Assembly: GCA_014896315.1 (NCBI GenBank)
Contig: JADBKP010000007.1
Location: 62,001 to 126,000, forward strand
Origin: Limnochordales bacterium
GTDB taxonomy: Bacteria; Bacillota; Limnochordia; Limnochordales; DUMU01
Reading direction: 5' to 3'
DNA: 64,000 bases
Position numbers and translations under genes: made by a program. Under the pieces are notes generated by a model. The model made no database searches and was not told the origin of the DNA. It was given only the letters and a program-made list of their open reading frames with translations. The number at the start of each line of letters is the position of its first letter. Position 1 is the stretch's first letter. Below are positions 1-64,000 of this stretch, piece after piece.

Positions 1-2434
1 GAAACGCCACCTGCAGCGCCGGTGCTGAACGTCCCCGCCCTCCACTCTCCCGCCAGTCCGCAGTCAGGTGGTACTCCAGCCGCCGGGCGGTGGCTGTCAG
101 GCGAATTCGCAGTTCAAAACGGCTATCCCCGTATGCGTGCGAAACGACCACCGTCGCCTCCACCGGCCCGTTTCTCTCTATCCGTAATGCGGCCCCGCTC
201 TTTAAGGGTTGCCTGGCACAGAACGGTCCGATCTTCCACGCCGACATGCCGTGGGGCGCCTCCAGGTTGACCTCAAGCAATCCCAGCTTCCGGCCGGCGG
301 GTACAAGGTCCTGGCCGGTACGCTTGTCGACCAGGTGGACCACCGCGCCCGATCCCGGTTCGATCTCGGCAGCAATCCAACCGTTCTCCAGATGGGCTAC
401 CCCTCTGCCATCGATCCAGGCCTGCACACCGGGGCCTCCCGGCGGATCACTGGGGTCGATCGCCGGGTCATAATCCTGCCAGGCCCTGCGTCGTTGCCAC
501 CCCTGTAGTTGTACGAGTCTTTCCCACTCTGCCGGAGTCAGGAGGAGTGCGGCGTAAGAGCGGGCTCCGAGCGGCGGCAGTTCCACTGCCGGGAAGGCGA
601 CTCGCAGCACCTGATGTCCCCATTCCTCGTGACGGTGCAGGCGCTGGGTCAAGACGGGACGGCCTTCGGGATCGATCAGCACCGCGTGCTCCGCCCCGGC
701 CGGAGGATCCCAGATGCTCAGGACCAGGGTGTCCGACCGGCGCCAGGGCAGCGAGTTGGCCACAGCCACGGGACGCACCCAGTCAGGGTCAAGGCCTGCC
801 GGCTGCCCCTTACCCTGCCCCTTTCCCTGCCTGCCGCCACCCGTCGTTTCCGGCGGCTCCGACACAACGCCGGGTTTGAACCCGGCAATGGTCTTTACCA
901 CCTCCGGCGGGTAATAGGCGAGTTTGTGCCGGAAAAGATTCTGCAATGCCCGGTCTTCAACGGCCTCGGCCGCCGCCCGTACCTCCTGCCCCAGGCCGAG
1001 GGCGTACTGGTATGTGGCGGGCACGCCGCTGCCGGGGAGAATATCGTGGAACTGGTTGAAGAGGTGCTTGCGCCAGGCCCGCTCCAGCAATCCCGGCCCG
1101 GGCGCCGGCTCGACCTCCCCCGCACCGGCTATGGCCTGCCAGGCTTCTGCGCGGGTGAGCAGGGTTTCGCAATCCCGGTTCAACTGCTTGATTCGGCCCT
1201 GCGACGTTAAGCATCCGGCAAAGACTACATTCAGTTCACCACGAAAGACGGGAAGCTCGGGAGCGGGCAACCCGGGAACGCGAGCGGAAGGAGCCTCGTG
1301 CCGGCCGGCCAGCACGGCGTCAACCCGTTCAAAAAACTCTTTGACGGTGCTGAACCGGACTCGTGGAAAGAGCGGCCACTCCTGCACCCGGCGGATGGTC
1401 TCCAGGTCGCGGCGGGTTGGACCTCCACCGTGGTCACCAACGCCGTAGACAAAAAGGTAATCAGTTATGCCGGTCTGGCGGGCGAGTTGCACTGCTGCCA
1501 GGGCGGCCTCGACCGGTCGCACGGGTCCGTTGTACCAGAGGTCGTTGTCATGAAAGGCCAGCACCCGGCTGCCGTCTGCCCCCTCCCACCAGAAGAGTCG
1601 CAGCCGCGGCCCGAGGTGTCCACCCCGGCAGTAGTAGTAGTAGCGGATACCGGCACGCTGCAAGATGCCCGGCATGGTGAAAGGATGGCCAAACGCGTCG
1701 GGCTGCCAGACCAGGGGGACGTCGGATGGGCGCAGGCCAAATGCACTGGCAAAATAGCGCTTGGCGTAGAGGAGCTGGCGGACGGCCGACTCGCCGCTGG
1801 CCATGTTCTCGTCGTTCTCCACCCAGGTCGAAGCGGTTACCTCCCACTGGCCCTGGCGCTGGCGCTCACGGATCCGGGCAAAGATTTCCGGATAGTACTC
1901 CTGCATCGCCACGTATACGGACGCCTGGCTTTGCGAGAAGCGAAAATCGGGGTACTCGGCCATGAGCCGGTCCATAGTACGGAAGGTGTCCCGGGTCACC
2001 CGCACGGTCTCGGGCCAGTCCCAGAGCCAGTTCATGTCGATGTGGGCGTGCCCCGCGCAGTGGATCACGAAGGCCTGCGCCACCGGGCCGACCGCCGGCA
2101 AGAGCATCGACTCCACCGCCGGCACGACGCTGGACCACCGCTCGCCGGATTCTAGCCCGCGTCGCAGTTGCTCGAGCGCCCGGTCCAGCAAGGCCGCATC
2201 GATACCGCCAATGCCGGCATCAACGAGGGCGGCAAGAAAGCGGGCCTCTCCCTGAAATCGCTCGATCCACGCTCTCTCTTCTGAAGTGCCTGTAGGCGAC
2301 AAGAGCTGGCCAAGCTCCTGCAGAACCCGTTCAAAACGGCTCTGCAGCGCCATCTCCGACGAATCTTGTGAACTATCCTTGCCCGAGTGGGCAGGCGGCT
2401 TGCCAACCAGCGACGACAACTCCAAATCTGCCAA
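1..2434 (-). CDS. GH38 alpha-mannosidase, 3' end cut by window edge
   Basis: Glycoside hydrolase family 38 enzyme, a retaining, zinc-dependent exo-alpha-mannosidase acting on oligosaccharides, expected in the cytoplasm because no signal peptide is visible. From a TTG at 2434 the frame stays open for 811 codons to the window edge, so the C-terminal part of this usually about 1000-residue family is missing. The zinc signature HAHID gives H129, H131 and D133, and WQPDAFGH supplies the nucleophile D246; a conserved GDHGGGPTRRD stretch follows. The TTG is chosen because AAAGGAG (2449-2443) sits 8 nt upstream. The gene is divergent from a sugar-type regulator, with operator-like palindromes between them. 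Family assignment is firm; natural substrate is inferred. Confidence 0.93.
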   Translation of the reverse strand, partial: MADLELSSLVGKPPAHSGKDSSQDSSEMALQSRFERVLQELGQLLSPTGTSEERAWIERFQGEARFLAALVDAGIGGIDAALLDRALEQLRRGLESGERWSSVVPAVESMLLPAVGPVAQAFVIHCAGHAHIDMNWLWDWPETVRVTRDTFRTMDRLMAEYPDFRFSQSQASVYVAMQEYYPEIFARIRERQRQGQWEVTASTWVENDENMASGESAVRQLLYAKRYFASAFGLRPSDVPLVWQPDAFGHPFTMPGILQRAGIRYYYYCRGGHLGPRLRLFWWEGADGSRVLAFHDNDLWYNGPVRPVEAALAAVQLARQTGITDYLFVYGVGDHGGGPTRRDLETIRRVQEWPLFPRVRFSTVKEFFERVDAVLAGRHEAPSARVPGLPAPELPVFRGELNVVFAGCLTSQGRIKQLNRDCETLLTRAEAWQAIAGAGEVEPAPGPGLLERAWRKHLFNQFHDILPGSGVPATYQYALGLGQEVRAAAEAVEDRALQNLFRHKLAYYPPEVVKTIAGFKPGVVSEPPETTGGGRQGKGQGKGQPAGLDPDWVRPVAVANSLPWRRSDTLVLSIWDPPAGAEHAVLIDPEGRPVLTQRLHRHEEWGHQVLRVAFPAVELPPLGARSYAALLLTPAEWERLVQLQGWQRRRAWQDYDPAIDPSDPPGGPGVQAWIDGRGVAHLENGWIAAEIEPGSGAVVHLVDKRTGQDLVPAGRKLGLLEVNLEAPHGMSAWKIGPFCARQPLKSGAALRIERNGPVEATVVVSHAYGDSRFELRIRLTATARRLEYHLTADWRESGGRGRSAPALQVAF

Positions 2435-2797
2435 GATAGCCACTCCTTTACCGATGCCTTACTGAGCCGAGGTCTTGCCACCATCCACATGATGTTGGGG
2501 GAGACTGGCAGCCCGGCAAACCTGTACGGTCATCATCCGTACTTATTGACTCAGCATGATCGTACATGTTTGCTCTGGGAATTCGACACGAATTCCATTA
2601 CTCCTTCCGCTTCCCAGTGGCCGCAGACCTGCCCAAGGAGCCTCGATTCATGTATACTCATTGCAGTGTTGGCTGTCTGGACAGGTCCCGGCTGCGGAAG
2701 AGCCGGCCGGCAGCAGACATCTGCTGGCAGCCAGCTGCTGCGTACAGACTAGATGCCACACAGCGGAATGTACGATTGCAAAGGGGAAAGAACGAGA
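2435..2797. promoter_or_regulatory. Divergent control region between GH38 gene and GntR/LacI regulator
   Basis: This 363-bp gap holds three operator-like elements and no gene. They are an inverted repeat GTACGG-N7-CCGTAC at 2524-2542, the sequence CATGATCGTACATG at 2555-2568, and a perfect palindrome GGAATTCG-ACA-CGAATTCC at 2578-2596. A TATACT at 2653-2658 could be a -10 box for the regulator, but no good -35 box precedes it. TTGACT at 2546-2551 has TTTGCT 17 nt further on, a weak alternative. The core TGTACGGTCA resembles the TGTNCGNACA-type core bound by AraR-like GntR/LacI chimeras, which fits the adjacent regulator; binding is inferred. Confidence 0.6.
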
Positions 2798-4000
2798 ATG
2801 GCAGGGTCACCACACCAGGGCGGAGAGTCCCGTTTTCCGTCTTCCCTCGCGGCCGATCAGCCGCTTTACCTGCGAATCAGCAACACTCTGCGCCGGCAAA
2901 TAGCAAGCGGAGACTTCCGACCTGGCGATCTCCTTCCCTCCGAAGCCCAGCTGATGGCGGAGTTTCGCGTCAGCCGCCACACGGTACGGGCGGCGCTGGC
3001 CCACCTGGAGCGAGACGGGCTTATCACCCGGGTGAAAGGGCGCGGCAGTGTGGTCAACTTCGTGCCCCCTCTCGCTAATGAGCCTCAAAGCGCCCGGGCA
3101 GCAAGAAAGGGCAGCGATACCATAGCCTTCTGCGCGGCAGAAGAAGATCCCTTTACTATGTCGATACTCTGGGGAATAGAGCTGGAGGCAAGTCGCTACC
3201 ATGTTTCTGTGCTCTTTGCCAGTTCCCGGGGCGATATGACCAAGCAGCAAGAGCTTCTTGCCAGCTTTGCCGAAAGCGGACTGCTCGGGGTTATCGTCAT
3301 GCCGGTCGACGTTCCACCCGCTCTGATGCGGGAGTCAGCACTCAGCCTGGACCGCTGGGCCGATGCCGGGCTGCGCCTGGTCAGCGTGGATCGCTACTAC
3401 CCGGGATCACGCGTGCCTACGGTAACTTCTGACAACTTCGACGGCGCGTATCAGGCAGTGAGCCATCTCCTTCAAATCGGCCGGCAAAGGATAATCGCCG
3501 TTTCCCTGGACAACACGAACACCTCATCGGTGGCCGCCCGGCTGGAAGGCTATCGCTGGGCGTTTAAGGACGCCGGCCTGCTAGCCAACCCGGAGTGGGA
3601 GTACACAAGGTTCGCCAGGGACGACAACGATTTCCTGGCTTTCGTCGACAGGATACGCCCCGACGGTCTTTTTGCCTTGAACGACAACATCGCCATGCGC
3701 TGTATGCAGCTGTTACGTGCCGCAGGCCGCACCATTCCGGATGACGTCGCCGTTGTCGGCTTTGACGATGTCCCGGCGGCGGCTCTGCTCGATGTGCCCC
3801 TGACCACCGTCCGCCAGGACGGCCAGCAGATGGGAGTAGAGGCAGCCCGGCTGCTGCTGGAGGAAAACCCTGCAGGGAGCGGCCAGACCACTCCCGTCCG
3901 TGTCAAGATTCCCGTGCAGTTGATCGTGCGCGCCTCGACCGTTGGGGCGGCTGCCACCGCTGAACCGACCTCCGGCCAGCACACTTCCCTAAAAGGCTGA
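2798..4000 (+). CDS. GntR/LacI chimeric transcriptional regulator (AraR-like)
   Basis: Sugar-responsive repressor with a GntR winged helix at the N-terminus (about residues 15-75, with LPSEAQLMAEFRVSRHTVRAA) and a LacI/periplasmic-binding-type ligand domain (about residues 95-385, ending with a GFDDVPAAALL and TTVRQDG pattern). This is the AraR architecture. An in-frame ATG exists at 2753 but has no ribosome binding site; the ATG at 2798 follows AAGGGGAAAG and places the winged helix normally, giving 400 residues. It is divergent from the GH38 mannosidase gene and faces convergently the SBP operon. The repeated TGTACGRTCA-type sites nearby are its likely targets. The effector is unknown. Confidence 0.9.
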   Translation: MAGSPHQGGESRFPSSLAADQPLYLRISNTLRRQIASGDFRPGDLLPSEAQLMAEFRVSRHTVRAALAHLERDGLITRVKGRGSVVNFVPPLANEPQSARAARKGSDTIAFCAAEEDPFTMSILWGIELEASRYHVSVLFASSRGDMTKQQELLASFAESGLLGVIVMPVDVPPALMRESALSLDRWADAGLRLVSVDRYYPGSRVPTVTSDNFDGAYQAVSHLLQIGRQRIIAVSLDNTNTSSVAARLEGYRWAFKDAGLLANPEWEYTRFARDDNDFLAFVDRIRPDGLFALNDNIAMRCMQLLRAAGRTIPDDVAVVGFDDVPAAALLDVPLTTVRQDGQQMGVEAARLLLEENPAGSGQTTPVRVKIPVQLIVRASTVGAAATAEPTSGQHTSLKG

Positions 4001-4008
4001 CCGGGACC

Positions 4009-4038
4009 GGCAGGAGAGGAGTCCTGCCCTCTCCTGCC
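4009..4038. terminator. Hairpin terminator between convergent genes
   Basis: Perfect 11-bp inverted repeat GGCAGGAGAGG / CCTCTCCTGCC (4009-4019 and 4028-4038) with an 8-nt loop, starting 9 nt after the regulator stop codon and lying 34 nt beyond the stop of the convergent SBP gene. There is no T-run, so if it terminates it does so as a strong stem alone or with Rho; it may serve both strands. Confidence 0.6.
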
Positions 4039-4072
4039 TGCAATGACCATCTCTGCCAATTCCGGACACTTC

Positions 4073-5335
4073 CTATTTGCTCGAAGCGCTTATCAAAGCA
4101 TTTATTCGCGTCCGTATCGCTGCGAGTGCACTTTCTGGCGTTTCTCTCAATTCGAATGCCGATGCTAGCCCATCAGCAACTACAATCTGCATATCCCATG
4201 CACGTGGCACCTGCGGAAAGTACACTACATACGGCAGCATGCGAGCAAACTGAACTTGATGCTTTAGTGCGCGAAACTCAGGGCTGGCAACCACCTTTAG
4301 GCTGGGTGACACATGCCCAGCCATTTGACACCAAGTGTAACTGTTCTGCGTCATCCATTTGACAAACGTCTTGGCAGCCTCCAGACGTTCTTTACTAACT
4401 CGCGCCGGTTTGGGAAGTACAAGAAGATGCGAGTCTGTCCACGCGGCCGGCTTCGTGCCAAACACTGGTAGTGGTGCCGCCTCGAAATCTACGCCCGACT
4501 TGACGAACCCGCCACTCGTCCACGTTCCATCTATGAACATTGCCAGGCTAGACTCTGCAAATAGGCGATCGGCAGCCGGGTCCAATATGAGCGTGCCTGT
4601 CTTAACCGAGTCAACCAGGATGTTCAAGGCCTTAACTTGGGCCGTATCTGTGCTCATCTTGTACTCATCAGCTGCAAAAAAGGCACCACCTAACTGTTTA
4701 AGAACTGAATACCAAAGTCTGTAGTAAGTAAACGAGTCACGGCGGATGCCAAAGCCATATTGATCTACCTTGCCATCGCCGTTTGTGTCGCGGATTAACT
4801 TCCTCGAGTACTGGAAGACTTGCTCGCCAGTCTCAGGGGCTTTCGGGCTGAGGCCAGCATAGTCAAAGAGCGTTGGATTGAAGTATAGGCCAATCGGATG
4901 GATATCGAAAGGCAGTGCGTACAATTTCCCCTTGTACTTAGACGCTTCCCAAGGAATTGGGAAGTAGTCATCAGACCGTATGCCAGCAGCCTCTAACTCG
5001 GCCGGTGTCAGTTCCAACAGCGAGCCAGCCTCGGCAAACTCAGCGATCCGGGTCGCGTGCATCATCGCCACATCTGGTGGGGTGCCACCTACTACTGCTA
5101 CCAACAACTTCGAGTAATAAGCATCTCCCCACGGCACTTCCTGCATGCTAACCTGTATGTCCGGATGGAGTTTCTCAAACGCTTCCTTCATAACAGTAAG
5201 GGCATCCCGCTCAAGTCCAGCACCCAGGAAATGCCAGAGAGTGATGGTCACCTTAGCCTCTGCAAGCCCAGGTACGAGAGCCATCAAGACTCCTACGCAC
5301 AGAACTATCGCTATCATTCTGCTTAATTTGCACAT
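4073..5335 (-). CDS. Sugar ABC transporter substrate-binding protein (family 1), orphan
   Basis: Extracellular family-1 solute-binding protein for an ABC sugar importer, 420 residues. A Sec signal peptide occupies about residues 1-27 (hydrophobic core IAIVLCVGVLMALVPG, AEA before the cut), followed by the usual TITLWHF strand, a DVAMMH ligand loop and a FIDGTWTSGG motif. The ATG at 5335 is preceded by GGGGAGGG. It is the last gene of a three-gene minus-strand operon, 44 nt after the glutaminase-A-like gene. No permease or ATPase gene lies anywhere near, so it must serve a transporter encoded elsewhere. G+C content is visibly lower than that of the flanks (31 of 60 in one line I counted). The sugar is unknown. 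Confidence 0.92.
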   Translation of the reverse strand: MCKLSRMIAIVLCVGVLMALVPGLAEAKVTITLWHFLGAGLERDALTVMKEAFEKLHPDIQVSMQEVPWGDAYYSKLLVAVVGGTPPDVAMMHATRIAEFAEAGSLLELTPAELEAAGIRSDDYFPIPWEASKYKGKLYALPFDIHPIGLYFNPTLFDYAGLSPKAPETGEQVFQYSRKLIRDTNGDGKVDQYGFGIRRDSFTYYRLWYSVLKQLGGAFFAADEYKMSTDTAQVKALNILVDSVKTGTLILDPAADRLFAESSLAMFIDGTWTSGGFVKSGVDFEAAPLPVFGTKPAAWTDSHLLVLPKPARVSKERLEAAKTFVKWMTQNSYTWCQMAGHVSPSLKVVASPEFRALKHQVQFARMLPYVVYFPQVPRAWDMQIVVADGLASAFELRETPESALAAIRTRINALISASSK

Positions 5336-5379
5336 TCCTCAGCCCTCCCCTTTTTGTCAACCTGAGCGAACCAGAATCG

Positions 5380-7713
5380 TCACTTCCCTTCGGCTGTATA
5401 ACTGATCAAGATTGGCGCATAAACACCTCCCATAACCGGACGTGCGCGAAAGCCCCGGTTCGTCGCGTTCTGGGTATCATACCAATCAGTAAATGGGACA
5501 CGGTTAGGCGACTCACGTAGCATCCGTAGTATTCCACCTACAATCGCCTCCCGCTGCGCAGGATCCTTGGCGATTGCTGCCACCCACATGAGCCAGTCCG
5601 CCTTGGTGTACTTGAATCGGTCCTCGAGGGGAATTCCATACTTCTCGCTCTTGCCAAGAAGAAAACGAATTTCCTGATCGACGAGTTCCCGCGGTATCAT
5701 CCCAAGTCCAAGGTACTCATCGAATAGTAAATTGTACGGCAAACACCAGGAGTTAGAGTCGCCAAAGATGCGTACAAAGTGGTCGCCGGCCCAGGCCCTT
5801 TCAAGCCAGGACACTTTCAGTTTTTGCGCCTTGGCAGAAAAGAGCCTGGCATCTTCATCCTCTCCTACAGCCTCAGCCAGACGTGCAAAAGCACCCACTC
5901 CCAGCAAAGCTTTCAGGCTGAGATGTGCATTTCTAGCTGATGGACCAGTGAAGTCATCCGTGAAAACTTGTTCTTCCGGATCCTCTCCATGGTCTGCTAG
6001 ATACTGGGCCCAGGCCCTCAGCGTAGCATAATGGCGTCGGACAAACTCGCCGTCCTGCGTTTCCTTCCAGACCGCCGCCGCGAGGAGTAGCATGTTGCCA
6101 CTCTCCTCCAGTGGCATCGGCGCACCATAGGCCTGGCCCATAGCCACTGGGTAACGTCCTAGATCATGGGGAGCGAAAGGTTCGAGCCATCGACCGCTCT
6201 CCACAAATCTAAACACCGGCTCAAGCTGCATCTTGAGAAGCTCGGCGTTAAGCACGAGAAAGAGAGGACTGGCTGGAAAGATGACATCAACTGTTTGAAC
6301 AAACCCTCCGCTGCTAATTTCTTTTCCAAGCATAAAATTGTTTTCTCCGTCCGTAACAAGCACATACGCACCTAGAGTTTGGCGAAAGACAAGGTGTGCA
6401 AGCAAGGCCGCCAATCGCTCAACAGTTTGGTCAGTGGTACTAGCCGCCTCAATCAAGTCATCCTGATGCCGTACCACGTAGCTCAATAGTTCGTTATAGT
6501 CACCAAAATACGCCCTCCAAAGATGGTCGAGGCGTGATACTCCCAGCGGCTTTTTATCATCTCTCAAAACCGCTGCCGTTGGATGCACGTTTCCGATTGC
6601 CATTCGCCAAACGGCGAAGCCATCGCCTGGAACGTCGAATCCTGTAACTTGCATCGCGAACGCGGTCGATCTACCAACCGTCTCCCAACCAAGATCTTCC
6701 CCCGGGGTTACGACATGCTCTGCCGCTGTACCGTCGCCGAACGAATCCTGTAGCTCCCGCATGGTGCCGACCAGGAGATCGACGTTCTGCGAGCTAGCAG
6801 AAGCGTCTGAAGAGTCTCTTTTTACCAAGCGTGGGCCACCCAATGATACAAAGGCTGTAGTTCCCCACAAAGGCCATTCCTTATCCTCTTCAAACGGCGA
6901 TTGCTCTGGTGGTTCAAGGAGAAAGCCAATTGGCGCTCGATCCGGCCTCGGACTGTTGTCGTCCGCCTTACCCAGGTCTTCGCCGCTGACTGTGGCATCA
7001 GTGTCCTTGATTTTGATCGGCGCGACCTTGATCTCATCACCTTTCCCGGGAGACCACATGCCTGTGATACCAAAAAACCAGTCAACTGAGTGCTGCCGTC
7101 CGTCCAATGGAAAGATCCGAAGCTCAACGAGGCTGAGAGGAAGAGCCAAAGTTTGTAGGTCAGTCATGTCTTTTGGGGATATGAAAGATAGCTGTACGCC
7201 GACTCCGGGCGCTTCGTAGCTATAGATCGTCTTACAGGATGTTATCTGGACGGACTCAAGTGGCAAGTCCTTCATCGCACCGCCGATTCCGAGCAGGTTG
7301 TAGGAGTTCCCATCTATCCGCACGGCAATCGACATAGGGAGCAGACGTCCACTCCAGTGCTCCGGCCATGATTGAGCTGGGTGATCCGTTGCCGACCATA
7401 CGCTTATATACGGATCATTAACTATGAGCGGCAAAGCTGGAGCAAGACGCGTCGCAACATTGTGTTGGTCAGCTGCAGCCATTGCCATCATTGGAGCACA
7501 TATCCCTCCAGCGCTTTGTGATATCGTAATCAGCGTCATCAACGCGGTTAGGAGGAGCCATAGCGGCCTTCTCTTGGTTAGACTGGCTTGGCTCCGACAC
7601 GCTTGTCCGTTGTTCCTCTCTATCCTCTTCACGCCACCTATTGGCCGACCAAGCTTGCAACTCAACGATACGGGGCGCCAACGCCGGCGAGAGTAAGTGG
7701 CATCCAATACCAT
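5380..7713 (-). CDS. Secreted glutaminase-A-like protein (DUF4965/DUF1793)
   Basis: Large exported protein of the glutaminase GtaA-like family (DUF4964-DUF5127-DUF4965-DUF1793 order), whose C-terminal part is an (alpha/alpha)6 barrel like those of glycoside hydrolases. Seen here: PLIVNDPYISVWS near the mature N-terminus, FMLGKEISSGGFVQTVDV, YPVAMGQAYGAPMPLEESGN, and a closing VPFTDWYDTQNA. The frame opens with a GTG at 7719, but the ATG at 7713 sits 7 nt after AAGGGGG and is preferred. The signal peptide is preceded by an unusually long, basic n-region of about 50 residues before PLWLLLTALMTLITIS. In soil and gut bacteria members of this family usually sit in carbohydrate loci, so glutaminase activity should not be assumed; a glycan role is equally likely. 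It lies 37 nt downstream of the GxGYxYP gene and 44 nt upstream of the SBP gene. Confidence 0.85.
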   Translation of the reverse strand: MVLDATYSRRRWRPVSLSCKLGRPIGGVKRIERNNGQACRSQASLTKRRPLWLLLTALMTLITISQSAGGICAPMMAMAAADQHNVATRLAPALPLIVNDPYISVWSATDHPAQSWPEHWSGRLLPMSIAVRIDGNSYNLLGIGGAMKDLPLESVQITSCKTIYSYEAPGVGVQLSFISPKDMTDLQTLALPLSLVELRIFPLDGRQHSVDWFFGITGMWSPGKGDEIKVAPIKIKDTDATVSGEDLGKADDNSPRPDRAPIGFLLEPPEQSPFEEDKEWPLWGTTAFVSLGGPRLVKRDSSDASASSQNVDLLVGTMRELQDSFGDGTAAEHVVTPGEDLGWETVGRSTAFAMQVTGFDVPGDGFAVWRMAIGNVHPTAAVLRDDKKPLGVSRLDHLWRAYFGDYNELLSYVVRHQDDLIEAASTTDQTVERLAALLAHLVFRQTLGAYVLVTDGENNFMLGKEISSGGFVQTVDVIFPASPLFLVLNAELLKMQLEPVFRFVESGRWLEPFAPHDLGRYPVAMGQAYGAPMPLEESGNMLLLAAAVWKETQDGEFVRRHYATLRAWAQYLADHGEDPEEQVFTDDFTGPSARNAHLSLKALLGVGAFARLAEAVGEDEDARLFSAKAQKLKVSWLERAWAGDHFVRIFGDSNSWCLPYNLLFDEYLGLGMIPRELVDQEIRFLLGKSEKYGIPLEDRFKYTKADWLMWVAAIAKDPAQREAIVGGILRMLRESPNRVPFTDWYDTQNATNRGFRARPVMGGVYAPILISYTAEGK

Positions 7714-7750
7714 GTGCACACCCCCTTGTCACCGCTCAACGAAGCAAGCT

Positions 7751-9625
7751 TTACGAGCGGACTGATGAATGCTCGGGCGGTTGTTGCCCGACGAACCTTG
7801 TGTACAAGGTTGCCAGTTCGTCCGGGCGTACGAACTTACAGTCAGCCTCGAGAGCCTTCGCACCTGCGACCAGGTCCTCCATCGTGTGCGACCAGTTAAA
7901 CACGAAGGCGTGTACGAACGCAGGTCGAGGTGAGCCCTGGACTATTCTTGTAAGCTCATCCACCATTCTCGTGCCCCCAGATCCCAGAGCATGGAAGACA
8001 GGTATCTGGCGCCCGTTCGCTGTCACAAGGAGATGTGCCTGGTCGTACCCAGCGACACGCTGGCCGTAATCGGGGAATATTGCTACGAGGTCCGGTAGGT
8101 GCTGGGCATATTCAGTTAGCATCGCCTCTGAAACCGGTCCTGAAGCCGCCATCGGCCATATCATGTCTATTCCGAGGCTATCCATGTACTTGGCGGTTAG
8201 TGCCAGGAATCCCGCTCTGGCTTCTTCCGGAGCTTCAAGAGCTTCTCCGTAGTGTTCCAGATAGGCGTAACCGATACCGGACACGGCACACAGAAAAACG
8301 TCCGCCGGGGTCCGGGTCTGTTGCAGGTAGTCGAGGACGTCAGGCATAAGCTCCAAGGCAAGCGGCCCAATCGTCCATCCGACAGGCACCTCACCCCGAA
8401 GGGGACTGTCCCAGTACTTACGGAAGAAATGAAGCCAGGCTTGCAGGTTGTCACCGTCGGACAGTATGTACGACACGTAAACACGAGTCAGATCGTCGGG
8501 GCTCTTCAGCTCTGTCGTAGAGGGCGCATCGTCACTTGTGGGATCTGGTTCCAACCTGCCCAGGTTCACGGGCACTTCCTTCGTCCCACTATGCACGCTC
8601 AGGTTGGCCGCGTGGTCGGTAGGCACAAGGTACTTACCATAACTGCTGAACAGCGTTACCCCCGGTTGCTCTCCAAGCCCAATACCATCACCGGCCCAGG
8701 GATATCCAAGTATTGGGATATTAACAGGAGACGTTTTCAGGACTTTCAGGGTGAGACGCATTTCATCTACAATCGAGTTTCCGGGGTCGCGCGCGTCTAC
8801 AGTACCGCTCTGCCACCATACGAAGATCTTATGCTGGATCAGGTAATCACGAAGGGGCAGAATTGTCGGATGGAGAATTGCCAGGACATCATGGGAAAGC
8901 TTCGGCCACAGAGTATTCCAGGCCCACTCGTACGCTTCGGCACTGGTTTTGAACCTGCCGCGTAGATCTTCCACGATGGGTAAGTCGTACTGTTCAGCGT
9001 ATCGGTCTGCGTAGTCAGGAGAAGTGATCAAGAGCTTATCAAGTCCAGCAATCATGGTCGCTACATTAATTGTAGCAGGTAGTTCCGGATCAACAACTAC
9101 TTGCCCGTTTAGTTCATCTCTAAACTGGCGGATCATGCCGAAGGTATCCATTAGTCCTACTGTTTCCAGCTCATCGACATCTCCGCGCTCTACAAGCCAC
9201 TCCAACCATTGCTTGTCGTACTCCTTCTGCACCAAATAGATGCGCGGCTCCGCTTGATTTACAATCCCTTGTAGCGAAATCATCGTAAGACGGAGTTCGG
9301 ATGGGAAATGGGTTATGTCGGCCACCTTAAGCCGTCGCGCTACAGACGGACTGCGGGGTAGTATCCGATTTTCGTTCAATTGAGCCACTTCCTTACCAGC
9401 TTTATCTCCCGAGGTGTCGCCGATCTCAGAAGATCCTGATTCACTGGAGCTTGGAGTCATTGTCAAGTCGCCAGTCAAAGCAGCTTGAGCAGATCTGGGA
9501 GATATAAACAGCAGGGACCAGGCCACGAAGACTACCAGGCAGCAAAGAGTAGAGCGCCAGGCAGAGAATGGCAGACCTTTCCCTGAGCAGCGGCAAATAT
9601 CCAGCTTGTGAAAGCACCAGGCCAT
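7751..9625 (-). CDS. Secreted GxGYxYP-family putative glycoside hydrolase
   Basis: Exported protein of the GxGYxYP family, which has an N-terminal GxGYxYP_N domain and a TIM-barrel-like C-terminal part and is presumed to act on carbohydrate; no member activity is firmly established to my knowledge. The name motif appears as SGIGYAYLE at about residue 460, with YVSYILSDGDNLQAW upstream. The N-terminal third has RIYLVQKEYDKQWLEWL typical of the first domain. The longest frame begins with a GTG at 9679; the ATG at 9625 follows AGAGGAGG and gives a 624-residue protein with a signal peptide (CCLVVFVAWSLLFI, cut after SAQAA). First gene of the low-G+C operon with the DUF4965 and SBP genes. Confidence 0.85.
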   Translation of the reverse strand: MAWCFHKLDICRCSGKGLPFSAWRSTLCCLVVFVAWSLLFISPRSAQAALTGDLTMTPSSSESGSSEIGDTSGDKAGKEVAQLNENRILPRSPSVARRLKVADITHFPSELRLTMISLQGIVNQAEPRIYLVQKEYDKQWLEWLVERGDVDELETVGLMDTFGMIRQFRDELNGQVVVDPELPATINVATMIAGLDKLLITSPDYADRYAEQYDLPIVEDLRGRFKTSAEAYEWAWNTLWPKLSHDVLAILHPTILPLRDYLIQHKIFVWWQSGTVDARDPGNSIVDEMRLTLKVLKTSPVNIPILGYPWAGDGIGLGEQPGVTLFSSYGKYLVPTDHAANLSVHSGTKEVPVNLGRLEPDPTSDDAPSTTELKSPDDLTRVYVSYILSDGDNLQAWLHFFRKYWDSPLRGEVPVGWTIGPLALELMPDVLDYLQQTRTPADVFLCAVSGIGYAYLEHYGEALEAPEEARAGFLALTAKYMDSLGIDMIWPMAASGPVSEAMLTEYAQHLPDLVAIFPDYGQRVAGYDQAHLLVTANGRQIPVFHALGSGGTRMVDELTRIVQGSPRPAFVHAFVFNWSHTMEDLVAGAKALEADCKFVRPDELATLYTRFVGQQPPEHSSVRS

Positions 9626-10205
9626 CGCCCTCCGCCTCCTCTCTGATTCCCACCTGTGAAGGCTACGGGCGGACGTCACAGGCCACCCCCGGCCTTCCGG
9701 CCAACGCTAGCCATCATGCGCCTATCCCGCGTTTGTCTGTGTGGGATCCTGCCGATTGTCCAAGCCACCCCCTTCCAGCGATCCCCCAGTCCCAGGATGA
9801 GTGCCAATACCATCACGCACTCGCAGGGATACGACGCCCTGTTCGTACGTTCTGCATCGACATGACCGTACATGCTCGCGATCTTATACGCCGCGGCGGA
9901 ACAGATTCCTCCTTCAGAGAATGCCTGACATTATTTGCCGTTCGTCTATGCCTTGCTGGGCACACAAGCGCCTGCCAGAGTGCCGCAAGGGCAGCCGGAG
10001 TTACCAATGAGGGTTAAGTTGCGAGTTTAGGATCAAGCTATTGCTGGTCTTCGGCATGTCAAGGTAGTTGCTGTCTGTGTTTCTCGAGACTGGTTACCCA
10101 TATGTACGAATAGACCATCGGCACTTGATCGGGATTTTGTCGCTATATATAATGGTTTTGTATGCAACTCATTGTAGGTTCTTGGGTCAGGAGCGAGGAC
10201 AAAGC
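9626..10205. promoter_or_regulatory. Divergent intergenic region with shared operator site and DeoR promoter
   Basis: This 580-bp gap separates the GxGYxYP operon (minus) from the DeoR gene (plus). CATGACCGTACATG at 9861-9874 differs by one base from the site at 2555-2568 beside the GntR/LacI gene. A well-formed promoter for the DeoR gene is TTGATC (10125-10130), 17-nt spacer, TATAAT (10148-10153), putting the transcription start about 45 nt before the start codon. I find no further gene; short frames here lack coding character. Confidence 0.65.
10125..10153 (+). promoter_or_regulatory. Sigma-A-type promoter of the DeoR regulator
   Basis: TTGATC at 10125-10130 and TATAAT at 10148-10153 are separated by 17 nt in an A+T-rich stretch, a near-consensus vegetative promoter. 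It reads into the DeoR gene and possibly on into the rhamnose genes, since no terminator is obvious between 10998 and 11118. Confidence 0.75.
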
Positions 10206-10997
10206 ATGCCAAACCTACCCATGGAACGAAGAGCCGAGATCATCCGCCTGCTCGAAGCCCACGGGAGCGTGCGGGTAGCCACCCTTGCCGTGCGCTTTGG
10301 CGTTACTGAGGAGACGATCCGCCGGGACCTGGAGGCTCTCGAGGAGCAGGGGGTTCTCCAGCGTACGTATGGCGGCGCGGTACGGGCAGGCATCACACCT
10401 GTGGAGAGCCCGGTCAGCCGGCGAGAGCTCGAGCATCAGGAAGAAAAGGAAGCCATAGCACAAAAGGCGGCCGAGCTCGTTGAGGACGGGGCTACTCTCT
10501 TCCTCGATGCAAGCACAACCGTCCTCGCCCTTGCGCGGGCGCTGCGCGGCAAGCAGAGGCTGACCATTGTAACCAACGGCGTGAGAGCAGTGACTGAACT
10601 GGCCACCCGCCCCGGCTACACCGTGATCTCAACCGGGGGATTGCTGAGGGACTCCTCGCTCTCATTCGTCGGCCCCCTTGCCGAGCGGGCCGTCAGCCAG
10701 TACCACGTCGATTGGGCTTTCCTCTCCTGTAAAGGTGTTACCCCCGAACAGGGGCTTACCGAATCCAACGAACTTGAGGCGCAGTTAAAGCGATTGATGG
10801 TCAGTCACGCGGACCGCGCCGTCGCGCTGGTCGATAGCAGCAAGTTCGGGCATGTCGCATTTGCTGCCATAGCTCCCATCTCCGAGCTCAATATTCTCAT
10901 AACCGATGCCAATGCATCCGCAGCCGTCCTGGAGCAGGTGCGCCGCTCTGGTGTGGAGGTCATGATTGCGGAAGCGCGCAAGACAAATGGGAGCTAA
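10206..10997 (+). CDS. DeoR-family transcriptional regulator of the rhamnose genes
   Basis: DeoR/GlpR-type repressor of 263 residues. The N-terminal helix-turn-helix (about residues 6-60) shows ERRAEIIRLLEAHGSV and VTEETIRRDLEALEEQG; the C-terminal sugar-phosphate-sensing domain has GATLFLDASTTVLALARAL, TNGVRA and STGG loops, and DWAFLSCKGV. The frame extends upstream to 10068 but the promoter lies inside that extension; the ATG at 10206 follows GGAGCGAGGAC and matches the usual family length. It precedes the GH106-like, isomerase, aldolase and kinase genes on the same strand and is therefore the probable regulator of rhamnose use, most likely sensing a phosphorylated sugar such as rhamnulose 1-phosphate (inference). 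Confidence 0.9.
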   Translation: MPNLPMERRAEIIRLLEAHGSVRVATLAVRFGVTEETIRRDLEALEEQGVLQRTYGGAVRAGITPVESPVSRRELEHQEEKEAIAQKAAELVEDGATLFLDASTTVLALARALRGKQRLTIVTNGVRAVTELATRPGYTVISTGGLLRDSSLSFVGPLAERAVSQYHVDWAFLSCKGVTPEQGLTESNELEAQLKRLMVSHADRAVALVDSSKFGHVAFAAIAPISELNILITDANASAAVLEQVRRSGVEVMIAEARKTNGS

Positions 10998-11118
10998 CCC
11001 GCATTCTGGTGTGAGATTATGCTGGCCTCTGCCCTTGTTTTTTCCGATATGTCGTGATAGGTTTGTTTTTGAAGTACCGGTAATCTGAAGCCACTTAGGG
11101 CAGAAGGAGCGGTCACCT

Positions 11119-14100
11119 GTGCAGGATAGGGATATGCGGCGGACCGGGGAAGCGACGTCCGAAGTCGAGCGGGGATTCCTATCCCCCGGAAAAGAGTATC
11201 GACCCGCCCCCTTCTGGTCATGGAACGGTCGTCTGACACCCGAGAGGGTCAAACAGCAGATCGAGCTTCTCCATGAGCAGGGCTTCGGCGGTTTCTTTAT
11301 GCATTCGCGGGTTGGCCTGATCAGTCCCTACTTAGGCGACGAATGGATGTCCGCCGTTGCCGCCAGTGTCGAGGCCGCACGTAAGCTCGATATGGAGGCA
11401 TGGCTGTACGACGAGGACAAGTGGCCGAGCGGCTTTGCGGGAGGTATCGTTCCTGCCCTGGCTCCAGAGTACAGACAGCATGGCCTGCGATCGCGATTGG
11501 TTGACCTGGCAGAGGTCCGCGCCAAAATCGCAGATAAGCTCAAGGATACACCAGGCGAACGCGTCTTCATATATGAGCTCCAATGGTCAGAACCGGGACG
11601 ACTATCTGCTTACCGGCGGCTCAACGGAGTTACTGACGCACTGCGACAGCACACAACCGAAACCCACCGACCCGAGAGTCAGAAAGAGCATCCAGACTTA
11701 CCGGAACTCAAAAAGGCACAACAGAAAAGCTATTTGATCAGCGAAGAGTTTACAATGCCGGCAGGTGACGAGTGGTACAACGGCGAATGCTACGTTGACC
11801 TGCTCGACGGCCGCGCAACTCAGGCTTTCCTCGCTGTAACGCACGAGGCGTACCGCAAAGTTATTGGCAAAGACTTTGGCCCCCACGTCCCCGGCATCTT
11901 TACCGATGAGCCGAACTTCCGTTGGCCGCTTCCTGCCGACTCTTCTCCGTGGACTCCGTCATTGCCGCAGGTTTTCCAAGAACTGCATGGTTTTGATTTA
12001 CTGGAACACCTTCCGCTGCTTTTCTTCGACGGTGAAGCTGCCGCTCGCATCCGCTACTGCTACTGGCGAACTCTGCTCCACCTTTTCTTACACAATTTTA
12101 CGATCCCCTACAGCCGCTGGTGCGAAGAGAATGGAATAGCCATGACCGGCCACTATCTGGAGGAGGATTCGCTCGTCTCCCAGGCCACTTGCATCGGCGC
12201 CGCCATGCCGCATTACATCTACCAGCATGTTCCCGGCATCGACCACCTGGGGCGGAACATTGACAACCCCTGGACACTGAAACAGGTGAGCTCCGTCGCC
12301 CACCAGACCGGGAAAACCCGGGTGCTCTGCGAGATCTTCGGCACCGCCGGCCACAGCATGAGCTTTGCCGACCAGAAATGGATTGCGGACTTCCATTTCG
12401 CCCTGGGTGTCAACTTCATGAACCAGCACCTGACCCTCTACTCCATGACCGGCGAGCGCAAACGGGATTATCCGGCCAACATCAGCTGGGCGCAGCCCTA
12501 CTGGCCGTACTATCGTGTTTTCAACGATTATGCCGCCCGGGCCGCCTTTTTCACTTCCCAGGGTAAACCGGCAGTTCCGCTCTTGCTCATTCACCCGATC
12601 TGTTCAGCCTGGGCGCTGCTGCCTGCCTACATAGCCGGCCAGGACCGCCGCAAGGCTGAAGAACCTGTCCGCCAGCTAGACGAGCGTTTTCGTGCACTCT
12701 TTTCCGCCCTCCTCGCCCATCAGCGCGACTTCGACCTCGGTGATGAGACCATCATTGCCAGGATGGGCGCAGTAAAGGGTGGTGAAGGAGGCCAAGGAGA
12801 CCAGGCTGGCCAGGGCGGCGATGGCAGCGACACCCCTGCCTTCGTCATCGGTCGCCAGGAATACCGGGTTGTGGTGGTGCCGCCCGTTGTTCACCTGGAG
12901 CGAAGCACCCTGCGGCTGCTTGTCGAGTTCGCCCGCCGCGGCGGCCCCGTAATCCTCATGGCGCCGGTCCCGGAGATGGTTTCAGGGGAGCGCGACCCGC
13001 AGGCCTGGCAGGAGCTGATCTCTCTGCCCTCTGTCTGCGTCGCCGCCGACATCCGGGCCGTCCTGGATCGGCTTGACCGGGTGCTGCCCCGTGAGATCGA
13101 AGTGTTGCCGGTCGTACCTGTTGAAGGTGACATGGAGCAACAGAGTACACAAGGTACACAAGGCCGGGCCGAACGTGCAGGGCAGAAAGATAGCCCGACT
13201 CTGCCGATCCTCTATAACCACCGGCGGGACGGCCATCGCCACTACTACTTTCTCGCCTCTACCGACCGGCATCAGGCCCACCGGGTAAGGCTGCGGTTCC
13301 CCTGCTCGGGGACCGTCTGGAGGTGGGATCTTCTGACCGGCGAGGTCGTTCTCTTGGGGCGGGCCCTTCCCGAACTTGAGTGGGAGTTTGCCCCGGCAGG
13401 GAGCCTCTGCCTCACCCTCGACGCCGCCGAGAGCTCGTCTCCGGCCTCGACAGAGTCAGCTCAGGCTACGGCTTCTGCCCGGACGGCCGCGCCCTGCTAC
13501 ACCCGAAGCCTGCGCCTGTCGGGTCCCTGGGAGGCCGAGCGCCTTCACCCAAACATCCTGGTGCTCGACTTCTGCCGCCTGGCCTGGGGAGAGGCCGATC
13601 TGACAGCCGAGACTCCTCTGCGACCCGTAGCTCACTGGCGGGAAGAAGTACTGCGGGCAAGCGGCCGGAGAGCGATGACCCAGCCCTACATCTACCTCTC
13701 CGGCAAGCTGCCTTACCGGCCGCTACCCGTTGTGATGGAGTTCCCCTTCTATAGCAGTGTGAACTGCCAGGCTGCCGACACGGGACGCATTAAAGTCAAG
13801 CTGGTGGTAGAACAACTCCGGCGGATGCGCGTCACAGTCAACGGTCAGCTTCTCGACCTGAGTGACGACGCGGTTGAGCCGTTCTACTGGGATCCCGACT
13901 TCGAAGCGGTAGATATTACCAATCTGATCCGCGAAGGAGAAAACCGTATTCGCCTAGAGTTTCTGTCGGCCGCCGACGGGCCGGAGGTGGAAGAGATCTA
14001 CCTCGCCGGCGATTTTCAGGTCCGGCAGGACCAAAGCCGCTATCCGGACGCCCCCGGCGGGTTCTTCCTTGCCCCTGAACCGTCGCTGGTCCAGCTTGCC

Positions 14101-14526
14101 GCCGGTGACTGGGGCCCGCAGGGCTACCCCTTCTACAGCGGTACGTTCCGCTACCGGATCCCGTTACCCGCTGACATGCTTGCTTCTGCCGACGCCGTTC
14201 TCCTGCGCCTTGTTGAACCGGCCGGCGCTTCGCTCTTTGCCGTTCGGGTCGACGGTCAAGAGGTGGCCGTGCTTCCCTGGGAGCCGTGGGAGGTCGACCT
14301 GACCCGCCCGCTGAAAAAGCAGGGTGGCGGTGGGGCTGGCAGCTCGCGACTCATCGAGATCGATGTGGTGAGCAGCCTGCGCAACAGCCTTGGTCCACTC
14401 CACCACCGGGCCGGCGACAACCTGGGATGGACCGGGCCATACGAGTTTCGCCCCGGCCCGCACTGGACCGACCACTACCGCTTCGCCGCCTACGGCCTGA
14501 CCGCGGTCGAACTGCTCACGAGGTAA
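11119..14526 (+). CDS. GH106-like glycoside hydrolase, probable alpha-L-rhamnosidase
   Basis: A 1135-residue protein of the large family typified by GH106 alpha-L-rhamnosidases. The diagnostic N-terminal block reads APFWSWNGRLTPERV, GFGGFFMHSRVGL and AWLYDEDKWPSGFAGG (about residues 30-115). The C-terminal part holds beta-sandwich segments that look like carbohydrate-binding or galactose-binding-like domains. GTG start at 11119 is backed by AGAAGGAG 9 nt upstream. No signal peptide is present, so it should act in the cytoplasm on imported rhamnosides. A glycine-rich low-complexity insertion (GGEGGQGDQAGQGGDG) lies at about residue 555. It is followed 48 nt later by L-rhamnose isomerase, which strongly supports rhamnose as the released sugar. 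Confidence 0.82.
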   Translation: MQDRDMRRTGEATSEVERGFLSPGKEYRPAPFWSWNGRLTPERVKQQIELLHEQGFGGFFMHSRVGLISPYLGDEWMSAVAASVEAARKLDMEAWLYDEDKWPSGFAGGIVPALAPEYRQHGLRSRLVDLAEVRAKIADKLKDTPGERVFIYELQWSEPGRLSAYRRLNGVTDALRQHTTETHRPESQKEHPDLPELKKAQQKSYLISEEFTMPAGDEWYNGECYVDLLDGRATQAFLAVTHEAYRKVIGKDFGPHVPGIFTDEPNFRWPLPADSSPWTPSLPQVFQELHGFDLLEHLPLLFFDGEAAARIRYCYWRTLLHLFLHNFTIPYSRWCEENGIAMTGHYLEEDSLVSQATCIGAAMPHYIYQHVPGIDHLGRNIDNPWTLKQVSSVAHQTGKTRVLCEIFGTAGHSMSFADQKWIADFHFALGVNFMNQHLTLYSMTGERKRDYPANISWAQPYWPYYRVFNDYAARAAFFTSQGKPAVPLLLIHPICSAWALLPAYIAGQDRRKAEEPVRQLDERFRALFSALLAHQRDFDLGDETIIARMGAVKGGEGGQGDQAGQGGDGSDTPAFVIGRQEYRVVVVPPVVHLERSTLRLLVEFARRGGPVILMAPVPEMVSGERDPQAWQELISLPSVCVAADIRAVLDRLDRVLPREIEVLPVVPVEGDMEQQSTQGTQGRAERAGQKDSPTLPILYNHRRDGHRHYYFLASTDRHQAHRVRLRFPCSGTVWRWDLLTGEVVLLGRALPELEWEFAPAGSLCLTLDAAESSSPASTESAQATASARTAAPCYTRSLRLSGPWEAERLHPNILVLDFCRLAWGEADLTAETPLRPVAHWREEVLRASGRRAMTQPYIYLSGKLPYRPLPVVMEFPFYSSVNCQAADTGRIKVKLVVEQLRRMRVTVNGQLLDLSDDAVEPFYWDPDFEAVDITNLIREGENRIRLEFLSAADGPEVEEIYLAGDFQVRQDQSRYPDAPGGFFLAPEPSLVQLAAGDWGPQGYPFYSGTFRYRIPLPADMLASADAVLLRLVEPAGASLFAVRVDGQEVAVLPWEPWEVDLTRPLKKQGGGGAGSSRLIEIDVVSSLRNSLGPLHHRAGDNLGWTGPYEFRPGPHWTDHYRFAAYGLTAVELLTR

Positions 14527-14574
14527 GGTCTCCGGTGCATCGGCCAAGCGTCGGAGGGAGGCAGTGACACGAAC

Positions 14575-15738
14575 ATGGAGACCCGGCATGATCACAGGGT
14601 AGCGGCTGATTGGACCGCGGCTCTTGAACGTTTCACGCTGGAGACCCCGAGCTGGGGCTTTGGCAGCGGCGGCACTCGCTTCCACACCGCCCGGCAACCG
14701 GGATCGGCACGGAAGGTATGGGAGAGGATCGCAGACGCGGCGGAAGTTCACCAAATAACCGGATGCGCACCTTCGGTAGCGATCCACCTGCCGTGGGACG
14801 ATGTGGAAGACTTCTCCGCCCTGCGCCGGTTTGCTGAAGAGCGCGGGATTCGGATAGGTGCGGTAAACCCCAATCTGTTCCAGCGAGATGAGTATACCCT
14901 CGGCAGTCTGGCCCACCCTGATGCCCGGGTACGCCGCCGCGCGCTGGACGACGTACGGCACTGTGTCGAAGCGATGCACGCTACGGGTTCAACGATACTC
15001 AGTCTGTGGCTGGCCGACGGAACCAATTTCCCCGGCCAGGACAACTTTGTCCAGCGCAAGCAGCGCCTGGAGGAGAGCCTGCGAGAGATAGTAGCGATGC
15101 TCCCGGCCGGGGGCCGCCTCCTGCTCGAGTATAAGTTTTTTGAACCGGCCTTCTATCACACCGATATTCCGGACTGGGGGATGGCACTGCTCCTTGCCGG
15201 CAAGCTCGGGCCGCAAGCCGGGGTTCTGGTGGACATGGGCCATCACCCGCCGGGAACTAACGTGCCCTACATAATTGCGATACTTCTTTCAGAAGGGAAA
15301 CTGGGAGGGTTTCACCTCAACAGCCGGCATTACGCCGACGACGACCTGACGGTAGGCTCACTTGATCCATACCAGCTCTATCTGGTCTTCCGGGAGATTG
15401 TAACTTTCGTGCGGCATCTTCCGGCCGGAGCTGTTCCCCCGCAAATCGCCTACATGATAGACCAGACCAATGCCCTCAAGCCGCCCTTCCTGGCCATGGT
15501 TCAGGCGGTGGTCCGGGCCCAGGAGCTGTATGCCAAAGCGCTGCTGGTAGACGAGGAGGCGCTGGCAGAAGCTCAAAAGGCCGGCGACCTGGTGCGGGCG
15601 GAGGAGATCGTACGGGATGCTTTCTTCACTGACGTTCGGCCGCTGCTGGCCGAATGGCGGTCAAGCCGTGGGCTGCCGCCAGACCCGCTGAAAGCGGCCT
15701 TTCGCTACCAGGAGGAGATCGCCGCCCGGCGCGGCTAG
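14575..15738 (+). CDS. rhaI: L-rhamnose isomerase (RhaI type)
   Basis: Converts L-rhamnose to L-rhamnulose, the first catabolic step. The 387-residue TIM-barrel protein belongs to the xylose-isomerase-like family found in Bacillota and Pseudomonas rather than the E. coli RhaA family. Recognisable pieces are SWGFGSGGTRF near residue 30, AIHLPWD, LSLWLADGTNFPGQD, and metal ligands in LLEYKFFEPAFYHTD, LVDMGHHPPGTN and GFHLNSRHYADDD. ATG start preceded by GGAGGGAGG. Tightly followed by the aldolase and kinase genes of the same pathway. Confidence 0.92.
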   Translation: METRHDHRVAADWTAALERFTLETPSWGFGSGGTRFHTARQPGSARKVWERIADAAEVHQITGCAPSVAIHLPWDDVEDFSALRRFAEERGIRIGAVNPNLFQRDEYTLGSLAHPDARVRRRALDDVRHCVEAMHATGSTILSLWLADGTNFPGQDNFVQRKQRLEESLREIVAMLPAGGRLLLEYKFFEPAFYHTDIPDWGMALLLAGKLGPQAGVLVDMGHHPPGTNVPYIIAILLSEGKLGGFHLNSRHYADDDLTVGSLDPYQLYLVFREIVTFVRHLPAGAVPPQIAYMIDQTNALKPPFLAMVQAVVRAQELYAKALLVDEEALAEAQKAGDLVRAEEIVRDAFFTDVRPLLAEWRSSRGLPPDPLKAAFRYQEEIAARRG

Positions 15739-15817
15739 ACGCAACAGGCTGGAAACACCTCGAGCTGGTTTGTGGTGTCGCACGATCAGTGAGACACAGT
15801 GAAAGGATGGACTGCGC

Positions 15818-16528
15818 TTGTCGGAAGCAGTGAGTTCAGGAAGGAAAGCTACCGTTAACCGGCTCGTTGCCGATCCCGAGCGCGAGCTTTTGCGGGCGCG
15901 AGCTCGGCAAGAGCTGGTGGAGTTCGGCCGCCGTGCCTATCGCGCCGGACTCATCCCCGGTCTGTCCGGCAACCTGTCGATCCGGGTCGCTCCGGGGGAG
16001 ATATGGGTAACCCCCTCCGGCGTCAATAAGGGGTTTCTTGCCGAGAGCGACCTCATCGCCGTGGATGAGGAAGGAAACCTGCTGTATAGCACCGGCCACC
16101 GTCCGACCTCGGAGACCCCCATGCATACGGCGATCTACCGCGTGCGGCCGGACGTAGGGGCCGTTTGCCACACCCACGCTCCCTACGCTACCGCCTTTGC
16201 CGTAGCCGGGCTCGATCTCTCCGAGCCGATCCTGCCCGAAGTTATCATCGGCATCGGCCCGATTCCCCTCATCCCTTACGCTACTCCCACGACGCAGGAG
16301 GTGGCCCGCGTCGTCAGTGAAGTGATGAAATCTCACCAGGCGGGGCTTCTCGCCAACCACGGAGTGATCACGGTCGGCAGGACCCTGGCCGAAGCCTACG
16401 CCCGGATGGAGAGCGTTGAGTCGCTGGCCCGGATCGTGGCGATAAGCCGCGCCCTCGGACGCGTCAATGTGCTCTCCCCGACCGAGGTTGAAAGGCTCCT
16501 GGCGCTGGTAAATGGTCACGGAATGTGA
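15818..16528 (+). CDS. Class II aldolase, probable L-rhamnulose-1-phosphate aldolase
   Basis: Zinc-dependent class II aldolase of 236 residues (AraD/FucA/RhaD fold) that would split L-rhamnulose 1-phosphate into dihydroxyacetone phosphate and L-lactaldehyde. Visible motifs are GNLSIRV, VTPSGVNKG, RPTSETPMHTAIY, the metal-binding HTHAPYATAF and LLANHGVITVG. The TTG at 15818 follows AAAGGA. The family sequence alone does not separate fuculose-, ribulose- and rhamnulose-phosphate aldolases; the choice rests on the isomerase upstream and rhamnulokinase downstream. Confidence 0.87.
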   Translation: MSEAVSSGRKATVNRLVADPERELLRARARQELVEFGRRAYRAGLIPGLSGNLSIRVAPGEIWVTPSGVNKGFLAESDLIAVDEEGNLLYSTGHRPTSETPMHTAIYRVRPDVGAVCHTHAPYATAFAVAGLDLSEPILPEVIIGIGPIPLIPYATPTTQEVARVVSEVMKSHQAGLLANHGVITVGRTLAEAYARMESVESLARIVAISRALGRVNVLSPTEVERLLALVNGHGM

Positions 16529-16602
16529 ACTATGTCACCGCGCCCGTGGCAGGCAGGGCAGGTGTTGGGTAAACCGGTCAGGTCATGCCGGAGGTGAGGC
16601 CG

Positions 16603-18270
16603 ATGGAGCGCAGACAGGCGTTTCTCGCAATCGACCTGGGTGCAGAGAGCGGCCGGGCTTTCCTGGGGTACTTTCAGAGCGCGGGTCGCGGGGAGAGGAG
16701 CGTTGCCCGCCTGGAGCTCGAGGAGATCCATCGCTTCCCAAACCGCCCGGTCCGTGTTCTGGGCCACCTGCACTGGGACGTGCTCTCCCTCTTTGCCGCG
16801 ATCAAGGAGTCGCTGCGACTTGCCGCCCGCCGCTGTGATGCACTCGGCCTTGACCTTGTCAGCGTCGCCATCGACACCTGGGGCGTCGACTTTGGCCTCC
16901 TCGATGGCGAAGGCCACCTGCTCGCCAACCCGTTCCATTACCGGGACGTAATCTCCGACGGGGCAATGGCCAGGGCCTGGCAGCGAATCGGGCGGGAACG
17001 GATATTCGAGAAGACGGGAATCCAGTTCCTCCCCTTCAACACCATCTATCAGCTCTTTGCCCTGGCCGAAACGAAGCCTCAGCTTCTCCATAGTGCTTGC
17101 AGCCTGCTGATGATGGGAGAACTTTTCACCTATTTCCTTACAGGTGAACGGTTTGCCGAGTTCACCAACGTCACTACCACCCAGCTGCTGGACGCCCGCC
17201 GCTGGCCACCCGCCGGGCCGACCGCCGCCTCCGGCGAGAACCCCCGCTTCCGCATCACCCGCCCCCCCTGGGACGACGAACTTACAACCGCTCTCGGCAT
17301 TCCCACACACCTGCTGCCCGAGCGCCTCGTATGGCCAGGCACTTTTGTGGGGGAGCTGCTACCCGAGGTTCGCGAAGAATGCGGGTTGGACAGCTCAACT
17401 TCCGGCAGGGGCCGGCCGCACCCTGTGCGTGTTGTAGCGGCGGCAGTGCATGATACGGCTTCTGCGGTGGCCGGCATCCCTCTTGACGATGACGAAACTC
17501 CCTGGGATAGCGCCTTTCTCAGTTCGGGCACCTGGTCCTTGCTGGGGCTTGAGGTACCGGACCCGGTCATCACTCCCTCCAGCCTGGCTGCCGGCCTCTC
17601 CAACGAAGGGAGTGCCAGCGGGCACTTCCTTCTGCTCAAGAATGTGTCCGGACTCTGGCTGGTACAGGAGTGCCGGCGGGCCTTCGCCGCCGCCGGATGC
17701 GAGTACAGCTACTGCGAGTTGACGGAGATGGCCCGGGCTGCTGCTCCTTTCCGGTCGCTGGTCGATCCGGACTGGCCTGAGTTCGCAAAGGCGACCGCTG
17801 CGGGTGCGCCCCCCATGCCGCTGCGTATCCGGCAGTATTGCGAGCTAACCGACCAGCCTTCCCCGACATCGCCGGGTGAGATCGTCCGCACCTGCCTCGA
17901 AAGCCTGGCGTTGAAGTACCGTTGGGTACTGGAACAGCTCGCCGCGGTGACGGGGCGTCGGCTGCAATCGTTGCGCTTGCATCTGGTAGGAGGCGGTTCG
18001 GCTAACGCGCTCCTCAACCAGTTTACTGCCGACGCCGCCCATATCAGCGTGGTGGTCGGTCCTCGCGAAGCTACAACTGTAGGCAACATCCTGGTTCAGG
18101 CCGTAGCGGCCGGGCTTTACCCGGACCTGCTCACCGCCCGTCGCAACCTGACTCGTGCTTTTGAACCGCAGGTTATAACCCCTACAGCAAATGCTGCGTC
18201 ACGAGCAGAGTGGGAAGCCGCTTATAACCGCTTCCTCCAGTTGATAAAGGAGGCTCCTAAGGCCAGTTAA
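16603..18270 (+). CDS. rhaB: Rhamnulokinase
   Basis: FGGY-family sugar kinase that phosphorylates L-rhamnulose to L-rhamnulose 1-phosphate. The N-terminus FLAIDLGAESGRAFLG is the rhamnulokinase form of the phosphate-1 motif; DTWGVDFGLLD, FNTIYQLFAL and LHLVGGGSANALLNQ follow in the expected order. The frame starts at 16585, but GGAGGTGAGG lies between that ATG and the ATG at 16603, which is therefore the likelier start (555 residues). Last enzyme gene of the rhamnose set. Confidence 0.94.
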   Translation: MERRQAFLAIDLGAESGRAFLGYFQSAGRGERSVARLELEEIHRFPNRPVRVLGHLHWDVLSLFAAIKESLRLAARRCDALGLDLVSVAIDTWGVDFGLLDGEGHLLANPFHYRDVISDGAMARAWQRIGRERIFEKTGIQFLPFNTIYQLFALAETKPQLLHSACSLLMMGELFTYFLTGERFAEFTNVTTTQLLDARRWPPAGPTAASGENPRFRITRPPWDDELTTALGIPTHLLPERLVWPGTFVGELLPEVREECGLDSSTSGRGRPHPVRVVAAAVHDTASAVAGIPLDDDETPWDSAFLSSGTWSLLGLEVPDPVITPSSLAAGLSNEGSASGHFLLLKNVSGLWLVQECRRAFAAAGCEYSYCELTEMARAAAPFRSLVDPDWPEFAKATAAGAPPMPLRIRQYCELTDQPSPTSPGEIVRTCLESLALKYRWVLEQLAAVTGRRLQSLRLHLVGGGSANALLNQFTADAAHISVVVGPREATTVGNILVQAVAAGLYPDLLTARRNLTRAFEPQVITPTANAASRAEWEAAYNRFLQLIKEAPKAS

Positions 18271-18316
18271 CCCGTCGAAAGGAGGAGTTTATACGCGCTA
18301 TAAGTGGATTCGGGCC

Positions 18317-19291
18317 ATGCTAGGCTCTCCCTATCAGTCACTGCTCATCCTTCCCGTCCCGCTGTTCGTATTTATCCTGATTCTTACCAGTTATCTTGCA
18401 GAAAGGAGCATTACCGTGAACGCAGAGGGTCAACCCAAGACAGAGCTGATTAACGATCCCGGGTTTCAAGCCGGCTTCAATCTTCTCGCGCCTGAACCCG
18501 GGCAGCGAGTGGTTTTGACCAAGCTTCCTGGTCCGGCTAACGCCGGCGAACCGTGGTGGGATTTGGCCCAATGGAACAGCAGTTTCCCGGATCTACAAGG
18601 TCCTGAAGCTACTCCGTCAGGAGGTGTCCGTTATGCAAACGAAGGTAAGGAGATCATTGTATCACCTCCAGGCTCTCCCGATGCGGGCATTACCCTGGCG
18701 GTGGATGCCGGTGCCGAATATGGCCAGCGTGTCCGGACCAGAGGAGAACCATGGGTTCATCTGCTCGTGGAACAGCGTTTCGCAAGGCCCGCCAGCCTTG
18801 CACGCCTGCGGTCACTACATCTGACACTGGAGTATAGATTGCTGCGGTCGACACTTCTTGATCCCGAACACTACGACCCCGAAATCCATACTGCGCAATT
18901 CAGTTTATTCCTGACGGTACAGAACAAAAATCGATCCTCACCGGGCTTCGGCGACTATTACTGGTTCGGTATCCCAATCTACGACTACCGCTACGCAGTC
19001 ATCCCGCATTATGAGGCCCGCGACTTTGCCGGGTCGGGTAAGTTCATCTTTACGCCTTCCAGCCTCAACTTCACAGATCATCCAGCCACCACTGGTGAAT
19101 GGATTCGGGTGACGAAGGATATCCTGCCCTTCATCCGAGCCGGACTTAAGGCAGCATGGTCCAAGGGATACTTAGTAGGCTCACATGACCTATCGGATTA
19201 TTACGTCACTTCGATCAACATCGGCTGGGAGGTCCCCGGTTCCTTCAACGTCGCCATGCAGCTACGCAACTTGAGTCTCGTAGCTGAATGA
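18317..19291 (+). CDS. Secreted or membrane-anchored protein of unknown function
   Basis: I do not recognise this family. The 324-residue product begins with a hydrophobic segment (SLLILPVPLFVFILILTSYL) that could be a signal peptide or anchor, followed by a soluble domain of about 290 residues rich in aromatic and beta-type segments (HLTLEYRLL, QFSLFLTVQN, DYYWFGIPIYDYRY), reminiscent of a jelly-roll or carbohydrate-binding fold. A strong AAAGGAGGAG (18278-18287) lies 29 nt before the ATG, too far, and no ATG, GTG or TTG sits in frame at normal distance; an ACG (18293) or ATT (18308) start would fit better. Lower G+C than the rhamnose genes. Placed between rhaB and a sugar-binding protein gene, it may help bind or process rhamnose-containing glycan (inference). 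Confidence 0.7.
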   Translation: MLGSPYQSLLILPVPLFVFILILTSYLAERSITVNAEGQPKTELINDPGFQAGFNLLAPEPGQRVVLTKLPGPANAGEPWWDLAQWNSSFPDLQGPEATPSGGVRYANEGKEIIVSPPGSPDAGITLAVDAGAEYGQRVRTRGEPWVHLLVEQRFARPASLARLRSLHLTLEYRLLRSTLLDPEHYDPEIHTAQFSLFLTVQNKNRSSPGFGDYYWFGIPIYDYRYAVIPHYEARDFAGSGKFIFTPSSLNFTDHPATTGEWIRVTKDILPFIRAGLKAAWSKGYLVGSHDLSDYYVTSINIGWEVPGSFNVAMQLRNLSLVAE

Positions 19292-19303
19292 TTCCGAATG
19301 GCT

Positions 19304-19313
19304 GGGGGGGGGG
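19304..19313. repeat. Poly-G tract of ten bases
   Basis: Ten consecutive G residues lie between the stop of the unknown secreted protein and the start of the next SBP gene. Such runs are prone to slippage; here it is untranslated and about 100 nt before the start codon, so any effect would be on leader length or promoter spacing. Confidence 0.8.
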
Positions 19314-19412
19314 ATTTGTGATGCTTTGAATACTATGCAGCTCATTAAGATGACCCGAGCATCCTCCAAGAGGTCATGCCTCCCGGTGAACGACAACAAG
19401 GAGGTAATCAAC

Positions 19413-20711
19413 ATGAAGAAGTGGCTAATTTGTCTTCTTATCGTAATCCTCAACATATGTGCCGTTATGCAGCCCCTCACCATCACGCCAGTGAGTGCGG
19501 CGAAGAAGACAGTAGATTTCTGGGTCATTTGGGGAGATGCTCCTGCGTTTGTGGAATACCATGCGTTCAAACGGCTCGTAGATGAATTCAATAAGCAAAG
19601 TAGCGCAGTGCAGGTTAATCTAGTCGTCGGTCCTGGTGACTACTCCTATTTTGATAAACTTATCGTCGCCACTGCAGCTGGTAATCCTCCTGACCTATTT
19701 GTGGATGGAATTGATGTCCACCAAGAGTTACTGTCCGTGCTTGTACCCGTTGATGAAACGAATTTGGCAAAGCATCTCGACATGAAGAACTATGTGCCTT
19801 TCATTCAGGAGAACGCAGTCTATGACGGTCACTGGTATACAATTCCATGGTCCCTTGGCACTCAGTTCTTACTCTACAATCCCAAGGTTTTTGAAGAACT
19901 GGGACTTCCGGGCTCGGCAGTTCCGCAGACCTGGGCTGATCTTGACAGAATCGGTATGAAAATCGCTGGAGTTAACAAGTCTAGCCGTCCAGATCTCTAT
20001 GCCCTGGTGGTCCAGTTTGATGCTTGGGGGTTCGAGCCCTGGATATGGCAAGCAGGAGGGCGTCTGTACGATCCTGCCAAACGACAGGTTACAATCAACA
20101 CCCCGCAGGTGTTGAAGGCCTTGCGTTTCCTCTCTGAAGGGGTGAATGCTAAAGGTTACATCGCACCTCCTGGCAACGACACAGGTTGGCTCATAAAGAG
20201 CGGTAACCTGGCCATGTGGCAAGCGCTACCGCAGCACTACAACATCTGGCGGCAGATCACCGGCGAGTATCCGGGAGTCACACTGTTACCGAAAGATGCC
20301 GAGAGCGGCACCACGGTTGGAGGTTGGCATCTGTACATGACCAACACGCCCGATCGCGACGCAACGGTCGAGTTCCTTACCTGGCTTACTGATCCGGAAC
20401 GTCACGCCCGGTATTTGATTGAGAGCGGTACTGTGACCCCCCGTTTGGACCTGGCTCAAAAGAGCGCAACATTCAAGGATTTCCTTGCCCAGCATGTAGA
20501 GGCCCGAGTTGCAGTTCAGCAGGTTATGTTCGGGCGGATGCTCCACCCGGCCGTCCGACGTACGCCAGTAGGTCCGGAAGTCGAACGGCTGCTTGAGGAG
20601 GCATTCATGACCGTCATCCGGAATCAGGAAGCTCCCGAAAGGGCACTGCAAAAGGCCGATGAGGCAGCCAATGCCCGGCTGAAGCAGTGGCTGGAACGGA
20701 AACTAAAGTAA
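19413..20711 (+). CDS. Sugar ABC transporter substrate-binding protein (family 1), orphan
   Basis: Exported family-1 solute-binding protein of about 432 residues. The ATG at 19413 follows AAGGAGGTAATCAAC and begins a clean signal peptide (KKWLICLLIVILNICAVM, cut after VSA). DFWVIWGDAPAFVEY, a DLFVDGID ligand loop, GTQFLLYNPKVFEELGL and MTNTPDRDATVEFL are typical. A longer frame from 19326 lacks a ribosome binding site. No permease gene is adjacent; the gene is closed by a strong hairpin at 20741-20775. Position after the rhamnose genes suggests rhamnose or a rhamnoside as ligand, which is inference only. Confidence 0.92.
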   Translation: MKKWLICLLIVILNICAVMQPLTITPVSAAKKTVDFWVIWGDAPAFVEYHAFKRLVDEFNKQSSAVQVNLVVGPGDYSYFDKLIVATAAGNPPDLFVDGIDVHQELLSVLVPVDETNLAKHLDMKNYVPFIQENAVYDGHWYTIPWSLGTQFLLYNPKVFEELGLPGSAVPQTWADLDRIGMKIAGVNKSSRPDLYALVVQFDAWGFEPWIWQAGGRLYDPAKRQVTINTPQVLKALRFLSEGVNAKGYIAPPGNDTGWLIKSGNLAMWQALPQHYNIWRQITGEYPGVTLLPKDAESGTTVGGWHLYMTNTPDRDATVEFLTWLTDPERHARYLIESGTVTPRLDLAQKSATFKDFLAQHVEARVAVQQVMFGRMLHPAVRRTPVGPEVERLLEEAFMTVIRNQEAPERALQKADEAANARLKQWLERKLK

Positions 20712-20740
20712 CCACCGGGAAAGAGGAGAACCCAGCTTGC

Positions 20741-20775
20741 CAGGAGGCCCGGGTCTTTCACTCCCGGGCCTCCTG
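20741..20775. terminator. Strong hairpin between convergent SBP and GH127 genes
   Basis: Perfect 13-bp inverted repeat CAGGAGGCCCGGG / CCCGGGCCTCCTG (20741-20753 and 20763-20775) with a 9-nt loop TCTTTCACT, 29 nt after the SBP stop and 24 nt beyond the GH127 stop. No T-run follows on either strand. Likely a two-way terminator or 3'-end stabiliser. Confidence 0.75.
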
Positions 20776-20798
20776 CTCCAGTCGTCTACCGTTGGCAG

Positions 20799-22829
20799 CT
20801 ATTGTTGCTTGCCCGACACGATTTGCGATCCACTGATCTCCGGAAAGGCTGACACCCGCAGCCGGGCGCAGCCCATGGGGATGAGCGTCACCACCTCATC
20901 CTCGGGCTCGATGGCATCAGGATCGACCGGACTCTCCGGAACCTCCCCGATCAGGCCGTTGGCTTCCTGTTGCCAGCCCCGAACTCGCCGCGCCCGAACC
21001 TTCAGGCGCACGGGGGCATTCTCAGGCGTGAACAGTTGTTGCTGCTCGCCGGCGGCTACCGCTTTCTCATCCCTCTCTACCTGCAGCACTCCTTCATCAA
21101 GCAGCAGGGCGTAGTTCCACGGGGTGGTCGGAAAGACTTCGTAGCAGGGAAAATCGTCTGTCCCCCCGTAGCGCTCCCACCTTTCGCCGATCGCGAGCGA
21201 GAACGCCAGCGGCCCGCGGTATATTGAGACTGACCTGCGGTTCTTCTCCCAGCGCCGAACCGCAATCGCCATGGGCAGGCGGAGCTCGACCCGATCCCCC
21301 CGCTGCCAGTCGCGAGTTACGGCCACCCACCTCCGGCTTCCGCCCAATGACTCTTCACCATCAACGCCGATCGGCTGCACTTCACCGTTCACAACAACAG
21401 CCGGTTCCGTGCACCACTGCGGTATCCGCAGATACAGGGTAAACCTGACCCGCTCCCGTGACATGGCAACCAGCCGGAAGCTGATCTCTTCGCTGAAGGG
21501 GTAGCCTGTCTCTTCGGCCCACGTGACCTCAGCTCCTCCCCCGGCCCCGTCCGCACCTGCGCCCACCCTCGCTGTCACCGTGCAGGGCGCATAGAGTACC
21601 GCCGCCAGGCCAGCGTCCCGGGTCGCCATCCACAGGTGCTCGGCAAAGTAAGGCCAAGCGAAGCCGGCGTTGTGCTGGCAGCAACGGTACTGCTCAAAGG
21701 GGCTGTAGGAGAGCATGTCGCCGCCATTCTCGAGAAGTGGTGCTTTGCTCGTCCGATCCAGCTGTATCATGTTGGGCGCCGTGAGGTAATGCAGGGCCTT
21801 CAGATCGGGAGTGAAGGCGGCCGGCAACGAGTTGAAGGCTATCTCTTCACAGCGATCCGCCCAGGTGACGTCACCGGTGATCGAGGTCAACAGTTGATGG
21901 CTCCACATAAACTCTGCCATGGAGCAGGTCTCGGCCGCCTGCCTGGGCCCGCTGAAACCCGGCCGAGCGTTCTCATCCGCCCCGAACATGCCGCCCGGCA
22001 CCTGTCCGTAGAGTTCCATCACGGTTCGGTAGTTCCGCGCGGTCGCTTCCAGGTAGCGGGGATCGTGAACTTGCTGATAGTATTGCGCCGGCTCGCGGAA
22101 CCCCTGGCAGATATTCACCCCGTGCCAGCTGGGAATGCCCCCGAACCAGTCGGCGGTCTGCTCATGGTTTATGCGAGCAAGCTCAAGCAGCCAGGGATGG
22201 CCTGTTCTGTTGTAGAGCCAGTAAATGCTGTCCAGGTTGTCGCCGCCGCGGATCTTCTGCCAGCTGCCGGGAAGGAACTCCTCCCTGCGAAGCCCCAGCT
22301 GCCAGCGGAAGTACCGTTCCATGAGAGAAAGAACCCTGGGGTCACCGGTCGCTTCATAATGTAGACGGAGTGCGTAAAGGGCGATCATGTTCGGCCATAC
22401 GTCAATCATCGGGCCTTCCCGGTTTGACTGCGGGCCAAAGTACCCATCCGGCCGCTGGCTGGCCAGGATAGCCTCGATCCAGCGTCGGGCACGGTCAATC
22501 AGCCGGTCATCCCCCAGGACGTATCCCAGAGAGGTGAAACCACGCAGCCAGTAAGGGAGCTCCTCCCAGCCATACTCCCCCCGGCCCTGCGGATCCGCCC
22601 AGGCACTTCTCTCGAAGTTGCACCACGGGCTGATCTCTTCCAGCCTGCCAACCATCCCCGCCGCTGCGGCCGCGAGCTGAAAGCGGAGCCAACCTTCCGG
22701 TCGGATGCTTCCCACCGGCAGTTTGATCAAAGGGTTTGGAAGGAGCGGAGGACGGTTGCCGATGTAAAACGGGTTGCTTCCCTGCGCTGGCAAACGAACT
22801 ACCGCAACGTGTGCCAATCTGTCCGCCAT
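20799..22829 (-). CDS. GH127-like beta-L-arabinofuranosidase (DUF1680 family)
   Basis: A 676-residue (alpha/alpha)6-barrel protein of the GH127/GH146 superfamily, whose members remove beta-L-arabinofuranose using a zinc-bound cysteine nucleophile. All key residues are visible: E300 and C302 in ETCSMAEF, and C383-C384 in YRCCQHNAG, matching in order and spacing the Glu, Cys and Cys-Cys set of HypBA1. DGYFGPQSNREGP and GWEELPYWLRGF mark the barrel. ATG at 22829 follows GGGGGAAC. No signal peptide, so an intracellular enzyme. It lies 20 nt after the DUF1080 gene and probably shares its transcript with that and the penicillin-acylase-like gene. Confidence 0.88.
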   Translation of the reverse strand: MADRLAHVAVVRLPAQGSNPFYIGNRPPLLPNPLIKLPVGSIRPEGWLRFQLAAAAAGMVGRLEEISPWCNFERSAWADPQGRGEYGWEELPYWLRGFTSLGYVLGDDRLIDRARRWIEAILASQRPDGYFGPQSNREGPMIDVWPNMIALYALRLHYEATGDPRVLSLMERYFRWQLGLRREEFLPGSWQKIRGGDNLDSIYWLYNRTGHPWLLELARINHEQTADWFGGIPSWHGVNICQGFREPAQYYQQVHDPRYLEATARNYRTVMELYGQVPGGMFGADENARPGFSGPRQAAETCSMAEFMWSHQLLTSITGDVTWADRCEEIAFNSLPAAFTPDLKALHYLTAPNMIQLDRTSKAPLLENGGDMLSYSPFEQYRCCQHNAGFAWPYFAEHLWMATRDAGLAAVLYAPCTVTARVGAGADGAGGGAEVTWAEETGYPFSEEISFRLVAMSRERVRFTLYLRIPQWCTEPAVVVNGEVQPIGVDGEESLGGSRRWVAVTRDWQRGDRVELRLPMAIAVRRWEKNRRSVSIYRGPLAFSLAIGERWERYGGTDDFPCYEVFPTTPWNYALLLDEGVLQVERDEKAVAAGEQQQLFTPENAPVRLKVRARRVRGWQQEANGLIGEVPESPVDPDAIEPEDEVVTLIPMGCARLRVSAFPEISGSQIVSGKQQ

Positions 22830-22849
22830 GTGTGTTCCCCCAATGCGGC

Positions 22850-23491
22850 TCAGCGCGGGTCGTAGTAAGGCGAACCCTCCAGGGGCAGATGGACAAGCCA
22901 GATGTTCCGATACTGAACGGGGTTGCCGTGATCCTGCAGAAGGAGTGGCCCGGGAGCACCGACGTCGTGGTCCAAAGCCCCTCCTGTCGGCCCTTTCACA
23001 ATGACGTTGTTGTGAATCACAATACCGTTTTGCAGTACCGTAAGCCGGGCCGGTTCAATTACCTTTCCCGCCTCGTTGACCCGAGCGGCCCGGAAGATAA
23101 TGTCGTATGTCTGCCACTCCCCAGGCGGCAGGCAGGCATTGACGAGCGGGGCGAACTGGTCGTAGATTGCTCCACAATCCCCTTTCCCGGGACGGGCATA
23201 CCCGTACGAGTCGAGGACCTGGATCTCGTAGCGGCCCTGCACGTAGACTCCGCTGTTCCCCTTGGCCTGCCCTTTTGCTTCTGGCATGTTCGGCACGCGA
23301 AACTCCAGGTGGATGTAGGCATCCCGGAAAACCTCATTGCTCAGAATGTCGCCCCGCCCCACCGTAACTACGCCGTCACTGACAGGCCAGGTAGCAGGAC
23401 TGCCATCCCGGTGATGCCAATCTTTCATGGTCTTCGTCTTGCCATCGAAGAGGATAACTGCTCCCGGAAGCGGTTCGCCACTTATACGCAT
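22850..23491 (-). CDS. DUF1080 (3-keto-disaccharide hydrolase-like) protein
   Basis: A 213-residue concanavalin-like beta-sandwich protein of the DUF1080 family (PF06439), members of which hydrolyse 3-ketoglycosides or bind glycans. Seen here: AVILFDGKTKTMKDWHH at the start, HLEFRVPNMP, GNSGVYVQGRYEIQVLDSYG and PPGEWQTYDIIFRA. There is no signal peptide, although many relatives are exported. AGGAAGGAG lies directly upstream of the ATG at 23491. Flanked 46 nt upstream by the penicillin-acylase-like gene and 20 nt downstream by the GH127 gene. No 3-ketosugar-forming oxidoreductase is present nearby, so a simple binding or glycosidase role should be kept open. Confidence 0.85.
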   Translation of the reverse strand: MRISGEPLPGAVILFDGKTKTMKDWHHRDGSPATWPVSDGVVTVGRGDILSNEVFRDAYIHLEFRVPNMPEAKGQAKGNSGVYVQGRYEIQVLDSYGYARPGKGDCGAIYDQFAPLVNACLPPGEWQTYDIIFRAARVNEAGKVIEPARLTVLQNGIVIHNNVIVKGPTGGALDHDVGAPGPLLLQDHGNPVQYRNIWLVHLPLEGSPYYDPR

Positions 23492-23537
23492 CTTCCGTCT
23501 CCTTCCTCAGTTGTTTTAGGACCATACCTCGCAGCCG

Positions 23538-25916
23538 TTAATGAACACTGCCCGTCGTTGCTGCTTTGCTGGTGGCGGGGGTCTTGAGCCCATGCCACTC
23601 AAGCTCGGTCACCGACTCTTTGTATCGGAGTACCGCTTCCCGGCTCAAGGGTGCGGGGTGTGTTTCGCCTTTGACCCACAGATCGACCTGGTCGAAGTAG
23701 TGCGGGCTCCGGGGATCTTCGGAGATTCCGGGCGGCAAAAAGGACCGCGAGTTGTCGATGTCGGCCAGGTCAACGATCTGCGTATAGGAGTTGCCAAGCT
23801 GCGACCAGATGGTATCTACCGCTGTGGTAGTGAACTGGGGAAGCAGGCGGTCGGCCTGCGGATCCAGCGACGGAAAGCCTTCCAGGTTGGCCTGGTAGGC
23901 CATCCGCCGGGGTCGGGTCGCGATCTGCCCCCGGCCCGGCGCCTGCTCCGCCGCCTGGCGCAGTACTCGATCCAGCCAGGCAGCCACCTCCGCTACCAGG
24001 GGGATCTCCCCGCTCCGTTCATACTCGCCCAGCACGGTACGGAGCAGGAAAACGACTCCCGCAAACCCGCCGCCAAAGCGAGCGGCAAGGGTAGCGGTCT
24101 CCCCCTCGGGACGAATACTCCGGTGAACTGCAGCCAGCAGCGTTTCTGCCAGAGCAGCTTCCGGGCTCCCGGTGACGAGCCGCCCATCCCATTCATCCAG
24201 CCGCGAGAGAAATGCCACTGCTTCCCGGCTGAGCAGTCCGCGTTCCTGCAGAATTCGGGCCAGCCGCACCAGATCGCGGGCAATCGGGTTGATATTGTCC
24301 CTATGTACCTCCGCAAATCCCTCCACGGAGAACGAGTTCCCCGCCTCGAGCAGCTCGTACAGGCGCCAGCTGCGGCCGTTGTGGCCCGTTCCGCCCGTTC
24401 CGATGGTGAGGATGTGAGGATACCAGCTTCCCACGGGCAGATGGTTGGCGCTGGCGATGAACCCCCGGCTCGGATTGAGCACGTGGGGCAGTTCCTCAAA
24501 AGGAATGTAACCGGCCCACTCCTCTTCACCGCTCCATCCCACCTGCGGGATACCGTAAACCCCCCGGCGGATGGGAATCGCTGCCGCAGTGTGATAGCCG
24601 ATGTTGCCTTCAACATCTGCATAGACAACATGAAGTCCAGGCGACCGGTAGCGGCTCAGAGCCTCGGTAAACTCAGTCCAGTTCCGCGCCCGCATCATGG
24701 CGAGTAAACCTTCGATGGATGTGGTGGTCTCCTGCAAAAGCGCGTGGTGCAGAGCAAAATGTTCATCCGGCCGACGCCCGGCCAGGAAATCGTCGACCAA
24801 CGGGCCGTGCCGGGTTTCTTTTACCTCGATTATGACCGGCTCTGCCCCTTTGACCAGGATCTTTTCGGTGCGGGTTTGGACAGGATACCACTCTCCCCGC
24901 CACTGATATTCGTCGCCGGTCGAACTCAGCCGCTCCTGGAACAAGTCTGAACCGTCAGATCCCAAAGCGGTGGCTCCCCAGGCGAGGTGTTCGTTCCACC
25001 CGACAAGAAAACCCGGGGCCCCTGCCAACCCGATACCGCGAGCGTTGTAATCCCCGCCGCACAGGTGGATCTCGTACCACAGGGACGGCAGCGTAACCGT
25101 AATCTGCGGGTCGCTTTCGAGGAGCGGTTTGCCCGTTACCGTCTTCTCGCCCGAGACCGCCCAGGCATGGCTGGCTTTGACCCGCTCCCACGCGTCGTCT
25201 TCAATCGTGGCCCGGGGATATGACTTCAACCGCCGGTAGACCTCGGGACTGGTGCGGGCAAAATCCTGCTCCTCCACAACAGCTGCCGCATCGTCGATAA
25301 CCAATACTCCCTGTGAACTGCCAGCTCCGCCCGCCTGCTGCTGCTCGCGCTGGCGAAGGGCATTCACTTCCTGCTTCCAGGAGTTATCAAAGTACTCGGC
25401 GATCCGCATCCAGACGGCGATGCTGTCTGCCGGTGTCCAGGGTTCGGGCACGATGCCCAGCCGTGCGAAGGCAGGATTCAGGTTGTCAGCCTCGGTAGTG
25501 AGGTAATGGTTGACCCCTGCGGCGTATGCCTCCAGAGCCTCGCGGGTCTCCGGGGACAGGTGGTCGACCACCCGCTGCGCGTGACGGTAAAGCCCCAGGG
25601 TGCGCATCAGCTTATCCGACGCAAGCCATTCAGGTCCCAGCACCTCGGCCAGGCGTCCCGCCACCTTGCGCCGGAAAAGCTCCATCTGAAGCATCCGGTC
25701 CTGCGCCGTGGCGTAACCGGCCCCGAAAAAAAGGCCTGCATTGCTCTCCGCATATACGTGAGCGATTCCCCACTGGTCGCGAATAATCTCTACGCGTTCA
25801 CTTCCGTAAACTGTGCCGCCTGCAGCAATCCACCCGACAGCAGCCGCCACCAGCGTAATGAGGCCGATATAGCGGACATAGAGACCTGTTTTTGCGTGTG
25901 ACGCCGCCAGTCTCAA
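23538..25916 (-). CDS. Penicillin acylase family (S45) N-terminal nucleophile hydrolase
   Basis: A 792-residue amidohydrolase of the penicillin G acylase / acyl-homoserine-lactone acylase family. The precursor is expected to cut itself before Ser249 (in VKASHAWAVSGEKT), which then becomes the N-terminal nucleophile of the beta chain. Upstream chain motifs are IRDQWGIAHVYAES and GYATAQDRMLQMELFRR; the GAPGFLVGWNEHLAWGAT loop follows. A single hydrophobic segment (YIGLITLVAAAVGWIAAGG) suggests export or anchoring. TTG start at 25916 with GGGGTGAGG upstream. It heads a minus-strand set with DUF1080 and GH127 genes; removal of N-acyl groups from a glycan or quorum signal is possible, but the substrate is unknown. 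Confidence 0.9.
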   Translation of the reverse strand: MRLAASHAKTGLYVRYIGLITLVAAAVGWIAAGGTVYGSERVEIIRDQWGIAHVYAESNAGLFFGAGYATAQDRMLQMELFRRKVAGRLAEVLGPEWLASDKLMRTLGLYRHAQRVVDHLSPETREALEAYAAGVNHYLTTEADNLNPAFARLGIVPEPWTPADSIAVWMRIAEYFDNSWKQEVNALRQREQQQAGGAGSSQGVLVIDDAAAVVEEQDFARTSPEVYRRLKSYPRATIEDDAWERVKASHAWAVSGEKTVTGKPLLESDPQITVTLPSLWYEIHLCGGDYNARGIGLAGAPGFLVGWNEHLAWGATALGSDGSDLFQERLSSTGDEYQWRGEWYPVQTRTEKILVKGAEPVIIEVKETRHGPLVDDFLAGRRPDEHFALHHALLQETTTSIEGLLAMMRARNWTEFTEALSRYRSPGLHVVYADVEGNIGYHTAAAIPIRRGVYGIPQVGWSGEEEWAGYIPFEELPHVLNPSRGFIASANHLPVGSWYPHILTIGTGGTGHNGRSWRLYELLEAGNSFSVEGFAEVHRDNINPIARDLVRLARILQERGLLSREAVAFLSRLDEWDGRLVTGSPEAALAETLLAAVHRSIRPEGETATLAARFGGGFAGVVFLLRTVLGEYERSGEIPLVAEVAAWLDRVLRQAAEQAPGRGQIATRPRRMAYQANLEGFPSLDPQADRLLPQFTTTAVDTIWSQLGNSYTQIVDLADIDNSRSFLPPGISEDPRSPHYFDQVDLWVKGETHPAPLSREAVLRYKESVTELEWHGLKTPATSKAATTGSVH

Positions 25917-26103
25917 AGCAGCCTCACCCCGTTCAAAGAAACTCCATCTTGTCCTGGCGCGTCCTTGTAACGTTGGTTTGTCATACGTTTATCTACCACA
26001 GGATGGGTGGCCTTTCCTGCTCGCTCTGCCGCCGCGGATGGGGCTACCCTCAAAAGAACCGGGAGTGAAAATTGGCACAGTCCGGTGAAAGGCCGGCCAC
26101 TGC

Positions 26104-26160
26104 TTGACTACAGGTTAGGGAGAGGGGTATGCTGATATCAATTCGACGATGGTCGAATTG
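26104..26160 (+). promoter_or_regulatory. Promoter and metal-repressor operator of the cad operon
   Basis: TTGACT (26104-26109) and TATGCT (26128-26133), 18 nt apart, form a plausible promoter. Immediately downstream lies a perfect inverted repeat CAATTCGAC-GATG-GTCGAATTG (26139-26160) over the expected transcription start, the usual place for an ArsR/SmtB-family operator. The repressor gene follows at 26197. Confidence 0.75.
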
Positions 26161-26196
26161 TACAAGTGTCATGGATTGTAGAAGGGGGAGTCGCCC

Positions 26197-26559
26197 GTGA
26201 ACGAGCCGAGGGCGTCCCGGGACGTCTGCAAGAGCTTCGATCCCCACGCCGGTAAGATTCAGCCGTTGCGCGAGCAGGTCCTCGAGGTAGCGGGGTTGTC
26301 TGAGCTGTTTCAGGTGCTGGCAGATGAGACCAGGACCAAGATCCTCTACCTCCTGGCCCATGACGAGCTGTGTGTCTGTGACCTGGCGGAAGTGCTGGAA
26401 CTGAGCCTTCCTACCATCTCCCACCACCTGCGCCTGCTTAAGGCCATGCGGCTTGTCAAGTATAGACGCGACGGTAAGAACGTCTACTACTCCCTGGCTG
26501 ACGAACACGTCCTGCGCCTGATCGAGGTGGCCCAGGAGCATTACGAGGAGGATCGCTGA
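26197..26559 (+). CDS. cadC: CadC-like ArsR-family metal-sensing repressor
   Basis: Winged-helix metal sensor of 120 residues that should leave its operator when Cd(II), Pb(II) or Zn(II) binds. Both known metal sites of the family can be read: the alpha-3N type site with ELCVCDL (C59, C61) plus an N-terminal C11, as in CadC, and the alpha-5 site as D102-x-H104-x10-H115-x2-E118. The recognition helix is LPTISHHLRLLK. GTG start at 26197 preceded by GGGGGAG. The stop overlaps the ATPase start (TGATG), so the two are translationally coupled. Confidence 0.93.
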   Translation: MNEPRASRDVCKSFDPHAGKIQPLREQVLEVAGLSELFQVLADETRTKILYLLAHDELCVCDLAEVLELSLPTISHHLRLLKAMRLVKYRRDGKNVYYSLADEHVLRLIEVAQEHYEEDR

Positions 26560-28559
26560 TGCCGGAGGATCGCACGCAGTCGTGCGCGCTACAGGAATTG
26601 GGCTGTCCGAGCTGTGCCGTCAGGAACGAGGAGGCGCTCCGGCCAGCAGGTCATCGTGTTCATGAGTCTCAGGATGATGAGGAGAAGATCGGTGCCCGCC
26701 GGATAGCTGAGATCGTGACGGCCGCCATCCTGTTTGTCGTTGGTATCGTGTTTAACGCACGGCTGCACGCTACACCGTACGCTGCGGCGGAGTGGGTCGT
26801 ACTGCTCACCGCCTACGTGCTCGTGGGCAGGCAGGTGGTCTGGGCGGCGGTCCGCAACGCATTCCGCGGGCGCCTTTTTGACGAGAACTTTCTGATGACG
26901 GTAGCAACCCTCGGGGCGATGGCCATCCACGAGCTGCCCGAGGCCGTCGGCGTCATGCTCTTCTTCGCCGTGGGGGAGCTGGTGCAGGACCTCGCCGTCG
27001 ACCGCTCCCGGCGTTCGATCCGGGCCCTAATAGACATCAGGCCGGACTACGCCAACGTCAAGAGAGGAGGGGAGACGGTCCGGGTGTCCCCAGAGTCGGT
27101 CGCAGTGGGCGAAGAGATAGTGGTGAGACCTGGCGAGAGGGTGCCCCTTGACGGAGAGGTGACGGACGGGACTTCCCTGGTGGATACCTCGGCCCTTACG
27201 GGGGAGTCGGTGCCGAGGCAGGTGGCTGCCGGTGACACCGTCCTGGCCGGTATGGTCAACACCCGGGGTCTCCTCACCATCAAGGTCACAAAGCCGTTTG
27301 GCGAATCTTCGGTCGCCAGGATCCTGGAGCTGGTAGAGAACGCCGCCGCACGGAAAGCCCCGACGGAACGGTTTATCACCACCTTCTCTCGCTATTACAC
27401 GCCGGTCGTGGTCCTGGCCGCCCTGAGCCTGGCGGTGATCCCGCCGCTGGTGCTGCCGGAGGCGACGTTGGCCGAGTGGCTCCGGCGGGCCCTGGTCCTG
27501 CTGGTGATCGCGTGCCCCTGCGCCCTGGTGATCTCCATTCCCCTGGGATACTTCGGCGGCATTGGCGGGGCGTCCCGGCGCGGGATTCTGGTCAAGGGGG
27601 CTAACTACCTGGACGCCCTGACGCGTCTGGACACAGTCGTCATGGACAAGACGGGAACCCTTACCCGGGGCGTCTTCAGGGTCGTGGAGGTCACCCCGGC
27701 CAACGGCTTCGGGCGAGAGCAGGTGCTGGACCTGGCGGCCCACGCCGAGGTGCACTCGCGTCACCCCATTGCGGCCTCTATCATCGAAGCGTACGGCCAT
27801 GCCGTCGACGAGAGGCGCGTCTCCAACTATGAGGAAGTCGCCGGGCACGGCATTCGGGCCAGCGTGGATGGAAAGCCCGTGATCGCGGGCAATGACCGCC
27901 TGCTTCATCGAGAGGGTATCGACCACGAGAGCTGCGATGCAGGGGGAACTGTGGTTTACGTAGGCGTAGACGGCGTCCTGGCGGGGCGTATCCTCATCGC
28001 TGACGAGATCAAGCCGGATGCCGGCCTGGCCATCCGTTCGCTCCGCCAGCTCGGTGTCCGCCGGCTGGTCATGCTGACCGGAGACGATCAGCGCACCGCC
28101 GAAAAGGTGGCACGGACTTTGGGAATTGACGAGGTCCGAGCCAACCTCCTCCCCGAGGACAAGGTGCAAGCCCTCGAAACCATCATGGAAGAGCAAAAGC
28201 GTAGGGGCTGCGCTGGTCGGACCGCCTTCGTCGGGGACGGCATCAACGACGCGCCAGTCTTGATGCGGGCCGATGTGGGGGTCGCGATGGGAGGGCTGGG
28301 GTCCGATGCGGCCATCGAAGCGGCAGACGTGGTCATCATGGACGATCAGCCCTCGAAGCTGGCTACCGCCGTCTCCATCGCTCGCAAAACGCGCCGTGTC
28401 GTCCAGCAAAACATCGCCCTGGCGCTGGGCGTCAAACTGGTCTTCATTCTGTTGGGGGCTGCGGGTGTTGCTACCCTATGGGAGGCGGTCTTTGCCGACG
28501 TCGGCGTCTCCCTCCTCGCGATTCTCAATGCGTCGCGTGTTCTGCGGGGTGGCCGTTGA
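26559..28559 (+). CDS. cadA: Cd(II)/Zn(II)/Pb(II) efflux P-type ATPase
   Basis: P1B-type heavy-metal pump in the inner membrane, 666 residues. Motifs in order: TGES (214-217), membrane metal site CPC (319-321, in ACPCALVISIP), phosphorylation site DKTGT (363-367), HP in HSRHPIAA, and the hinge GDGINDAPVL. The CPC form and the CadC-like partner support divalent soft metals rather than copper. The N-terminal metal-binding domain is reduced to LGCPSCAVRNEEALRPAGH followed by a His/Asp-containing stretch, far short of a full 70-residue HMA fold. ATG at 26559 overlaps the cadC stop, with AGGAGGAT upstream. Confidence 0.95.
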   Translation: MPEDRTQSCALQELGCPSCAVRNEEALRPAGHRVHESQDDEEKIGARRIAEIVTAAILFVVGIVFNARLHATPYAAAEWVVLLTAYVLVGRQVVWAAVRNAFRGRLFDENFLMTVATLGAMAIHELPEAVGVMLFFAVGELVQDLAVDRSRRSIRALIDIRPDYANVKRGGETVRVSPESVAVGEEIVVRPGERVPLDGEVTDGTSLVDTSALTGESVPRQVAAGDTVLAGMVNTRGLLTIKVTKPFGESSVARILELVENAAARKAPTERFITTFSRYYTPVVVLAALSLAVIPPLVLPEATLAEWLRRALVLLVIACPCALVISIPLGYFGGIGGASRRGILVKGANYLDALTRLDTVVMDKTGTLTRGVFRVVEVTPANGFGREQVLDLAAHAEVHSRHPIAASIIEAYGHAVDERRVSNYEEVAGHGIRASVDGKPVIAGNDRLLHREGIDHESCDAGGTVVYVGVDGVLAGRILIADEIKPDAGLAIRSLRQLGVRRLVMLTGDDQRTAEKVARTLGIDEVRANLLPEDKVQALETIMEEQKRRGCAGRTAFVGDGINDAPVLMRADVGVAMGGLGSDAAIEAADVVIMDDQPSKLATAVSIARKTRRVVQQNIALALGVKLVFILLGAAGVATLWEAVFADVGVSLLAILNASRVLRGGR

Positions 28560-28607
28560 GAAGCCTGGCACCTGCGGGGTGCTGCGCAAGAAAGGGAGCA
28601 AGAAAGG

Positions 28608-29543
28608 TCAGCGGGCGGCAGCAATACGCCGGCGGGCCAATTCACAATACTCTTCCGAGATGTCGTAGCCCACGTAGTGGCGACGGTTTTGGACGGCAGC
28701 GACACATGTCGTTCCCGAGCCGTTGAAAGGATCGAGCACCACGTCCCCCACATAGGAGAGCAGTTTGATGACTCGTGTCGCCAGTGCAAGCGGGAAAGGT
28801 GCAGGATGCCCCACACGTTTTGCCGATTCTGCCGGGATCTCCCAGACAGATAGCGTGGCTGCCATAAACTCTTCGGGGGTAATGTCGCTTTCACCCTTGT
28901 CCGGGCGGCTAAACTCTCCTTTGCTGAAGACCAGCAGGGACTCATGAATATCACGAAATCGGGGAGCCCTGGCCGAACACCAGGAACCCCACGCGCACGA
29001 ACCGTTGGCTCCCTGCCCTTTTTGCCAGATAATTGTTCCAACGGGCAGAAAACCAATCTCCATGTGGATGGCATAGAAGTAGGCGTCAAGCGGGATGTAG
29101 GGCTTGCGGCCCAGGTTGGCGATGTTGATTACGTACCTGCCGCCCGGTCGGAGAACACGGTACACTTCCGCGGCGACGTTGCGTATCAGTACGAGGTATT
29201 CATCGAGTCGGAGGTCCCGGTCAAAATCCTTTCCTGAGTTATAAGGCGGTGAGGTGAAAGCCAACGCTACCGCCTCGTCCGGGATCTCCACCATTCTTTC
29301 GGCCGTGTGGCAGTAGATCCGATCGGCCCATTCTTCCAGGGGCCGGGGCGGTACGGAGAGGGGAGCAGGCTCCGGCGGGGCATCCGGGGACCGCGGCGCA
29401 ACCATGTCCGAAGCCTTGAGTTCTACTCTCAAAGCAGGCAATCCCGCATACAGCTTGCGGCCGTAGAACCTGGATGCGTCGTGGCTCTCCCGCCGGGAAG
29501 CACCGAAAGAGTAGGTCTGCGTCTTATTTCTCGCCATCATCAC
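28608..29543 (-). CDS. Beta-class DNA methyltransferase, probably N4-cytosine, orphan
   Basis: S-adenosylmethionine-dependent DNA amino-methyltransferase of 311 residues. The catalytic motif IV reads [12 protein letters not shown] (about residue 95) and precedes the AdoMet-binding DPFNGSGTT (about residue 275), the beta-class order; SPPY favours N4-cytosine over N6-adenine. The N-terminus ([18 protein letters not shown]) is basic. No restriction endonuclease gene is nearby, so it looks like an orphan. The start (GTG 29543 or the ATG codons just after) lies inside the last 20 nt of metH, implying coupled translation with the enzyme that regenerates methionine. Confidence 0.9.
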
Positions 29544-32500
29544 TGCTCACCCTGGCGTCGAAGTAGCGACAGGCCGGATGGTGGAAGACCATAGCGCTGA
29601 CCGAAGCCTCCGGATCCATCATGAAACCATCCGTAAGTTGGATACCGATCTCCTCGGGACGCAGCAGGCGGAAGAGCACCTGCTGCTGGGCTAGATCCGG
29701 GCAAGCCGGGTAGCCGAAGGAGTAACGGCGGCCGCGATACTTTGCCTGGAACCGGTCCTTCATGGTCATGCCGGGCGGATCGGGAAAGCCCCACCACGCC
29801 CTGATCTTGCTGTGCAGCCACTCACAAGTCGCCTCGGCGGTCTCAAGAGCCAGCGCCTGCAGGGCGTGACTGCGCAGAAGCTCACCCTTCTCCCGCCATT
29901 CGGCAGCAACCCTGGCAATCCCTTTGCCGGCGGTAACCGCCAGCAGGCAGATAGTGTCGCGAGGAGCAGCATCCGAGGGCCGGATGTAATCGGCCAGGCA
30001 GAGCCCGCCGGCGCCGGGCTGTCGCGGGAAGGTCAGGGTCGCTATAATCCGGTCGGTTCCCGGTTCGTACAGATGAATTGTCTCCTTCTCACTCGCTGCG
30101 GGGAAGAACTGCCAGACCGCGCTAACCTGCATCAGCCCCCGGCGACACTCCTCTTTGATCTCCTCAATCAACCTCTCCAGCTCGGCGGCCCGGGCATCAC
30201 CTGCGGCACGAGCCTTCCCGAAGTTGATGCGCAGCCCAAGGTGCCGATTGTAGAGCATCACGGGGTTGATGAAGGGCCAGACCTCATCAGGGTCGATCTG
30301 GTGCAGGACGTGTCTTTGCAGATCGGGCGGCTCGGGCACGGTTTCCAGGATAGGAACCGGGCGAGAAGAAGAGATAGGCGCCCCGGCGGGCGTGGCGGTA
30401 GGTGTGGCGGCCGTTCCCTCTTCCGCCGCTCCCCGACTCGCCGCCGGCGCAGCGGACCGGGCTGCCAGGTCCTCCTCCTGCAGCCGGCGGGCAAGCTGCT
30501 GCCGCCCCTCCTTGGAGATAATCTGATTGGCCAGCTCCAGTCCTTGCATGGCGTCGGCGGCGTACGCCACCAGGCCCGGGTACTCGGGGGCGATCCGTTT
30601 ACGAACAAAGCCGTTGGTCAGGGCCGCCCCACCCACCAGGAGAGGGATATCGATGCCGGCCCGGGCCAGCTCTCTTGCCGTTACCACCATCTGCTCCGCC
30701 GACTTGACCAGAAGACCTGAGAGCCCCACTATGTCGGGGCGATGCGTCCTGATGGCGGCAATCAACTCGCCGGGCGCAACTTTCGTTCCCAGGTCGATCA
30801 CCTGGTAGCCGTTGTTGCTCAGGATGATGTGTACCAGGTTCTTGCCGATGTCGTGGACGTCGCCTTTGACGGTGGCCAGCAGCACCTTCCCCTTCACCGC
30901 CGCCCCGTCCGACTCCATGAACTGCTCAAGGTAGGCGACGGCCGCCTTCATCACCTCGGCACTTTGCAGCACCTCAGCCACGATCAACTGGTTGTTCTTG
31001 AAGAGTCGCCCCACTTCATCCATGCCGGCCATCAACGGCCCGTTGATTATCTCCAGAGGCGTTGCCCCTTCTTTCAGTTTGTGGTCGAGATCTTCCAGCA
31101 GGCCTTCTTTGGTGCCTTCCACGATATAGCGGGCAAGCCTTTCATCTACGCTGAGGGCGGAGAGGTCTGCCGCTGAACTGGAAGCCGGATGTCGCCTGCC
31201 GCCGCTGACCGGGTGAGCCGTCCGTTCACGAAAGTAGGCGACAAAGGCGGCCACCGCAGCCTCGCTTTCTGCAGGTGGCGAGAAGAGCACCGCCTCCGCC
31301 AGCTGGCGCTCCTTTTCCGGGATACCGGCATACCGGTACAGCTTCTCCGGGTTGACGATGGCCAGGTCAAGCCCGGCCTGGGTGGCGTGGTAGAGGAAGA
31401 CGGAGTTGACCACTTCGCGCCCTGCCGGCGGCAATCCGAACGAGACGTTGCTGATCCCAAGGATGGTCTTGCAGTGCGGAAACTCCTGCTTGAGGCGGCG
31501 GATTGCCTCCACGGTCTCCCGGGCCGAACCGGCATACTCCCTGTCACCGGCAGCAGCGGGAAAGGTGAGCGGGTCGAAGATGATGTCCGAGGGCGCAACG
31601 CCGTACTTCTCTACCAGTAATTCGTATGAACGGCGGGCTATTGCCAGCTTCCGTTCACAGGTGACTGCCATTCCCTGCTCGTCGATACAGCCGACCACAA
31701 GGGCGGCACCAAAGCGGCGGGCAAGCGGTACGACCTCGCGGAAGCGCTGCTCCCCGTCTTCAAGGTTGACGGAGTTGATGATCGCCTTCCCCTGGCAGTA
31801 GGTGAGCGCCCGCTCGATCACCCGCGGATTGGTGGAGTCGATCATGAGCGGGACTTTCACCTTCTTTATTACTTCGGCCAGGAAGGCTTCCATGTCGGCC
31901 CCTTCATCCCGGTCGGGGTTGGCCAGGCAGATGTCGATCACCTGCGCCCCGGCCCGCACCTGGCGGCGGGCTATTTCGCTTGCCTCGGCAAACTTGCCGG
32001 CAGCGATGAGGTCACGGAACTGGCGGGAGCCGACAACATTAGTCCGCTCGCCGACGAGCACCGGCCGGTTACTCTCCTCGATCTCCAGGTTCTCCAGGCC
32101 GGAGACGAAGGTGCGGGTGCGGGCGAGGACGTCGGCGGGCGGGCGGCGGGGCGGGCGCGGACGGGAGTTGACCAGCTCGACCAGGGCCTGGATATGAGCA
32201 GGAGTTGTGCCGCAGCAGCCGCCGATGACATTGACCCAGCCTTCGTCCAGGAAGCGGTCCATGGTCCGGGCCATCATCTCCGGGGTCAGGGGGTAGCGAC
32301 CCTCTTCATCGGGCAGGCCCGCATTGGGCACACAGGCCACGGGGAAGCGGGCCAGGCCGGCCATGGCCCGCAGGTGATCGGTCATGAGATCCGGGCCTGT
32401 AGCACAGTTTAAGCCGATGTAGAGCAGGTCGGCATGCTCAAGGCTGGTGACCAGCGCCTCGACCGTCTGGCCGGCCAGCATCGTGCCTGACGGCTCGATG

Positions 32501-33141
32501 GTGACCGAAACGGCGACCGGGACCGCTTCGCTCAGCTCCCGGTTTAGCCTGTCGATGGCTATCAGCCCCGCCTTAATATTGCGGGTATCCTGGCCGGTCT
32601 CCAGAAGCAGGTAGTCGACACCACCCGCCACCAGCGCCCGGGCCTGCTCGTAGTAGTTGTCGACCAGTTCATCGAAGGTAACGCCGCCGGTGACCGAAAT
32701 GGCCCGCGTAGTCGGTCCCATCGAGCCAGCCACGAAGCGGGGCTTGCTCGGAGTGCGACGGGTGTATTCATCGGCAACTTCCCGGGCGAGGGCGGCGGCA
32801 GCCCGGGTGATCTCGAAGGCACGGTCTGCCAGCCCGTACTCGGCTAGCACAACCCGGGTTGAACCAAAGGTGTTGGTCTCGATGATGTCCGCGCCGGCTT
32901 CCAGGTAGGAACGGTGGATATCCCGGATGACCTCCGGCCGGGTCAGCACCAGAACCTCGTTACAGCCCTCATACAGGGGGCCGCCGAAGTCGGCCGCGCT
33001 CAACCCCCGCCGCTGAATCTCCGTCCCCATCGCCCCATCGAGGACGAGGACGCGCTCGGCCAGGAGTTGTCTGAGCAACTGGCGACGTTCTCGGGCCGGT
33101 CTGGTCCTGCCTTCTCTCAACATCTGCCGCGTCACCCCCAT
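29524..33141 (-). CDS. metH: Cobalamin-dependent methionine synthase
   Basis: Full-length MetH that transfers methyl from methyltetrahydrofolate through cobalamin to homocysteine. Numbering is from the longest frame (33189). Domains in order: homocysteine/zinc domain (about 45-345) with C262 in GLNC and C325-C326 in GGCCGT; pterin domain (about 365-640) with GERTNVVGS; cobalamin cap and Rossmann domain (about 670-880) with DVHDIG and axial H779; a low-complexity Ala/Pro linker; and the AdoMet activation domain (about 970-1215) with [11 protein letters not shown]. The ATG at 33141, following CAGGGGG, is preferred over a TTG at 33189 that has no ribosome binding site. It lies in line behind the E1-E2 genes. 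Confidence 0.94.
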
Positions 33142-33217
33142 CGCCCCCTGGCCTTCATCCTTTGAGGGTAGCCGAAACCCTACCCGCAAGCAAGGGAAAG
33201 GCTCACTCTAAAGCTCC

Positions 33218-34546
33218 CTAAAGCTCTGGCATGAAGATCAGGGCCGGATGCTCCAGGTAAAGCCGCAGGTCTCTGAGAAAGCGGAGCGCATCCGCCCCAT
33301 CCACCACCCGGTGGTCAAAGGTGAGCACCAGGTTGAGCATCTGGCCCACCGCTACCTGCTCGCCCCTCGCCACCGGCCGCCTTCGAATGCGGTGAACAGC
33401 AAGGATTGCCACTTCCGGATGCCGGATGATGGGGACGGACCAGACCCCGCCGAGCGAACCGACGTTGGTGATGGTGAACGTGCCGTTTTGCATCTCCCGG
33501 TGCTCGAGCTGCTGCCGACGGGCCGCTGATGCCAGCCGCTCGATCTCTGCCGCCAGACCCCAGAGGTCGAGGGTGTCTGCCGCCTTGATCACCGGCACGA
33601 GCAGCCCGCCGGGAGTATCGGTGGCGATGCCGATGTTGTACTCATAGTGAAGGATTATCTCCTGCCGCTCGTCGTCCAGGCTGGCATTCAGGTAGGGATG
33701 TTTCTTCAACGCCCGCACGGCGGCCATGATGATGAAGGGCAGATAAGTCAGCTTGACCCCGCGGGCGTCCGCCCGGGGCAGGAGGATCTCACGCAGGCGG
33801 ACGAGCTCACCCACCTCGACTTCGTCCATGACGGCGGCATGGGGAGCGGTGTAGAAGGAACGAGCCATGTTGAGGGCTGTCGCCCGCCGGATTCCCCTAA
33901 GCGGCACTCGTTCCGGCCGGCGGCCTGCTTCGCTGGCCGCCCGCAGGACGTCCGGCTGGGTGACGCGGCCGGCCGGGCCCGTCCCTGCCACGGCTGTGAT
34001 GTCAACGCCCAGGTCACGGGCAAGGCGGCGGACGTGGGGGACGGCCTGGCTTCGGGCCTGCTCCGAAGCGATCTGCTGCTCGCTTTGGCCCGCTTCGGGC
34101 TCAGTCACTAGCTGCGGCCCGGGCTGCACCGGCGGCCCGAGACTAAAGGCCGCCCGGTCAAGGGGTGGCCGGGGCTCGGACGCCGGCTCGGGCCCGGGCC
34201 CGGGCGCCGACTCATCCTCGGCCTCGAGCTGGGGCCCGGGCAAGGGCATGGACTCCGCCTCAGCCCCGCCGCCCGACCCGGAGCTGCTGCTCAGTGCCGC
34301 CGGCATCGACTCGACCTCAAACACCAGGAGCGGCTGCCCGACCTGCACCACCGCTCCTTCGGCTGCCAGAAGTTCTACCACTTTACCTTTCACCGGCGAC
34401 GGGATCTCGGCGATCGCCTTGTCCGTCTCTATCTCTGCCACTATCTGATCCTCGGTGACCTCTTCACCCGGCCGGACCAGCCAGGAGACCACCTCGGCCT
34501 CGTAGATCCCCTCCCCCAGGTCGGGAAGGCGAAACTCCCAGCGCAT
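33218..34546 (-). CDS. 2-Oxoacid dehydrogenase E2 (dihydrolipoyl acyltransferase)
   Basis: Core acyltransferase of a pyruvate or branched-chain 2-oxoacid dehydrogenase complex, 442 residues. One lipoyl domain (residues 1-78) carries the lipoylated lysine K43 in ETDKAIAEI; an acidic, Pro-rich linker follows; the E1/E3-binding domain (about 168-205) reads VRRLARDLGVDITAVAGTG; the catalytic domain ends with HRVVDGADALRFL, containing the HxxxDG active site. AGAAGGAGG precedes the ATG. It is 71 nt downstream of the fused E1 gene. No E3 (lipoamide dehydrogenase) gene is in the window. Sequence alone does not settle the substrate. Confidence 0.93.
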   Translation of the reverse strand: MRWEFRLPDLGEGIYEAEVVSWLVRPGEEVTEDQIVAEIETDKAIAEIPSPVKGKVVELLAAEGAVVQVGQPLLVFEVESMPAALSSSSGSGGGAEAESMPLPGPQLEAEDESAPGPGPEPASEPRPPLDRAAFSLGPPVQPGPQLVTEPEAGQSEQQIASEQARSQAVPHVRRLARDLGVDITAVAGTGPAGRVTQPDVLRAASEAGRRPERVPLRGIRRATALNMARSFYTAPHAAVMDEVEVGELVRLREILLPRADARGVKLTYLPFIIMAAVRALKKHPYLNASLDDERQEIILHYEYNIGIATDTPGGLLVPVIKAADTLDLWGLAAEIERLASAARRQQLEHREMQNGTFTITNVGSLGGVWSVPIIRHPEVAILAVHRIRRRPVARGEQVAVGQMLNLVLTFDHRVVDGADALRFLRDLRLYLEHPALIFMPEL

Positions 34547-34580
34547 CCGCCTGCCTCCTTCTGTGTGGGTTCAACCGGTT

Positions 34581-34611
34581 CACCTGAAGCACCTGAAGCA
34601 CCTGAAGCACC
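34581..34611. repeat. Short tandem repeat of a 9-mer between E1 and E2 genes
   Basis: CACCTGAAG is repeated three times head to tail (34581-34607) with a partial fourth copy (CACC). It sits in the 71-bp gap between the fused E1 gene and the E2 gene. Similar two- to three-copy 9-mer duplications occur elsewhere in this window. Confidence 0.85.
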
Positions 34612-34617
34612 CAAACA

Positions 34618-36798
34618 TCAACCGCTAACCGCCCGCTCCAGCGCCGCCACGATCCGCTCCACCGACGGAAGCTGTTCTTCCTCGAGCCGGGCGAGCGGGA
34701 CGGGGATGTCCCAACCCGCCACCAGCACAGGCGGCGATTCCAGATAGTAGAGGGCTTCCTGGGCGACCCGGCTGATGATCTCGCTGCCAAAACCCCCGGT
34801 CCGCCAGGCCTCCTGCACCACCACCAGCCGTCCCGTACGGCGCACCGAGCGCAGCACGGTCTCCTCATCCCAGGGTTTCAGACTGCGCAGGTCAATCACT
34901 TCCGCGCTGATTGATGCCCGCCTCTCTGCTTCCCGGCTCGCTGCCAGCGCCGTGTGCAGGGCCGCCCCCCAGCTTACCAGCGTCACGTCGCTGCCCGGCC
35001 TCACCACACGGGCCTTACCTATCGGCACGGTGTACCAGCCTGCGGGGATCTCCTGGCGGAACGCACGGTAGAGCCGCTTCGGTTCAAAGAAAATGACGGG
35101 ATCATCCTGCTCCAGCGCTGCCAGGAGCAGCCCTTTGGCGTCGTAGGGGGTAGAAGGTATGACCACCTGCAAACCCGGCATGTGGGCAAAGAGCGCCTCC
35201 GGCGCTTCCGAATGGTGTTCAGGCGCATGCACGCCCCCTCCATGCGGGATGCGGATGATGACGGGCGCACCGTACCGCCCCCGTGAACGGTTGCGGAGCC
35301 TTGCCACCTGCGTGACGATCTGGTCGAAGCAAAGATAGGAGAAGCCCTCAAACTGAATCTCAGCGATAGGGCGCAACCCGAAGGCGGCCATACCCAGGGC
35401 GGTGCCGACAATGGCAGATTCCGCCAGTGGGGTGTCAAGCACCCTATCCGGACCGAACTCCTGCCAGAGCCCTTCGGTAACCCGGAAAACCCCTCCATTG
35501 CGACCGATATCCTGGCCCATGAGTATTACCCGGGGGTTGGTCTGCAAAGCCAGGCGCAGAGCTTGGTTGATAGCTTCTACCATGTTGAGCCCCGAGTTGG
35601 GAGTGCCGTTCACACTGACCGGGTGGCTGGTGGTGGCCAAGTCCTGCCGGTCCCCAGCCACCGCACCTCGCAGATACTCTTCCTGCTGGCGGGCGAGATA
35701 CTCGGGCTGGCGGGCAAAGACGAAGGAGAAGATGCTGGCGGCCGTCGCTCTCCTGTCCTTTTCTACCCCCAGATGATAGGCTTCCGCCGCCGCCACCTCG
35801 GCCTGCACTTCCTCCAGGGCCCAAGCCCGGGCCTCTTCCTCATCCTGCTCCGACCAGAGCCCTTGCCTTTCCAGAAAACGTCGCAGCCTCAGGAGCGGGT
35901 CGCGTTCCTCCCGCCAGAGCTTCTCCTCATCACATTGCCGATACCGCCGGGGATCGTCGGCGGTCGTGTGCGGCCCGACCCGGTACGTCACCGCCTCAAT
36001 CAGCGTCGGCCCTTCTCCCGACCGGGCCCGCAAAAGCGCCCGGGAGACGGCGGCATAGACGGCCAGGACATCGTTACCGTCCACCCGCTCTCCCGGAATG
36101 CCGTAGGCCACTGCCTTCTGCGCCAACGTGGGGCTGGCAGTCTGCTGCGTGCAGCGGAGACTGATGGCATACTGGTTGTTCTGGCAGAAAAGAACTGCCG
36201 GAGCGCGGTACACTCCGGCAAAGTTGCAGGCCTCATGAAAGTCGCCTTCTGAAGTCGCACCGTCGCCAAAGTAAATGAGAACTGCCTTCCCATCCTCAAG
36301 CAGGCGGGTGGCCATGGCCATACCGACGCCGTGGGGAATCTGATCGCCGATGGAGACGGCCGTGCTGAAAACGCGAACATCCGGCGGTATGTTGTTTCCC
36401 TCTTCGTGGCCCATCCAGTAAAGCAGCGTGTAGCGGAAGGGAAGGCCATGGATCCGGGCGGCAAGATGTTCACGAAACGAAGGGATAAGCCATTCGTCCG
36501 GATGCAGAGCATAGGCGCTGCCGGCCTGAGCCGCCTCCTGGCCAAGCAACGGTGGATAGGTCCCCATCCGTCCCTGCCGCTGCAGTGCAACAGCCCGCTG
36601 ATCAAAGAGACGTCCCAAAACCATCAGGCGGTAGAGCTTGCGCCAATCATCAGGAGTGAGCCCAGGCGGCAGCTGGCCTACCACCTCTCCTTGCGGGGAC
36701 AGCACTTGTTGAACGGGAAAAGCGGCGGCGAAATCGCCTCCACTTCTGATCTCATATCCTGCATACTGATCCGCCGAAGAGATGCTGACACGCTCCAT
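34618..36798 (-). CDS. Fused E1 alpha-beta subunit of 2-oxoacid dehydrogenase
   Basis: Thiamine-diphosphate-dependent decarboxylase in which the alpha and beta subunits, normally two proteins, are one chain of about 726 residues. The alpha half (about 30-370) has YPPLLGQEAAQAGSA, the TPP-binding GDGATSEGDFHEACNFAG and HTTADDPRRYR; the beta half (about 400-726) has LMGQDIGRNGGVFR, DTPLAESAIVGTALGMA and PHGGGVHAPEHHSEAPEA. The subunit junction is a charged segment near 370-400. Frame opens with GTG at 36807; ATG at 36798 is better spaced from GGGAG. A 15-bp palindrome lies 53 nt upstream. The H-x-E-rich beta motif is shared by pyruvate and branched-chain enzymes. Confidence 0.93.
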   Translation of the reverse strand: MERVSISSADQYAGYEIRSGGDFAAAFPVQQVLSPQGEVVGQLPPGLTPDDWRKLYRLMVLGRLFDQRAVALQRQGRMGTYPPLLGQEAAQAGSAYALHPDEWLIPSFREHLAARIHGLPFRYTLLYWMGHEEGNNIPPDVRVFSTAVSIGDQIPHGVGMAMATRLLEDGKAVLIYFGDGATSEGDFHEACNFAGVYRAPAVLFCQNNQYAISLRCTQQTASPTLAQKAVAYGIPGERVDGNDVLAVYAAVSRALLRARSGEGPTLIEAVTYRVGPHTTADDPRRYRQCDEEKLWREERDPLLRLRRFLERQGLWSEQDEEEARAWALEEVQAEVAAAEAYHLGVEKDRRATAASIFSFVFARQPEYLARQQEEYLRGAVAGDRQDLATTSHPVSVNGTPNSGLNMVEAINQALRLALQTNPRVILMGQDIGRNGGVFRVTEGLWQEFGPDRVLDTPLAESAIVGTALGMAAFGLRPIAEIQFEGFSYLCFDQIVTQVARLRNRSRGRYGAPVIIRIPHGGGVHAPEHHSEAPEALFAHMPGLQVVIPSTPYDAKGLLLAALEQDDPVIFFEPKRLYRAFRQEIPAGWYTVPIGKARVVRPGSDVTLVSWGAALHTALAASREAERRASISAEVIDLRSLKPWDEETVLRSVRRTGRLVVVQEAWRTGGFGSEIISRVAQEALYYLESPPVLVAGWDIPVPLARLEEEQLPSVERIVAALERAVSG

Positions 36799-36850
36799 CC
36801 GTCTCACTCCCGCCTGCCATAAGTTGATTCCCGTTCTACAGTCTGCGTTT

Positions 36851-36865
36851 TATGACCTGGTCATA
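36851..36865. promoter_or_regulatory. Perfect palindromic operator upstream of the E1 gene
   Basis: TATGACC-T-GGTCATA is a perfect 7-1-7 palindrome. On the minus strand it falls inside a possible promoter (TTGGAA about 18 nt before TCATAA), so a bound repressor would block transcription of the E1-E2-metH string. The size and symmetry suit a GntR- or TetR-type regulator; none is adjacent. Confidence 0.5.
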
Positions 36866-36962
36866 TCACCGACTTCCAAACCGGTCCGCTTCCATTTTAC
36901 TACTTCATGCTGAGAAAAATAACAGCCGGCAGGTATTGCCAGCCAGGACCAGCCAAGCAGCA

Positions 36963-37150
36963 AGCCCGCTCTTCCTCGACATGGTGGAAGACGCCCGCAT
37001 CCTATACGACAGAGATGGTTTTCTCTGCGGGTATCTCGAACGGCTCCGGCGGCACTTGAAGCAGCTTGGAGCCCGGCGCGTTTCCCATGCCGGAGCGTGG
37101 TACTGGGATCTAAGCCCGACTACAAACCCGAAGACGTGATAGAGCTATGA
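36963..37150 (+). pseudogene. Remnant of MNT nucleotidyltransferase antitoxin, truncated and frameshifted
   Basis: The translation from 36963 (SPLFLDMVEDARILYDRDGF, then LERLRRHLKQLGARRV and AWYWDL) matches the C-terminal half of minimal nucleotidyltransferases paired with HEPN toxins. The N-terminal half with the GSxARG-type active site is absent. After YWDL the frame breaks; shifting by one base at about 37112 restores KPDYKPEDVIEL and a stop at 37148-37150, the normal family ending, so a single-base deletion in an A-run is the simplest explanation. An ATG overlapping that stop (37147) begins MTSQTLAQSCARL, which resembles the start of the HEPN partner but soon runs into the LacI gene. A decayed toxin-antitoxin pair is inferred. 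Confidence 0.65.
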
Positions 37151-37210
37151 CCAGCCAGACACTGGCCCAGTCCTGTGCCCGGCTCGTCGTGGAGATGGCC
37201 GGTCGGGTCA

Positions 37211-38458
37211 TCAACCCACCCGACGGCTCGATTCCCGCACCACCAGTTTAGGCCTGACGGCCACGACACCATCGCGCCCGGTACTCGCACCATCCCGTGT
37301 TGTCCCAGCTTCGCCGCTCGCCCCACGCGTGGACTCACAGGCTTTCTCTTTGCCGTCCAGCATCGACTGCAGCAGGCGGAGTGCGACCGCTCCGGCCTCT
37401 TCCCAGTTGGGATCGACACTGGTTATCTGCGGCGAGTGGTGCGAGGCCACTTCCGTATTGTCGTTACCAACCACGGCTACATCCTGGGGTACCCGCAGGC
37501 CGCCCCGCAGGAGCCTCCCAATGGCACCGGCGGCCGCATAATCATTTACCGCGTAGAGACCGTCAAAACCATAGGCCAGGAATCGTTCCACTGCTTCCGC
37601 CCCGTCATCCCAACCGGGCCGACTTGAAGAGGAGATGTGGACCAGCTCCGGCAGGTAGGGAAGCCCCGCTTCGGCCAGGGCATCCCTGTAGCCGCCGTAC
37701 CTCTCTGTTGCCGCCAGTGAGGCTCCCGGGCCTGTCAAGACCGCCCCGACATAGGCAATCCGCCGACAGCCCTGTTCAACCAGGTGCAGTACCGCCTCTT
37801 TCGCCCCGGCCCGGTAGTCGACACGGACACGGGGCAGACTTGACGGAACCGGGATACTCTCGGACAGGGCGCGATTGATGAGCACAAGCGGCGTCTGCGT
37901 CCATTCCAGCAAGACCGAATCATCCCCCCAGGTCGACGTAGAGACGAAGATGATGCCGTCGACCAAGAGGTCTGCGAGAAACTGGAGCGCCTCCCTCTCT
38001 GCCTCGGGGTTGAAGCTGGTGTTGTGCAGTACAACGTGATATCCGTACTGGCGTGCAACTTGCTGAATACCGCTCACCGTCCGGGCGAGCAGCGGGTGTT
38101 TGATATCGGTGAGCAGTACGCCGATGGCTCCGGTGCGGTGCGTCCGTAAGCTGCGCGCCACCCGGTTGGGCCGGTATCCAAGCCGCTCTACCGCCTCCAA
38201 TACCCGCTTGCGGGTGGCAGCAGACACCTTTTCCGGATGTGTGCCCGTCAGGACGAAGGAGACTGCTGTGGGAGAGACGCCGGCCTCCCGCGCCACATCC
38301 CTGGCAGTGGGTCGGCCGGTCCTGGACCTGACGCCGCGCTGGCCGCCAGAGATCATCGCCTGTTCGACCCCTTGACCTTTCCAGTTACGATCTCTTACCG
38401 TTTCGGTGCGAGCATCCATCCCGTCCTCCGTGTGATCGAAAGCTCGCAGGTCCTCCAT
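37211..38458 (-). CDS. LacI-family transcriptional regulator
   Basis: Sugar-responsive repressor of up to 415 residues. The DNA-binding part (about residues 48-100) reads GRPTARDVAREAGVSPTAVSFVLTG and the hinge helix RRVLEAVERLGYRPNRVARSL-type sequence follows; the ligand domain has VLLTDIKHPLLARTVSGI and DNTEVASHHSPQITSVD. The N-terminal extension of about 45 residues is longer than usual. The ATG at 38458 follows AAAGGGGG, but the ATG 13 codons on also has a GGAGG and could be the real start. It lies behind an orphan sugar-binding protein gene on the same strand and probably controls it. Confidence 0.92.
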   Translation of the reverse strand: MEDLRAFDHTEDGMDARTETVRDRNWKGQGVEQAMISGGQRGVRSRTGRPTARDVAREAGVSPTAVSFVLTGTHPEKVSAATRKRVLEAVERLGYRPNRVARSLRTHRTGAIGVLLTDIKHPLLARTVSGIQQVARQYGYHVVLHNTSFNPEAEREALQFLADLLVDGIIFVSTSTWGDDSVLLEWTQTPLVLINRALSESIPVPSSLPRVRVDYRAGAKEAVLHLVEQGCRRIAYVGAVLTGPGASLAATERYGGYRDALAEAGLPYLPELVHISSSSRPGWDDGAEAVERFLAYGFDGLYAVNDYAAAGAIGRLLRGGLRVPQDVAVVGNDNTEVASHHSPQITSVDPNWEEAGAVALRLLQSMLDGKEKACESTRGASGEAGTTRDGASTGRDGVVAVRPKLVVRESSRRVG

Positions 38459-38526
38459 TATTCATCCCCCTTTGTTGGCAATGTTTTCGGCACCCCCCCT
38501 CAATCCCCTTTAGCCGAAAAAAGGAT

Positions 38527-38590
38527 AGCCGGACGGAAAGGGTGCGGGTAAAACAGTTAATGCTGGCATCCCGAGCCCTTTCGTCCGGCT
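38527..38590 (-). terminator. Long-stem hairpin between SBP gene and LacI gene
   Basis: Inverted repeat: AGCCGGAC + bulged G + GAAAGGG (38527-38542) pairs with CCCTTTC + GTCCGGCT (38576-38590), 15 base pairs with one bulge and a 33-nt loop. It starts 40 nt after the SBP stop on the minus strand. No T-run follows. Either a terminator or a processing/stability element separating high SBP expression from the regulator. Confidence 0.6.
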
Positions 38591-38629
38591 GCACTATACG
38601 TGGCGGTGTCAGGTCAACCGGCACTGTCA

Positions 38630-40009
38630 CTAACGCTTGCCCTGCTGCTTCCGAATGATCAAGTTCCACGCCTCTTCGATATCTGCCAGGGTCTGCGGAA
38701 CGCTCTTACGGTTGCCCCACATCTCCGCAAAAAGCGGTATCATCGCCCGGTCAAAGTCGGGCCAGCCATCGATCAGATGGTCCACCGACTCCCTGCCGTA
38801 GCGCTGTGCTCCCTCGAGGGCCAACAGCACCTGCTGGGCGGTCATATGCCCTGACAGCTGCGCCAGCTTCACAATGTAGCCGACCAGCGCCGACTTGCGA
38901 GCGGGCGGCAGAAAGATCATGTCGGTGAAACTCAACATCGTCTCCTTGCTCGTCATGAACTTGACGAATCTCCAGGCTGCCTCCGGATTCTTGGTCCGGC
39001 TTGAGATCATCCACGGGTCGGTGTAGACGATGGTGGCCGGATCGCCCTGCGGCCCCGCTCCTCGCGGCACAGGAGCCATTCCCCAATCGAACTTCCGTTT
39101 TTCCTCCCGGCCGAGCAGCCCCCACGGACCTGCACCCAGCATAAGCCCCGCCTGGCCATTGTAGAAAAACTGCGACGGGCTAATAGCCCCTTCCGGATTG
39201 GGGGCGACCTTCAGTTTCCAGACAAGATCCACCGCGCTCTGATAGGCCCGTACGTTTTCCGGCGTGTTGATAAGTGAACGGGCCGGTCGCCCGGTACGAT
39301 ATGCTTCCTCATCAAACCAATCGCCGCCGAACATCCACGAATAGGCGATATCCATAATACTCCAGTGAACGGCACTCACACCTGCCTGCTTCAATCCCCC
39401 CTGCGCGTCCCGGACCGTCATCTTCTTTGCATACTCCACCATGCGATCCCAGGTCCAGGACTTGTCATCCCAGCTTATCGGGGGATCGGGCAGCCCAGCC
39501 TTCTCCACCAGCCCCGCGTTGTAGAAAACGAAACTGCCGGCACTCATGAAAGGAATACCCCAAATATGCTTCCCATCCTGGTATGCCCGCCAGGCAGCCG
39601 GCATGAAGTCCTCGATATTGAGCTCTGCCTTGTCCCGCGCCACAAAGGGAGCAAGATCCAGAAGCCAACCATTGTTTACGTATGTCCGAACCGCCCCACC
39701 CTCATCCCACACGTCCGGCGGGTTGTTTGTCGCCCACAAGGTCAAGAGTTTCTCATAATACGTGCTGCCGGCATCAGTAATCAATTCCACTTTGATATCC
39801 GGATTTTGCTGCTGGAACTTTTCGATCATCCTTTTTTGCCACTCAAGCTTGGTAGCATTTCCCGCACCAAAATAAACAGTGATTGTCGTCCTGGCCGCCG
39901 CGGCTGCCGGCGATGCCGAACGCGCTGCCAGCATCAGTATGGCCAGCGTCCACGCCCCCACCACCAGCAGCACCCGGCGACTGCTCCTTGCTTTCGAGCA
40001 ACCTGCCAT
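38630..40009 (-). CDS. Sugar ABC transporter substrate-binding protein (family 1), orphan
   Basis: Exported family-1 solute-binding protein of about 459 residues. The ATG at 40009 follows AAGGTGGTAAGC and begins a signal peptide (RRVLLVVGAWTLAILML, cut after PAAAA). TITVYFGAGNATKLEWQ, DVWDEGGAVRTYV, GIPFMSAGSFVFYNAGL and SSRTKNPEAAWRFVKFM are typical. A frame extension to 40093 has no ribosome binding site. Followed by a long hairpin and a LacI regulator gene; no permease or ATPase gene is present. Confidence 0.92.
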   Translation of the reverse strand: MAGCSKARSSRRVLLVVGAWTLAILMLAARSASPAAAAARTTITVYFGAGNATKLEWQKRMIEKFQQQNPDIKVELITDAGSTYYEKLLTLWATNNPPDVWDEGGAVRTYVNNGWLLDLAPFVARDKAELNIEDFMPAAWRAYQDGKHIWGIPFMSAGSFVFYNAGLVEKAGLPDPPISWDDKSWTWDRMVEYAKKMTVRDAQGGLKQAGVSAVHWSIMDIAYSWMFGGDWFDEEAYRTGRPARSLINTPENVRAYQSAVDLVWKLKVAPNPEGAISPSQFFYNGQAGLMLGAGPWGLLGREEKRKFDWGMAPVPRGAGPQGDPATIVYTDPWMISSRTKNPEAAWRFVKFMTSKETMLSFTDMIFLPPARKSALVGYIVKLAQLSGHMTAQQVLLALEGAQRYGRESVDHLIDGWPDFDRAMIPLFAEMWGNRKSVPQTLADIEEAWNLIIRKQQGKR

Positions 40010-40452
40010 GCTTACCACCTTGTTGAATGAGTCTTCTTGGATAATGAGTACTTCGCCGCCTTGCTTATGCTTCCTGCTCTGCCAGTCAGGCATGGCTGCC
40101 CAAAGCGCAGCGGGGTGGGATACATTAAATGCTGATGCACCCGGGACAGCCGTTGCCGCGCGGGTACATCAGCAGGGTGATGGTGGGGCGACCGTAGCAG
40201 AAAGCCTAATCCAGGCCAAGTTGGGGTGTCCGGCCAGTACCGGGCTGGAAGTACCGGCCGAATCACATGCCCCCGTGAGAATTCATCTGCGGCCACTGGG
40301 GGGAGGCCGACGGTTCGCCCCGGCTCACTTATCCTTCCACTTCAGTAGGAAGATTCCTGCCGCAATAAGACCATTATCTTCTCCAGACATCGTAACCTTC
40401 CGATCTTATGGTATGCGCGTTTACCGCTTGCGGGGCTGGCCCTGCCGGGCGC
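40010..40452. other. Gene-free region with two hairpins
   Basis: This 443-bp gap lies between dut and the SBP gene, both on the minus strand. Two hairpins are visible: 40131-40143 with 40161-40173 (13 bp) and 40231-40240 with 40251-40260 (10 bp). Each has a single mismatch on the plus strand that becomes a G-U pair on the minus-strand transcript, so they are best formed in RNA read in the direction of dut and the SBP gene. They may be the dut terminator and a structured SBP leader. I see no coding sequence. Confidence 0.55.
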
Positions 40453-40932
40453 TTACCGCCCCGTACTGCCGATCCCACCGGTCCTTTGCCGGCCAGGCGG
40501 CTCTACCTCACCCGCCTCTTCTGCACTGACCCGGCGGAACGGCTGAAAGATAGCCTGGGCCACCCGGTCTCCCTTATGCACGGTCACCGTCTCCGACCCC
40601 AGGTTGATTACGCCGATCATGATATGCCCATCATTGTCGGGATTCTCAAAATAATCCGAGTCGATGATCCCGACCGAGTTTACCAGCATGAGCCCGTATT
40701 TGAAGGCCAGGCTGCTGCGGATATACACTGCCAGAAACTCGTCCTCCGGCATGTAGGCCTTAAGTCCCGTGGGGATCACCGCCCGTTCACCCGGGCGGAT
40801 CGTAACCGTCTCTGCCGCCTCCAGGTCGTATCCGGCCGAACCCGGCGTCCGCCGTTGCGGCAGCCGCACGCCTCTCTCCTCCCAGCCCCGAGCCACGGCA
40901 AAACCCCGCTGTCTTTCACCTGCTGCGCTCAT
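40453..40932 (-). CDS. dut: dUTP diphosphatase
   Basis: Trimeric dUTPase of 159 residues that converts dUTP to dUMP and pyrophosphate, keeping uracil out of DNA and supplying dTMP synthesis. The five motifs are present: PGSAGYDL, RSSLAFKYG, VGIIDSDYFE, GDRVAQAIF and, at the C-terminus, RTGGIGSTG. The open frame extends upstream to 41088, but that part overlaps an acetyltransferase remnant in another frame; the ATG at 40932, with GAGGCGAGGGAG upstream, gives the normal length. Confidence 0.93.
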   Translation of the reverse strand: MSAAGERQRGFAVARGWEERGVRLPQRRTPGSAGYDLEAAETVTIRPGERAVIPTGLKAYMPEDEFLAVYIRSSLAFKYGLMLVNSVGIIDSDYFENPDNDGHIMIGVINLGSETVTVHKGDRVAQAIFQPFRRVSAEEAGEVEPPGRQRTGGIGSTGR

Positions 40933-41089
40933 TCTCCCTCGCCTCGCCAACTTCCGGCAGCTCCCGGTACTCCCGGACCAGTATGGCCATGACAAGTACG
41001 TCGTAGTACCTGCCGTGCCGGAAGATAGACTCCCGATAAGTTCCCTCGTACTGGCGGACCTCTCGCCCACGTAGCGACTCATGCCCACC
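40916..41089 (-). pseudogene. C-terminal remnant of a GNAT acetyltransferase
   Basis: A 57-codon open stretch without a start codon reads EVRQYEGTYRESIFRHGRYY followed by DVLVMAILVREYREL, the typical end of a GNAT (RimJ/RimL-like) N-acetyltransferase. It is closed upstream by an in-frame TGA, and the sequence beyond 41090 shows no matching N-terminal part in any frame. Its stop overlaps the start of dut by 17 nt, suggesting the two were once coupled. It is too short to be an active enzyme. Confidence 0.6.
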
Positions 41090-41271
41090 TCATCTAGCTG
41101 CTGCTGCTGCTTGCACTGCTGATTTACGCCAGTTTACCAGACTTTTGATGGTTAGGGCAGGAGCAATCAGCAAGGTACACGTGCAGGCTCCGGCCGGGCT
41201 GGCAGCAGGAACCCCGGCCCGGTCGAGGAACTTACCCGAGCTGCCACTGCCGCGCCCCCGGGTCGGACAAA

Positions 41272-41300
41272 GGGTGTCACGGGCTCTTCTCGTGACACCC
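41272..41300 (-). terminator. Hairpin terminator after ferritin-like gene
   Basis: Perfect 10-bp stem GGGTGTCACG / CGTGACACCC (41272-41281, 41291-41300) with a 9-nt loop, 34 nt after the stop of the ferritin-like gene on the minus strand. Only a short TTT follows the stem. Confidence 0.65.
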
Positions 41301-41334
41301 ATACCCGACTCGGCATAGTAGACCCGGCCGGTCT

Positions 41335-41754
41335 CTAGTCTCCACGCGACGGGTTAAGGATAGCGATGAAAGTGCGGGCATGGCCGAACTCGTCGGCCAC
41401 CACCGTGAGGAATAGCAACCGCTGTTCGAGCTCAGGGGCGATGATGGCCAGCTGAGCATATGCGGAGACAGCGTTTAACTCATCATCGATGATACGGGCC
41501 ACCATCCGCCGAAATCTCCCTGAGTCCGGCATCCGTCGCCTCTCTTGCGCCCGAACCGTAAGGCTGTCAATATCATCTTCCATTCCTAACATGCCGGATA
41601 GTATGCGTGCGTGTCCTAGTTCATCGCGGGCGATGCTCTGTATCAGCAAGCTCAACTCGTGCGTGGGCGCGATTGCTGCCAGTTCGCTATACTTTTCGTA
41701 TGCTTCCAGCTCTTCCCGGCGGGCTGCCATCACCCGTTCCCTGAAATCAGCCAC
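41335..41754 (-). CDS. Ferritin-like di-iron protein
   Basis: A 139-residue four-helix-bundle protein of the ferritin-like superfamily, probably with a two-iron site for oxidant defence or iron handling. It shows two copies of the helix-pair signature: EELEAYEKYSELA with ARDELGHARIL, and DELNAVSAYAQLA with VADEFGHARTF, giving the paired Glu and ExxH ligands. It lacks a C-terminal rubredoxin domain, so it is not a full rubrerythrin. GTG start with GGTGGTG upstream; transcribed alone and ended by the hairpin at 41272-41300. Confidence 0.85.
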   Translation of the reverse strand: MADFRERVMAARREELEAYEKYSELAAIAPTHELSLLIQSIARDELGHARILSGMLGMEDDIDSLTVRAQERRRMPDSGRFRRMVARIIDDELNAVSAYAQLAIIAPELEQRLLFLTVVADEFGHARTFIAILNPSRGD

Positions 41755-41900
41755 AACACCACCCCCCCTCTTGACTACCGATCAAGGCGGCAGCCAATGC
41801 CGACCTGGTCTTTTCTGGCCCTATCAGGATATGCCACTTGCAGTCGAAAGCCCTGAGACTGTGGTCTGGCTTTCTAGCTCATGGGACACACCTCTTGGAA

Positions 41901-41929
41901 TTGGCCCGGCCCTGGCAAACTGGTATACT
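41901..41929 (+). promoter_or_regulatory. Promoter of proS
   Basis: TTGGCC (41901-41906), 17-nt spacer, TATACT (41924-41929) with a TGG extension just before the -10 box. It lies about 65 nt before the proS start codon. I see no T-box leader, which often precedes aminoacyl-tRNA synthetase genes in Bacillota. Confidence 0.65.
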
Positions 41930-41997
41930 ACGTCCAGACTCTGACAGGCAAACACGATCACCGTAACGGCGCGCAGAATACAAGCGAGGTGCAGTCG

Positions 41998-43515
41998 ATG
42001 GCAGAGACGACAGAAGGCAGGGAAGCCCCGATGAGGGAGGCGGCGCAGAAGGAGGCCGGACAAAAGGAAGCAGTTCAAGAGATAACTCCCCAGTCGGAGG
42101 ATTTCTCCCGGTGGTATCTGGATGTGATCCGTAAGGCCGATCTGATGGACTACGCTCCAGTGCGGGGATGCATTGTCTTCAAGCCGGACGGCTACGAACT
42201 TTGGGAGCGTTGCCAGGCGGGGCTCGACCGGCGCTTCAAGGAGACCGGTCACCGCAACGCCTACTTCCCCACCCTCATCCCGGCGAGCTTCTTCGAAAAA
42301 GAGAAGGAACACGTGGAGGGTTTCAATCCCGAGCTGCCCTGGGTAACGCATGTGGGTGGCGAGAAGCTGGAGGAACCGCTGGCCCTGCGGCCCACATCAG
42401 AGACGATCATCGGGTATATGTACTCGCAATGGATTCACTCCTACCGTGACCTGCCCGTGCTCATCAACCAGTGGGCCAATGTCTTCCGCTGGGAGAAGCG
42501 GACGCAGCCCTTCCTGCGCACTTCCGAATTCCTCTGGCAGGAGGGGCATACCGCCCACGCCACAGAAGAAGAGGCCCGGGCAGAGGTCATGCGGATGCTG
42601 GACGTCTACACCGATTTCGTGGAAAACGACCTTGCTATCCCCGTCTACCGGGGCCGAAAGACGCCCAGCGAGAAGTTTGCCGGAGCGGTCGAGACCTTCT
42701 CCATCGAAGCGATGATGAAGGACGGGAAAGCGGTGCAGGCAGCCACTTCCCATTACCTGGGCACAAATTTCGCGGCCGGGTTCAACATCCGCTTCCTCGA
42801 TCGCGACAACCAGTTGAAGCTGGTACACACCACGTCCTGGGGAGCGTCGACCCGGCTGCTCGGCTGCATTGTTATGGTTCACGGCGATGACCGGGGACTG
42901 GTGCTTCCTCCGCTCATCGCCCCAACCCAGGTAATCCTGATCCCCATCGGCGGGCCGAAGGACCGGGAGATGGTTCTGGCGGAGTCCCGGCAGATCCTGG
43001 CCGAATTGCAGGCGGCCGGGGTGCGGGCACGCATGGATGACCGGGAGGAGTACCGGCCGGGATGGAAGTTCAATGAGTATGAGATGCGGGGCGTGCCGCT
43101 ACGCCTGGAGGTGGGCCCGCGCGACCTGGCCTCCGGCCACGTAGTGCTGGCCCGCCGTGACACCCTCGAGAAACTGACGGTGGCCCGCGCCGGGGTCGCA
43201 GCGACGGTGACCAACCTGCTTGGCGAGATCCAGAAGAACATGTACCGGAAAGCCCTGGCTTTCCAGAAGGAACATAGCTTTGCCGCCGACACGCTGGCGG
43301 AACTGGCAGAGATACTGGAACAGAAAACCGGCTTCGTTCTGGCCGGCTGGTGCGGCAAGGCCGAATGTGAAGCCAGGGTAAAGGAAGAAACCAAGGCCAC
43401 CGCCCGCAACATTCCGTTTGAGGTGCCTGACCACCTGCACCTTTCGCCTTCACGGCGCTGCCTGGTCTGCGGTGAACCGGCCGTGTACTCAGTCTGGTTC
43501 GCCCGGGCGTACTGA
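41998..43515 (+). CDS. proS: Prolyl-tRNA synthetase, archaeal/eukaryotic type
   Basis: Class II synthetase that charges tRNA-Pro, 505 residues. It is the short, archaeal/eukaryotic-like form without the bacterial editing insertion: motif 2 appears in NVFRWEKRTQPFLRTSEFLW, followed by GHTAHATEEEA, motif 3 as WGASTRLLGCIVMVHGDDRG, an anticodon-binding domain, and the C-terminal zinc-type segment CLVCGEPAVYSVWFARAY ending in Tyr. A frame extension to 41881 contains the promoter; the ATG at 41998 follows GAGGTG. The N-terminus has a Glu/Lys/Gln-rich tail of about 35 residues. Confidence 0.95.
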   Translation: MAETTEGREAPMREAAQKEAGQKEAVQEITPQSEDFSRWYLDVIRKADLMDYAPVRGCIVFKPDGYELWERCQAGLDRRFKETGHRNAYFPTLIPASFFEKEKEHVEGFNPELPWVTHVGGEKLEEPLALRPTSETIIGYMYSQWIHSYRDLPVLINQWANVFRWEKRTQPFLRTSEFLWQEGHTAHATEEEARAEVMRMLDVYTDFVENDLAIPVYRGRKTPSEKFAGAVETFSIEAMMKDGKAVQAATSHYLGTNFAAGFNIRFLDRDNQLKLVHTTSWGASTRLLGCIVMVHGDDRGLVLPPLIAPTQVILIPIGGPKDREMVLAESRQILAELQAAGVRARMDDREEYRPGWKFNEYEMRGVPLRLEVGPRDLASGHVVLARRDTLEKLTVARAGVAATVTNLLGEIQKNMYRKALAFQKEHSFAADTLAELAEILEQKTGFVLAGWCGKAECEARVKEETKATARNIPFEVPDHLHLSPSRRCLVCGEPAVYSVWFARAY

Positions 43516-43534
43516 CTCGTCTGAAGCCTGAAGG

Positions 43535-44131
43535 TTACCAATCAGAGCGGTCTTTCGGGCGCGAGCGGCCGGCTTTCCCCGCTCTGCGGCTCCGCCGGCT
43601 CTCGCGCTCCTCCAGCTCTTCCTCATAATCGTCATACTTGCTCTTCCAGTCGAGCAGATCGTCTTCGGCCGCGAGCTGTCCGTCACCATGCCTGCCTTCA
43701 TAACCGTAGGCATGCCTGTGCTCCCCCTGCCGCACCGTTTGCCCCTCCTCTCTCTGCCAGGCCGCGACCCAGGCCAGATCATGTTTCAGTCCTGCCAGGC
43801 GGGCAGCCGTGTCACCACGCACCGCCTTAACAATGACCACCGTCTCCCCGGGATTTACAGCTGTGAACGGGCTGCCTGTCTCGCCCGGATATACAGCATA
43901 GACATAGCGGCGGGCAAATTCAGACGACTCCAGGAAATTGCGAACAAACTCTTTGATGACCGGAGCTCCTTCACTCTCGTGGCCCTGCCCGTGGATTATG
44001 ACGTTGACCAGGTCGCCGTTTTGGTAAGCCCGGGTGAGTTCCTGGACCAGTTTCTGCTTTGCTTCCGCCAGCGACAGATGCCGCAGGTAGATCTGGTTGA
44101 TACGCACGGAACCCTTCATCACCTTCACCAT
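43535..44131 (-). CDS. Smr-domain protein with charged C-terminal tail
   Basis: Small MutS-related (Smr) domain protein of about 198 residues; the domain binds or nicks branched nucleic acids in MutS2 and, in some stand-alone members, cleaves RNA on stalled ribosomes. The domain spans about residues 8-105 with IYLRHLSLAEAKQKL and the IIHGQGH signature. The C-terminal 90 residues are low-complexity and highly charged (DDYEEELEERESRRSRRAG). Start at 44131 overlaps nothing but lies 8 nt after the DHODH-like gene stop, and GGGGGT precedes it, so it ends a three-gene operon. Confidence 0.8.
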   Translation of the reverse strand: MVKVMKGSVRINQIYLRHLSLAEAKQKLVQELTRAYQNGDLVNVIIHGQGHESEGAPVIKEFVRNFLESSEFARRYVYAVYPGETGSPFTAVNPGETVVIVKAVRGDTAARLAGLKHDLAWVAAWQREEGQTVRQGEHRHAYGYEGRHGDGQLAAEDDLLDWKSKYDDYEEELEERESRRSRRAGKAGRSRPKDRSDW

Positions 44132-44139
44132 CAGAAACT

Positions 44140-45606
44140 CTACCCCCGAAAGTAGCGGGCACCTTCCTGGCGCCACCAGGAGGTGACCGTCTGCCAACGG
44201 ATCACGCCGTCATCTGCGCGCCAGCCCAGCGTCCTCCCACCGTGGAGCAACCAGGCTATCAGCCCTTCGGCCGGATGGAAGAGCAACTGGTGCAGGGCTC
44301 GGGCGGTCTTGCTGCCGCTTTCCAGGCGGTAGAACGGGTTGGGCAACTGAAAGAAAGTATGTATCTGGAAAGTGGAGGCTCCCCTTAGCGCGTACTCCAT
44401 CGCCCGCTTTCCGCTGCTCACATCTCCTGTCGCCGATACAGGAGGCAGAGGTGCCAGCTCTCCCCTCAGCTCCAGGCGACGCAAACGGGTGAGAATGCGG
44501 ATATTGCGCGCGCTCAAATCCGGTCCACCAAAGGCCGCTCCCTGTTTGCCGAAGGCAATCTTCCTGGGATCGAAAAGACGATTGGCATAGGTAAGGGATG
44601 AGACGAGGTGAGCATGCGGGCTCTCCATCAGTGCCCGAACCATCTCCACCTGAAAGTCGTCATCAAAGCGAGAGTTCATAAGCTTGATGCCCAGGCGAAC
44701 CGCTCCTCCGGCAGCCCGGGCCGACTCGTCAACAATCCGCGGTACGGTCGCCATCCACTCCACTATCTTCTCCCGCGCTGCGGCCCTGCTCGAGCCGGCC
44801 AGCGTGGGGCTGAAATCTTTCTCCAAGAGGAGTGGGGGTGTTGCCGCACTCCGGAAGTGGGCAGCAGGTTCGGGCTCAGATGCGGACGCAGGGTCGGCGG
44901 CTTCCTGCCATACCTCCCACAGGCGGCGCACGGTGTATCGGTACTCGCTCTCGTGCCAGTCGCTCTCCCCCGGACCGGGGAGATAGAAAAGACACGACGG
45001 AACAACGACCATACCGCAGGTCTTGCCTATAGTAAGGCTTTCTCTTACAAAGCTAAGGTAGCTTTCCAGGCCGCCCGACCAACCCCTCCCTTTCCAGGTG
45101 ATCGTCCAGCCCAGACGGCCGCTTCCGGGAGCTCCTCGCGGATCACGGCTGGCAATAGGCTCAAGCAGCATACGAGCTTCCGGAATCGCCCACTCCTGCA
45201 TACCCTGGCCACCCTTTTCGTCCTGGGCGATCACCGTCTTGAGCACTACGAACGCCAGCCCGGCCGCGCCGTCCTCCTCTACCTGGTGCGCCGCGAGCGA
45301 TAGCTGGCCGGATGCCTTGCCAAAGGGATGGGCTACCGGTCGGCCCATGAACTCACTGCCTAGGTCCACACGGTATCGCTCCAGGACATAAGCCCGGACC
45401 TGCGCCGGCGCCGGGGCAGTGGCCGGCGCCACCCCGGCCCTGGCCGGCGGCCACCCCTTGCTTGCCATTAGATGGTAATCCTCTTCCAGGCGGTCCAGTT
45501 CGTCAGTGCTGAGCCGGGGAACTTCGGGCAGCAACTCACCTTCAACCGATTCGATCCGGCCGGGCTGTACATCCGGCCGCAGGCCGCGATGCTTAAGCTC
45601 ACCCAT
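44140..45606 (-). CDS. Dihydroorotate-dehydrogenase-like FMN barrel protein
   Basis: A 488-residue TIM-barrel protein that resembles the DHODH / dihydropyrimidine dehydrogenase family. The tell-tale parts are PVAHPFGKASGQLSL near the first strand, VRLGIKLMNSRFDDDF, GGPDLSARNIRIL, and a phosphate-binding end ATGDVSSGKRAMEYALRGAS followed by FQIHTFFQLP. It is longer than DHODH (about 300-400) and lacks the usual catalytic Cys/Ser loop that I could identify, so the reaction is uncertain; it does not sit in a pyrimidine operon. The ATG at 45606 overlaps the end of the DHDPS-like gene; GAGGGG precedes it. Confidence 0.75.
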   Translation of the reverse strand: MGELKHRGLRPDVQPGRIESVEGELLPEVPRLSTDELDRLEEDYHLMASKGWPPARAGVAPATAPAPAQVRAYVLERYRVDLGSEFMGRPVAHPFGKASGQLSLAAHQVEEDGAAGLAFVVLKTVIAQDEKGGQGMQEWAIPEARMLLEPIASRDPRGAPGSGRLGWTITWKGRGWSGGLESYLSFVRESLTIGKTCGMVVVPSCLFYLPGPGESDWHESEYRYTVRRLWEVWQEAADPASASEPEPAAHFRSAATPPLLLEKDFSPTLAGSSRAAAREKIVEWMATVPRIVDESARAAGGAVRLGIKLMNSRFDDDFQVEMVRALMESPHAHLVSSLTYANRLFDPRKIAFGKQGAAFGGPDLSARNIRILTRLRRLELRGELAPLPPVSATGDVSSGKRAMEYALRGASTFQIHTFFQLPNPFYRLESGSKTARALHQLLFHPAEGLIAWLLHGGRTLGWRADDGVIRWQTVTSWWRQEGARYFRG

Positions 45607-46624
45607 TGCCCCGACCCCTCGCCATCTCAACTCCCGCCCGCTGCATGGCCCGTCGCAACCACCGCAGGTCTTCCTCGCTTTGCGGATAGGCAAACACCTC
45701 ATGAACTGCGTCCGCCGGGATTACCCCCTGGTAGTGCAGCACCCACAACATGCGGGTGATATAGGCTTCCATCGGCGCCCGGAAGGTGGCCTCCGCCAGA
45801 ATGTCAACACGGCGGGTCAGGTCCAGGAAGCGGAGCGCGGCCTCTCCGTTGCCGCCGGGCGCGAGGGCTTCCCGCGCCGCCTTCCAGAGCTCGGTCTGCA
45901 GGTGGGTTGCACCGGCAGCCAATCCGAGCAGTGAGCCCCTCGCCCCCCGTAGATAGGAGTAGCCGACGAAGCGGTCCTCGCCTGTGAGCAACACCTTGTT
46001 GTCGGTGGCAAACTCCTCTTCTATCATGCGGGCGACATCCTGATAGGTCATCACGGAGTTGAGGGTGGCCATCTTGATCCCGGCTACGGCCGGCAGACGC
46101 AGCAACTCCCGCAGGAGCTCAGGCTGGTAAGTCACTCCCCCCGCTGCCTCGTAGAGGTAGAAGAGGATTAACGGCAATCCGATACTGCCCAGCTGGCGAT
46201 GGTATTCAACAATCAGGTGAAAGGCTTTCTCACCCGCCAGCTGGCGAAGGAAAGCGGGCGGATGCACCAGCAGGTAATCGGCCCCCCATTCCTTGGCCTC
46301 GGCGGCCATCTGCAGGGCCGCATCCAGGTACTTGTGGAAATCGAATTCTCTTGGCGAATCCTCCTGGGACAGGCGCACCCCGACCCCGGCGATCACCTTC
46401 TGCTCCGGTCGCAGCGCTTCCCTCCAGGCCCGGCAGACATACTCCCTCTCCTCCCGGGTGAGATAAAGGCCGCGACCTGTGTGCACCCATACGGCGACCC
46501 CGGCCACATCCTGTTCCCGCATATAACGGGTGTAGCTCGCATGAGCCTGCTCGTGAATACGCCGTTCGGCCGTCATCGGCACCGGCACGGCGGGAAACAC
46601 GCCCACGAGTTCGTTATAGGACAC
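45599..46624 (-). CDS. Dihydrodipicolinate-synthase-family aldolase
   Basis: A class I (Schiff-base) lyase of the DapA/NanA superfamily, 341 residues. The catalytic lysine lies in AVAGIKMATLNS and the tyrosine in LILFYLYEAAGG; the N-terminus VFPAVPVPMTAERRI is the usual first strand. The canonical GxTGE substrate loop is replaced by VWVHTGRGLYLT, so it is unlikely to be the lysine-pathway DapA; a sugar-acid or dehydration substrate is more likely. GTG start with AGGAGGT at ideal spacing. It leads an operon with the DHODH-like and Smr genes. Confidence 0.85.
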   Translation of the reverse strand: MSYNELVGVFPAVPVPMTAERRIHEQAHASYTRYMREQDVAGVAVWVHTGRGLYLTREEREYVCRAWREALRPEQKVIAGVGVRLSQEDSPREFDFHKYLDAALQMAAEAKEWGADYLLVHPPAFLRQLAGEKAFHLIVEYHRQLGSIGLPLILFYLYEAAGGVTYQPELLRELLRLPAVAGIKMATLNSVMTYQDVARMIEEEFATDNKVLLTGEDRFVGYSYLRGARGSLLGLAAGATHLQTELWKAAREALAPGGNGEAALRFLDLTRRVDILAEATFRAPMEAYITRMLWVLHYQGVIPADAVHEVFAYPQSEEDLRWLRRAMQRAGVEMARGRGNG

Positions 46625-46731
46625 GTCCGCACCTCCTGCCCTCCATTTTTACTACTATCTGCGCCAATTCCCTGCTGAAGTGCAAGGAAGGGCGACCCGG
46701 AGGGCGAATTCCGTTTAGGGGAGATGGAAAT

Positions 46732-47778
46732 ATGAGCTTCACAGTTCAACGGCAAAAAGATCCCTGTACCGGGCATGAGTTGATCAGAATGACGCATAAC
46801 GGCGGGCAGCTGGAAGCAACGGTCGCTCCCGCCTTCGGCGGTGAGGTGAGCAGCCTCAGATGGAATGGCCAGGAGCTGCTCTACCGTGCCAACCAGTTTG
46901 ACGCTCCCCCGTCCGGCGGCTGGCGCGGACGGGCGCCGCTGCTCTGGCCGGCGGTGGGCCGGAATTTCGGACCGCGGCGGTATCAGGAGGTTGTGGCACA
47001 AGGCGCCGACCCTTCCGAAGGTTCGTTTCTTTACAAGGGGAAAGAGTGGCCCATACCCATCCATGGATTCGCCGCCCGGCAGATATGGCAGGTGGTGGAT
47101 ACAGGAGTAACCTTTGATTCGGCCTTCGTCCGGCTGCGGCTTGACTCCCATCCGCGGACCCGACAGATGTATCCCTTCGATTTCCGGCTTGAGGTTGAAC
47201 ATCGCCTCACGGCAGGGAGGCTGCGTTCCGCATACCGGCTGAGTGCGTTGACGGATGGGCTCTTCGCCTCTTTTGGCAACCATATCACCCTGGCGCTGCC
47301 GGGCGGGCCCGAGGCGTTCGATGCCACCTCTCTGCGCCTCTCGGCTGACGACCCCCATCTGCTGGAGCTTGTGCCGCCCGGGCTGACCACGGGCAGAATC
47401 GCTGCGGCCCGGCCCGACCTCGCCGACGGCAGTGCCCGCCTGAGCGACACGGCCCTGCTGGACGCGGTGACAGCCGGTTTCACCTCCGCCCCGGCCCACC
47501 TGGAGCTCCACCACCCGCTCCTGCCGCCGCTTTCCATTGCACAGTGGGGCAGCCGCCTGGTCCTGCCAGCGGCCAGCCCGGGCGTCGAAGAGGTGAAACT
47601 GCCCCTCAACCCCCAGCACTTCCATTTCGTTCTCTGGGGCAATCGTGAACTGCAGTTCTTCTGCCCCGAGCCCTGGTACGGCCTGCCCGACTCACTCAAC
47701 ACCCGCGAAGGCGTTGTAATCCTTGGGGCCGGCGAAACGGCCGAGTGGGTGATGGAGATCCGGATAAACGCAGAATAA
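46732..47778 (+). CDS. Aldose 1-epimerase-family protein
   Basis: Galactose-mutarotase-like beta-sandwich protein of 348 residues that would interconvert alpha and beta sugar anomers. It has PAFGGEVSSLRWNGQELLY at the N-terminus, a histidine in PIPIHGFAARQIW, a second in FASFGNHITLA and a glutamate in FFCPEPWYGLPDSLN, which match the expected active-site set. Cytoplasmic. ATG preceded by AGGGGAGATGG. Divergent from the DHDPS-like operon and convergent with ispG. Confidence 0.85.
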   Translation: MSFTVQRQKDPCTGHELIRMTHNGGQLEATVAPAFGGEVSSLRWNGQELLYRANQFDAPPSGGWRGRAPLLWPAVGRNFGPRRYQEVVAQGADPSEGSFLYKGKEWPIPIHGFAARQIWQVVDTGVTFDSAFVRLRLDSHPRTRQMYPFDFRLEVEHRLTAGRLRSAYRLSALTDGLFASFGNHITLALPGGPEAFDATSLRLSADDPHLLELVPPGLTTGRIAAARPDLADGSARLSDTALLDAVTAGFTSAPAHLELHHPLLPPLSIAQWGSRLVLPAASPGVEEVKLPLNPQHFHFVLWGNRELQFFCPEPWYGLPDSLNTREGVVILGAGETAEWVMEIRINAE

Positions 47779-47817
47779 GGGAACGGCTCCGGCTGTGGCC
47801 TCTGGCATCGGGGCGTT

Positions 47818-49038
47818 CTACCGGTTGCCAAATCGGGTTGCCACGTACTTTTCTATGATCTGCTTAAACTCATCGGCAATCCGCTCGCCCCTGAGCGTGG
47901 TGGCAAGCTTTCCGTCTATATAGACAGGGGCTTTGGGCTCTTCAAACGCGCCGGGCAGCGAGATGCCGATATCGGCATGCTTGCTCTCACCGGGGCCGTT
48001 CACGACGCACCCCATCACCGCCACCTGCAACTCCTCCACACCCGGGTACTGCTCCCGCCACACCGGCATCTTCTCCGCGAGAAAGCTCTGCACTTCCTGG
48101 GCCAGTTCCTGGAAGAAAGTGTTTGTCGTCCGGCCGCACCCGGGGCAGGAGAAGACGCGGGGCGTGAAGCGGCGAAGTTCAAGCGCCTGCAGCACCGCTC
48201 GCGCCACCTGAACTTCGAGGGTGCGGTCGCCGCCGGGCTCGGGCGTGATGGAGACCCGGATCGTATCGCCGATCCCCTCTTCCAACAGGATCGAGAGGGC
48301 GGCCGCACTGGCGACGATGGCGGCAATACCCATCCCCGCCTCGGTCAAGCCCAGGTGGAGGGGATAGTCGCACCGGGCAGCCAGGTCGCGGTAGACGGCC
48401 ACCATATCGGCCACCCGCGACATTTTGACGCTCAGCACGATGCGGTCGTGCGGCTGCCCGAGTCTTTCGGCCAGCTCGGCGGAACGGAGTGCACTCTCCA
48501 CCATCGCTTCCCGCACCACGGCCTGCGTATCGCGGGGCCGGGCCCTCCGGGCGTTTCTATCCATCATCTCCGCCAGCACCTGCTGATCAAGCGACCCCCA
48601 GTTGACCCCTATGCGAATCGGTTTACCGTGGGTTACCGCCGCCCGGATGAAGGCGGCAAAGTTATCGTCGCGATGGGTGCTGCCCACGTTGCCCGGGTTG
48701 ATCCGATACTTGTCCAGCGCCCTGGCACACTCGGGATACTCGGTCAGCAACAGGTGGCCGTTGTAGTGGAAGTCACCAATGATAGGAGTGGAAAGCCCGA
48801 GATCCCGCAGCCGGCCTACTATCCGGGGAACTGCACGGGCAGCATCTTGCGTATTCACGGTGATCCGCACCAGCTCGCTGCCGGCTTCCACCAGCGCCCG
48901 GATCTGGGCGACCGTCGCCTCAACATCCGCAGTCGGGGTGTTGGTCATCGACTGCACGCGAACGGGATAGTCGCCGCCCATACGGACGCCGCCTACGTCC
49001 ACCACGACGCTGCGCCGCCGCCGTAATTTCTCAGCCAA
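47818..49038 (-). CDS. ispG: 4-Hydroxy-3-methylbut-2-enyl diphosphate synthase (flavodoxin/ferredoxin)
   Basis: IspG/GcpE, the penultimate enzyme of the MEP isoprenoid pathway, with a [4Fe-4S] cluster; 406 residues. The barrel starts [19 protein letters not shown]; the cluster ligands are CPGC and the Cys in [16 protein letters not shown] start at 49038 with AGAGGTGAAAGG upstream. No other MEP gene is in the window (in many bacteria dxr and rseP sit beside it), so it is transcribed alone. Confidence 0.95.
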
Positions 49039-49136
49039 GGCCTTTCACCTCTCATTCCCGCTATTCCGGTCGGGCCCCCGCAAGGCCGGTCCGCGTACAG
49101 ATCCTTGCCTACGGCACAAGCATAATGCAAAGTAAA

Positions 49137-49168
49137 GGGGCGGGCGCCTTGCAGCATACGCCCGCCCC
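49137..49168 (-). terminator. Intrinsic terminator of SBP gene
   Basis: Perfect 10-bp stem CGCCCGCCCC-type repeat (49137-49146 with 49159-49168) and 12-nt loop, 35 nt after the SBP stop on the minus strand, followed by TTTACTTTGCATT. This is the most classical rho-independent terminator in the window. Confidence 0.8.
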
Positions 49169-49202
49169 GCATGCTCCACCTCTCTACCCACCAGGCCCGG
49201 TC

Positions 49203-50567
49203 TTACCGTCCCTTCCTGGCACGTTCAGCCCAGTACTTGTCGAGCTGGTTCTGGACGTTGTTGGCAATATTGTTGATGGCGGTGGTCGGGCTAACGGAGG
49301 CCGTCGTCACGCCATACAGGCCGTTGATAATGGCGTCCGTCAGCTGCCGGATGATGGGTAGGGCAGGGAGTGGCTTGTCGGTCTCCATCGCCCGCAGGAT
49401 CTTGTCCCAGTTGGGATTCAGCTTGCGGTACTCAGGATTCTCGTTGAACTTCCGCACCGGCGAAGGCCGTCCCTGCAGGAAGGAGAAGATGCCCGTACCT
49501 TCCGTAGTCAGGAACTTGACCCAGAGCCAGGCCGCCTCCTCTTTCTCTTTCGGGAGCCCTTTAGGGATCACATATCCCCAGCCGAAGCCGCGGGCTGCCA
49601 CACCCGTTGACTTAGCCCTGGGGTTCCTGTCGTTGTACGGGATCAACCCGATACCCCAATCAAACATCGTGCCTTTCTTCATCTCATCGATGATGAGGTT
49701 CATCATGCTGATGTTCTCGAAGAGCACGACTTCCTTGCCGTTCATAAAGGCCATACCAGTCCTGGGGTTGTTTCGGCTCAGGAATTCGGTCTGCTTCGCC
49801 CCGCCGTTGATCTTGGCGGCGTAATCATACATGAATTGCAACGTCTCCTGGGACTCCTTGCTATCTATTGCCTGGCGTCGCAGGTCACTGGTGACGATAT
49901 CACCGTCGTTGCTGAACAGAAAGTCCAGATACATATGGGGTGACATGCGGCTGAAAAGCTGGGTGATTCGCCCATCCGGCGCAAAGCGAGTCAGTTTCTG
50001 TCCGGCCGCCATGAAGCTGGACCAGGTCTCGGGCGGACGCTCCGGGTTCAGCCCCGCCTGTTCAAACAATTCCTTGTTGTAGAAGTAGAAATCATCGTTA
50101 GCAGTGACCGTGGGCAGCGGCAGCGTCCAGAGCTCCCCTTCGTACCGGAAAGCGTTAACCTCTGCGGGGTAGAAAATGCTCAGATCAAGCTTGTCACGCT
50201 TGACGTATTCGGTGATCGGAATGATTGCCCCCATATCGGCCAGGGCCAGGACCTCGGCCCGCGGCGCCATCATGACCTCCGGGGCAATACCGGCAGCGAA
50301 AGCGGAGATGATCTTGGCACTCAGGTTGTCCCAGCCCTGGATCTTGCTCTCCACATTGATCCAGGGATACTGCTTTTCGAAGGCATCGATCACCGCCTTC
50401 ATGTAAGCCTCGCGGTCACCGTCCCACCAGTTCCAGAAAGTGATGGTCACCGGCTTGCGCGTGCTCTCCGCCCCGCGGGCCGGCCACGCTGCCGCCACTC
50501 CCAGTACAAGAATTAGTGCCAACCCGACGAATACCGACGCTATACGGCGAACAGGAAGACCCTGCAT
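49203..50567 (-). CDS. Sugar ABC transporter substrate-binding protein (family 1), orphan
   Basis: Exported family-1 solute-binding protein of 454 residues. Signal peptide at residues 1-32 (VFVGLALILVLGVAAAW, cut after ARGA). TITFWNWWDGDREAYMK, VMMAPRAEVLALADMG, DDFYFYNKELFEQAGL and AWLWVKFLTTEG follow. A strong AGGAGGATGAGGAG stands before the ATG. It follows a heparinase II/III gene on the same strand and ends at a classical terminator. No permease or ATPase gene adjoins it. A uronic-acid oligosaccharide is a reasonable guess for the ligand. Confidence 0.93.
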   Translation of the reverse strand: MQGLPVRRIASVFVGLALILVLGVAAAWPARGAESTRKPVTITFWNWWDGDREAYMKAVIDAFEKQYPWINVESKIQGWDNLSAKIISAFAAGIAPEVMMAPRAEVLALADMGAIIPITEYVKRDKLDLSIFYPAEVNAFRYEGELWTLPLPTVTANDDFYFYNKELFEQAGLNPERPPETWSSFMAAGQKLTRFAPDGRITQLFSRMSPHMYLDFLFSNDGDIVTSDLRRQAIDSKESQETLQFMYDYAAKINGGAKQTEFLSRNNPRTGMAFMNGKEVVLFENISMMNLIIDEMKKGTMFDWGIGLIPYNDRNPRAKSTGVAARGFGWGYVIPKGLPKEKEEAAWLWVKFLTTEGTGIFSFLQGRPSPVRKFNENPEYRKLNPNWDKILRAMETDKPLPALPIIRQLTDAIINGLYGVTTASVSPTTAINNIANNVQNQLDKYWAERARKGR

Positions 50568-50722
50568 ATCTTCTCCTCATCCTCCTTCTACCCGTGACTT
50601 CCTGGCAAGCGAGTAATCCTCGGCAATTTTGGAGCTACACTCCACATATTCCACGGCAGTTTGGCAATTCCTTTCGAGAAAGGGGGAAACCGGGCGGCGC
50701 CACATCATGACAAAAACCGGTA

Positions 50723-53296
50723 CTACTGAGAACTCCCCCCAGAAACGGCGGAAGCTTCTCCAAGGTCGCCCGCTCTCGTGTAAACCGGGCGGCCGTCGAC
50801 TACAAGCCGGCTTCCTTCCGCCAGCAGCCAGTGCTCTACAATGGGGGGAGCTGCCATGTTTGCTTCGTTTGTTTCGGCAAACTCCAGCGCGGCCAGCTGC
50901 CCTGTAGCTTCGACCGGAATGCCCTGGGTAGTGGCCGCCTTCATCACCGGCGCGTCGGCGGCACGCAGGAGCACCAGAATCCGCCGGGATGGCAGCCAGA
51001 GAGCAAAGCCCCCCTCGGCCGGCAGCAGCTCTGCGGGGCAAGAGCGGGCGCTTGCAGCTGCACCGGCATTGCCCTGGCAGGGACGGCAGACCTGCAACAC
51101 GGTGAGGAAATGCTCGCGGGGCCGGGGAGTCATAGTCGTCACCCGGAGGTGCCACTGGTTCGGCTTGTTGTCCGGTTCATCCAGGACCACCGAGTCGAGC
51201 GGAACAGGAAACTGGTCGGTCAGCTCGAACTTCAGCCCGGCGAAGTCCCGATCCTGTGCGGGAAGCAGGAAGTAGACGTTCAAAACCGCCTTTTCGGCCG
51301 GAACGGTGACGATACGTCTCTCCTCATCCACGTACATCCGCACGTAGCTGTGCAGCAGCCAGGTGAAGGTTGCGCCGCCGGGAGCGACCGACAGTTCATC
51401 ATAGATCACAAAGATATCCGGTCGCAGGAAGAGCACGTGCCGCCAGAACCGGGTCAGGGTAGCCGGCGGACCACCGGCAGGGTCGGCGATCTGTCCGTAA
51501 GCTTGGGTCGCATCGCCGCGGATATAGTCCCAGCGCGGACCGTGGTAGAAAGCGGCGATCTTTCCTTTGGCCGCGAGAGACTGGGCGATCTGCCCCTGGC
51601 CATTGACCAGGATGCTGTTGTGGGCCTGGGTCTGCTTTGTATACTGCATGTGATGCGGGCTGCCGTACCAGGGGCGATACCCCGAGGAAGTAGCAAGCGG
51701 AGAGCCGTACGCTTCCAGGGTAAACGCGTTCTGGTCGGCGAAGGAATGGCTGAAAGAGCCGTACGGGCTGCTCTTCAGCATAAAGTGAACGTTGTTATCC
51801 GGGTTCGCTAGGTCGGTGTGCAGGATCGCCCAACCAATGTCGGGGAAGCACCGAGCAGGAGGAAGCTGCGAAGGAGAGGCGGGCGGAACGCTCTCGCCGG
51901 CCCGGATGTAGCCCATCACCCCCCGCTGCCGGGAGTTGGGGACGTGCTGGGCAAACCAGTCCGCATACCATTGGAAGTAACCGTTGCGATAGATGCGGGC
52001 CAGATGAGCCATGACATGGGCATCCTGCACCTTGGGCGGCATTTCGGCAAAATCACCAAAAGGCCCCATCTTGGAGTAGGGCGGCTGGTTGTACAGCTTG
52101 AAGTATCCGGTATTACGGAAGAAGGGTTTGCGGTAGAGGTCAAGTCCGGTGGCGATGCTGAGCACATCAACAAACCAGAGGGCCCAGTCCATATACGCCC
52201 GCCAGTACGAGTTGCCCTCGGCCCAACCGCCGGGCTCACCCCCCCAGGCCGGGTAGACGGCAAAGAAGATGCGCAACAGATAGTCAAACCAGCGAACGGC
52301 GGTTCTGGATGGGGCAGGCTCTGCTTCGGATTCAGGCTCCCAGAGCAACGCAATCGCCGCCTCACCCAAAAAGCCCAGCGAACGCCCCTGGTGGCTGTCC
52401 CAGGGACGGATGTGATACTCATGCCGGCGCAGGAGCTGGTAATGATCCTCACCCCGGACCAGCAGGCACTGGCGCAAGAGCCGGCGTTCTTCCGGGGTAA
52501 AGAGGTCGTAGCACCAGGTGAAGGTCCGGCTCAACTTGACGAGGATCGGCATGGAGCATTCGTCCATAACTTCGGCACTGGTGGCGGCTTCAGGACCGGT
52601 CGCAGGCCAGCTGGCGATCGTAAGAGCCCAGCGGCGGGCCGCCTCACCGATTTCGCGATTTTCCGAGATCAAATAGGCGAAGGCCAGCTTCTCCAGCTTG
52701 TCTGTCAGGTTGTAGCCCTGGATGTAGGCCTCCCGCCAGATCTTCACGTCCCAGACCCCGCCGGGCCGGCAGTGGGGTGGCTCGGCCGGCAGCGGCTCCT
52801 CCCGGGCCAGACGGAGGGCTTCGTCGTATAACTCCGCCCAGATGGAAGCAGCTAAAGGGCTGGTTCGCTTGGCGCGCAGTTGCGCCAGGCTGTGGGGATG
52901 GTCAGGGGGAACGTCAGGCCGTACGAAAAGGCGAGGGTGCTGGCGCGGGACTCGATTGATCACCTCGGCCAGGGGTGGAAGCGCGAAACTCACCGCGTCG
53001 GGGGCGATGCGAAAGGTCCAGACGGGGACGTTTCCTATTACCCTTCCGGTCCGGTCGAGTCCCTCCACCGACCACTCCCACGTCTGTGCGGGGTCAAGCT
53101 CGATGGGCGGGGTGAAAATGGGGAGATCAGTGGTGAAAGTGTAGCTGTTACCGGCCAGGTGAGTGGCCCGCAGAGTCAGCCTGTAGGACACCGCTTCGCG
53201 AATTGGTTCCCAGACAAAAGAAGGTGGGTTGGTCATTACCACCGTTCCCGCCGCCGGTGAACGGGGCAGGGTCGGCATGGCAGGTACATCACTCAT
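50723..53296 (-). CDS. Heparinase II/III-family protein, cytoplasmic
   Basis: Polysaccharide-lyase-like protein of about 857 residues with an N-terminal domain (DUF4962-like; WEPIREAVSYRLTLRATHL), an (alpha/alpha)-toroid middle part (WDVKIWREAYIQGYNL, GWAEGNSYWRAYMDWALWF) and a C-terminal beta-sheet part with GSFSHSFADQNAF and QTQAHNSILVNGQGQ, the zone that holds the catalytic His/Tyr set in heparinase II. No signal peptide. The open frame reaches 53359 (TTG); the ATG at 53296 follows GAGGAG at a rather long 12 nt, so the exact start is uncertain. Lies between two SBP genes. Confidence 0.85.
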   Translation of the reverse strand: MSDVPAMPTLPRSPAAGTVVMTNPPSFVWEPIREAVSYRLTLRATHLAGNSYTFTTDLPIFTPPIELDPAQTWEWSVEGLDRTGRVIGNVPVWTFRIAPDAVSFALPPLAEVINRVPRQHPRLFVRPDVPPDHPHSLAQLRAKRTSPLAASIWAELYDEALRLAREEPLPAEPPHCRPGGVWDVKIWREAYIQGYNLTDKLEKLAFAYLISENREIGEAARRWALTIASWPATGPEAATSAEVMDECSMPILVKLSRTFTWCYDLFTPEERRLLRQCLLVRGEDHYQLLRRHEYHIRPWDSHQGRSLGFLGEAAIALLWEPESEAEPAPSRTAVRWFDYLLRIFFAVYPAWGGEPGGWAEGNSYWRAYMDWALWFVDVLSIATGLDLYRKPFFRNTGYFKLYNQPPYSKMGPFGDFAEMPPKVQDAHVMAHLARIYRNGYFQWYADWFAQHVPNSRQRGVMGYIRAGESVPPASPSQLPPARCFPDIGWAILHTDLANPDNNVHFMLKSSPYGSFSHSFADQNAFTLEAYGSPLATSSGYRPWYGSPHHMQYTKQTQAHNSILVNGQGQIAQSLAAKGKIAAFYHGPRWDYIRGDATQAYGQIADPAGGPPATLTRFWRHVLFLRPDIFVIYDELSVAPGGATFTWLLHSYVRMYVDEERRIVTVPAEKAVLNVYFLLPAQDRDFAGLKFELTDQFPVPLDSVVLDEPDNKPNQWHLRVTTMTPRPREHFLTVLQVCRPCQGNAGAAASARSCPAELLPAEGGFALWLPSRRILVLLRAADAPVMKAATTQGIPVEATGQLAALEFAETNEANMAAPPIVEHWLLAEGSRLVVDGRPVYTRAGDLGEASAVSGGSSQ

Positions 53297-53407
53297 CGGC
53301 CAAGACAGCTCCTCGCTATGCCTCGGGAATTTCCCTTTCAATTCGCCGGCGGCGGACAATCCCCTGCAGCAATGGTAGAGCTAGACTGGGCTGAGCTGGT
53401 AAGCAAA

Positions 53408-53472
53408 ACTCCGGGGAAAGGACCAAACCAAACCACACCAAACCATACCAAACCAGGTCCTTTCCCCGGAGT
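53408..53472 (-). terminator. 17-bp hairpin with a GG-repeat loop downstream of SBP gene
   Basis: ACTCCGGGGAAAGGACC (53408-53424) and GGTCCTTTCCCCGGAGT (53456-53472) are perfectly complementary, giving a 17-bp stem and a 31-nt loop. On the minus (transcript) strand the loop carries six GG pairs, each separated by exactly three bases. It starts 25 nt after the SBP stop and ends 111 nt before the heparinase start. No T-run follows. It may end or trim the SBP transcript, or set the ratio between the SBP and heparinase genes. Confidence 0.8.
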
Positions 53473-53497
53473 GCTGCAAACCTGTACGTCCGCACTC

Positions 53498-54781
53498 CTA
53501 CTTCCGGCGGGGCTCCTTGTCGAGCAACTTCTGAATCTCGTCGGCCATTTGGGTTGCCACCTGATCCGGAGTCATTTCCGCCCTCCACAGTGCGCGCTCA
53601 TACTTTCCAATAATCGTGGTGAGTTCACTTTGCTGGACTATACTGGGATAGAGGCGACCGTATGCGGCGGTCTGGAAGCGGGCGAGCAACTGCAGCCGGA
53701 AAGGATCGTTCGGCGGTATGGACGCCTGTACCGTCGACTTCAGCACTGGCGTCGTAAGACGGCTCAGGCGGGCATTGATCTCCTGGCCGGGAGGGCCTGA
53801 ATACCATTTGACAAACTCCCAGGCTTCCTGCGGGTGTTTCGTGCCGGCGAAAACCACACCGCCATCGAACAATACCCGTGTTGCCTCCCGGACCTTCTTG
53901 GGCCAGACGCCCACCCCCCAATCAAACTTGAGCTGGCCCTCCATGAACGAGGGGAACTTCCATCCACCATCACCGTACATGGCGATCTGGCCCCGGGCGA
54001 ACATCTCCAGGGCGGAGACCGTCAAGGCGTTAGGAGGCGGCTGCACCCGGAAACGGTGCATCAGATCCTGTGCAAACTTCAACCCCTCAATCGCAGCACT
54101 CTGGTTTATCAATGCCCGGGTGCGGTCGCTGCTGATCACCTCACCACCAGCCTGCCACACCCAGTGCATCCACTCACCCCGGTCGGCGTATCCATAGCGA
54201 TCCGGCCCGGTCAGGCGCATGGCCACCTGGATAAACTGCTCCCAGGTCCAGGACGAATCCGGCCGCTTGATCCCGGCTTGATCGAACATGTCCGCGTTGT
54301 AGTAGAGCAGTATGGCGTTGAAGGCGTTGGGAAGGCCGTATATCCCCCCTTCATACTCGAACCCTTGCAGCAGGATGGGGATATAGTCGTTCTTCCACGA
54401 CTGGAACTGTTTATCTTTGTCCATGTACGGCTTGAGATCGAGCAGCACACCCCTGTTGACCCACATGGGGATGTCCGTATACGAAGACCAGAAAACATCG
54501 GGTGCTTCCCCCGCCGCTATCATGGCCAGAAGCTTGGAGGCATAACCAGATGGAACATTCGTCCAATCAATCTTGATGTTGGGATGGCTTGCTTCGAACG
54601 CTTTGATCTGAGCTTCAGTAATCGGAAGATTTCTGGTATCCGACCAGGTGAGGAACTTCAAGGTTACCGTCGCAGCTGCCGCCGCAGGGTCCACAGCCGG
54701 CCCGCCGCCAAAGCTGACCAAGGTTGCGACGGCAGCAACTGTGGCACAGAGGACCAGTTTGGACCTGGTAAGCTCTCTCAC
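53498..54781 (-). CDS. Sugar ABC transporter substrate-binding protein (family 1), orphan
   Basis: Exported family-1 solute-binding protein of about 427 residues. The frame opens at a GTG at 54805, but the GTG at 54781 is 8 nt after AAGGAAGGGG and is preferred. Signal peptide LVLCATVAAVATLVSFGGG, cut after AAAAA. LKFLTWSDTRNLPITE, DVFWSSYTDIPMWVNRG, FNAILLYYNADMFDQAG and QIAMYGDGGWKFPSF are family features. It lies between a secreted and a cytoplasmic heparinase II/III-family gene, so an unsaturated uronic-acid oligosaccharide is the likely ligand (inference). No membrane components nearby. Confidence 0.93.
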   Translation of the reverse strand: MRELTRSKLVLCATVAAVATLVSFGGGPAVDPAAAAATVTLKFLTWSDTRNLPITEAQIKAFEASHPNIKIDWTNVPSGYASKLLAMIAAGEAPDVFWSSYTDIPMWVNRGVLLDLKPYMDKDKQFQSWKNDYIPILLQGFEYEGGIYGLPNAFNAILLYYNADMFDQAGIKRPDSSWTWEQFIQVAMRLTGPDRYGYADRGEWMHWVWQAGGEVISSDRTRALINQSAAIEGLKFAQDLMHRFRVQPPPNALTVSALEMFARGQIAMYGDGGWKFPSFMEGQLKFDWGVGVWPKKVREATRVLFDGGVVFAGTKHPQEAWEFVKWYSGPPGQEINARLSRLTTPVLKSTVQASIPPNDPFRLQLLARFQTAAYGRLYPSIVQQSELTTIIGKYERALWRAEMTPDQVATQMADEIQKLLDKEPRRK

Positions 54782-54868
54782 AACCGATTCCCCTTCCTTC
54801 TTCACAAATGTGGGCGGACCACTCTCTTACGACTCCCTGCTCAGATCAGATCTTTAAACGTTTGGTCT

Positions 54869-57800
54869 TCACCTGCTCCGCAGAAGCAGCCTGCCACCCT
54901 CTTGCTGAACTGTTGCCCAATCCACCTCCCAGCTCTTTGTCGTCTCATCTCTCTTCACAGGCACCCAGACCTGGGCTTGCGAGTCCCAGCGCTCCCACTT
55001 ACAAGGCTTCCCCCGGCCATCATCTGCCCCCGGCAGCTCTCCCGCCCAGGCAAGGCCGGCCGTACTCCGTACCCTCCAGTACTGCCATGACCCCTCGCCC
55101 TTCTCTGCCTCCGGCCCTGGTGTCTGACCGAAGGCCAGGCACTGGTCGATGACAAACGTATCTCCGGCCTGCACCTCGTATATGGCGATCCGATCGCCGG
55201 CGTTGAAACCGCTAGCAGAGGCAAGCCGCACCGCTTTCAGATCGTTTACCGTGACCATAACGGTCTCGGCGCCAGAAGTTAGGCTCCGGACCAGCCTACC
55301 GTCGTAGGCCCGGGTACCCGTCCCGTACTCGGCCGCGAAGGGTAATGGTGTTCGCAGCGTGACCAGGCGACCGCCGAAAGCTATCCGGTCTATCTGGCCG
55401 CGGGCAAGCTCCAGAGTACTATCGCCCAGTTCAATCACGGAACGTCCCTGCTCGTCCCGGCTGACCCCCACAATCGTGAAAGCCGAGTCGCGGGTGTACT
55501 CGGGGTTGCTGACGACGACCAGGAGCCCGGAAAGCACCGACCCGAGCGGCAGCTTTGCATCGGTCACCAGGCGGTTGTTTACATAGTCGACCTCCACGAT
55601 CTTCCCTCGCCAGCGGGCTGCCGGTCCGGTCAGCCGCAGCTCCCAGTTGCCGAAAGCGAGCTTGCTTCCGGCGATCAACTCGGCCCAGACCAGCGACCCG
55701 TCGACTTCGCGCAGCAGTGTCCAGCGCCCGTCGGTAACAAGCGTTTGGGGCAGATCGGGAGAAGCTGCCACCACCTGGCCACCTCCCTCACGCTGCGCCA
55801 CAACCCAATCCCGACCCCTGCCACCGGCCATCGCCGGATTAAGTTGAAGGAGTATCCCAATGCTCCCCTCGCCGCCGGTCAACGACAGGAGCTGTGACGA
55901 GAGGACCACCGGCTTGCCTTCCTGATATGCCTGGATAATGGCAAGGTAACGAGTCTCGGCCGGGGCATCTCCCCGCGCCGGACTTCCCGCCCCGGAAGGA
56001 TTCCCGCTTTCTCCGGCGGACGACGCCTTGCTTCTGGCAATGAAAAAGCCGAGGCGGCGCGTACCGGTAAGATCGGGACCTGTGCCTTGGTAAATTGCGA
56101 GCGGCCGGGAACCGTAGAGCTGCAGGTCCACGCGGGTTTGATACGCATCGTCCAACTCCCACCGCGCCACAACTGGATGACCCGGGGCAATCTGGGCCGG
56201 CACCACTTCGCTTTGCCCCGTTTCCGCCTCGCCCTGGATCACAGCCTTAAGATCGTAAATGAAGCCGTATCCGTTTTTGGGCGGTGCGGTCCAGTTACGG
56301 GGTTGCACCCCTTCCGACGCGATTCCCAGGTCCGTTATTCTTTCACCGGTGGCTATCCTTTCACCAAAGCTGCGCCCGGGGGCGTCCCAGCTCGCCTCTG
56401 GCTGCGAAAGTCCCGCAAGCGTCCAGACTCCCGGCAAGGCCGCCACCTTCAACCTCTCTCCAGTGCCATCCAGCAGCGAAAGCTGCGACGCCCTCGTGTG
56501 GAAAATGTAGTCATACGTAGAGCCGCCTTGCAGACGGAAAAGATCGACCCAGTACGCACCTACCGGCGTGAACGGTTCGTCCGCTGCCCTGGCCGAACGT
56601 ACGTCTACCTGTAGCACCGCCCGCCGGTACTCCTGTACCCCATCGACAGGCTGGAAGTTGGCAGCAGCATCCATCTCCACCAGCGAAGCCGGTGCATACG
56701 GGGTTAGCGAGGCGAAGGTGATCACCCTGGAGCCGGGACCGATCTGGAACATGTTGTTATTGCGGTTCCGATCTTCGTTAACAACCACCAGATTGTGAGC
56801 CGCCTTGCGTACACCCCAGCCGAGGTGTACCGCCGAACCAAACGTCCCGTACCCGATATCAGCAGTAAGCTCCATGCCAAAAGCGTAGAGGTTCAACCCC
56901 AGTACATCATCATGGGCGTGGGGCAGAGACGTACCGCCGCGGACCACCGCCGCCTCCTGGTTTAGCGGCGTACCTCCCCGCAGAATCGCCAGCTGCGTGC
57001 CGCCAAAGAAAGCCGAGGAACCCTTTTCCATCTCGCCGCTCGCTGCAACCTCAGCTGCTGCCTTCAACACCGCCTCCACCAGTTGCGTATCCAGCTCTAC
57101 ACCGTGAAAGAGAGTCCAAAGATCCCGCCGCGACCGCCTGAGCAACTCGTTTAGACGCTCAACGGTCTCCTGGGTCACCGGTTTGCCGATATCATCCCGA
57201 TAGTTCCACCCCGCGGCAGAAAGCAGCATGGCAGCAAAGCGCCCTCGCTCCTCTTCCGTAGGAGCATAGGCCAGGAACTTCTCGGCCGCCAGCCTCTCGT
57301 CAGTAGGAAGGCCGGGGCTGACGTATACCTGCCCCCAATCGGGCGCAGCGTTGCCGAAGGCCGGCAGGTGTCCTGCCGCATCCACTCGCTGCCGCCAACC
57401 CACCGCAAGCCTTTGTAGTTTGGGGTGGGCAAAGAAGTTGCCGTTATATGGGAATTGCGCCCGGTCTGGATATGCCGACGGATCGGTAACCCGGAAATGA
57501 GGCGGGTAGACCGGGCCGCGGGCGGCCGTATCCCCTGCCGGCAGATCCGCCCGATAACGTGCCGGGTCGTAGTGATACGCCACCTCAGCCATATCGAGGA
57601 AGACGCCTTTGGTGAAGTGGGTGTAACTCAGGGAGGTCTCGTAGTACATGCCGTCACGGTCAATCGTGTTGTCGAGGAAGACACCGACCGCTTCCATGCC
57701 CCACCTGATATAGTCCGGCTGACCCAGAACAATGCCTACACCCAGCAACGCTCGTACCGCATCGGCTTCATGGTTGTGCAGCGAAGTGAGATTGCCGTTC

Positions 57801-58765
57801 CGCAGGTCAAACTCGGTAAAGAGGTAATCCTCGAGCAGGTTATGCTCTATATTTTCCCGGACGGTAAAGTCGCCGGCCTTTTGCCTGCCGTAGTTGTCGG
57901 GGTTGGTGCGAGATACCTGGTGCATCCAAGGGGTGTTGTAGAGAAGGTCATAATCCCGCAGCAAGTGCATCTTGGAACGGTGCACGATGCTGGTCAGCCA
58001 GTGCAGCCGCCCCTCATCACTGGTCTCACTGCGTTGAAAGTCACGGGGACCGATAGTGGTGGCCGACAGGGTGGCCAGCGCATCCAGAATCAAGATCGCC
58101 TTGCGGGCATACTCGGGATTGCCGGTCAGGACATAAGCGTGAGTCAGATCGTGCACTGCCCCCCGGTCATTTCCCCAGCCGGCCAGCTCATTGGTGACGT
58201 GAGCGTTCCAGACGCCCCGCAGGTAGTAACGGACGCCGTTGATCAGCACTCCCCTGCCGTCATCATAGTAGGGCGAGTTGGGATCGTCGAAACTGATGAG
58301 ATGACCGCTGGGGCAGTATAGCACTCCGGGGGCATCCAGCGATGCCACCCCACCACCCCCAAACGAAGGCCAGGGCGTACCGTCAACCGGACAGCCGGAG
58401 ATCCCGTAGGCAAAGATCGATCCCCGGGGAGGGATGAGACTCAGCAACCACTCATCAGACCGCCGGACCCACTGATCGGCCCGGGCGATCACCTCTTTTG
58501 CCAGCTCCCTGGCCCACGGATCGCTGGCTATCCTTGCCCGAGCCCGGGCAATCTCCTCCGCCGTGATGTAGAGACCTACCTTCGGAATGACTGTCGCCAC
58601 ATGGGAAGCCCCTTCGAGCTTTGCCCCTGCCTGCACTACCTCTCCGACCTCCTGCACGGCGGAGGCCGTCGAACCCGGCACCGGCAAGATCCAGGACAGC
58701 CAGCATGGCAGCGTCGCCAGACAGAGCAGTGTCATGAGGAACCTGCGCCGCCTCTCCCCCACCAC
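54869..58765 (-). CDS. Large secreted heparinase II/III-family protein
   Basis: Exported 1298-residue protein with a polysaccharide-lyase core. Signal peptide at residues 1-36 (MTLLCLATLPCWLSWILPV after four arginines). An (alpha/alpha)-toroid covers about 60-560 with GAVHDLTHAYVLTGNPEYA and DGMYYETSLSYTHF; the heparinase II/III beta part follows with the H616-A-H618-D-D signature in SLPHAHDDVLGLNLYAFG. The last 300 residues contain small beta domains of unknown role. GTG start at 58765 (or the next codon) with GGGAGGT. Relatives cleave heparin, heparan, alginate or other uronans; the substrate cannot be read from sequence. It heads the 58.8-49.2 kb uronan cluster. Confidence 0.88.
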   Translation of the reverse strand: MVGERRRRFLMTLLCLATLPCWLSWILPVPGSTASAVQEVGEVVQAGAKLEGASHVATVIPKVGLYITAEEIARARARIASDPWARELAKEVIARADQWVRRSDEWLLSLIPPRGSIFAYGISGCPVDGTPWPSFGGGGVASLDAPGVLYCPSGHLISFDDPNSPYYDDGRGVLINGVRYYLRGVWNAHVTNELAGWGNDRGAVHDLTHAYVLTGNPEYARKAILILDALATLSATTIGPRDFQRSETSDEGRLHWLTSIVHRSKMHLLRDYDLLYNTPWMHQVSRTNPDNYGRQKAGDFTVRENIEHNLLEDYLFTEFDLRNGNLTSLHNHEADAVRALLGVGIVLGQPDYIRWGMEAVGVFLDNTIDRDGMYYETSLSYTHFTKGVFLDMAEVAYHYDPARYRADLPAGDTAARGPVYPPHFRVTDPSAYPDRAQFPYNGNFFAHPKLQRLAVGWRQRVDAAGHLPAFGNAAPDWGQVYVSPGLPTDERLAAEKFLAYAPTEEERGRFAAMLLSAAGWNYRDDIGKPVTQETVERLNELLRRSRRDLWTLFHGVELDTQLVEAVLKAAAEVAASGEMEKGSSAFFGGTQLAILRGGTPLNQEAAVVRGGTSLPHAHDDVLGLNLYAFGMELTADIGYGTFGSAVHLGWGVRKAAHNLVVVNEDRNRNNNMFQIGPGSRVITFASLTPYAPASLVEMDAAANFQPVDGVQEYRRAVLQVDVRSARAADEPFTPVGAYWVDLFRLQGGSTYDYIFHTRASQLSLLDGTGERLKVAALPGVWTLAGLSQPEASWDAPGRSFGERIATGERITDLGIASEGVQPRNWTAPPKNGYGFIYDLKAVIQGEAETGQSEVVPAQIAPGHPVVARWELDDAYQTRVDLQLYGSRPLAIYQGTGPDLTGTRRLGFFIARSKASSAGESGNPSGAGSPARGDAPAETRYLAIIQAYQEGKPVVLSSQLLSLTGGEGSIGILLQLNPAMAGGRGRDWVVAQREGGGQVVAASPDLPQTLVTDGRWTLLREVDGSLVWAELIAGSKLAFGNWELRLTGPAARWRGKIVEVDYVNNRLVTDAKLPLGSVLSGLLVVVSNPEYTRDSAFTIVGVSRDEQGRSVIELGDSTLELARGQIDRIAFGGRLVTLRTPLPFAAEYGTGTRAYDGRLVRSLTSGAETVMVTVNDLKAVRLASASGFNAGDRIAIYEVQAGDTFVIDQCLAFGQTPGPEAEKGEGSWQYWRVRSTAGLAWAGELPGADDGRGKPCKWERWDSQAQVWVPVKRDETTKSWEVDWATVQQEGGRLLLRSR

Positions 58766-58866
58766 CTCGACCTCCCGCCGACCCGGTTTCCGGAAGCGTA
58801 CTAGTAATTCGTTGAACCTGCCTGTATTCCTTCCCCGGGTCAGAAGATTTTCCGCTTTTGAACTTC

Positions 58867-59940
58867 TTAGCGGTCCGCAAGGGGAATCGGTATGGCGCGG
58901 CTGGCAGACGCACCAAGCCGGACACGCTGGCCGGGAGCGATGCGGCAGGATGTGGGCGCAACTACCCTCAACACCGAGTCACGCCATCGGAGGTGTAACC
59001 TGCGGTGCGTGGCCAGGTACTCGCTGCTCTGAAGGGTGGCGAGCAGTTCACCCCGGACCAGCTGGGAGAGGGGGGGCAACGCCGGCTCCTCCGGGAAAAC
59101 GGCGGTACAGACCGACACTTCGGCGGTGGGGTCTGGGGGAAGTATTTCTAATACTTCTAATACTTCGATATGCTCGGGTCGGACCAGCAGCAGTTCGCCT
59201 GGCCTGTCGCCGGCAAAAAAGTTGGCATCCCCCACAAACTCGGCGACAAATCGGGACGCGGGCCGCTCGTATATCTCCTCCGGCGTCCCTATCTGTTCGA
59301 TGCGACCTGCCCGCATCACGGCGATCCGGTCCGAGATGGAGAGGGCCTCGGCCTGGTCATGGGTTACGTAGATCATGGTGATGCCAAGTCGCTGCTGCAG
59401 CCGACGAATCTGAAGGCGCAGGTGCTCGCGCAGACGCGCGTCCAGCGCCGAAAGGGGTTCGTCAAGAAGCAGGACGTGCGGGCGGGGGGCAAGAGCGCGG
59501 GCAATCGCCACCCGCTGCTGCTGGCCGGCGGAGAGCTGGGCGGGCATCCTTTCTGCCAGGCCGCCCAGATCAAGCAGCTCAAGCAGCTCGTCCACCCGCT
59601 TACGTATCTCGTGCCGGCTGGCCCGAGGTCGTCGCGCCTGTTTCAGGCCGTAGGCAATGTTTTCGGCCACACTCATGTGCGGAAAGAGAGCATAATTCTG
59701 GAAAACAAGGCCCACGCCCCGGGTCTCGGGCGGCCAGGCAGTCACATCTTCGCCATCAAAGAGAACGCGGCCCGCCGAAGGTTTCTCCAGTCCGGCGATA
59801 ATCCGCAAGAGCGTCGTCTTGCCGCAGCCGGAGGGGCCAAGCAGCGTCAGCAGTTCACCGGAGCGTGCCACAAGTGACACTCCGTGAACCGCCGGGATAT
59901 CCCCGTAGAGCTTCGCAATATTGTCGAGCACGATTTGCAT
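58867..59940 (-). CDS. thiQ: Thiamine ABC transporter ATP-binding protein
   Basis: ATPase of a Fe/thiamine-type (PotA/FbpC/ThiQ) importer, 357 residues. Walker [11 protein letters not shown]-loop [10 protein letters not shown], signature [15 protein letters not shown] (Ala replacing the usual second Gly), Walker [14 protein letters not shown] and H-loop VTHDQAEAL are present; a C-terminal TOBE-like domain contains [14 protein letters not shown], where a 9-bp DNA repeat encodes the duplication. Third gene of the TPP-riboswitch operon, 63 nt after thiP, which is why thiamine rather than iron is assigned. Confidence 0.9.
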
Positions 59941-60003
59941 AGTGCTCTCTCCGTCCTTCTATTCATTGCAAGGTGTATCAGAAGAGCATCGGACCTGCTG
60001 CCC

Positions 60004-61743
60004 CTACTCCGCCCGCCGTGCCGGCCGCCATTCCAGCCAGCGACGACCGGCAGCCTCGAGAGCCACGAAGCAGAAGGCAGTGACCACCAGCAGGAAGACT
60101 GCCATCGCGCTCGCTCCGCCAAAGTTGCGGGCGGCAAGCAGGTGATAGAGGGTAACCGGCATGGTGGCAAATCCCGGCCCGGCCAGGAGCACCGTTGCAC
60201 TCATCTCTGCCAGGCTGAACCCAAAGCTCAGCATCGCACCGGTAAGCAAGCCGGTGGCGGCCAGAGGCAACTCTACAGCCAGGAAGGTGCGGCCGGCCGA
60301 AGCCCCAAGGGTACGGGAGGACTCAATTGCCTCCCGGGAGATGGCCGCCAGGGCCGGCCGGAGCGCGCGGATGACGAAAGGATAGGCCAGCACGGCATGA
60401 ACGGCGATGATAATCCAGATCGTCCCCGAAAGGAGCAGCGGCGGACGATTGAAGGCGCGGAGCATACCAAAGCCCAAAGCCACCGAGGAGATTGCCAGAG
60501 GTGACATGGCCAGTGACTCGCAAAGCGCCTGCCCGCGCCAGGACTTGCGGGTGAAATACCAGGTCAGAGGGGTGGCGACCAGAAGCGAGAGGGCGGTAGC
60601 ACCGAGCGCCACCAGAATACTGTTGCGAACGGCCATCAGGGGCGTGTCACCAAGTATCGCGTCATACTCCGGAGCAAAGATGTAGCGGTACCAGGCAAGG
60701 GTCAGCTCTCCGCTACGGGGCATCCTCAGCGAGTGGTAGACCAGGACGCCGATCGGTCCCACGTAGAGCAGCCCGAGCAACACTAAGGCAAGGGCCAGCG
60801 CCGCCGCTCCCAACCAGCCGGCCACCGAACGAGGACGGCTGATCTGCTGCAGAGGGCGTGGCCTTACGGAGCGGAGCGGGCGGGCAAAATGGTTTTCCAG
60901 TGCCAGATAGCCGTAAGAAAAGATCAGGGAGATCAAGGTCTCAAGCAGGGCCAGCGCTGCACCGGTCCGGTAATCAAGCAGCAGCCGCACCTGGGTGTAG
61001 ATCTCTACCTCGATGGTCGCGAGCCTCCCACCCCCGAGGGTGAGAACCAGCGGAAAGCTGAGAAACGAAAAGACAAAGGCCAGCGCCGCACCGGTGGCGA
61101 TGCCGGGGAGAAGGGCCGGCAGAGTGATCGTGAAGAAAACCCGCGCCGGACTCGCGCCCAGGCTCCGAGCCGCCTCTTCCAGAGAGGGATCGAGCGCTTC
61201 CCATGAGCCATTGATAGTACGCACGAGAAGCGGTGCGTTGTAGAAGGCGTGGGCAAGCAGCACACCCTGTAAGGAGTAGAGGACGGGCAGCCGGAAACCA
61301 AACAACCCAAAGAGTAGCCGGTTGAGCAGGCCGTTGTTGCCGAACATCAGCAGAAAACCGACCGCCACGCTGATGGTGGGCAGCACGAAAGGCACCAGTG
61401 TCAGGCTGCGCAAAAGCTGTCGGCCGGGAAAGCGGAAGTTGCTGAGCAGGTAGGCAAGGGGAAAACCGAGCAGAACCGACAGGAGGGTGCTGAGCAGCGC
61501 CTGCCATGCGGTAAATCGTATTACCTGCTGGAAGTACGGATCGGTCACCACCGACCAGAGGGCGCTTACCGCTCTCGTTCCCCCGGCTTCCTGCCAGATC
61601 TGAGCCAACGGGTAGGCCAGGAAAAGAAGCAGAAAGGCGATGGGCGGGGCGAGAAGCGCCGTCGCCGCCAGCCATCTCCTCCACTGCGCAGACGCCAGCC
61701 CTTCTCGCCCTTTGCGCCCCTCTGCCTGCGTCGTCGCCTTCAT
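60004..61743 (-). CDS. thiP: Thiamine ABC transporter permease (fused two-unit)
   Basis: Inner-membrane permease of 579 residues with about twelve hydrophobic segments made of two homologous halves, as in ThiP and FbpB. Each half carries an EAA-type cytoplasmic loop: LEEAARSLGASPARVFFTI in the first and IESSRTLGASAGRTFLAVE in the second. It starts 25 nt after the thiB stop. Context with ThiB and the TPP riboswitch supports thiamine or a thiamine precursor as cargo. Confidence 0.9.
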   Translation of the reverse strand: MKATTQAEGRKGREGLASAQWRRWLAATALLAPPIAFLLLFLAYPLAQIWQEAGGTRAVSALWSVVTDPYFQQVIRFTAWQALLSTLLSVLLGFPLAYLLSNFRFPGRQLLRSLTLVPFVLPTISVAVGFLLMFGNNGLLNRLLFGLFGFRLPVLYSLQGVLLAHAFYNAPLLVRTINGSWEALDPSLEEAARSLGASPARVFFTITLPALLPGIATGAALAFVFSFLSFPLVLTLGGGRLATIEVEIYTQVRLLLDYRTGAALALLETLISLIFSYGYLALENHFARPLRSVRPRPLQQISRPRSVAGWLGAAALALALVLLGLLYVGPIGVLVYHSLRMPRSGELTLAWYRYIFAPEYDAILGDTPLMAVRNSILVALGATALSLLVATPLTWYFTRKSWRGQALCESLAMSPLAISSVALGFGMLRAFNRPPLLLSGTIWIIIAVHAVLAYPFVIRALRPALAAISREAIESSRTLGASAGRTFLAVELPLAATGLLTGAMLSFGFSLAEMSATVLLAGPGFATMPVTLYHLLAARNFGGASAMAVFLLVVTAFCFVALEAAGRRWLEWRPARRAE

Positions 61744-61768
61744 CGTCTTGCCCGCCGCACCCTTAAGG

Positions 61769-62908
61769 TTAATCGCCGGCCCGCATCAGAAGAGACCACT
61801 CACGCAGCCATTTCTCCCGGTTGGCGGCCACTTTCTCCGCAGGCACACGGACCGGCTGGGCCGGCGTAACCGCGTACTTTACGAAGTCGGCGGGAAGTTT
61901 GGCTTTAGAATTGGCCGGAAACATCCAGTTGGTGGTCGGGATCATTCCCTGGACTTCCGGGGAGAGCATGAAATTGATGAAGGCGTGGGCCAGACGGGCC
62001 TGTTCTGGGGTGCGGCCCCGGACTATGCCCATCAGCTCAATCTGTTCGTAGCCCTGCCCGTCCAGAGTGATGATCCGGTAATGGGTGCTGCCGTAGTTGA
62101 TCACCCCGTAGGCCATGTCGGTGGAGTAACTGACCACAATGGGGGCTTCTCCGTTCTCGAACATGGAGTAAGCTTCACTCCAGCCGCCGGCCACCGTGAG
62201 AAGGTTCGGCTTGAGCTTGCGCCAGAAGTCCAGATACCCGTCCTCGCCAAACCTGGCAATGGTCCACAGCAGGAAGGCCATGCCTGGAGACGAGGTGACG
62301 GGGTTGATCGCAATGATCTTCCGCCTCCATTCCGGTTTGAGCAAGTCGTTGAAGGTCTTGGGCGCCTTGTCGGGGGGGATTACCCGCGAGTCGTAAACCA
62401 GGGTGATGAACCCGTGGTCGAGAGGAACAAGCCTCCGACTGGGATCGATCAACAACCGCTCCGGCACATCCGCCAGGTTGGGCAGACGGCTAAAGTCCAG
62501 AGTTTGGAAGACGTTGTGCTGGAGGGCCGCCGGCAAATCGGAGTCGGCCAGACCCACGAAGACATCGGCGCCCGGCCGGCCCGCCTGCAGTTCACCCAGA
62601 AGGCGCGCGAACATCTCGCCAGAGTCGCCCGGCGCTACCCAGACAAGGTCGACATCCTCCTGCGCTTCAAACCGCTTTTCAATCTCCTTCGCCGGCCCCC
62701 AGGAGACAAAGCTGTCGTAGGTGTAGACCACCAGGCGGGGTTTGGCCGCGGCCGCGCCCGGGGCAGGTTTTACTCCCGCCCATACCCACGCAAGTGCGGC
62801 GGCAAGAACAACGAGGGCGAAGAAGTGAGCTATCCGGAGAGCCACCACTCGGGCGGCAGCCCGGCAGCACAGACCCCGGCGGCTCTTGAGGATGGATGAA
62901 ACGGACAT
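61769..62908 (-). CDS. thiB: Thiamine ABC transporter substrate-binding protein
   Basis: Exported binding protein for thiamine, 379 residues. The mature protein begins RLVVYTYDSFVSWGPAKEIE, a close match to the ThiB/TbpA start, followed by DVFVGLADSDL, VPLDHGFITLVYDS, TSSPGMAFLLWTI and PIVVSYSTDMAY. The signal peptide has a long basic n-region. An open frame extends to 63004, but the ATG at 62908, 8 nt after GGGAGG, is right and lies directly behind the riboswitch region. First gene of thiBPQ. Confidence 0.93.
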   Translation of the reverse strand: MSVSSILKSRRGLCCRAAARVVALRIAHFFALVVLAAALAWVWAGVKPAPGAAAAKPRLVVYTYDSFVSWGPAKEIEKRFEAQEDVDLVWVAPGDSGEMFARLLGELQAGRPGADVFVGLADSDLPAALQHNVFQTLDFSRLPNLADVPERLLIDPSRRLVPLDHGFITLVYDSRVIPPDKAPKTFNDLLKPEWRRKIIAINPVTSSPGMAFLLWTIARFGEDGYLDFWRKLKPNLLTVAGGWSEAYSMFENGEAPIVVSYSTDMAYGVINYGSTHYRIITLDGQGYEQIELMGIVRGRTPEQARLAHAFINFMLSPEVQGMIPTTNWMFPANSKAKLPADFVKYAVTPAQPVRVPAEKVAANREKWLREWSLLMRAGD

Positions 62909-62915
62909 AAATAAA

Positions 62916-62941
62916 ACCTCCCTGCCCCGAAGGAAGGAGGT
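62916..62941 (-). promoter_or_regulatory. Possible anti-Shine-Dalgarno hairpin of thiB
   Basis: The thiB ribosome binding site (ACCTCC read on the plus strand, 62916-62921) is perfectly complementary to 62936-62941 (GGAGGT), 14 nt away in the leader. In RNA this pairing hides the ribosome binding site and is a plausible off-state of the TPP riboswitch expression platform. Confidence 0.55.
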
Positions 62942-63074
62942 ACGGAGGCTGCTCCGCTTCCCATACACCTGCCGGAACAGACCGATGAGGCGGCGACCGA
63001 CCACACAGGGTCGGCGACCGGCGGCTTGTGCCCGGCGGCCGATCCGGTCAGATCAGACTGGAAGCGGAACCTAT

Positions 63075-63231
63075 TGCCCTTTCCCTACGCCGGCATTACC
63101 CGGTCGACCATCTCCCGGCCCACCCGTGGCAGCGGCGGCAGCCACCCGCGGCCGGAAGAAAGGTCACAGGTTCAAAGGGTCGACGGGCCACACCCGTCCT
63201 CTCAGCCCAGTACCTGAGCTCCCCCAGGCAT
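63075..63231 (-). ncRNA. TPP riboswitch with long insertion
   Basis: Thiamin-diphosphate aptamer leading the thiBPQ operon. On the minus strand the conserved pieces occur in order: P1 strand TGCCT at the 5' end; GGGGG; P3 hairpin CTCAG-gta-CTGGG; CTGAGA (63205-63200); an optional hairpin GACGGG-tgtgg-CCCGTC; ACCC; TTTGAACCTG (to 63167); the P5 hairpin CCGG-GTAATG-CCGG (63103-63090); and CGTAGGGAA closing into P1 (GGGCA). A 63-nt insertion (63166-63104) separates ACCTG from the P5 hairpin and folds into an extra stem. Binding of TPP should lower thiBPQ expression. Confidence 0.92.
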
Positions 63232-63245
63232 ATTCTCTTACCCGG

Positions 63246-63274
63246 AGAATACCAGATCCGTCTGAAGTGGTCAA
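63246..63274 (-). promoter_or_regulatory. Promoter of the thiBPQ riboswitch transcript
   Basis: On the minus strand TTGACC (63274-63269), 17-nt spacer, TATTCT (63251-63246) with a TGG extension. Transcription would begin at about 63239, just before the riboswitch P1 stem. Confidence 0.8.
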
Positions 63275-63356
63275 ATCAACAACCCTATGGCGAATACCGT
63301 TCCCGATGGCAGCGCAGGCTAAAGACAACAACTGTGCACTAAATGGAGGGATCTCC

Positions 63357-63524
63357 ATGACCGATGATGCGAGGGAAGCACGGGTGGGCGCTGCGAGCGA
63401 AGGCGGTGAGTCGGGGCAGACGGCAAACACAGCCGGCAGCGAGGCCATCAAGTGGGGGGCGATCGTCATCATCGTCCTCGCCATTCTCTACTTCCTCGCC
63501 CGCTATGTGATTCCACTCTTTTGA
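63357..63524 (+). CDS. Small single-span membrane protein
   Basis: A 55-residue protein: an acidic, Gly/Ala/Ser-rich N-terminal half (MTDDAREARVGAASEGGESG) and a C-terminal membrane helix (WGAIVIIVLAILYFLARYV). The ATG at 63357 is preceded by AATGGAGGGATC. The frame is open further upstream (to 62886), but that part lies in the thi promoter and riboswitch. Family unknown. It is 81 nt before a secreted-protein gene on the same strand and may share its transcript. Confidence 0.7.
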   Translation: MTDDAREARVGAASEGGESGQTANTAGSEAIKWGAIVIIVLAILYFLARYVIPLF

Positions 63525-63605
63525 AAGGAGTTGCCGGCTCGAAAGAGAAATGATTAGAGGGTACTCTTACCAACCAGCATGCGAGAAAGGACGGTGGGTA
63601 ATGAG

Positions 63606-64000
63606 ATGGCTGGAGATACTCGGCTTGCTCGCTCTTCCTTGCTCTTGACCGCCGGGTTACTCTCGGTAGCGCTGGCAGTGGGGATAGCGATGGCACCCGG
63701 AGCGGGGACGGTACGGGCAGCCAACGCGCCGGTCGCCATAGTCAAGAGCCTGGCTACGGAAGCGGCCCGGGTCAACTACCCGACCTACGCTGCCGATTAT
63801 CAGCTCTTCGTTGGTTGGCTCGGTCAGTTCTTCACCTTCGATGAGATCACCGATGCAGACGTGGCCGCCGGGAAGCTGGCCGGCTACAAACTGGCTATCC
63901 TGCCCAACAACGCCGTCATGAGCGCTGAGGAGATCGCTGCCCTCGAGGAGTTCGTGGCCGGTGGCGGAAAACTTTTGGCCGTCTTCTCCGTCAGCTTGCG
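63606..64000 (+). CDS. Secreted protein with GATase-like N-terminal domain, cut by window edge
   Basis: Open frame from ATG 63606 to the window end, 131 codons seen. It has a signal peptide (SSLLLTAGLLSVALAVGIAM, cut after VRA) and then a domain reading YQLFVGWLGQFFTFDEITDA, YKLAILPNNAVMSAEEIAAL and EFVAGGGKLLAVFSVSL, the pattern of a class I glutamine-amidotransferase-like fold as found at the head or middle of some secreted glycosidase-like proteins. GGTGGGTAATG precedes the start. The rest of the gene is outside the window, so function stays open. Confidence 0.75.
   Translation, partial: MAGDTRLARSSLLLTAGLLSVALAVGIAMAPGAGTVRAANAPVAIVKSLATEAARVNYPTYAADYQLFVGWLGQFFTFDEITDADVAAGKLAGYKLAILPNNAVMSAEEIAALEEFVAGGGKLLAVFSVSL

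Follow-up and report, generated by a model that had tools for sequence, protein, structure and literature searches.

Background

In E. coli, REP hairpins occupy the intercistronic region between malE and malF, behind a binding-protein gene. In cellulolytic clostridia, stem-loops behind the genes of solute-binding proteins (SBPs) of ABC importers terminate transcription in part; compared with canonical terminators, their GC stems are longer and their U tracts poorer (Wu et al. 2022, PMC9045158). In a reporter, 21-96% of transcripts end at the hairpins that follow SBP genes in R. cellulolyticum, and the folding energy of the clostridial stem-loops has an effect on how stable the SBP transcript is; the mechanism was described for SBP genes with translocator genes behind them (PMC9045158). 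Clostridial operons, those of ABC transporters among them, are known to contain stabilising hairpins (PMC8219983), and the stem-loops of selective RNA processing and stabilisation (SRPS) are likewise stable intergenic 3' structures that could set the ratios of operon genes (PMC8219983, PMC4423207).

Here we describe an intergenic hairpin from an uncultured lineage of Bacillota, to which it extends the observation of strong terminator-like hairpins that often trail the SBP genes of ABC importers. The window, that is, the whole stretch of DNA analysed, comprises 64,000 nucleotides of a Limnochordales bacterium (contig JADBKP010000007.1).

Structure and position of the hairpin

The hairpin and its immediate surroundings consist of the following features, all on the minus strand, which is also the transcript strand:

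53498..54805, minus strand: upstream gene of an ABC solute-binding protein (PF01547, PF13416); ORF list and profile search
53408..53472, minus strand: main hairpin, 17-bp perfect stem and 31-nt loop, terminator- or stabiliser-like; stem search and fold
53398..53482, minus strand: imperfect extended inverted repeat with 27-nt arms, 85% complementary; inverted-repeat search and RNA fold
53401..53408, minus strand: U-rich tract UUUUGCUU, six U of eight, adjoining the GC-rich stem; direct reading
50723..53296, minus strand: heparinase II/III-like gene downstream of the hairpin (PF07940, PF16332), its start probably the ATG at 53296, preceded by GAGGAG; ORF list, profile search and reading

In the direction of transcription, the SBP gene (54805-53498) is followed by the hairpin (53472-53408), which begins 25 nt past the SBP stop codon, and then by the heparinase gene. 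A sequence-only reading of the window had placed a 17-bp perfect stem closing a 31-nt loop between an SBP gene and a heparinase gene; the stem search recovers this very stem, and the profile search finds the expected domains on both sides of it, on the same strand. The arms are ACTCCGGGGAAAGGACC and GGTCCTTTCCCCGGAGT, with 31 nt between them, and in the predicted RNA fold four additional base pairs form beyond one mismatch outside the 17-bp stem. The minimum free energy of the 81-nt RNA is -40.8 kcal/mol (z -5.6), and none of 200 shuffled sequences folds equally well. No other perfect stem of more than 13 bp, with loops of up to 80 nt allowed, is found in 464 kb sampled from the same genome, where the 17-bp stem is the longest, and the longest perfect stem in 20 shuffled versions of the window does not exceed 14 bp; the hairpin is therefore not a product of chance.

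The first U of UUUUGCUU belongs to the outermost stem pair, the tract is partly paired in the fold, and only four U in the tail are contiguous. The simple terminator scan permits loops of only 3-8 nt, so the whole hairpin is invisible to it. The Rfam search of the hairpin returned sub-threshold matches only, mostly to microRNA families, none of them near the gathering score. Reading of the sequence also disposed of two candidate elements, an integron attC site (no core sites) and TRAP-type binding sites (no GAG or UAG repeats). The hairpin is ordinary in kind; what is extreme is its stem, and what is odd is its loop.

Among the described systems, the clostridial SBP terminators (PMC9045158) are similar in that they, too, lie between an SBP gene and the next gene on the same strand, and combine a long GC-rich stem with a short or broken U tract. 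Within that set, our hairpin is closest to Type III, with a single mismatched base in its lower stem, whose 3' side is U-rich. It differs from them in its 31-nt tandem-repeat loop, in its folding energy (-40.8 kcal/mol for 81 nt, beyond their range of -38.3 to -10.1), and in that a gene for a heparinase-like enzyme comes next; termination at this locus would be by analogy with theirs. The genes of the ABC ATPase and the likely permease lie upstream of the hairpin, with no cognate translocator genes downstream of it. Since the next gene is heparinase-like and the ATPase and likely permease are upstream, we file the hairpin as a terminator/stabiliser and not as a proven device for setting the SBP-to-translocator ratio. 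As to the malE-malF hairpins, the likeness is the position behind a binding-protein gene, from which the hairpin would work in favour of the gene upstream; the difference is that REP is a repeated element, whereas the hairpin here is single-copy in its genome.

Hairpins behind SBP genes as a class

All five SBP genes identified in the window by profile search have a perfect stem of 9-17 bp shortly downstream. Moreover, the window contains just three perfect stems of at least 11 bp (53408-53472, 20741-20775 and 4009-4038), and all three lie 25-34 nt past SBP stop codons. The sister hairpins are:

20741..20775, plus strand: 13-bp stem, 29 nt past the SBP gene 19326-20711; stem search
4009..4038, minus strand: 11-bp stem, 34 nt past the SBP gene 4073-5335; stem search
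49137..49168, minus strand: 10-bp all-GC stem with tail TTTACTTTGC, 34 nt past the SBP gene 49203-50567; stem comparison

We compared perfect stems within 150 nt past the stop codon, with frames classed by SBP profile. In the same genome, a stem of at least 9 bp follows 19 of 29 sampled SBP genes, compared to 33 of 277 other frames of at least 200 aa, which were called automatically (Fisher p 6e-10); the SBP genes were collected for their similarity to the SBP encoded at 53498..54805, without regard to hairpins, though paralogous loci are not fully independent of one another. Shuffled SBP downstream regions contain such a stem in 1.4% of cases. The same search gave 13 of 22 SBP genes in a genome of the same genus and 4 of 16 in a genome of the same family.

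In the 8 nt past the stems of this and the same-genus genome (38 stems of at least 8 bp), the mean fraction of T is 0.37 against a background of 0.195, and none of 5000 resamplings reached as high. Tails behind the stems of other genes are T-rich as well (33%), as expected of terminators. Downstream genes at other SBP loci of the genome, judged by reading their translations by eye, are varied, and include enzymes, other SBPs, regulators and convergent genes; for many of these loci, therefore, the hairpin would simply be the end of the transcript. The hairpin at 53408-53472 has the marks of this group: a stem-loop soon after the stop codon, a U-rich tract that is partly paired in the fold, and recurrence behind SBP genes.

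Three further observations were made. Another SBP gene of the same genome is followed, 68 nt past its stop, by a perfect stem of 16 bp that closes a 5-nt loop (L120 1689-1725); in the post-SBP set only one stem is longer. At least 42 regions of the same genome (G000, 2.6 Mb) are similar to the SBP that precedes our hairpin, several of them adjoining carbohydrate-active-enzyme-like genes. At L064 6592-6641, repeated AAACCCCTGGAGA units carry overlapping inverted repeats.

Conservation and copy number

In the closest genome (G001, contig DUMU01000048, same genus), the SBP ortholog is 80% identical, and the next gene is a second SBP; this junction contains neither the hairpin nor the heparinase gene. 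The relatives of the heparinase gene are located elsewhere, at 48% in the same genome and at 47% in the same-genus genome. We conclude from this junction and from the scattered relatives that the heparinase gene and the hairpin are a local feature of this species.

A junction that lacks both the hairpin and the heparinase gene in the sister genome, together with an inverted repeat that is long and nearly perfect, its 27-nt arms being imperfect, is what one would see if a mobile palindromic element or its remnant (REP- or MITE-like) had landed between the two genes. Such elements come in several copies, whereas the search for a second copy of the hairpin in its own genome found none; a search of 72 further genomes of the class gave only partial matches of 20-25 nt, in three genomes (E 0.02-0.04), and plasmids gave only five short weak ones. 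Unrelated stems of similar design, moreover, stand behind many SBP genes. A mobile origin is, in our estimate, highly improbable.

Proposed function

We propose that the structure is probably the 3'-end hairpin of the SBP message, acting as a partial terminator and 3' stabiliser, so that SBP exceeds heparinase, and that its loop is a tolerated repeat. By analogy with clostridial SBP operons (PMC9045158, PMC8219983), the 17-bp GC-rich stem would form behind RNA polymerase as it leaves the SBP gene; together with the U-rich UUUUGCUU it would terminate some of the transcripts, and it would also shield the SBP mRNA from 3'-to-5' exonucleases, while the 31-nt tandem repeat in the loop would be merely tolerated. 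Partial termination and protection would then result in SBP being made in excess of the heparinase gene product. No match to a sigma-70-like promoter was found on the minus strand between the hairpin and the heparinase gene. Several points speak against this reading: the loop of 31 nt is far longer than in textbook terminators, the contiguous U are only four, an enzyme gene and not a translocator gene comes next, and the one orthologous SBP of the genus does without a hairpin.

Alternatively, the hairpin might do no more than stabilise or mark a 3' end made by processing, in the manner of SRPS and without termination. Such a role would agree with the very stable stem (-40.8 kcal/mol) and with the precedents in clostridial operons (PMC8219983); the enrichment of T past the stems, on the other hand, speaks for termination across the class. 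Stabilisation alone appears unlikely to us, and the two roles are not exclusive.

The loop and the G-quadruplex question

On the minus strand, the loop of the hairpin is TGGTTTGGTATGGTTTGGTGTGGTTTGGTTT. It contains six GG pairs, every one separated from the next by three bases, exactly as the sequence-only reading had it; a seventh GG nearby sits in the stem arm and is paired. The pattern coincides with a simple repeat:

53422..53455, minus strand: period-5 tandem repeat that makes the GG-N3 loop, (ACCAA on the plus strand)6.8, 86% match; Tandem Repeats Finder and direct reading

Since the loop is a period-5 tandem repeat, the regular spacing reflects one repeat expansion and not six coincidences. 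In the same genome, at least 13 matches to the six-GG-N3 motif, some of them overlapping, are among those listed; since the motif reads the same when reversed, the reversed-pattern control carries no information on this number. The GG-N3 matches include a long G run on the minus strand at G000:C1:259231-259257.

It had been suggested, on the strength of this spacing, that a two-tetrad RNA G-quadruplex forms in the loop above the stem, and that this quadruplex could stop exonucleases, polymerase or ribosomes. Six evenly spaced GG do provide four G tracts with short loops, if only in a two-layer pattern, and the loop fits the loose two-quartet class (G2+N1-9)x3 G2+, to which about 90% of the sites found by rG4-seq in E. 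coli and P. aeruginosa belong (PMC6974567). Read as DNA, GGTTTGGTGTGGTTTGG corresponds to the thrombin-binding aptamer (TBA) with one T added to each TT loop (TTT), the aptamer being d(G2T2G2TGTG2T2G2) (PMC13204723). The likeness to the bacterial two-quartet sites ends with the loose sequence pattern: the reported sites are all in coding regions (PMC6974567), whereas the hairpin here is intergenic. When quadruplexes were allowed in ViennaRNA, as the sequence-only reading had advised, the ordinary hairpin was kept, with the same open loop and the same -40.8 kcal/mol; neither the isolated loop nor the TBA-like core forms a quadruplex in this model, whereas GGG and GG-N1 controls do fold. Quadruplex stability, besides, generally falls with longer loops (PMC5664352).

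Comparison with other hairpins is no more favourable. Among 43 post-SBP hairpins of three genomes, the one at 53408-53472 is the only one with a GG-N3 loop (0 of the 42 others). No relative keeps the GG spacing, a result that the sequence-only reading had named in advance as refuting the quadruplex; the single same-genus genome, the one relative available for this comparison, has no hairpin at its orthologous junction. With the spacing explained by a single tandem repeat, a quadruplex that acts as proposed is very unlikely; the roles that had been assigned to it, blocking of exonucleases and termination, do fit the placement of the hairpin, the class of SBP hairpins and their T-rich tails, but these give no support to a quadruplex as the agent.

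A weak or transient two-tetrad quadruplex in the loop is physically possible. It is extremely doubtful that such a structure, presented by the hairpin in RNA or as a TBA-like chair in extruded DNA, modulates how the SBP message ends or decays in response to potassium or temperature, and the idea would matter only if the activity were potassium-dependent. The GG repeat looks like a short, tolerated tandem repeat. Loops of the post-SBP hairpins span 3 to 52 nt with no apparent common sequence; many SBP hairpins of this genome share position and tail, not the loop. A striking loop pattern, it appears, can be a mere simple tandem repeat.

Other features of the gene cluster

Frames were called by a simple longest-ORF rule, which missed a binding-protein-like frame at 61769-63004, upstream of the hairpin, that a longer frame overlaps on the opposite strand. 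This frame, which reads like the ThiB/iron type, almost abuts the next gene, leaving no space for a hairpin. It directly precedes a 579-aa permease-like frame and the ABC ATPase, and the gene cluster therefore contains two different binding proteins.

The heparinase gene has its ribosome-binding site and start codon inside an inverted repeat with arms at 53248-53261 and 53342-53355 (14 nt, 93% complementary, 80 nt apart). This repeat could mask the heparinase start, or could be a chance occurrence in GC-rich coding sequence.
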